From Flavobacteriaceae bacterium (GTDB taxonomy: Bacteria > Bacteroidota > Bacteroidia > Flavobacteriales > Flavobacteriaceae): a DNA stretch of 35,704 nucleotides. Location: NCBI GenBank assembly GCA_029942185.1, contig JAOZTK010000004.1, positions 1 to 35,704 of the forward strand, given 5' to 3'. Positions 1 to 35,704 of this stretch are shown here, in pieces. Position 1 is the first letter of the stretch. Each line of letters opens with the position of its first letter. Position numbers and translations under genes: made by a program. The notes under the pieces were generated by a model, which saw only the letters and a list, made by a program, of their open reading frames with translations, was not told the DNA's origin and made no database searches.

Positions 1-183
1 AAAAATTATGGGCTTGAAATATTTCAAGTCCACAGGTTTTGCACTTGCTCCGTCTCCTTTTTTCAGGAATGGGTTTACTAAATCCAACCAAAAATCCACA
101 CCGGCACGAGTTGATTGCGCTAAATGAGAAACACCAATGGCAACCCCCGCAAAAAGTAATCCGAGGCCTATCTTTTTATAAAT
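1..183 (-). other. Open reading frame running off the left edge, no canonical start codon (IYKKIGLGLLFAGVAIGVSHLAQSTRAGVDFWLDLVNPFLKKGDGASAKPVDLKYFKPIIF...), one hydrophobic segment
   Basis: Minus-strand frame is open from 183 to 1 and directly preceded by an in-frame TGA (186-184). Residues IGLGLLFAGVAIGVSHLA look like a TM segment. No ATG/GTG/TTG before the hydrophobic stretch. Confidence 0.3.
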
Positions 184-191
184 TCAAATAC

Positions 192-1499
192 TTAATTTAT
201 ACGGGTGATTTTTGCTCCAATAGCACGAAGTCGCTCATCGATACGTTCATAACCTCTATCAATTTGTTCAATGTTATGAATAGTACTCACTCCATCTGCA
301 GATAAAGCAGCGATCAACAAAGAAATACCCGCTCTAATATCCGGAGAAGTCATGGTAGTAGCTCGTAAAGGAGTTTCGTGATTGTTACCGATAACCGTGG
401 CTCTATGTGGATCACAAAGTATAACTTGCGCACCCATATCAATAAGTTTATCGACAAAAAACAAACGACTTTCAAACATTTTTTGATGAATTAATACACT
501 CCCTTTTGCCTGAGTTGCCACCACCAATACAATACTTAATAAATCAGGTGTAAAACCGGGCCATGGAGCATCAGAAACCGTTAGAATAGATCCGTCCATA
601 TAATTTTGAACCTCATAAGAATCTTGGGCAGGAACATATATATCATCGTTACGATTTTCTAATTTTATTCCTAATTTTCTAAAAACACTTGGTATCTGAC
701 CTAAATCTTTCCAACTTACATTTTTGATAGTTAGTTCAGATCGTGTCATGGCAGCCATTCCAATCCAACTCCCAATTTCTATCATATCGGGCAAAATAGT
801 ATGTTCACAACCCTTTAATTCTCTAACTCCTTCTATAGTCAATAAGTTTGATCCTACACCGGTTATTCTCGCTCCCATACTATTCAACATTTTAGATAAT
901 TGTTGAATATAGGGTTCACAAGCTGCATTGTATATTGTTGTCTTTCCTTTTGCAAGTACTGCAGCCATAATAATATTGGCAGTACCTGTTACAGAAGCTT
1001 CATCTAACAACATATCCGTACCTTGTAATTCATCAGCTTCTACTCCGTAAAAAAATTCTTTGTCATTGTATCGAAAATCCGCTCCCAATTTGATAAAACC
1101 TTCGAAGTGTGTATCCAAACGTCGTCGACCAATTCTATCGCCACCCGGACGAGGAATATAACCTCTACCAAACCTCGACAACAAAGGACCTACCAACATA
1201 ATAGAACCTCTTAATTGACTGCCGTCATTTTTAAAATCTTCTGACTCCAGGTAATCTAAATCAATTTCATCGGCTTGAAAAGTATAGGAATTCGCACTCA
1301 ACTTTTTAATTTTAACACCTAATTCGCCTAAAATAAATATTAGTTTATTTACATCTTTTATATTAGGAATATTATTGACTTGAACCTTTTCTGAGGTTAA
1401 AAGCGTCGCATTTAAAATCTGTAAACATTCATTTTTAGCGCCTTGAGGTGTGATTTCACCTTGAAGTTTATGCCCTCCTTCAACTTTGAAAGTTCCCAT
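192..1499 (-). CDS. murA: UDP-N-acetylglucosamine 1-carboxyvinyltransferase
   Basis: 435 aa; MurA/EPSP-synthase-type sequence (GGHKLQGEITPQGAKNECLQILNATLL, PRPGGDRIGRRRLDTHFEGF, SPDIRAGISLLIAAL). Confidence 0.97.
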   Translation of the reverse strand: MGTFKVEGGHKLQGEITPQGAKNECLQILNATLLTSEKVQVNNIPNIKDVNKLIFILGELGVKIKKLSANSYTFQADEIDLDYLESEDFKNDGSQLRGSIMLVGPLLSRFGRGYIPRPGGDRIGRRRLDTHFEGFIKLGADFRYNDKEFFYGVEADELQGTDMLLDEASVTGTANIIMAAVLAKGKTTIYNAACEPYIQQLSKMLNSMGARITGVGSNLLTIEGVRELKGCEHTILPDMIEIGSWIGMAAMTRSELTIKNVSWKDLGQIPSVFRKLGIKLENRNDDIYVPAQDSYEVQNYMDGSILTVSDAPWPGFTPDLLSIVLVVATQAKGSVLIHQKMFESRLFFVDKLIDMGAQVILCDPHRATVIGNNHETPLRATTMTSPDIRAGISLLIAALSADGVSTIHNIEQIDRGYERIDERLRAIGAKITRIN

Positions 1500-1501
1500 G
1501 T

Positions 1502-2137
1502 TTATTTCCTTTTATATTTTCTCTGATTTTTACTTTGATTTTTACTTTTTGACTGTGTTCGTTTGTGACCTTGCATTAATTTGGTAGAAGCAATTAATGG
1601 GTGTTTTTTAATATCAAGTACCAGTTTACTATCTGATAAATCTCTTAAATGATTTTCAATAATAGTATCCGTAACACTGTCTTTATTCCACAATAAATAA
1701 CATTTTTTCATATGATTAGCAATTGACTGCGTCAGCTTCTCTTTCATCTCTCCCGCTTCCCAAGAAATTGCTACATCAATCATCGTTTGCATATTATGTC
1801 CATAATAACGATACTTAGAAGGCGACTTTGGATACGGTAATTTTTCCGGTTTTTCTTTTAGTTCTTCCTCTGTTGGGATTGTATAAGGTGAATCTACATC
1901 CAATTTAAAATCTGCAATTATAAAGAGTTGATCCCAAAGCTTGTGTTTAAAATCAGGGACATCTCTCAGATGTGGTTGCAAATTACCCATTACTTCAATA
2001 ATTGCTTTTGCCATCTTGTTTCGCTTTTCTCTATCAGGCAAAGCAATGCAATGATTTACTAATTTTTGAATATGACGGCCATATTCAGGTATTGCCATTG
2101 CAGGTCGCTCCGAATTATACTCTAAATCAAACTCCAT
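1502..2137 (-). CDS. DUF4290 domain-containing protein
   Basis: 211 aa; MEFDLEYNSERPAMAIPEYGRHIQKLVNHCIALPDREKRNKMAKAIIEVMGNLQPHLRD is typical of the Bacteroidetes DUF4290 family found next to murA; Lys-rich C-terminus. Confidence 0.85.
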   Translation of the reverse strand: MEFDLEYNSERPAMAIPEYGRHIQKLVNHCIALPDREKRNKMAKAIIEVMGNLQPHLRDVPDFKHKLWDQLFIIADFKLDVDSPYTIPTEEELKEKPEKLPYPKSPSKYRYYGHNMQTMIDVAISWEAGEMKEKLTQSIANHMKKCYLLWNKDSVTDTIIENHLRDLSDSKLVLDIKKHPLIASTKLMQGHKRTQSKSKNQSKNQRKYKRK

Positions 2138-2448
2138 AAAAGTACTGTTATTAATTATTATTTATAGCTTGCAAATTACTTAAAAAAATTGAATTTTATC
2201 AAATTCTTTTACAGAACATACGAATTCTTTTTGTTGATGATAGCAAACAGCATGCAAAAGAATTCGGTTGCTAAAAAACCAAAAGTATATTCATTGGTAA
2301 ACCGGTAAACAAACGCTGTATTTCTCCAATAAAATCATAGTGTAAAAACTAAGTATCCAATGTGTTTGTATTGCTTTTTTGAATCAATTGTCTCATCGAC
2401 AACAAACTACTTAAGGAAGCAATAGACCCTTTTTGATTGCCCTCTTGA

Positions 2449-2982
2449 TTAAATTCCCAAAATTTTTGCATCAACAGCGAACATGGTATGTATCTTTATA
2501 TCAAGATCTTCCGTTACAATTTCATCTGATGCTACCTCAACACGTAAATTGATTGCTTCCTTTTTGAGATATTCAGATAAATCTTGGCCTTCAAGATCTA
2601 AATATAAATTTGCACCTATAGTATCATCAATCACTAATTTTGAAGCTATTAATATTTCATCCAATCCCTCAGCGTCTAAATAAAAACTAATTGATTTTAA
2701 AAAACCAAAATCACTACTTGTAGGATTGATCACCGTTAAAGATGCTTCCTTTAAAATAATTTCTTCTATGAGGTTTTTGGACGTGTTATACGATAGAAAT
2801 GTGTTTTCGCTATCCGTTAAAAAGGGATAATTAAAACTAATCGGATCATCCACAATAATTGGAATTGGCGGCAAGGTCAGCACTTCATCAAAAGTCATGT
2901 TAAAATGAGTTAATTCATCAATTGTTTTACATGAATTAAGAAAAAATCCTAATGCGAATACAATTACTAATATTTTTTTCAT
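2449..2982 (-). CDS. Hypothetical lipoprotein
   Basis: 177 aa; N-terminal MKKILVIVFALGFFLNSCK lipobox. Confidence 0.75.
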   Translation of the reverse strand: MKKILVIVFALGFFLNSCKTIDELTHFNMTFDEVLTLPPIPIIVDDPISFNYPFLTDSENTFLSYNTSKNLIEEIILKEASLTVINPTSSDFGFLKSISFYLDAEGLDEILIASKLVIDDTIGANLYLDLEGQDLSEYLKKEAINLRVEVASDEIVTEDLDIKIHTMFAVDAKILGI

Positions 2983-3244
2983 CTTTAGATAATTTTAGTT
3001 TTACACAATCTTAAAAGTCCCCTTTTAAAAAAACCTAAGCAGCAAAAATAGCATTAAAACTCACGAAACCTGAAAAAAAGTCATAAATATCAGGTGATTA
3101 GCGTCAAAATGTCCTATTGTTTACTACAATTGTTGCGTGGAATATCTTTTGATAATACCCTAAGTAGGAAGTTTAGATGACAAAAGATGAAGGAAGACAG
3201 AAAACTACCAAACTATATTAAAAAATAACCTAAAAAAAAATATT

Positions 3245-5833
3245 ATGAATTTTAACAATTTCACCATAAAATCACAAGAGGCTGTACAACAAGCGCAACT
3301 AATTGCACAAGGCTACGGACACCAACAAATTGAAAACGCACATTTACTAAGAGCCATGTTTGAAGTAGATGATAATGTAACTCCTTTTCTATTGAAGAAA
3401 ACAGGAATCGATCTTAGTATAATCACGAAAACTTTAGACCGTATTATCGAGAGTTTTCCTAAAGTTACAGGGGGTGATTTAATGCTGTCGAAAAGAGCCA
3501 ATAAAACACTCCTAGAAGCGAGTAATATTGCTAAAAAAATGAAAGATGAGTATGTAACTTTAGAACACATACTCTTGAGCGTTCTCGAATCAGATGGTAA
3601 AGCCTCCCAACTTCTCAAGGACAACGGGCTCACAAAAAAGGCATTACAATCCGCTATTACCGAGATGAGAAAAGGGAGCAATGTACACTCTCAAAGTGCT
3701 GAAGACACCTATAATTCACTTAAAAAATATGCGAAAAACTTAAATGATCTCGCTAAAACAGGAAAATTAGATCCCGTAATTGGTCGTGACGAAGAAATAC
3801 GCAGAATATTGCAAATTCTTTCTCGTAGAACTAAGAATAATCCCATATTAATCGGTGATCCGGGAGTTGGAAAAACAGCCATTGCAGAAGGTTTGGCACA
3901 TCGTATTATACGAGGTGACATTCCTGAAAACTTAAAAGATATTCAACTCTTTTCATTAGACATGGGTTCTTTAATTGCAGGGGCGAAATACAAAGGGGAA
4001 TTTGAAGAACGTTTAAAATCCGTTGTAAAAGAAGTCATTGAAGCAGAAGGAAAGATTGTTTTATTTATTGATGAAATCCACACTTTGGTCGGAGCTGGTG
4101 GTGGACAGGGCGCGATGGATGCTGCAAACATATTAAAACCAGCTTTGGCTCGTGGGGAACTTCGTGCTATCGGAGCCACTACTCTGGACGAATACCAAAA
4201 ACATTTTGAAAAAGACAAAGCTTTAGAACGCCGTTTTCAAAAAGTAATGGTTGATGAACCCGACACGGAAAATGCCATTTCAATACTACGAGGAATAAAA
4301 GACAAATACGAAGCTCATCACAAAGTATTGATTAAAGACAATGCCATTATTGCTGCTGTAGAATTATCACAACGCTATATTACTTCCCGTTTTTTACCGG
4401 ACAAAGCCATTGATTTAATGGATGAAGCAGCTGCTAAAATTAGAATGGAAATCAATTCCAAACCTGAAGAATTGGATGTCTTAGATCGTAAAATAATGCA
4501 ACTTGAAATTGAAATTGAAGCAATAAAACGTGAAAACGATCTTAAGAAGCTAGATAGCTTACGCAAAGAATTGGCTGAGATTAAAGATGAAAGAAATGTT
4601 TTAAATATAAAATGGACAAGTGAAAAAGACATCGTCGACAATATTCAAAAAATTAAAAACGACATTGATCACTTTAAATTGGAAGCGGAACAAGCAGAGC
4701 GTGAAGGCGATTATGAAAAGGTAGCCGAATTACGTTACGGCAAAATCAAAAAGTCCGAAGAAGAACTCAAGGAATTACAAACGAAAATGACCAAAAATCA
4801 AGCTACAGCATTGATTAAGGAAGAGGTCACTGCAGATGATATAGCCGAAGTTGTCGCAAAATGGACAGGAATTCCGGTTCAAAAAATGCTACAATCAGAA
4901 CGTGAAAAATTACTGCATCTAGAAGCCGAATTACACAAACGTGTCATTGGACAAGACGAAGCGATTCAAGCAGTTTCTGATGCGATACGTCGTTCCAGAG
5001 CCGGGTTACAAGACAGCAAAAAACCCATAGGTTCTTTCTTGTTTTTAGGGACAACCGGCGTTGGTAAAACAGAACTTGGAAAAGCACTTGCAGAATACTT
5101 ATTTGATGATGAAAGTGCTCTTACACGAATAGATATGAGTGAATATCAAGAACGTCATGCTGTCAGTAGATTAATAGGAGCTCCTCCAGGTTATATTGGA
5201 TACGATGAAGGCGGTCAATTGACGGAGGCCGTACGAAGAAAACCATACTCTGTAGTACTTTTAGACGAAATTGAAAAAGCACATCCCGACACATTTAATA
5301 TCTTATTACAAGTATTAGATGAAGGGCGCTTAACTGATAACAAAGGGCGTACAGCAGATTTTAGAAATGTAATTATCATTATGACTTCTAATTTGGGAGC
5401 ACATATTATCCAAGAGTATTTTGAGAATATGGAAATGGAAAATCGTGATGAAATTACCGGTAAAGCTAAAACAGAAGTAATCGCTTTATTACAAAAAACA
5501 ATTCGCCCGGAATTTCTCAACCGGATTGATGAAACCATTATGTTTACACCGCTAAACAAAGATGAGGTTCGACAAATTGTAGTATTGCAATTAAACAATT
5601 TAACAAAGATGCTACAAAAACAAAATATTATCTTTAAGGCAACTGAAGAAGCAATTGATTCCTTGGCAATTAAAGGTTATAATCCACAATATGGAGCACG
5701 TCCTATAAAGCGTGTCATACAACGAGAAGTACTCAATGAATTATCAAAAGAGATTTTAGCGGGAAGCGTAACTGCCGACAGTAAAATTCTTTTAGACGCA
5801 CTTAATAACCGTTTCGTTTTTAAAAATCAATAA
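3245..5833 (+). CDS. clpB: ATP-dependent chaperone ClpB
   Basis: 862 aa; Clp N-domain, two Walker A motifs ([26 protein letters not shown]), coiled-coil middle domain, [13 protein letters not shown]-terminus. Confidence 0.98.
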
Positions 5834-5858
5834 GATAAATTACACCAATTCTCTCTAC

Positions 5859-5908
5859 AAGCATCCGGCTTTTATCGACCTATAGATCAATAACCGGATG
5901 CTTTTTAT
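5859..5908 (+). terminator. Rho-independent terminator of clpB
   Basis: AAGCATCCGG (5859-5868) / CCGGATGCTT (5894-5903), 25-nt loop, followed by TTTATTTT. Confidence 0.75.
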
Positions 5909-5917
5909 TTTGTTTAA

Positions 5918-5955
5918 ATAAGACAAAAAATAAATTATGATTACTTTTGTCTTAT
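5918..5955. repeat. 11-bp perfect inverted repeat overlapping the nhaA start codon
   Basis: ATAAGACAAAA (5918-5928) and TTTTGTCTTAT (5945-5955), 16-nt spacer; the nhaA ATG is 5954-5956. Confidence 0.85.
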
Positions 5956-7258
5956 GATACAAAAATTTATACTTACACCTTTTCAAAAATTTGTTAAGAT
6001 AGAAAGCCTGAGTGGGATGTTATTAATGGGAGCCACAATACTTGCAATGACTTGGGCAAACTCTTCCTATAGTGAATCTTATAACGCCCTTTGGCAGTAT
6101 AAAATAGGTATAAGTTCTCAGAATTTCGAACTTACTAAACCGCTTATTTTATGGATAAACGACGGGCTTATGGCAATCTTTTTCTTTTTAATAGGATTGG
6201 AAATTAAGAGGGAATTGCTTATAGGCGAATTAAATTCAATACGAAAAGCGGCTTTCCCTTTGTTTGCTGCAGTTGGTGGGATGCTCATACCTCTTGCTTT
6301 CTTCCTTCTCTTAAATCAGAATCCTGAAACAGCGAATGGTTGGGGAATTCCCATGGCAACAGATATCGCTTTTTCTCTAGCAATTTTGACCTTACTCGGC
6401 GATAGAGTACCCTTAAGTTTAAAAATATTTTTAACCGCATTTGCAATTGTCGATGATCTTGGGGCTGTACTTGTCATCGCAATTTTCTACAGTGAAAGTA
6501 TAAATTGGATGTTAATCGCTTACTCAATTATACTACTTCTATTTTTGTTTTTCCTTAGCTATAAAAATATATATTCAAAGTATCTAAGTCTGACTATAGG
6601 AATTATAGTATGGTTTCTATTTTTAAAATCAGGATTACATCCAACGATAGCCGGCGTTTTGCTTGCCTTCACAATTCCTATTAGGCAAAAGATTGATTTA
6701 GGCACCTATATAACCGAGCTTTCCGGAATTATTACACGAATTAAAGATTGTCCACCGAATGAAAATTCTATTTTAAATAAAAAACAGATCTCACAAATTG
6801 ACGATTTAGAAGACTGGACAGAGCAAGTACAGTCTCCGTTACAGCACCTTGAACACAAACTGCATAATTGGGTCGCTTTTTTTATAATGCCAGTTTTTGC
6901 ATTAGCCAATGCGGGAGTCGTATTCAGTATGAATATGAAATTGGATATACCCCTAATAATTAACATTGTGTTGGCCTTATTCCTAGGGAAATTTATAGGT
7001 GTTACACTTCTGTCTATCTTGGGTATTAAGCTTAAATTAGCAGAGTTTCCTGAAGGTGTAAATTATTGGCAATTAGTAGGAATATCTATTCTAGCAGGTG
7101 TTGGATTTACTATGTCCATTTTTATTGCAAACTTAGCTTTTGCTGAACACACTGTTTTTATAGATTCTGCCAAAGTCGGTATCTTAATTGGATCTCTTAT
7201 TTCCGGTATTGTTGGTTACATCATCCTAAGAATGAGTAGTAAACCCATCTCATCTTAA
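5954..7258 (+). CDS. nhaA: Na+/H+ antiporter NhaA
   Basis: 434 aa; NhaA motifs INDGLMAIFFFLIGLEIKREL, PMATDIAFSLAILTLLGDRVP, FAIVDDLGAVLVIAIFY, LFLGKFIGVTLLS. Confidence 0.97.
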   Translation: MIQKFILTPFQKFVKIESLSGMLLMGATILAMTWANSSYSESYNALWQYKIGISSQNFELTKPLILWINDGLMAIFFFLIGLEIKRELLIGELNSIRKAAFPLFAAVGGMLIPLAFFLLLNQNPETANGWGIPMATDIAFSLAILTLLGDRVPLSLKIFLTAFAIVDDLGAVLVIAIFYSESINWMLIAYSIILLLFLFFLSYKNIYSKYLSLTIGIIVWFLFLKSGLHPTIAGVLLAFTIPIRQKIDLGTYITELSGIITRIKDCPPNENSILNKKQISQIDDLEDWTEQVQSPLQHLEHKLHNWVAFFIMPVFALANAGVVFSMNMKLDIPLIINIVLALFLGKFIGVTLLSILGIKLKLAEFPEGVNYWQLVGISILAGVGFTMSIFIANLAFAEHTVFIDSAKVGILIGSLISGIVGYIILRMSSKPISS

Positions 7259-7305
7259 ATTGGTTTAATCAAAAAGAATGCTGAAACCGGAGTTTGTATT
7301 TTTTC

Positions 7306-7716
7306 TTATCCTCCGTTATAAACTACAAAGTTACGAGGCGTTTCGTACAAAGTAATTTTTAGTTTTAGTTTTTCGGGAATATATGGGCGTAATCTCTTCC
7401 AAATAACCACTGAAATATTTTCTGAGGTTGGATTCAATTCCTTAAATTCGGGAACTTGAATGTTGAGGTTTTTGTGATCAAATTCATCTTCAATTTTTTC
7501 TTTTATCAATTCTTTGAGTCGTTTCATATCCATCACAAAACCTGTTTGCAAGTTTATTTCGCCGGTAACTGATACTATTAATTCATAGTTATGTCCGTGA
7601 AAATTCGGATTGGCACACTTGCCAAAAACATCTTCATTACGATCGCCCGACCATTCGTTATTATACAATCTATGGGCAGCGTTAAAATGAGCTTTTCTAC
7701 TAACAGTTACTATCAT
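7306..7716 (-). CDS. 6-pyruvoyl-tetrahydropterin synthase / 6-carboxytetrahydropterin synthase (QueD) family
   Basis: Start probably MIVTVSRKAHFNAAHRL (the ORF extends to 7743); zinc-site HGHNYEL and FDHKNLN motifs. Confidence 0.88.
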   Translation of the reverse strand: MIVTVSRKAHFNAAHRLYNNEWSGDRNEDVFGKCANPNFHGHNYELIVSVTGEINLQTGFVMDMKRLKELIKEKIEDEFDHKNLNIQVPEFKELNPTSENISVVIWKRLRPYIPEKLKLKITLYETPRNFVVYNGG

Positions 7717-7788
7717 GTGGCTAATATAAGTATCCGTTTTCAATTATCAATATATAAATTTAGAAAATGAAAAACTGTAGACTGTTAA

Positions 7789-8913
7789 CTATTCTTCAGT
7801 TTCTTCTTCCTTATCCTCTTTTTTCTTTGTTGCTTTATTCCAAATTTTAATTTTTTCTCCTTCTTTTACACCTTCTAATATTTCTACATTGATTCCATCC
7901 GATATCCCCAATTTTACATCTCTTTTCTCAAACTTTTCATCTCCTTCAATTTCCACTTCTACATAGGGCTTATCTGTCTTTTTATTAAAACGCAATAAAG
8001 CTTCACGGATGGATAATACACTGTCTTTTTTCTCTAATACAATATTGGCATTAGCACTATAACCGGCTCTGAGATAATAGCCTTCTTCTAAAGTGACATC
8101 TGCTTTTATCTTAAATTGTACTGCTCCTTGTTCTTCAGTTCCTTTGGGTGCGATAAAATTTAATTTTGCAGGAAAAAGCTTATCTTGAAACGCTCCTAAT
8201 TCTACCTCAATATCAGTACCCTTTACCAATTTTCCTACTTCTGCTTCATCCACTTTTCCCTCAAAAATCATCTTATTCATATCAGCAATAACCGCTACAG
8301 TTGTACCTGGGCTGAAGGTATTACTTTCAATAACCGAACTTCCCTCTCGAATTGGAATTTCCAAAACAGTTCCCGCTATCTCAGCTCTAATGTTTGTATT
8401 GGCTGTTCTGCCCATACCACTTGCAGCTCCTTTTTTAATAATCTGAAGATTACTTTTCGTGTTTTTATACTGCTCTCTTGCGTTGTTGAAATTTAATTCT
8501 ACTGTTTCAAATTCTTGTCTCGGAATAACTCCTTTATTGAATAGAGCTTTATTTCTATCATACAAAATCTGGGCATTATCAAGATGTAGTTTTGTACTAC
8601 GTACACTACTCTGAGCTGAGTTCAAAGCTTGTACATTAGGAACCACACGTACCGTTGCTATCAGATCTCCTTTTTGCACTTTGGCTCCTTCTTCCAAAAA
8701 TATTTTATCCACAATTCCTGAGATTCTCGGTTTTATTTCGATTTCTTCTAAGGGAACCACGGTACCTGTTGCTACAGTTTTACGAACTATATCCGTTTTA
8801 AAAGGTATTTCTGTCTCATATTCTATAGCTGATTTGTTATTTTTTTTACCAAACCAAACCAACACTGCAATTAGAGCCAGTCCTAATACTGAAAAGATAA
8901 TTGTTTTTTTCAT
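7789..8913 (-). CDS. HlyD/MacA-family efflux periplasmic adaptor subunit
   Basis: 374 aa; N-terminal TM, biotinyl-lipoyl-like region (IKPRISGIVDKIFLEEGAKVQKGDLIATV), coiled-coil hairpin; third partner of the upstream ABC genes. Confidence 0.93.
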   Translation of the reverse strand: MKKTIIFSVLGLALIAVLVWFGKKNNKSAIEYETEIPFKTDIVRKTVATGTVVPLEEIEIKPRISGIVDKIFLEEGAKVQKGDLIATVRVVPNVQALNSAQSSVRSTKLHLDNAQILYDRNKALFNKGVIPRQEFETVELNFNNAREQYKNTKSNLQIIKKGAASGMGRTANTNIRAEIAGTVLEIPIREGSSVIESNTFSPGTTVAVIADMNKMIFEGKVDEAEVGKLVKGTDIEVELGAFQDKLFPAKLNFIAPKGTEEQGAVQFKIKADVTLEEGYYLRAGYSANANIVLEKKDSVLSIREALLRFNKKTDKPYVEVEIEGDEKFEKRDVKLGISDGINVEILEGVKEGEKIKIWNKATKKKEDKEEETEE

Positions 8914-8940
8914 TTGTCTAAAGTTTCTTACACAGTCGCA

Positions 8941-8993
8941 TAAGCACCGTGCTTAATTATTTGTTTATCCTTATTGAGACGCTATTTTGCGTC
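8941..8993. repeat. Two inverted repeats in the permease/HlyD intercistronic gap
   Basis: TAAGCAC-C-GTGCTTA (8941-8955) and GACGC-TATTTT-GCGTC (8978-8993). Confidence 0.7.
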
Positions 8994-8999
8994 ATTTTA

Positions 9000-10247
9000 T
9001 TATTCATCACGTAGCGCGTCAATCGGCTTTATACTTGTGGCGATATGCGCGGGTATAAGTCCGATTAAGGTCCCCAAAGCTATTAATAATAGTACTGAAA
9101 TCAATACAATCGGTATATTAACAGTTGGATTTGACAACCAAGCATCTTCACCGGTTACAGCAGAAGAATGATCTATCAGAAATAAGATAAATCCCCCTAA
9201 AATAATTCCTAAAGCTCCTGCTATACTTGTCAAAAAAACGGATTCTAATACTATTTGTTGTTTGATTTCTCTCGGTGTTGCTCCCAATGCTCTTCGTATT
9301 CCAATTTCTTGTGTTCGTTCTTTCACTGTAATCAACAAAATGTTACCTATTGCAAATATTCCTGCTATTAGCGTTGCAATACCCACAAACCAAGTTAAAA
9401 ACTGTATTCCTTTTAAAAATCCGGTGAATTTTTTAAATGCCTCTCCGAGATTAAAACTTCCAAATGCACGTTCATCCTCAGGGTGCACTTCGTGTAAATT
9501 CTTAAGTAATAGTTTTACATCTGCTTCAATTTGTTCAATTTCATAGTCAGGTCGTCCGGTAATCGTTAACCAACCTATGTTATTCCCTTGATTATACACT
9601 TGTTGAAAAGTTGAAAATGGAATATGGATTCCACCTTGCGGTCCACCGCCCATATTTATTTTTTTATAAACACCTATAACCTTGTAATTAATACTATTTA
9701 TTTTAATGTAAGTACCAATAGGGAACTCATCAATTTCAAAAAGTTGTTTATACGTATCTTCATCGATAACACAAACTTTTTTACGTTCATCAATATCATT
9801 CTCATTTATAAAACGTCCATAAATCAGGTTTTTCTTTTCCACTTTATCTAATATGGGATAATCTCCATAGACACCTACATCTACATTTTTCAATCCTCTT
9901 ACAATCTTACTTTGAGACTGATTTCGTGGTACTACAAACTCAAGTCCTTTTACATTGTTTTTAATCGCAGCTACATCCGATTGTTTTAAACGAATGGGAC
10001 GACCTGTTTGAAATCCTTTAAAGGGTTTACCTGTTGATTGTGCCCAAACAAAAACAGAATTAGTAGCAAAATCTCCAAACAATTTTTCAAAATTATTTTC
10101 AATACCTCTCGCAACTCCCAATAAACTAACTAGAAGCAACACACCCCACATAACACCAAAAATTGTAATTGCAGTTCGCAACATATTTTTTCGAATTCCT
10201 TCGAAAATTTCTTGCCATGTGTCAATATCAAATATAAATTTAAACAT
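9000..10247 (-). CDS. MacB-like ABC transporter permease
   Basis: 415 aa; MacB_PCD-type N-terminus, FtsX-like C-terminus (VKERTQEIGIRRALGATPREIKQQIVLESVFLTSIAG). Confidence 0.93.
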   Translation of the reverse strand: MFKFIFDIDTWQEIFEGIRKNMLRTAITIFGVMWGVLLLVSLLGVARGIENNFEKLFGDFATNSVFVWAQSTGKPFKGFQTGRPIRLKQSDVAAIKNNVKGLEFVVPRNQSQSKIVRGLKNVDVGVYGDYPILDKVEKKNLIYGRFINENDIDERKKVCVIDEDTYKQLFEIDEFPIGTYIKINSINYKVIGVYKKINMGGGPQGGIHIPFSTFQQVYNQGNNIGWLTITGRPDYEIEQIEADVKLLLKNLHEVHPEDERAFGSFNLGEAFKKFTGFLKGIQFLTWFVGIATLIAGIFAIGNILLITVKERTQEIGIRRALGATPREIKQQIVLESVFLTSIAGALGIILGGFILFLIDHSSAVTGEDAWLSNPTVNIPIVLISVLLLIALGTLIGLIPAHIATSIKPIDALRDE

Positions 10248-10250
10248 AGT

Positions 10251-11480
10251 TTATGCTGCGTTTAAGGCTTCTATTGGTCTAATACGTGCTGCTCTTTTTG
10301 CCGGTAGATAACCAGCAATTAATCCGGCGATAATTAAGGTGACTGTCGCACCGATGACTAACACATCACTGACGGAAGGATTGGTTATAAAATAGTCCTT
10401 AAGCTTTGGAGCCATGTACTCTAAAACTGCAACACCTGCCAACAAACCACTATAGCCGGCAATAGCTGTTATCAATAAAGTTTCTTGTAAAATCATTCCA
10501 ACAATGGATTTTGGAGTGGCACCTAAAGCTTTTCTAATACCCAATTCTTTAGTCCTTTCTTTGACTACAAACACCATGATATTACTGATCCCGACAATAC
10601 CTGCAATTAAAGTTCCTAATCCTATAATTAATATTACAAGATTAAGGCCGAACATTAGTTGTCCGACTCCTTGACTGGCTTCAGCCATATTTTGTATACG
10701 AATAGCACTTTGATCTCTCGGAGCAATGTTGTGTTTTACTCTTAACTTTTGTCCAATTTTTTTTCCAAAAGAAATTGCAGCCGCATTATTCATGGTCGGT
10801 TTAAATGTCAATCTAATATTATCGATATAATCCGTATTTCCATAAATTGCTTGGACCGTTGTTATAGGGGCATAAATATAACGTTCGTCATTATCACCAC
10901 CCGGATCAGAAAAGACACCTACAACTTTATAATTAAACCCGTCTAGAGAGATGTATTTGTTTAATGCACTTCGTTTTCCAAACAAGTCTTTTTCAACCAA
11001 ACGCCCAATTGCTACCACTTTTGCTTTTCGTTTTAAATCAAAATAAGAAATAAATCGTCCTTGTTCTAACTCCATCTCCTCTAGAAATTTAATATCCGGA
11101 TGAACGCCTCTTACTTGGTATCTAGAATTTTCATTTCTATAAACTGCTTTTAAAAATTTAGTTAATAATACCGTTATATACTGTATGTCTTCTCCAAATT
11201 CATCAATCAAATACTTATAATCATCATTTTTAAACTGTATTTTTCTTCCGATCTGAAGGCCTTTATATGCTTTAGCCGTTTTACCACTTCTTATATATAC
11301 GGCATTATTCGCATCTCCGGCAAACTGTTCAGCAAATGTGTTTTTTAACCCATTACCGATTCCAAATAATAGTGTAAAAAGAAAAATAGCAAAAGCTATC
11401 GTAAATCCTGTAAGGATTGTACGCAACTTATTATTGCTTATCGCTTGAAATATTTCACGCCAACGATCTAGGTCGAACAT
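10251..11480 (-). CDS. MacB-like ABC transporter permease (second, non-identical)
   Basis: 409 aa; MacB_PCD/FtsX architecture (VKERTKELGIRKALGATPKSIVGMILQETLLITAIAGY). Confidence 0.93.
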   Translation of the reverse strand: MFDLDRWREIFQAISNNKLRTILTGFTIAFAIFLFTLLFGIGNGLKNTFAEQFAGDANNAVYIRSGKTAKAYKGLQIGRKIQFKNDDYKYLIDEFGEDIQYITVLLTKFLKAVYRNENSRYQVRGVHPDIKFLEEMELEQGRFISYFDLKRKAKVVAIGRLVEKDLFGKRSALNKYISLDGFNYKVVGVFSDPGGDNDERYIYAPITTVQAIYGNTDYIDNIRLTFKPTMNNAAAISFGKKIGQKLRVKHNIAPRDQSAIRIQNMAEASQGVGQLMFGLNLVILIIGLGTLIAGIVGISNIMVFVVKERTKELGIRKALGATPKSIVGMILQETLLITAIAGYSGLLAGVAVLEYMAPKLKDYFITNPSVSDVLVIGATVTLIIAGLIAGYLPAKRAARIRPIEALNAA

Positions 11481-11557
11481 ATTACTGATTGCTTATTACT
11501 TATTACCATTCATTAATCACAACTCACTGCTTTAAATTTATCTTATTCAAAGCCCTT

Positions 11558-12253
11558 TCATTTCTTAATTTTCCGCTTGATTACTTTTTTATCACTTACT
11601 ATTATTCCATCTTTTAGACGAATAATCCGATCACTCATATTTGCAATATCTTCTTCGTGAGTTATGACAATTAAAGTCATTCCTTCTTCATTTATCTGAC
11701 GTAATAATTTCATAACTCCCTCTGACGTTTTTGAATCCAATGCACCTGTAGGTTCATCTGCTAAAATCACTTTAGGATTACTAACGATAGCTCTAGCAAC
11801 GGCCACTCTTTGTTTTTCACCACCTGACAATTCATTAGGCAAATGATACGCACGGTCTTTCAAACCTACTTTTTCTAAATAAAACAAAGCTTTTTTATTG
11901 CGTTCAGATCTTTTCATACCCTGATAGTAAAGGGGCAGTGCTACATTTTCTAATGCATTTTTATAAGATATCAAATTAAATGATTGGAATATAAAACCTA
12001 GAAATCTATTACGAAGAACAGCTGCTTTTTTTTCATTGAGGTTTTCAATGAGTTGGTCGTTTAAGTAATAGCTACCATCATCATGTATATCAAGCAATCC
12101 CAAAATATTCAACAAGGTTGATTTACCGGAACCCGAAGCGCCCATAATAGCGATAAACTCACCCTCCTTTACTTCTAAATCTAAACCTTTTAAAACATGT
12201 AAAGAGGTTTTTCCCATCGGGTAGGATTTATGCAGTTGTTTGATTCGTATCAT
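11558..12253 (-). CDS. ABC transporter ATP-binding protein (MacB/LolD-type)
   Basis: 231 aa; Walker A GASGSGKST, signature LSGGEKQRVAVARA, Walker B VILADEPTGALDS. Confidence 0.95.
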   Translation of the reverse strand: MIRIKQLHKSYPMGKTSLHVLKGLDLEVKEGEFIAIMGASGSGKSTLLNILGLLDIHDDGSYYLNDQLIENLNEKKAAVLRNRFLGFIFQSFNLISYKNALENVALPLYYQGMKRSERNKKALFYLEKVGLKDRAYHLPNELSGGEKQRVAVARAIVSNPKVILADEPTGALDSKTSEGVMKLLRQINEEGMTLIVITHEEDIANMSDRIIRLKDGIIVSDKKVIKRKIKK

Positions 12254-12292
12254 TCAATTAATATTAATGTAAGTAATTTAGCTACATTTACG

Positions 12293-12324
12293 CTGTGAAA
12301 CGAGCATTTCAAATGCTAACACAG
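12293..12324. promoter_or_regulatory. Palindromic element in the divergent gap between the ABC operon and the DCC pseudogene
   Basis: Perfect 15-nt palindrome AGCATTT-C-AAATGCT (12303-12317) flanked by CTGTG (12293-12297) and CACAG (12320-12324). Confidence 0.5.
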
Positions 12325-12373
12325 AAAAATAGCGTATGCCATATGTTACTTTTAAAAAACAATATTAAAACAT

Positions 12374-12789
12374 ATGCAACCTACTACTAAAAAAGCGATT
12401 GTTTTATTTGATGGTGTATGTAACTTGTACAATGCCTCTGTAGAATTTACACTAAAACACGATAAAAAACATCACTTCATTTTTGCGGCTCTACAATCAG
12501 ACGTCGCAAGAGATATTTTGTTACACTATCCTAAAGAATTCACAAAAAAAGACAGCATTCTTTTAATTAAAAATAAAAAAATTTATTCTGAATCAACCGC
12601 AGTTCTTCTTATTGTAAAAGAATTTAATGGAATTTGGAAACTCTTTCTAATTTTTTGGATAATTCCAAAATTCCTTCGCGATAATGTTTATAGATTTATA
12701 GGTTTATAGCAAAATATCGATATCGATGGTTTAGTAAAAGCGCTGTTTGTTACTTCCTCAACAATACAATTGCAGATCGTTTTTTATAA
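12374..12789 (+). pseudogene. DCC-family thiol-disulfide oxidoreductase (DUF393), frameshifted by an 8-bp tandem repeat
   Basis: The intact frame ends at 12709 (...YRFIGL*). The family C-terminus continues in another frame from 12706 (IAKYRYRWFSKSAVCYFLNNTIADRFL*, stop 12787-12789). The break is at gtttatag/atttatag/gtttatag (12686-12709). Confidence 0.8.
12686..12709 (+). repeat. 3 x 8-bp tandem repeat (GTTTATAG/ATTTATAG/GTTTATAG)
   Basis: Read directly; one mismatch in the middle unit. Confidence 0.95.
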
Positions 12790-13080
12790 CTGTTTTTTAG
12801 TCAACAAACGAATTTTTATTTTAATAAATTTTGTAAAGAATGCTCGCTGTCCAAATATAACGCCCCACACATATAAAAGCACTGTATAAATTGGTAGTAT
12901 TAAAAGGACGAAAACGAGCAATTTAATAAGGAAAGAAGTTTCATCATTTATTCCTATAAGTTTATTAATGAATCTATGGACATATAAGGTTGAGAATCCT
13001 GTAATTGCAAACACGACCAAGATTAATACAACTTGAAAGTTGTTTGTAATTTTCCAATGTCTTTTTAATTTATCCCACAT
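12784..13080 (-). CDS. Small membrane protein, probably DUF6787 family
   Basis: 98 aa; MWDKLKRHWKITNNFQVVLILVVFAITGFSTLYVHRFI with two TM segments; matches my recollection of the Bacteroidetes DUF6787 family. Confidence 0.65.
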   Translation of the reverse strand: MWDKLKRHWKITNNFQVVLILVVFAITGFSTLYVHRFINKLIGINDETSFLIKLLVFVLLILPIYTVLLYVWGVIFGQRAFFTKFIKIKIRLLTKKQL

Positions 13081-13140
13081 ATTTGAACATTTCTAAATAG
13101 TATTTTAGCACCTACATAAATTAATTACAGACAAGAAAAC

Positions 13141-14469
13141 TTACTTCACGGCATCATAATGATCATCCCATTCCTTACTATGGGGTTTGCTCAACTTATT
13201 AAAAGATTTGGCAACCAACATAGAAACCGTTGCATCGCTTGTTACATTTATGGTGGTACGCATCATATCCAGAGGCCTATCAACTGCAAAAATCAAAGCC
13301 AAACCTATAGGTAATAAATCCGATGGAAATCCAATGGAATCTAGCACGATAACCAACATAACCATACCGGCTCCCGGAACTGCGGCGGCTCCAATAGATG
13401 CTAAGAGAGCTGTGAGCACTATGGTCAACTGATTTTGAAAGTACAAACCTTCCGGCCATAAAACTTGTAAAATAAATACTGCTGCTACCGCTTGATACAG
13501 ACTGGTACCATCCATATTAATGGTAGCTCCTATTGGCAAGACAAAACTAGCCACTTCTCCATCCACTCCTATATGTTCTTCCACTCGTTCCATGGTTACA
13601 GGTAAAGCAGCTGCACTTGAACTCGTAGAAAATGCCAACAATTGTGCCGGAGCCAATTGACGCATGACCCAAAAAGGATTTTTTTTCACAATAAAAGCGA
13701 TTGCCAACATATAAAAAATAATCATAATGAGTAATCCCATTACAACTACAGCAGCATAATGAAGTAATTTCACTAAAATAACAGGATCATCAGCAGTTAC
13801 AATTACTGTCGCTAATAAAGCAAACACTGCATACGGAGCTGTAAGCATAATTAAATCCACCATTTTTAATACGACTTCATTTAACGAGTCAAAGAATTTT
13901 TTTAGAGGCTCAGCTCTTTTTTCTCCTATTAAAATTAAACTAATTCCCATGAGCATCGCAAAAAAGATAACTTGCAGCATCAACTTGTTATTTCCCATTG
14001 CATTTATAGCATTATCTGGGACCATATCGACTAAAAACTGTAAGGGACTTGCTTCTTTTTGCTTTACGGCTTCTGTAATTTTTTTTTGAATTCCTACATC
14101 ACTCGAATAAGTCTCTTTTAGTTGCAATACGGTCTCTTGTGAAATTCCTTCTCCCGGCTTAAAGGTGTTAACCAAACCCAAACCCACGCCTATGGCTAAA
14201 GTAGTTGTAACCATATAGATTGCAATAGTTCTTATCCCCATACTTTTAAATTTGGAGATATTCCGTAGATCCGAAATACCTTTGATTAAAGATGCTAATA
14301 TCAAAGGGACAGCAATTAATTTTAGCATTTTTACAAATATGGTTCCAAAGGGCTCTATCCAATCTTTCACTAATTCTTTACCTTGGGGAAAAGAAGTCAT
14401 CAACAGACCAAAGAGAACACCCAAAATCATTCCTATCATTATTTTCCAATGTAAAGCAAGTTTCTTCAT
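13141..14469 (-). CDS. Dicarboxylate/amino acid:cation symporter (DAACS, GltP/GltT-like)
   Basis: 442 aa; FSTSSSAAALPVTMERVEEHIGV, GATINMDGTSLYQAVAAVFI and GAGMVMLVIVLDSIGFP motifs. Confidence 0.96.
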   Translation of the reverse strand: MKKLALHWKIMIGMILGVLFGLLMTSFPQGKELVKDWIEPFGTIFVKMLKLIAVPLILASLIKGISDLRNISKFKSMGIRTIAIYMVTTTLAIGVGLGLVNTFKPGEGISQETVLQLKETYSSDVGIQKKITEAVKQKEASPLQFLVDMVPDNAINAMGNNKLMLQVIFFAMLMGISLILIGEKRAEPLKKFFDSLNEVVLKMVDLIMLTAPYAVFALLATVIVTADDPVILVKLLHYAAVVVMGLLIMIIFYMLAIAFIVKKNPFWVMRQLAPAQLLAFSTSSSAAALPVTMERVEEHIGVDGEVASFVLPIGATINMDGTSLYQAVAAVFILQVLWPEGLYFQNQLTIVLTALLASIGAAAVPGAGMVMLVIVLDSIGFPSDLLPIGLALIFAVDRPLDMMRTTINVTSDATVSMLVAKSFNKLSKPHSKEWDDHYDAVK

Positions 14470-14611
14470 AAAAATAGTCTTTTTAAAAATTTCGGAAAGT
14501 TACTAAAAAAAACAACTCTTAACCTGAGTTTGGTCTCAGCATATTATACTTCCCTAAAAAAATTGTAAATTGCAGCTCATAATTCAGTATTAACCTAAAA
14601 AAATTTAAACA

Positions 14612-15250
14612 ATGTCAGGAATAGTAGATTTATTAAAAGGTCCCATGGGGAAAATGTTAATTTCCGGTACCGGGAAACAACTAGGGATGGGAGAAAAAAA
14701 AGCGAGTATGGCTATACAATCCGCCATACCATTAATTTTAGGAGCCATGAAAAATAATGTATCATCAACAGCCGGTGCTACTAATTTACTCAAAGCTTTA
14801 GGAGACAAAAAACATGGAGGAAATATCTTAGAGAACCTAAGTCATATCTTAGGAGGAAAGAATATAGACCATGACGTAATGCAAGATGGTTCCAAAATAT
14901 TAGGACATGTTTTCGATGGAAGAGAAGAGAATGTTGCACGTGCGGTAGGCAAATCGAGTGGCCTTAATTTAAGTCAAGCCATGAATATTTTAAAAATTGC
15001 TGCACCTTTTGTTATGGGATTCTTAGGCAAAAAGAAAAGAGCTGATAATATAAACAATCAAAGTGGTATTGGTGACTTACTAGGTGGTTTATTAGGTGGT
15101 GGACGAAAAAATAGCCAAAGTATGGTAAATCGTTTGTTAGATGCTGATGGTGACGGTAGTATTATTGATGATGTAGCCGGAATGTTACTAAGTGGGAATA
15201 AAAAAGGTGGTCTTGGTGATTTATTAGGCGGTTTGCTTGGTGGAAAATAA
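14612..15250 (+). CDS. DUF937 domain-containing protein with C-terminal EF-hand-like loop
   Basis: 212 aa; DUF937-like N-terminus, then GIGDLLGGLLGGG, LLDADGDGSIIDDVAGML and GLGDLLGGLLGGK. Confidence 0.8.
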   Translation: MSGIVDLLKGPMGKMLISGTGKQLGMGEKKASMAIQSAIPLILGAMKNNVSSTAGATNLLKALGDKKHGGNILENLSHILGGKNIDHDVMQDGSKILGHVFDGREENVARAVGKSSGLNLSQAMNILKIAAPFVMGFLGKKKRADNINNQSGIGDLLGGLLGGGRKNSQSMVNRLLDADGDGSIIDDVAGMLLSGNKKGGLGDLLGGLLGGK

Positions 15251-15277
15251 ACAAAGATCCCATTATAGTTTTATAAC

Positions 15278-15304
15278 AAGCCTTGCTTTTTGCAGGGCTT
15301 TTTT
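15278..15304 (+). terminator. Rho-independent terminator after the DUF937 gene
   Basis: AAGCCTTGC-TTTTT-GCAGGGCTT followed by TTTT. Confidence 0.8.
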
Positions 15305-15457
15305 GTTGCTATTTTTTAACTTATAACCTGAGTTCGGATATCTCTAAAATCTATTTAATTCACTCACGATACCCCAGCTGAATTAGATTTAGATTTAAAA
15401 AAAAAAGAAAGACCACCTAAAATAGGCAGTCTTATACTTAAATATGTTTTTTACAAA

Positions 15458-15712
15458 CTATTTTAAAGCAGCGACAAATTTTGCTAATTTTGATTTTAAA
15501 TTAGCGGCTTTGTTATTGTGGATAACATTGTTTTTCGCTAATTTGTCTAACATAGAAGTAATTTCAATGTATTTGGCCTCAGCATCTTTCTTTTTAGTCA
15601 TTGCACGTAAATCCCTGATAGCATTACGTGTCGTTTTATGCTGATATTTATTACGAAGCCTTTTTGTTTCGCTACTTCTAATTCTCTTTAATGCTGATTT
15701 ATGCGTTGCCAT
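15458..15712 (-). CDS. rpsT: 30S ribosomal protein S20
   Basis: [41 protein letters not shown]; the ORF track extends upstream of this ATG to 15868, across the tRNA. Confidence 0.96.
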
Positions 15713-15757
15713 TTTAAATAAATTAATTAATCTAGTTACTAAAATAATAACTATTTG

Positions 15758-15829
15758 TAGCCCGTAGGGGAATCGAACCCCTCTTACCAGGATGAAAACC
15801 TGGCGTCCTAGCCGATAGACGAACGGGCC
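15758..15829 (-). tRNA. tRNA-Glu (anticodon TTC)
   Basis: GGCCCGT...ACGGGCT acceptor stem, anticodon arm CCAGG-TTTTCAT-CCTGG, T-arm GGGG-TTCGATT-CCCC, discriminator A. Confidence 0.95.
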
Positions 15830-15903
15830 AAGAACTTTTTTCTTTTTAAAGCGAGTGCAAAAATACAACTATTTTCTGCTCCGCAAAATTTTTATACAAA
15901 AAA

Positions 15904-17379
15904 TTAATAAGCTTTTGCAAATATTACCCTTTTATTCGAGGGTTTTCCGGTTAAAACACATACTCCTTTTTCTTCTTTTGCATCTAGAGGAATACATCTT
16001 AAAGAGGCTTTTGTCAGTTCTTTAATTCTTTTTTCAGTTTCAATAGTCCCGTCCCAGTGGGCTAAAACAAAACCTCCTTTTTCTTTTAACACTTTTTTAA
16101 ACTCTTCAAAGCTGTTTACTTCTGTTATATGATCATCTCTAAAGACTTTTGCTTTAGAAAATAAATTTTCTTGTATTTCTTTTAGCAAATCACTAATTTT
16201 TTGAACAACATTTATTTGCTCAACATTCGTCTTTTCAAAAGTATCCCTACGTGCCACTTCGATGGTGCCATTTTCTAGATCTCTTGGTCCCATCACCAAT
16301 CTTACTGGAACTCCTTTTAATTCATATTCTGCAAATTTCCATCCGGGTTTATGTGTTGTTCTATCGTCGTATTTTACGCTAATTCCTCTCGCACGTAAAT
16401 CACTCATTATTTGATTTACTCTTTCGGAAATTGCTTCTAATTGCTCTGCTATTTTATAAATTGGCACGATAACTACTTGATAAGGTGCTAAATTCGGTGG
16501 TAAAACCAAACCATTATCGTCAGAATGCGTCATGATTAAGGCCCCAATCAAACGAGTTGTCACGCCCCATGAAGTTGCCCATACATATTCTAGACCTCCT
16601 TCTTTTGTCGCGTATTTTACATCAAAAGCTTTGGCAAAATTCTGTCCTAAAAAATGGGAAGTTCCTGCTTGAAGGGCTTTTCCATCCTGCATTAATGCTT
16701 CAATTGTAAAAGTTTCTAATGCTCCTGCAAAGCGTTCATTTTCAGTTTTTGCCCCTTTTATTATAGGTATGGCCATAAAATCTTCTGCAAAACGAGTATA
16801 AACTTCATGCATTTTTTCAGCTTCTTCCAAAGCTTCTTCTTTGGTGGCATGCGCCGTATGACCTTCTTGCCATAAAAACTCAGTTGTACGCAAGAATAGT
16901 CGCGTTCTCATTTCCCATCGAACAACATTTGCCCATTGGTTTATAAGTAATGGTAAATCTCTATAAGATTGCACCCATCTTTTGTAGGTATCCCATATAA
17001 TGGTTTCTGAAGTAGGTCTTACAATTAGCTCTTCCTCTAGTTTTGCAGTTTCGTCTACAACAATTCCAGAACCATCTTCAGCATTTTTAAGTCTATAATG
17101 CGTAACTACGGCACATTCCTTAGCAAAACCCTCAACATGACTGGCTTCTTTACTAAAAAATGATTTTGGAATAAGCAAAGGGAAATAAGCATTCTGATGT
17201 CCTGTTTCCTTAAACATCCTATCTAATTCTGCTTGCATTTTTTCCCATATTGCATAACCGTAGGGTTTGATGACCATCATCCCTCTAACAGCTGAATTCT
17301 CTGCTAAGTCAGCCCTTAAAACTAGTTCGTTGTACCATTTAGAATAGTCTTCGCTGCGTTTTGTTAATTTTTTACCCAT
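15904..17379 (-). CDS. proS: Proline--tRNA ligase (short, archaeal/eukaryote-like type)
   Basis: 491 aa; [57 protein letters not shown]. Confidence 0.97.
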
Positions 17380-17381
17380 AA

Positions 17382-17413
17382 TTGAAATTTGGCATAAATA
17401 TTGTGTATATTTG
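17382..17413 (+). promoter_or_regulatory. Bacteroidetes-type promoter for the 17478 gene
   Basis: TTG (17382-17384) - N21 - TATATTTG (17406-17413), matching the TTG / TAnnTTTG consensus. Confidence 0.6.
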
Positions 17414-17431
17414 AATAATAAAAATACTTGG

Positions 17432-17461
17432 CAAATCTAATTATTTTTATACATTCAACAA
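17432..17461 (-). promoter_or_regulatory. Bacteroidetes-type promoter for proS
   Basis: Minus strand TTG (17461-17459) - N19 - TAGATTTG (17439-17432). Confidence 0.6.
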
Positions 17462-17477
17462 TCTAAAATCAATTATT

Positions 17478-18614
17478 ATGAATATACCGGCCATAAGTAT
17501 CAGAAAAAGCATCTATTTAACAGGTTTATTTTTAATAGGTGTTTTGGTTTCATCCTGCGGCTCCTATGGTGGAGTTGTTCATGAAAAAGATGGAATATAC
17601 AACAGATCCGGAGAGCAAAAAACACATGTTAAAGAAACTCATAAGGAAAATGATGATAATTATTTCGCTCGTGAACTTGATAAATATGAAGGTTTAAACG
17701 ACGATAATGAAATATTATTAGACGCAGATGCCTATTATTATGAAGATGAAGACGTAGACAGCCATGCATCTTGGGGCGAATACACAGAAGAAGTTCGTGT
17801 CACACATTATGTTGATTACAATTGGTACAATCCCTATTATTCCTCCTATCCTTTCGGTTACAATTGGGGATATCGCAACTGGTATTCCCCAAGATATTAT
17901 TATCATTATAGTTATACACCATATTACAACCCCTATTTCTACGGAGGCTTTTACGACCCATTTTTCTATGGTGGTTATTATAGTCCCTACAACTACGGTG
18001 GATACGGATATTACAACCCATATTACTACGGTGGATATGGATATAATGCATACAATCACAATTACGACAATAGACGCTACGACCAATACGGAAGAAGAGC
18101 CAATTATAATGCTAACGATGGTAGAAGAAGTTTGAGTAGTAGTGTTGCCAATGTCAATAATTCCAGACGTTCAATTATTAGAGGAAGCGGTAGTATCTCT
18201 GAAAGAATAAACAGAAGAACATCTGGAAACTATCAAAATGTTAAGCCCGATGCAAATGTTAGAGAATCCGATGTACGAAGAAGAACTACTTATCCAACTA
18301 GGGATAATACTGTTAGAGATAGAACTCGCAAACCCAATACTACTACAAAACCAAGAGTAAGGACAAATCAGAATAATAGAAATGTAAAACCTCACACAAA
18401 TAAAACAAAAAATACAACCACTACTGGAAGAACAAAAAGTAATAGTAAAACTTCAAGATCTAGCAATACCAGAACTTCATCTGGAAGCTCAAGTTCAAGA
18501 AGTTCATCAAACACTGCTACTTTTTCATCCGGAAGTAGCTCATCTAGTTCTTCCGGAAACTCATCACGTTCATCATCGAGTTCTAGAGGTTCTTCAAGTG
18601 GAGGTCGCCGTTAA
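17478..18614 (+). CDS. Low-complexity lipoprotein, Tyr/Gly/Asn-rich then Ser/Arg/Thr-rich
   Basis: 378 aa; lipobox LVSSCGS; YYNPYFYGGFYDPFFYGGYYSPYNYGGYGYYNPYYYGGYGY segment and SSGSSSSRSSSNTATFSSGSSSSSSSGNSS tail. Confidence 0.8.
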   Translation: MNIPAISIRKSIYLTGLFLIGVLVSSCGSYGGVVHEKDGIYNRSGEQKTHVKETHKENDDNYFARELDKYEGLNDDNEILLDADAYYYEDEDVDSHASWGEYTEEVRVTHYVDYNWYNPYYSSYPFGYNWGYRNWYSPRYYYHYSYTPYYNPYFYGGFYDPFFYGGYYSPYNYGGYGYYNPYYYGGYGYNAYNHNYDNRRYDQYGRRANYNANDGRRSLSSSVANVNNSRRSIIRGSGSISERINRRTSGNYQNVKPDANVRESDVRRRTTYPTRDNTVRDRTRKPNTTTKPRVRTNQNNRNVKPHTNKTKNTTTTGRTKSNSKTSRSSNTRTSSGSSSSRSSSNTATFSSGSSSSSSSGNSSRSSSSSRGSSSGGRR

Positions 18615-18694
18615 TTTTCAAAAATATATCAATTAAATATAATCCCATTTCTTTTATTTGATGGGAATGTATATGTAATAAATTACGAACTATT

Positions 18695-20065
18695 ATGAAA
18701 AATATAATATTGATTTTTAGTCTGTTAATTAGTTTCTATGCTAACTCTCAGGTCTTAGGCTATGAAGATATTGCCGTATTATTAAGTGGTGAAAACACAC
18801 AAGGTACCGCTAGGACAATGGCTATGAAAGGTGCATTTGGTGCGTTAGGCGGCGATTTAAGTGCCTTGAGTATAAATCCGGCTGGTGCTGCTATTTTTAC
18901 AAGTTCGATTGCTACTATTACTCTTGGAAATAATCATACAAATTTAACAACTGACTTTTACGGCACGCTAACTCAGAATTCTTTTGACAAGTTCAATGTA
19001 TCACAAGTGGGAGGACTTTTATTGTTTGAAAACAACGATAGTTCATCAAAATACAGGAGAATTGCCGTTGGAATTAATCTTAACACCTTAAATAATTTTC
19101 ATAACGAGTGGACTGCCTCCGGCTTAACAACACCTACCTGGATTGATAATCCTACCGATAGCTCAATCGAATACACACAGATAGCATCACAAAAATACTT
19201 AAACGTCACAGGTGGAAACTATACACAATTGAACTTTTCATTTGCTACTCAATATGGAAAAAGCTTATTTTTAGGAGCTTCCTTTAACACATATGATATG
19301 GCTTTTAATGAAAGAGGGGAACGAATGGAAGTGGCAAGTGATGGAGCCGGTAATACAGTAGATGCCTATGAATACTTTTGGCAAGAAGTCAATGGCAATG
19401 GCTTTTCTTTTAGTACAGGTATTATTTTTAAGGCAACTCAAAACTTGAGATTAGGGCTCTCCTATTCATCTCCAACTTGGTTTGAGTTAAATGAGGAATC
19501 GAATATGTTTGCCGAAGATAATGATGATTTTGTTGGATACTACGATATTATTTATAGTAATGAAGAAGCTTCTTATACAAATAGTTACAACAAAGTACTG
19601 GCTTACAATTACAGATTACGAACTCCAAGTAAAGTAACTGGAAGCGTCGCTTATATTTTTGGAGAAAAAGGTTTAATCAGTGCTGATTTAACAAGAAAAA
19701 ACTTTAATGGGCTTCAGCTAAGCCCAAATTTTGAATTTGATTATGAAAACGACAATTTACAAGCTCTGCTGAGCAGCACCTATCAGATTAATCTTGGAAC
19801 AGAATGGCGTTTTAAAAAAATCAGCTTTAGAGGAGGTTATAGTTACGAGCAAACTCCCTATACGCAAACTTTAGATACAGATAACAAAAGAGGTTATGCT
19901 CTGGGATTAGGTTATAACTTTGGAAGTGTTAGCTTAGATATTGCTTATGATTATCACGAACAAACCGATTATTACAATTTTTATCCTGAATTCAATTGGG
20001 TTCGAGGTGCCGAGCTTTCCAAAAACAATGATAAAATTATGGCTACTTTGGCTTATAAGTTTTAG
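18695..20065 (+). CDS. Outer membrane beta-barrel protein, OmpP1/FadL-like
   Basis: 456 aa; signal peptide, ARTMAMKGAFGALGGDLSALSINPAGAAIF, C-terminal ...IMATLAYKF. Confidence 0.85.
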   Translation: MKNIILIFSLLISFYANSQVLGYEDIAVLLSGENTQGTARTMAMKGAFGALGGDLSALSINPAGAAIFTSSIATITLGNNHTNLTTDFYGTLTQNSFDKFNVSQVGGLLLFENNDSSSKYRRIAVGINLNTLNNFHNEWTASGLTTPTWIDNPTDSSIEYTQIASQKYLNVTGGNYTQLNFSFATQYGKSLFLGASFNTYDMAFNERGERMEVASDGAGNTVDAYEYFWQEVNGNGFSFSTGIIFKATQNLRLGLSYSSPTWFELNEESNMFAEDNDDFVGYYDIIYSNEEASYTNSYNKVLAYNYRLRTPSKVTGSVAYIFGEKGLISADLTRKNFNGLQLSPNFEFDYENDNLQALLSSTYQINLGTEWRFKKISFRGGYSYEQTPYTQTLDTDNKRGYALGLGYNFGSVSLDIAYDYHEQTDYYNFYPEFNWVRGAELSKNNDKIMATLAYKF

Positions 20066-20097
20066 CTGAGTATATCAGTTTATTGTTGATAATGATT

Positions 20098-20130
20098 GAG
20101 TATTCGTTTAAAACTGAATATTCCTTTTTT
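20098..20130 (+). terminator. Rho-independent terminator after the FadL-like gene
   Basis: GAGTATTCGTT-TAA-AACTGAATATTC (one bulge, one G-T) followed by CTTTTTT. Confidence 0.7.
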
Positions 20131-20213
20131 AATATCGCAGCATCAAAGAATAAATCTGAAATCATAAATCCAAAATCATATTTCCTTCTTATCTTTGCCA
20201 AAATATATTTTTT

Positions 20214-20945
20214 GTGTCAAAAACCATTAAACCATATTCAAATTCCAAACAGTCCAAAAAAGCACAGATCACAAAAATGTTTAATACCATCTCTAAAGAG
20301 TACGACGGTATTAACAGGATTATGACTTTTGGGATAGACAAGAAATGGCGTCGAAAAGTTATAGATATTATCGCTGAAAATAATCCCAGGTTTATTTTAG
20401 ACATTGCCAGTGGTACGGGAGATTTAGCTATTATGGCAGCGCAACAAACAAATGCAACAAAAATTATTGGTGCCGATATTTCAGAAGGAATGTTAAAAAT
20501 CGGAAAAGAAAAGATTAAAAAACTGCATTTATCCAATCGGATTACTATGCAAATTGCCGATGCTGAAAATTTACCTTTTGCTTCAAATTATTTTGATGCT
20601 ATCACCATAGCTTTTGGGGTTAGAAATTTTGAAAACCTCGCTAAAGGAATTCAAGAAATCTACCGGGTTTTGAAACCTGGTGGAAAATTTGTTGTTTTAG
20701 AAACCTCAGTTCCTACAAATCCAATTATCAAACAGGGATACTTATTTCATTCAAATTACTTGTTACCTTTTTTTGGAAAACTATTCTCCAAAGACCCCAA
20801 AGCTTATTCTTATTTGTCAAAATCGGCAAAAAATTTCCCTTATGGAATATCTTTCAACAATATTTTACAAAAAAACGGGTTTATAGAAGTACAGAATTTA
20901 CCACAAACTTTAGGAGTGGCAACCATATATATTGGGAATAAATAG
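20214..20945 (+). CDS. ubiE: Demethylmenaquinone methyltransferase UbiE/MenG (GTG start)
   Basis: 243 aa; FDIASGTGDLAIMAA-like SAM motif (LDIASGTGDLAIMA), RVLKPGGKFVVLETS, FGVRNFENL. Confidence 0.95.
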   Translation: MSKTIKPYSNSKQSKKAQITKMFNTISKEYDGINRIMTFGIDKKWRRKVIDIIAENNPRFILDIASGTGDLAIMAAQQTNATKIIGADISEGMLKIGKEKIKKLHLSNRITMQIADAENLPFASNYFDAITIAFGVRNFENLAKGIQEIYRVLKPGGKFVVLETSVPTNPIIKQGYLFHSNYLLPFFGKLFSKDPKAYSYLSKSAKNFPYGISFNNILQKNGFIEVQNLPQTLGVATIYIGNK

Positions 20946-20956
20946 TCTACATTATT

Positions 20957-21688
20957 ATGCAAAGAATAAAAATTCTTACTTTATTGTCATTGCTGCTTTT
21001 AAGCACGAGTCTTTTCGCTCAAAAGAAGAAAGACAAAGTTGAGTATTTATCAAATTTTGACAAAAAAACATTACGTTGGGGATTCTACATAGGTCTCAAT
21101 AGAAGTGACTATAGAATATCATATAAAGCACCCGAAGATTACCCACAAGCTATTGACAAAATTGAAACCAGTCCGGAAATAGGTTTTAATGTAGGATTGA
21201 TTGGCGATATTCGTTTGCATAAAAACATCAATTTACGTATTGAACCCGGCTTAGCGACCAACAATAAAAAAATATACTTTAAGTATTTTAACAGTCCTGT
21301 CGACAGTGTAAGAAAAGCCAGTGGTACTTATATGCATATTCCCTTATTGGTGCAATTTAGTGCGAACCGGTACAAAAATATCAGACCTTATGTAATTGGC
21401 GGAGTTACCTATGATCATAATTTTGCTAGCAATTTTGACAATATAGATGATAATTCTTCGGGAGAATTTAGAATGCAAAAACACAATTTTATGTATGAAA
21501 TAGGTGTAGGAATAGACTTTTATTTGGTGTGGTTTAAATTCTCTCCCTCAATTCGAGGGATATTTGCGATAAACAACGAATTAAAACGTGATGCGGCAGA
21601 TACAGATCCGAGTAACACAAGCCAGTGGACTACTCCAATTGATTATTTTGGCACACGTGGTATCTTCCTGAGGTTTGCTTTTCAGTAA
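20957..21688 (+). CDS. porT: PorT-like outer membrane protein (type IX secretion associated)
   Basis: 243 aa; signal peptide, LRWGFYIGLNRSDYRISYK; next to ubiE as is common for porT in Flavobacteriia. Confidence 0.85.
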   Translation: MQRIKILTLLSLLLLSTSLFAQKKKDKVEYLSNFDKKTLRWGFYIGLNRSDYRISYKAPEDYPQAIDKIETSPEIGFNVGLIGDIRLHKNINLRIEPGLATNNKKIYFKYFNSPVDSVRKASGTYMHIPLLVQFSANRYKNIRPYVIGGVTYDHNFASNFDNIDDNSSGEFRMQKHNFMYEIGVGIDFYLVWFKFSPSIRGIFAINNELKRDAADTDPSNTSQWTTPIDYFGTRGIFLRFAFQ

Positions 21689-21732
21689 GCATGAGAGATT
21701 ATTTACAAATCAGAGAAAATTTTATTTAGTCC

Positions 21733-22455
21733 TTATCGCCTAAATTCACTTAACAAAACTGCGGTGGCGGTAGCGACATTTAGGCTTTCAGCATTGGAAC
21801 CCAAATCAAATTTTGGAATCGTAATTTGATAATCCGCCAATTTTTGAATACTTGGACGAATACCATTTGCTTCATTTCCCATCACAATAATTGCATCATT
21901 TGGAAAGGACTGCCGGTATATACTATCCCCTTGCATCAAAGTCATATACTTTGGCATTTCACTCTTCTCAAGGTAAGATACAATATCAACATAAGTGATA
22001 TTCACTCGTGCTATGCTTCCCATTGTAGCTTGTACAACTTTTGGATTAAAACAATCTACCGTATCATCCGAACATATTAATTGTGAAACACCAAACCAAT
22101 CACAAAGGCGAATTATAGTTCCTAGATTACCCGGATCTTTTATTCCATCTAAAAGAATTTGTAAACCTCCTTTAAGGGGTTTCTTAAAAGCCGGAATTTC
22201 AAAGACACCTAACGTAGAGTTCGGTGTCACAAGATTGCTTATTTTTTTTAATTCCTTTTCTGTGACAAGCTTTACTAAGGTTTTATCTAAATCAATATCC
22301 CTATTTTCTAAAGTGTAAATTTGCTTTATTTTAAAATGAGATTTTACCAATTCATTTACTAGTTTTTCCCCTTCAGCAACAAATAATAAATACTTATTGC
22401 GGTATTTTTTTTGGGTCAGACTCTTTATTAATTTAATTTCGTTTTTAGAAACCAT
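21733..22455 (-). CDS. TrmH/SpoU-family RNA 2'-O-methyltransferase
   Basis: 240 aa; DGIKDPGNLGTIIRLCDWFG, VMGNEANGI, LGSNAESLNVATATAVLLSE. Confidence 0.93.
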   Translation of the reverse strand: MVSKNEIKLIKSLTQKKYRNKYLLFVAEGEKLVNELVKSHFKIKQIYTLENRDIDLDKTLVKLVTEKELKKISNLVTPNSTLGVFEIPAFKKPLKGGLQILLDGIKDPGNLGTIIRLCDWFGVSQLICSDDTVDCFNPKVVQATMGSIARVNITYVDIVSYLEKSEMPKYMTLMQGDSIYRQSFPNDAIIVMGNEANGIRPSIQKLADYQITIPKFDLGSNAESLNVATATAVLLSEFRR

Positions 22456-22494
22456 ACAAAAACAGTATTTTTGAATTTTGAAACAATCCTATTT

Positions 22495-24996
22495 GTGAAA
22501 CGCAATATTACAATATTTCTAACATTTCAAGTTTTAATGCTGCTATTTTGGTCGTGTAACAGCACCAAATATGTTCCCGAAAACGAATTTCTGCTTACAA
22601 AGAACTCTTTTGAAATGGCTGACGGAAAAAGTAAAAAGGAAGTTCTCAATCCCTATGTTACTCAAAAACCCAATTCTTCAGTGTTAAAACTCCCCTTTAG
22701 ACTTTGGTTTTATAATCTAGGGAATAAGGATTATGAAAAAAAATGGGATGACAAAATTCTAAAATACAAAGATTCAAATCACCTTTTTACAAAGATATTT
22801 TCACTCAAACAGTCTGTGGGCTGGGCAAATTTTAATAAAGACATCAATAAATGGATTTTTAAAAATGGTGAAGAACCTGTTTTGTTAGATACAAAAAAGA
22901 CCTTAAAAACAACAAGAACACTAAAACGTTATTTCTTAAACGAAGGTTTTTTTAAAGCGAAAGTAGGTTTTAGAATTGACACCTTAAGTCCGAAAAAAGC
23001 AAAAGTAGTATACCAAATTAACAAGGATAAAGCTTTTGTAATTGATACAATTGCTCAACAAATAGCCTCCCCTATTATCGATTCATTGTATCAACTTCAT
23101 TCTAAAAAAACCTTTGTCAAGACAAATGAGCGATTTAAAGCTTCTGATTTTGAACAAGAAGCAGAAAGATTGACAGAGATTTTCAGAAATGCCGGGGTAT
23201 ATCATTTTTCAAAGTTTTCTATAAGCTTTAGGGATATTGATTCTACGAGATTAGATTTTAAAACAAATGTTCGAGTCTCTATCGCAGATAGATTTGTTGA
23301 AGAAGGAGACAGTTTAGTGGGATATCCTTACCAAATCTACACCATAAAAAAGGTAAAGATAATTACTGATTATTCCTATTTTAAAAGGCATGGCAGTCTA
23401 AATGACAGCCTTCATTATAAGGATTTAGATTTTTATGCCTATTCCCACATTAATTACAAACCCAAATATCTCAGTAGATCCATCTTTATAAAACCCGGAC
23501 AAAAATATTCTGACGACAACAATGAGTTAACTCGAAAACACATAAGAGAATTAAATGATTTTACTTCCGTTCGGATTAACTATGAAGAAATTGAAAAAAA
23601 TCAATTGATTGCACATATATTACTAACTCCATCAAAGCGATATGGAAGTAAAATTGAAGCAGAAGCAATACATTCAAATCAAAAACCTTTAGGTATTTCC
23701 GGTAAGCTTTCTTTTAAAAACAACAATACTTTTAAAGGAAACGAAATTTTTCAAATAGGTTTACAAGGATCATTTATAAATAGTTTGGAATTTGATGAAG
23801 GTAGTTTTTTCAATGCTTTAGAATTGGGTATTGATGTTTCTTATAGAGTTCCGAGACTTGTACTCCCTTTTAAAAGCCAAAAATTGGCAGCTAGCAATAT
23901 GAGTCCTAAAACAATTTTCACTTTAGGAACAAGCTTACAAAAGAATATTGGTTTAGACAAGGAGCGTTTTACAGGGATTATAGAATACAATTGGAAACCC
24001 AATAAAAAAGTTACTCATACTATAGAACTGATCAATGCACAATATATAAAAAACTTAAATGTAGAATCTTTTTTTAACGTTTACCCTTCTGAATTTAGGA
24101 AATTGGAAAGTATTCAATCGATGTATTATCCGGATTTTACAATCGACGAACAAAATGCACTCACTTTTATAGACACTGTTTTACAGGATTCTGATTTTGA
24201 ACAAAATAACCCGGATGATTTTCAGATTGTTCAGAACATTAACAAACGCTATGATATTATTACAGAAGATGTTTTAGTTCCGGCAATAAGCTACGAATTA
24301 ATTTATAACACACAGACTAGCTTTAAAGACAATACCTTCTCTCACATTAGAATGCGTTTTGCTTCATCCGGTTTACTCACATCGCTATTGACAAAAAAGA
24401 CAGATGATGATTCTCCAAAACAAATACTAGGAACTAATGTAGCACAGTACTTCAAACTAGATCTTGAATTTAGAAAACATTGGCATTTAGGAGGTAATAG
24501 AGTACTAGCCTATCGCAGTAGTCTTGGGATAGCGATACCCTATGGCAATTCTTCAAGTATTCCTTTTAGTCGCAGCTATTTTGCCGGAGGACCTAATGAC
24601 ATTAGAGCTTGGCGCATATATGAGCTGGGACCCGGTAGTGAAAATAGCGGTTTGGAATTTAACGTAGGTAATTTGAAATTATTAAACAGTTTCGAATACC
24701 GTTTCGATATTATGAGCAGTATTAAAGGAGCCCTATTTGTAGATACGGGAAATATTTGGGATATTTCAAATTCTGATATAACGAGTGATGAAGCTAGATT
24801 TAACGGTTTTAAATCATTCAAAGATATCGCAATAGGTAGCGGTTTTGGTATTCGTTATGATTTTAGTTTTTTAGTCTTTAGAGCCGATTTAGGTTTTAAA
24901 ACCTACGAACCCTATAATATCAGTGGTGAAAAATGGTTCCAAAAAGAAAGTCTTAAAAAACCCGTTCTAAACATTGGTATTAATTATCCTTTCTAA
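22495..24996 (+). CDS. tamL: TamL/BamA-family outer membrane lipoprotein
   Basis: GTG start at 22495 preferred over the TTG at 22471. LMLLFWSCNSTKYVPENEFLL lipobox; POTRA-like repeats; RSYFAGGPNDIRAW motif and C-terminal barrel ending INYPF. Confidence 0.88.
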   Translation: MKRNITIFLTFQVLMLLFWSCNSTKYVPENEFLLTKNSFEMADGKSKKEVLNPYVTQKPNSSVLKLPFRLWFYNLGNKDYEKKWDDKILKYKDSNHLFTKIFSLKQSVGWANFNKDINKWIFKNGEEPVLLDTKKTLKTTRTLKRYFLNEGFFKAKVGFRIDTLSPKKAKVVYQINKDKAFVIDTIAQQIASPIIDSLYQLHSKKTFVKTNERFKASDFEQEAERLTEIFRNAGVYHFSKFSISFRDIDSTRLDFKTNVRVSIADRFVEEGDSLVGYPYQIYTIKKVKIITDYSYFKRHGSLNDSLHYKDLDFYAYSHINYKPKYLSRSIFIKPGQKYSDDNNELTRKHIRELNDFTSVRINYEEIEKNQLIAHILLTPSKRYGSKIEAEAIHSNQKPLGISGKLSFKNNNTFKGNEIFQIGLQGSFINSLEFDEGSFFNALELGIDVSYRVPRLVLPFKSQKLAASNMSPKTIFTLGTSLQKNIGLDKERFTGIIEYNWKPNKKVTHTIELINAQYIKNLNVESFFNVYPSEFRKLESIQSMYYPDFTIDEQNALTFIDTVLQDSDFEQNNPDDFQIVQNINKRYDIITEDVLVPAISYELIYNTQTSFKDNTFSHIRMRFASSGLLTSLLTKKTDDDSPKQILGTNVAQYFKLDLEFRKHWHLGGNRVLAYRSSLGIAIPYGNSSSIPFSRSYFAGGPNDIRAWRIYELGPGSENSGLEFNVGNLKLLNSFEYRFDIMSSIKGALFVDTGNIWDISNSDITSDEARFNGFKSFKDIAIGSGFGIRYDFSFLVFRADLGFKTYEPYNISGEKWFQKESLKKPVLNIGINYPF

Positions 24997-25054
24997 CCTA
25001 AATTTATAATCTGAAGTTTATTTAAATATTCTTTTATTCAACAGAATGATTATT

Positions 25055-25084
25055 TTGCTATTATTCTTATTAAGCTTACATTTG
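25055..25084 (+). promoter_or_regulatory. Bacteroidetes-type promoter for fbaA
   Basis: TTG (25055-25057) - N19 - TACATTTG (25077-25084). Confidence 0.75.
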
Positions 25085-25111
25085 TAGCTTATCTAAAAAT
25101 CATTTTATATT

Positions 25112-26179
25112 ATGTCACATACAATCAAATCAGGAGTAGCAACAGGTACTCAAGTACAAGAAATTTTCAAACTGGCCAAAGCTAATAACTTTGCTATTCC
25201 AGCTGTAAATGTTGTTGGTTCTAACACAATAAATTCAGTTATGGAAACTGCGAGAGACTTAAATGCACCCGTAATCATACAGTTTTCGAGTGGAGGTGCT
25301 CAATTTAATGCAGGCATGGGATTGTCTAATGAAAACCAAAAAGCAGCCATAGCCGGTGCAGTTACCGGTGCCAAACACATACATCACTTAGCGAAACTAT
25401 ATAATATTCCTATCATTTTACATACCGATCATTGTTCAAAAAGCAAATTGCCTTGGATTGATGGTTTATTAGATGAAGGAGAAGTCTTCTACAAAGAAAA
25501 CGGTATTCCTTTATACAGTTCACACATGATTGATTTATCAGAAGAAACATTGGAAGAGAATATCAGTATTTGTAAAGCCTATCTAAAAAGAATGCACAAA
25601 TTGGATATGACCTTAGAGATAGAACTGGGAATTACCGGTGGTGAAGAAGATGGAGTTGACAATACTGATGTAGATACATCTAAACTATACACACAACCTG
25701 AAGAGGTCGCTTATGCTTACGAAGAATTATCAAAAATAAGTCCTAATTTCACGATTGCTGCTTCTTTTGGTAATGTACACGGAGTTTACAAACCCGGCAA
25801 TGTCGTATTAACACCCAAAATATTAGATAACTCACAAAAATATATTGAGAAAAAATTCAATACTGTAGAAAAACCTGTCGATTTTGTTTTTCACGGAGGC
25901 TCTGGTTCTACTTTAGAAGAAATACGGGAAGCCATCTCTTATGGTGTTATTAAAATGAACATTGATACCGACCTTCAATATGCTTTTATGACCGGAATCA
26001 GAGATTATATGGCTGAGAAAAGCGATTATTTACAAGGACAAGTAGGAAATCCGGATGGAGATGATCTTCCAAACAAGAAATTCTACGATCCTCGCAAATG
26101 GTTACGCTCCGGTGAAGAGACTTTTAAAGAACGTTTAAAACAAGCCTTTTCCGATTTAAATAATGTTGACACCTTATAA
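25112..26179 (+). CDS. fbaA: Class II fructose-bisphosphate aldolase
   Basis: 355 aa; LHTDHCSKSKLPWIDGLL, ELGITGGEEDGVDN, FVFHGGSGSTLEEIREAISYGVIKMNIDTDLQ. Confidence 0.97.
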   Translation: MSHTIKSGVATGTQVQEIFKLAKANNFAIPAVNVVGSNTINSVMETARDLNAPVIIQFSSGGAQFNAGMGLSNENQKAAIAGAVTGAKHIHHLAKLYNIPIILHTDHCSKSKLPWIDGLLDEGEVFYKENGIPLYSSHMIDLSEETLEENISICKAYLKRMHKLDMTLEIELGITGGEEDGVDNTDVDTSKLYTQPEEVAYAYEELSKISPNFTIAASFGNVHGVYKPGNVVLTPKILDNSQKYIEKKFNTVEKPVDFVFHGGSGSTLEEIREAISYGVIKMNIDTDLQYAFMTGIRDYMAEKSDYLQGQVGNPDGDDLPNKKFYDPRKWLRSGEETFKERLKQAFSDLNNVDTL

Positions 26180-26296
26180 AAAAACAATACTTGTTTATTT
26201 TTTTATATCTTGCCTAGCAATATCAATTATTAAATTGATAGTCAAAAAACAAATAGTATTTGTTTTTGCACCTTAAAACCAACTAAAACCTAAAAT

Positions 26297-27181
26297 ATGA
26301 GTCCATGGTTTAAGCGCGATACCAAAGGTATCACAACACCTACTGAAGAAAAGAAGAATATTCCTGAAGGGATTTGGTATAAATCTCCTAACGGTATTAT
26401 TATCGACACAGAAGAGTTAAAGAACAATCTTTATGTAAGCCCTGAAGATGGTTATCATGTTAGAATTGGCAGTAAGGAATACTTCGACATATTATTGGAT
26501 GATGGTAAATTTAAGGAATTAAATCCTAAGATGAAATCGAAAGATCCACTTAAATTTGTGGACACTAAGCCCTATAAGGAAAGGTTGGAGCAAGCAGAAA
26601 AAAAGACAGAACTTTCCGATGCAATTAGAACTGTTGTCGGAAAATCTATGGGGAAAGATATTGTTATTGCAGCTATGGATTTTAGTTTTATCGGTGGTTC
26701 AATGGGTAGTGTAGTGGGCGAAAAAATTGTTCGTGCCGTCGATTATGCGATCAAAAAGAAATTACCTTTCTTGTTAATTTCTAAATCGGGTGGCGCGAGA
26801 ATGATGGAATCAATATTGTCCTTGATGCAGTTGGCAAAAACTTCCGCCAAATTAGCACAATTAGATGAGGAGAAATTACCTTACATCTCTCTATTGACAG
26901 ATCCTACAACGGGAGGGACAACTGCTTCATTCGCCATGTTAGGTGATATAAATATTGCCGAACCCAATGCATTGATCGGCTTTGCCGGACCTCGAATTGT
27001 AAAAGATACAACAGGAAAAGATTTACCCAAAGGCTTTCAACGTTCAGAGTTTGTCCTAGAACACGGATTTTTAGATGCTATTTACGAAAGAAAGAATCTT
27101 AAAAAAATGATTAATCTGTATATAGATTTAATTCAGAATCAACCTATACGGAAAGAAATAACGAAACCAAAAAATACTTAA
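26297..27181 (+). CDS. accD: Acetyl-CoA carboxylase carboxyltransferase subunit beta
   Basis: 294 aa; [81 protein letters not shown]. Confidence 0.96.
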
Positions 27182-27206
27182 TAAACTCTTAACTTAATAT
27201 CAAACA

Positions 27207-27237
27207 AAAAGCCGCATTCGAATTGAGTGCGGCTTTT
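27207..27237. terminator. Bidirectional terminator between convergent genes
   Basis: AAAAGCCGCA - TTCGAATTGAG - TGCGGCTTTT. Confidence 0.85.
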
Positions 27238-27254
27238 GATATATTTAAAAAAGT

Positions 27255-28082
27255 CTATTTCAATACAATTATATGTTCAACACCATCTGAATCGGTAAAT
27301 ATTGCTTCGTTATCGCAACTGCCATCACCAAAATCTAATGTACCTGCCTTATCGTTATGTGTCAAAGCAATAACACCACTTACAATAAACCTACACGCCA
27401 ATTCTCTGCGTAAAGGAGTTGTGACTAGTCCCGTATTAACATCTCCATTTGAAAAATCAGTGCTCCAATTCCCGGTAATTAAAAATACATTATCTCCCCA
27501 AGTTCCAGAACCAAATCCTTCGGTCCATTCTCGAATCTTTACCCCTACTCTATGAGCTGATTTCCCGTCAGGCCAAGTAAGCGTTATGTCTTGATCTTTT
27601 GTCGATTGAGAATTTCCATATTCATTTATCCGTTCTCTGAATATTGAACCACCACCTTCAATACTTTTATAATTAAAAAAGAAATTTGTAAAAGTATAGC
27701 TTATTGTTCTTGTCAATTCTTCGAAATTTCTGATGTATTCTATAGTTAGAATACCGCTTAGGTAATTGCCATTGTGCATCTCACAACCTGCACCAAAATC
27801 TAATGTTACTGTACGCGTAAAACCGTTAATAACTACTGTTTTTGTCATACATTCGGGTAAAAAAGGATTTGTTTTAGAACGTGTTACTAAGCCTTCTTCT
27901 GCAATAAACACTTCCTCAACAATACTCGACACATTATCGGAAACCACATCAATCTCTGCTGATTTTTGGACACTTTCAGTCGTAGCATCATCTGCGGCTA
28001 CAATTTCATCCTCTTTACAACTCGTTATAAATAAAACACTTATAAAAAGTATTACTAAAATTTTAAATTTGTTGATTTTCAT
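27255..28082 (-). CDS. Hypothetical lipoprotein
   Basis: 275 aa; MKINKFKILVILFISVLFITSCKEDE lipobox; no recognised domain. Confidence 0.75.
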   Translation of the reverse strand: MKINKFKILVILFISVLFITSCKEDEIVAADDATTESVQKSAEIDVVSDNVSSIVEEVFIAEEGLVTRSKTNPFLPECMTKTVVINGFTRTVTLDFGAGCEMHNGNYLSGILTIEYIRNFEELTRTISYTFTNFFFNYKSIEGGGSIFRERINEYGNSQSTKDQDITLTWPDGKSAHRVGVKIREWTEGFGSGTWGDNVFLITGNWSTDFSNGDVNTGLVTTPLRRELACRFIVSGVIALTHNDKAGTLDFGDGSCDNEAIFTDSDGVEHIIVLK

Positions 28083-28196
28083 AATGATAGATATAATAAA
28101 TTAAAAATATTTGTACGTTTTTTAAGACTGCTCTAACAAAAAAAGGTTTAAAACAGGATGCAAAGTTAATGAAAAAAATTAATTACCTGATACTCA

Positions 28197-28226
28197 TTGC
28201 CATTCTAAAATATAATGTTAATTTTG
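28197..28226 (+). promoter_or_regulatory. Bacteroidetes-type promoter for rpsO
   Basis: TTG (28197-28199) - N19 - TAATTTTG (28219-28226). Confidence 0.7.
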
Positions 28227-28287
28227 CGGTCTTGATGAAAAACCATCAATACATAATAATTATTAATCATTAAACTTTAATGTTGGC

Positions 28288-28557
28288 ATGTATTTAACAC
28301 CAGAAATTAAAAAAGAGCTTTTTAAAAAGCACGGTAAATCAGAGAATGATACCGGATCAGCCGAAGGGCAAATTGCTTTATTCACACATCGTATCAATTA
28401 TTTGACAGGACATCTAAAAGATCATAAAAAGGATTTTAACACCGAACGATCTTTAGTTAAAATGGTGGGTAAACGCAGAAATTTACTAAACTATTTGATG
28501 AAAAAAGATGTATTGCGATATCGAGCAATCGTCAAAGAACTCGAATTACGTAAGTAA
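28288..28557 (+). CDS. rpsO: 30S ribosomal protein S15
   Basis: 89 aa; [50 protein letters not shown]. Confidence 0.98.
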
Positions 28558-28729
28558 AAGTCCAAACTGCAAGGAGGCGTTTTTACGTCTCTTTGTCTTT
28601 TAGTGCCTAAACTAATTGGCACAACTAATAAAAGCGTTATTAAACTTTTCATTGGAAACTTTTTCGACACAATTACAGTAACCAATTGTTTAATATAATC
28701 CCGAATAGTCGGGTAAAAAAATTTAAAAA

Positions 28730-30958
28730 ATGATTCCAAAAGTTTTTAGAGAGGTCATTGACCTTGGAGATGGAAGAGAAATTTCCATCGAAACCGGAAA
28801 ATTAGCCAAACAGGCTCATGGTTCGGTAGTAGTACAAATGGGAAAAACCATGTTATTATGTACAGTTGTATCTAATTATAAAGCAAGTCCTGTAGACTTT
28901 TTACCTTTAACGGTAGATTATAGAGAAAAATTTGCAGCTGCAGGGCGTTATCCTGGAGGTTTCTTTAAAAGAGAAGCAAGACCAAGTGATGGTGAAGTAT
29001 TAACCATGCGTTTAGTAGATAGAGTGCTACGCCCTTTATTTCCTAAAGATTATCACAATGAAGTTCAAGTTATGATTCAGTTAATGTCTCATGATGAAGA
29101 TGTAATGCCAGATGCTCTAGCAGGTCTAGCAGCTTCTGCAGCAATTCAATTAAGTGATTTCCCTTTTGAAACTCCTATTTCTGAAGCACGTGTTGCCAGA
29201 GTAAATGGAGAATTCGTTATTAATCCTAGTAGAGCACAATTAGAAGAATCTGATATTGATATGATGATTGGTGCTTCTGCAGATTCAGTAATGATGGTTG
29301 AAGGTGAAATGCTGGAGTGTAGTGAGGAAGAAATGATAGAAGCAATTAAATTTGCACACGAATCTATCAAAGTTCAAATTGCAGCACAAGTTCGTTTAGC
29401 TGAAGCTGTTGGTAAAAAAGAAGTTCGTGAATACGAAACTGCTGAGGAAAACGAAGAATTAGGCAAAAAGATACACGACCTTTCTTATGACAAATGTTAT
29501 GCAATTGCAAAACAAGGCACATCTAAAGCAGAACGAAGTGATGCATTTGCTGCTGTAAAAGAAGAAGTAATTGCCTCATTTACCGAAGAAGAAATCGAAG
29601 AATTCGGTCACTTAGTTGGTGCTTATTACAATAAGTCTCAAAAAGAGGCGGTACGTGAATTGACATTAAGTGAAGGATCACGTTTAGATGGTCGTAAAAC
29701 TGACGAAATTAGACCTATTTGGTGTGAAGTTGATTATTTACCATCAACACATGGTTCTGCCATTTTCACAAGAGGTGAAACTCAAGCTTTAGCTACAGTA
29801 ACTCTAGGGACATCTAGAGAAGCAAATAAAATAGACATGCCATCTTACGAAGGTGAAGAAACATTCTATTTACATTACAACTTCCCTCCTTTTTGTACAG
29901 GTGAAGCACGTCCTTTAAGAGGAACGTCTCGTCGTGAAGTTGGTCATGGAAATTTAGCGCAACGTGCATTAAAAAACATGATACCTACAGATTGTCCTTA
30001 TACAGTACGAGTTGTTTCTGAAGTATTAGAATCTAATGGTTCTTCTTCAATGGCAACTGTTTGTTCTGGTACAATGGCATTAATGGATGCAGGTGTACAG
30101 CTTACAAAACCTGTTTCTGGTATTGCCATGGGATTAATTTCTGATGGAGATCGTTATGCAGTTTTATCTGATATTTTGGGAGATGAAGATCACTTAGGTG
30201 ATATGGATTTTAAAGTTACGGGTACTGCTGATGGGATAACAGCCTGTCAGATGGATATTAAAGTAAAGGGGCTTCCTTATGAGATTTTAATTAATGCATT
30301 GAATCAAGCTCGTGATGGTCGCTTACATATTTTAGAAAAATTAACAGATACGATAGCACAACCAAATGGAGATGTGAAATCACACGCTCCAAAAATGGTA
30401 ACAAGAACAATTCCTAACGAATTTATTGGTGCTTTAATTGGTCCTGGTGGAAAAGTTATTCAGGAAATGCAAAAAGAAACTGGTTGTACAATTGTTATTA
30501 ATGAAGATCCTGTCACTGAAGAAGGTATTGTTGAGATTTTAGGAACTGGTCAAGAAGGTATTGATGCTGTTTTAGCTAAAATTGATTCTATACTCTTTAA
30601 ACCTGTGAAAGGTGAAGTTTACGAAGTTAAAGTTATTAAAATGCTTGACTTTGGAGCAGTTGTAGAATATATGGATGCACCAGGTAACGAAGTATTACTG
30701 CACGTAAGTGAATTAGCTTGGGAACGTACTGAAAATGTTAGTGACGTAGTAAATATGGGAGATATTCTTAAAGTGAAGTATTTTGGTCAAGATCCAAGAA
30801 CTCGCAAAGAAAAAGTTTCTCGTAAAGCATTGCTAGAAAAGCCTGAAGGCTATGTAGCAAGACCGCCGAGAGATAATAACAGAGGTAGAAATAGCGGAAG
30901 AAGAGATAATCGCGGAAGAGATAATCATCGTGATGACAGAAAACCTAGAGATAATTAG
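28730..30958 (+). CDS. pnp: Polyribonucleotide nucleotidyltransferase
   Basis: 742 aa; two RNase PH domains, KH ([16 protein letters not shown]) and S1 domains, Arg/Asp/Asn-rich tail. Confidence 0.98.
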
Positions 30959-30983
30959 CAAACTAATTGTTTTCTAAAGAAAT

Positions 30984-31018
30984 AAAAAAAGGCTTTCAAA
31001 ATTGAAAGCCTTTTTTTT
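30984..31018 (+). terminator. Rho-independent terminator of pnp
   Basis: AAAAAAGGCTTTCAAAATTGAAAGCCTTTTTTTT. Confidence 0.9.
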
Positions 31019-31027
31019 GTTTTAATC

Positions 31028-31122
31028 CCATAAGAAAAGCGCTCAACACAAAGTGGTGAGCGCCTTCTTATTTACCCCCTTAGGATAAGCTAAGAACTTA
31101 CCCTTTTTCATAGTCAATTAGG
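31028..31122 (-). ncRNA. Candidate small transcription unit (small RNA and/or 22-aa ORF) in the pnp-rpoD intergenic region
   Basis: Minus-strand TACATTTG (31134-31127) upstream; GC-elevated body; long terminator-like hairpin (31069-31032); no -33 TTG found at the expected distance. Confidence 0.4.
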
Positions 31123-31466
31123 GAAGCAAATGTACTAAAATTTTTAAGAGTAGCTTAAAAAGATCAATTTATGTTTAAAACTAGGTTTGAAAACTATAAA
31201 TACAACTTAAAATCTAAGTTCAATCTAAAAAGTTTTGCACTGTAGTCAAGCTGAACTCAGGTTACTACAACATTAAGTTGTAAAGTGCTAATTATAATGT
31301 TTTTAAAAAGTTGTCTAACATCTAAAATCTAGTAACGAAACGGCCTAATATTTTTTATCAGACAACAGTTATTTTTTTAAATACATTTTTTTTGTAACCT
31401 TTTTAAAAATTGTGCGTATATGTATATACAAGCTAGTATTTCATCTTTTAAAGCACACAATATTTA

Positions 31467-32330
31467 ATGAGACAATTAAAAATAACCAAGCAGGTTACTA
31501 ATAGAGAAACTGCTTCATTGGACAAGTATCTTCAGGAAATTGGAAAAGTAGACCTTATTACGGCTGATGAAGAGGTTGAATTGGCACAACGTATCAAAGC
31601 CGGTGATCAAATTGCACTTGAAAAATTGACAAAAGCAAATTTACGTTTTGTTGTATCTGTCGCCAAGCAATATCAAAATCAAGGATTAACACTTCCGGAT
31701 TTAATCAACGAAGGGAATTTAGGTTTGATCAAAGCGGCAAAACGTTTTGATGAAACACGTGGATTCAAATTTATTTCTTATGCCGTTTGGTGGATTCGAC
31801 AGTCCATTTTACAAGCTTTAGCAGAACAATCACGTATTGTACGTCTTCCTCTAAACAAAATCGGCTCCATTAATAAAATTAATAAAATGTACGCTTTCTT
31901 AGAACAAGAGAACGAACGTGAACCTTCTGCTGAGGAAATAGCAAAAAAACTCGATATGTCTATCAATGAGGTAAAAGAATCAATGAAAAACTCAGGAAGA
32001 CATGTATCCATGGATGCTCCTTTAATTGAGGGTGAAAATTCTAATCTGTACGATGTTCTACGATCCGGAGAATCTCCAAATCCGGATAGAAATTTAGTAC
32101 ATGAATCATTGCGCATTGAAATAGAACGTGCATTAGAAACGCTAACACCTCGAGAAGCAGATGTTGTTAAACTATATTTTGGTTTGGGCGAACATCAACC
32201 CATGACTTTAGAAGAAATTGGTGAAACTTTTGATTTAACGCGCGAACGTGTCCGACAAATTAAAGAAAAAGCCATCAGAAGACTCAAACATACTTCCAGA
32301 AGTAAAATCTTAATGACCTATTTAGGTTAG
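31467..32330 (+). CDS. rpoD: RNA polymerase primary sigma factor RpoD/SigA
   Basis: 287 aa; sigma70 regions 1.2-4.2 ([55 protein letters not shown]); short form usual in Bacteroidetes. Confidence 0.97.
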
Positions 32331-32348
32331 TATTTACTGAATCCTTAC

Positions 32349-32385
32349 AAAAAAGGCTGTCAATTAATAATTGATAGCCTTTTTT
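32349..32385 (+). terminator. Rho-independent terminator of rpoD
   Basis: AAAAAAGGCTGTCAATTAATAATTGATAGCCTTTTTT. Confidence 0.88.
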
Positions 32386-32416
32386 CTGTTTTATATTGCA
32401 ACAATGAGTCTTGCTT

Positions 32417-33118
32417 TCAATTTTGAGTCAATTCACGAAACAAGTTTTCTAAACTGTTGTTAGAATTAAGATTTAAATCTTTTAAGAATTGATCCAACAC
32501 TATTTTTCCTTTATGAATAATGATTACTCTGTCACAAATAGCTTCAACCTCTTGTAAAATATGAGTTGAAAAAAGCACTGTTTTATCCTTTCCTATATTC
32601 TTGATAAGTTCACGTATATCTAGAAGTTGATTAGGATCAAGACCTGTTGTTGGTTCATCTAAAATAATTACGTTTGGATTATGCAATAAAGCTGCTGCCA
32701 AACCTACTCTTTGGCGGTAGCCTTTTGACAGCTCTTTTATCTTTTTTGATTTTTGAGAAGCTAAACCTACTTTACCTATAATCAGATCAATCTTTTCTTT
32801 ATCTACTTTATAAATCGATGCTTGAAAATCCAAATATTCTTTAACATACATCTCTAAATAAAGAGGATTGTGTTCGGGCAAATAACCAATCTCTCCTTTA
32901 GTTTCTATCTGATTTTCTCTAACTGATCTCTCATTGATAAATACTTCTCCTTCAAAGTCCGCTATATAACCTGTAAGAATTTTCATCACCGTAGATTTTC
33001 CTGCTCCATTCGGACCTAAAAAACCAACTATTTCACCTTTTTGTACGGTAAAATTGATCGCATCTACGGCCTTGTATTGCTTATAGGATTTTGAAAGATT
33101 TGAGACTTTGATAGACAT
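32417..33118 (-). CDS. gldA: ABC transporter ATP-binding protein, GldA-like (gliding motility), short form
   Basis: 233 aa; GFLGPNGAGKSTVMKILTGYI, LSKGYRQRVGLAAALLHNPNVIILDEPTTGLDPNQLLDIRELIKNIGKDKTVLFSTHILQEVEAICDRV, terminal LENLFRELTQN. Confidence 0.8.
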   Translation of the reverse strand: MSIKVSNLSKSYKQYKAVDAINFTVQKGEIVGFLGPNGAGKSTVMKILTGYIADFEGEVFINERSVRENQIETKGEIGYLPEHNPLYLEMYVKEYLDFQASIYKVDKEKIDLIIGKVGLASQKSKKIKELSKGYRQRVGLAAALLHNPNVIILDEPTTGLDPNQLLDIRELIKNIGKDKTVLFSTHILQEVEAICDRVIIIHKGKIVLDQFLKDLNLNSNNSLENLFRELTQN

Positions 33119-33314
33119 AGGACAAACCTACGATTTATTTTTTATTTGTATAGATTCTATTGAACAAGATCAAACCAAAAAAATTAACTTTAATGATTCT
33201 GTATTAGTTTGATTCCTTTGTTAAAATAAAAAATAATTTAACGAAAACTGATAAATAGCATACGCAAACTAAGTCAGTTTCCGTATCTTTAGCATTAGAA
33301 TTATTTTTAGCTCT

Positions 33315-34070
33315 ATGATAAAAGCCATAATAATTGACGACGAAAAAAATGCTAGAGAGTTTTTAAGCAAACTCATTCTAAGGTATTTTCCTAAAAAAAT
33401 AATCGTGTTAGACACTTGTAATTCGGTAAGTTCCGGTGTTGAGGCTATTAATTTACATAATCCAGAACTTGTATTTCTTGATATTCAAATGCCCAATGAA
33501 AATGGTTTTGGGTTATTTAAGTATTTTGATTCCGTAAACTTTGAAGTCATTTTCACCACAGCTTATAAAGAATATGCAATAGATGCAATAAAGCACGCTG
33601 CATTCGATTATCTGCTAAAACCCATTGTTTATATTGATTTATTATCAACAATAAAACGCTTTGAACAACGTAAAGATTCGTTACAACAACAAGAAAGAAT
33701 TACTTTACTTCTCGAAAATATCACCTCTAATGACACCTATTATAACAAAGTAGCACTACCTACCGAGAAGGGGTATGAAATGGTAAAACTAAATACTATT
33801 CTGTACTGCAAGTCTGACAGTAATTATTGCAAAATTTTTTGTGCAGATGGCACAGAATTTTTATTAGCAAAAACCTTAAAATATGTGGAGGAACTTCTTA
33901 ATAGTGATTTGTTTATTAGAACTCATAAATCCTATTTGGTAAACTTAAATTATGTGGTGAAATTTGATAAAATTGATGAGTTAAAAGTTACGCTAACCAA
34001 CGGAGAACAGTTACCTGTTTCTTTCCGAAAAAAAGAATCATTTTTAAATGCACTACTCAAGAAAAAATAG
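33315..34070 (+). CDS. LytTR-family response regulator
   Basis: 251 aa; REC domain (IIDDEKNARE, FLDIQMPNENG, TAYKEYAIDAIKHAAFDYLLKP) and LytTR domain (FIRTHKSYLVNLNYV). Confidence 0.95.
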   Translation: MIKAIIIDDEKNAREFLSKLILRYFPKKIIVLDTCNSVSSGVEAINLHNPELVFLDIQMPNENGFGLFKYFDSVNFEVIFTTAYKEYAIDAIKHAAFDYLLKPIVYIDLLSTIKRFEQRKDSLQQQERITLLLENITSNDTYYNKVALPTEKGYEMVKLNTILYCKSDSNYCKIFCADGTEFLLAKTLKYVEELLNSDLFIRTHKSYLVNLNYVVKFDKIDELKVTLTNGEQLPVSFRKKESFLNALLKKK

Positions 34071-35704
34071 ATTTATTTTTTTGGTGTTTCTTTTTTGGAG
34101 CATCAATTTCTTTGGGCAGATTTTCCCCTCCCAACACATAAGTGTTGTAGAAGGATTACCTAACAATCAGGTTGAGTCGATTTTAAAAGACTCAAGAGGC
34201 ATTTTATGGGTAGGAACCAATAATGGTTTGTCCAAAATTGAGAATGGTAAAATCAAGAATTTTTTCGGCACTGATGGTCTGGCTCACAATAGTGCTTGGG
34301 ATATAATAGAAGACAAAAACAACAATATTTGGATAGCCAGTTATGGGGGTGGTGTAACTAAATTTGATGGTAAAACATTTTCAATTTTTAATAAAGAAAA
34401 TGGTTTAGTTAATAACTACGTCAGAAAATTATTTGAATATAAAAACAAGATTTTTGTAGGCACAAAAAATGGATTATCAATTATAAATACTCAAAATGAT
34501 AGCATTTCTACAATTAACACAAATAGTATTATAAATATAAGGTCTGGTTTACCTGATTTTCAAGTTATGGATTTATTTATCCATAAAGATGAACTTTATT
34601 GTGGTACATTTAGAGTGGGTATTTTTAAAATTGATATTCAAAATGAGAGTTTAGAAAAAATATTCAATTACAAAAATGGCTGGGATTCTTTATTTTCAAT
34701 ATATACCAAAGACAGTCTCTTTTACTATAGTGTAGATGGAGCTAATGACCCTAATAATAAAGCAACACTAAAAAAATTCAATATAGAAAAACTTCTTACT
34801 AACCAAAAAGAGGATTTGTTGTTTGGGAAATCAATTATTTGGGATTATGCAACAGATACTGGAAATAATTTATATGGTGCAGCTTGGTCTGTGTATACAA
34901 ATGATGGGGGTGTGTACCAAATAAAAGATGATAAATTCATCGATAGGTCTTTTGATTTTGGAGTGGATAGTGATAATATCAGATGCCTTTTTTTTGATAA
35001 AACATTTAACATTTTGTATATAGGTTCTACAGATAAGGGATTTTATAAAGTAGATTTAAATGAAAATATCACCCATTTTAAAAACGATAAAATTGATATA
35101 GTTGATATTGAGAATTCAAATAATAGCATTGCTTTTCTCAATAAAAAGGGCTTGACCCTAATCAATAACAACACAATCATAAAACACATTCCAAATTCAG
35201 AATTTTTGAATTTTTCAACAAATACTTTTCTAAACAATCCACCTATTTCAACAAAAATTTACAATTTTCTAATAGAAGGAAATACTGATAAAGATATTGT
35301 GTTCTATAAAATAGTATATAATGATGCTAGTTATTGGATTAGTAGTTATATAGGTTTATTTCAATTAGATTTACAAGGTAATTTTCTAAGTTTTCATCCT
35401 ATAAGAACTAATGAGTTTGAATTTGATTACCAGGACAGACTTATTAAACCAATTCCCTATTCTTCATTAGATATTGTTAAGGATTTAGCAAATTATAAAA
35501 GTAACACAGAAGATTACAATGCTAAAAGATATGATAGGGCAGACCCAAACACTCCAGTGAATGTCACTTCTTTTATTAAATCTAAAGGAAAAATATACAT
35601 GTCGACATTATATAAAGGTTTGATAGTATTTGAGAATGATATTTTTACTTCATTAAACGAAAAGGGTTTGTTAAATGAGTTAGAAATTAATCATTTATCA
35701 TTAA
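34048..35704 (+). CDS. Two-component regulator propeller (Reg_prop) protein, probably a LytS-type sensor kinase; truncated by the window edge
   Basis: ATG at 34048 overlaps the response regulator by 23 bp. Signal peptide then SVVEGLPNNQVESILKDSRGILWVGTNNGLSKIENGKIKNFFGTDGLAHNSAWDIIEDKNNNIWIASYGGGVTKFDG; frame open to 35704. Absent from the ORF track because it lacks a stop in the window. Confidence 0.88.
   Translation, partial: MHYSRKNRFIFLVFLFWSINFFGQIFPSQHISVVEGLPNNQVESILKDSRGILWVGTNNGLSKIENGKIKNFFGTDGLAHNSAWDIIEDKNNNIWIASYGGGVTKFDGKTFSIFNKENGLVNNYVRKLFEYKNKIFVGTKNGLSIINTQNDSISTINTNSIINIRSGLPDFQVMDLFIHKDELYCGTFRVGIFKIDIQNESLEKIFNYKNGWDSLFSIYTKDSLFYYSVDGANDPNNKATLKKFNIEKLLTNQKEDLLFGKSIIWDYATDTGNNLYGAAWSVYTNDGGVYQIKDDKFIDRSFDFGVDSDNIRCLFFDKTFNILYIGSTDKGFYKVDLNENITHFKNDKIDIVDIENSNNSIAFLNKKGLTLINNNTIIKHIPNSEFLNFSTNTFLNNPPISTKIYNFLIEGNTDKDIVFYKIVYNDASYWISSYIGLFQLDLQGNFLSFHPIRTNEFEFDYQDRLIKPIPYSSLDIVKDLANYKSNTEDYNAKRYDRADPNTPVNVTSFIKSKGKIYMSTLYKGLIVFENDIFTSLNEKGLLNELEINHLSL

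Follow-up and report, generated by a model that had tools for sequence, protein, structure and literature searches.

The minus strand of our window, the whole 35,704-nucleotide stretch analysed (contig C4 of the 2.2-Mb genome G000), very probably carries at 31122-31028 one copy of a multicopy small RNA (sRNA) family of ~90 nt that pairs with the leader of a histidine-kinase mRNA. We consider it likely that this is a new family of trans-acting sibling base-pairing sRNAs that control the kinase mRNA, and the RNA-leader pairing is well supported by computation. The element and its neighbours comprise:

31127-31134, minus strand: predicted -7 promoter element TACATTTG, a perfect TAnnTTTG, with an equivalent box 5' of 18/19 homologous copies
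31105-31112, minus strand: 5' single-stranded element UAUGAAAA, conserved in the alignment; its AUG is invariant (19/19) and opens no conserved ORF
31082-31104, minus strand: hairpin 1 (AGGGUAAGU...GCUUAUCCU), with a loop whose length varies among copies
31060-31081, minus strand: pairing region AAGGGGGUAAAUAAGAAGGCGC, made up of the seed AAGGGGG and a continuation into the terminator's 5' arm; nine genomes have a kinase leader complementary to it
31028-31069, minus strand: intrinsic terminator hairpin with a covarying stem and a U-rich tail
31043-31111, minus strand: 22-codon ORF MKKGKFLAYPKGVNKKALTTLC, judged to be no gene (5-36 codons and differing C-termini in homologues)
28730-30958, plus strand: pnp, from the ORF list, convergent with the RNA and a conserved neighbour
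31467-32330, plus strand: rpoD, from the ORF list, divergent from the RNA

The first-pass annotation had favoured a structured small RNA over a CDS, and the fold and its conservation bear this out. The minus-strand RNA folded at -32.0 kcal/mol vs -18.8 ± 3.2 for dinucleotide shuffles (z = -4.2), and 0/200 shuffles were as good. The alignment consensus of the copies reads UAUGAAAAAGG(g/a)UAAGU, a loop and ACUUAUCCUAAGGGGGUAAAUAAGAAGnCG, followed by the terminator, whose upper stem differs in sequence between copies with its pairing kept. Among 19 distinct copies, 96.7% of pair cells were standard and 11 pairs had changed on both sides. A covariation analysis gave stems that covary, with a score of 0.449 vs 0.192 in shuffles and at most 0.117 with the partners slid. 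The terminator stem supplied most of this covariation (both sides changed in 10/15 pairs; 95.4% of cells paired), and hairpin 1 was nearly invariant (98.8% of cells paired, one pair changed on both sides). The annotation had correctly placed the -7 box (31134-31127), the terminator hairpin and the ORF opened by the ATG at 31111-31109; its inner stem is also present but is longer than was written (AGGGUAAG..CUUAUCCU, 8-9 pairs).

A short coding gene, for a 22-codon peptide or a leader peptide, is favoured by the invariant AUG and by an A-rich start region. However, ORF lengths from that AUG in the 19 copies were 22, 10, 6, 5, 10, 34, 10, 12, 36, 12, 12, 12, 8 and six times 6, the C-terminus was not shared, the frame was broken by changes in loop length and lost in hairpin 1, and the RNA pairs covaried. 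No conserved reading frame was found across the 19 copies, and we give a coding gene almost no credence. By sequence comparison, we conclude that the element is an RNA gene and not a coding gene.

Both the promoter box and the terminator of the sRNA were conserved in sequence across copies. The earlier promoter call had been made from the -7 element by itself, and 18 of the 19 copies have a box of the form TAnnTT(T/C)(G/A) at positions -16 to -40 relative to the invariant AUG, in agreement with a promoter there; we infer that the RNA is transcribed. The pnp terminator (window 30984-31017) forms an almost perfect palindrome and has T runs on either strand; it may thus double as a back-up terminator for the sRNA.

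The unit had been described as an orphan, which it is not: it has paralogues (1-3 sibling copies per genome), keeps to a fixed genomic neighbourhood with two conserved loci, and has a target mRNA that could be identified. A 301-base query against 40 relatives returned many further copies of query positions 80-170 within the genus, and a covariance model found 13 copies in 7/7 genomes of the genus (E 1e-13 to 1e-17), with one copy only found in the window genome. The genomes with homologues are named as flavobacterial metagenome assemblies, several labelled Lutibacter sp., and our literature search returned no paper joining Lutibacter with an sRNA. Scanning 84,980 species with a pattern extended the distribution by just two lineages, SJ88 with S06.Bin215 (tandem copies) and DOLZORAL124. 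Among 400 genomes sampled from the family, 2/237 genera had the RNA and 235/237 did not, and viral contigs gave no match to the element. Weak covariance-model matches beyond the three lineages (E 1e-4 to 1e-2) were rejected as terminator-driven after the best of them had been inspected. The first-pass annotation had also raised the prospect of a known Rfam RNA; none of 4227 models matched the RNA at the gathering cut-off, and searches at E up to 10 returned only AT-rich or terminator-like noise below cut-off. The sole Rfam match in the window was a tRNA gene at 15758-15829 on the minus strand.

Most copies occupied two old loci, one between pnp and rpoD (locus A) and one between aspS and a small zinc-ribbon gene (locus B). 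Locus A adjoined pnp in six genomes of the genus, near rpoD, and in the SJ88 group an H+-pyrophosphatase gene stood in place of pnp. A few extra single copies lay outside the conserved loci (L057, L062, L075). We rejected a mobile repeat element, as most copies lie at two loci conserved across species and the ends of the element are a promoter box and a terminator. The zinc-ribbon gene is not favoured as a cis target of locus B: the RNA is reversed in the dolphin-mouth genome, and G005 has a YjbR gene at that place.

A BetR-type HTH gene was divergent from the RNA at locus A in G001, G003-G006 and SJ88. It was absent between the RNA and rpoD in the window genome and G002, with no homologue found elsewhere in either genome, and we regard it as lost from the window genome. 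The regulator was rejected as an obligate partner, as the RNA persists in its absence in the window genome and G002, and a protein gene replaces the RNA in other genera. In those genera a TTTTGTGATTWTCRCAAAA-like palindrome mostly separated the HTH homologue from the protein gene facing it. Where the HTH gene instead neighbours the sRNA, the two have a comparable element, TTTGTGATAAATACAAA, between them, so the BetR-type regulator may control the sRNA. Palindromes like TTTTGTGATTWTCRCAAAA occurred in several divergent promoter regions of BetR-type HTH genes (L087-L095) from Flavobacteriaceae and relatives, and are likely the operator of this uncharacterised regulator family.

Targets were sought by a genome-wide pattern search. 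Outside the RNA genes, matches to CTTCTTATTTACCCCC with 0-1 mismatch fell only in the kinase leader, in three genomes; a 2-mismatch match lay in the kinase leader of a fourth, and the remaining seven two-mismatch matches were no more than in the reversed-pattern control. Three odd BLAST matches (G000 C44, G004 C5 and G002 C40) were complementary sites in the sense strand of this same leader. The operon consists of a NarL-type response regulator, a 211-aa lipoprotein, the leader and a TPR histidine kinase; in G000 a DUF4293 gene lies upstream. About 20 bases of the RNA, the conserved linker AAGGGGGUAAAUAAGAAG and the first bases of the terminator stem, had complementary sites in the leader, which is C-rich (22-32% C, against 6-12% G, in the genus). 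Such sites were present in 9/9 genomes holding the operon (the window genome and eight others), either after the lipoprotein stop codon or in the first kinase codons. In kinase homologues from five RNA-free genera (34-44% identical), C-rich leader sites were not found and the best duplex was -10 to -17. G062, the dolphin-mouth genome (1.5 Mb assembly), contained the RNA, and the kinase was not found there.

Duplexes of the locus A and B RNAs of the genus ranged from -27 to -40 kcal/mol (z -2.8 to -9.5 vs shuffled leaders). The RNA-leader duplex of the window genome reached -38.4 kcal/mol (z = -6.6), and the G002 site GCGCCTTCTTATTTACCCCC formed 20 bp with no mismatch (-39.9 kcal/mol, z = -8.2). 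G003 showed weak pairing (z -2.8) and G060/G061 modest pairing. Within one genome, copies A and B each paired with the kinase leader by prediction; copies C in G003 and G006 paired poorly with it and may have other targets. In G003, CTTCTTATTAACCCTC (L131:783-1508; G003:C66) immediately precedes the second ATG in a gene beside rplS for an outer-membrane-type protein, and its duplex with the locus A RNA (-29.4 kcal/mol) makes that gene a possible second target.

The variable bases of RNA and site matched species by species and partly copy by copy. Sites with CGACTTCTT were confined to G005 and G006, the two genomes with AAGAAGTCG in the locus B RNA, which reads AAGAAGUCGUC. In G004, one site has ACGCC (AAGTGCCTTCTT) and fits the locus A RNA AAGAAGGCACUU, and the other has GTGCC (AAACGCCTTCTT) and fits the locus B RNA AAGAAGGCGUUU. 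The SJ88 group has one copy with AAGAAGACG and sites reading CGTCTT(C/T)TT. Site-by-copy energies followed base matching in G001, G004 site 1, G005 and G006; at G004 site 2, both paralogues bound about equally. Own-species pairing beat reassigned leaders, with 92/5040 permutations as good, in a comparison with few independent events and no correction for phylogeny. The shared sequence could instead be a DNA site of one transcription factor, its complementarity incidental, and a TAnnTTTG box does follow the C-rich sites in the leader, which could then be operator DNA. Yet every site is in the complementary orientation on the sense strand, some sites are part of the kinase coding region, the sequence in the RNA genes falls within the transcript between two covarying hairpins, and copy-specific bases match, all of which makes a shared DNA site very improbable. 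In the leaders of G000-G006 (L136-L141), the box itself is conserved just 3' of the C-rich sites and ahead of the kinase start codon, and suggests an internal promoter; transcripts begun at this -7-like element would leave out the upstream sites, as may be true of some of the kinase mRNA.

Because its ~20 bases can pair with the start region of the kinase mRNA, the sRNA most likely tunes the amount of sensor kinase made. The seed AAGGGGGU would contact an ACCCCC stretch of the leader. The AAGGG of the RNA was 92-100% unpaired and the ACCCCC mostly unpaired in the predicted ensembles, making them a natural seed. Pairing in the cell would then lengthen to some 16-22 bp, with the lower terminator stem opened as it is on full pairing in the cofold (gain -17.5 kcal/mol), and would lower kinase translation or mRNA stability. 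The kinase would thereby be controlled separately from the two genes before it in the operon, those for the response regulator and the lipoprotein. As for sign, we lean slightly towards repression, because sites also cover early kinase codons. A variant of this reading, differing in sign, has the sRNA activating, with binding masking a Rho-loading site so that transcription reaches the kinase. Such a role would suit a C-rich, G-poor leader that separates lipoprotein and kinase genes in what looks like one operon, but complementarity to a G-rich RNA also explains the C-richness and the pairing sites run on into the coding region, and we consider activation unlikely. With several sites per leader, and a candidate site 5' of the outer-membrane-type protein gene in G003, the leader might instead be a sponge that titrates the sRNAs off other mRNAs, the kinase not being the main regulated gene. 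No other conserved target rose above the control pattern, and sites also occur in early kinase codons, which leaves a sponge rather improbable.

Within the kinase coding region there is a strong hairpin whose loop reads UCCCC (e.g. CCTACTGTTCCTGCTCCCCGGCAGGCAGTAGG in G000; L144 in G003, L145 in G005, L149 in G000, L150 in G004). Its stem appears changed on both sides between species (CTGC/GCAG, CTGT/ACAG), and G060/G061 have a different stem at the same place. The G-rich RNA might make an additional contact at this hairpin.

The LhrC1-5 RNAs of Listeria monocytogenes are likewise multicopy siblings with several equivalent C-rich/G-rich contacts, made in a loop, a single-stranded part and the terminator, and with a late operon gene as target (PMC4132741). 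There the sRNA is C-rich and the mRNA site G-rich, the reverse of the flavobacterial family, whose mRNA sites are repeated and partly matched to individual copies. We know of no sequence relation between the two. Rfp18 of Flavobacterium psychrophilum is another flavobacterial sRNA acting on an intergenic region of an operon, where it is predicted to pair and uncouple two genes (PMC9723704); its targets, compared by description, differ in being metalloproteases. In Bacteroides, which has no obvious Hfq or ProQ homologue, GibS (RF04182) is a trans-acting sRNA with an extended seed that also acts at translation starts (PMC7366714). The GibS seed differs in lying at the 5' end, and its model scored 23.6 in the window vs a cut-off of 115, in a weak match that covers the pnp end and terminator on the opposite strand.

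The promoters differ between copies from locus to locus, and one target could therefore receive several signals. We tentatively entertain, without favouring it, a kinase leader that is a multi-input RNA receiver for sibling sRNAs with different promoters, each with a dedicated site. To our knowledge, few flavobacterial trans-acting sRNAs have a known target. With its specific and testable target, its long complementarity and its natural compensatory variants, this family is a good case for sRNA pairing in the phylum and for how sRNA copies diverge together with their sites. If the leader does act as a multi-input receiver, each RNA copy and its site would co-evolve base by base, and the signals would be summed at one mRNA.
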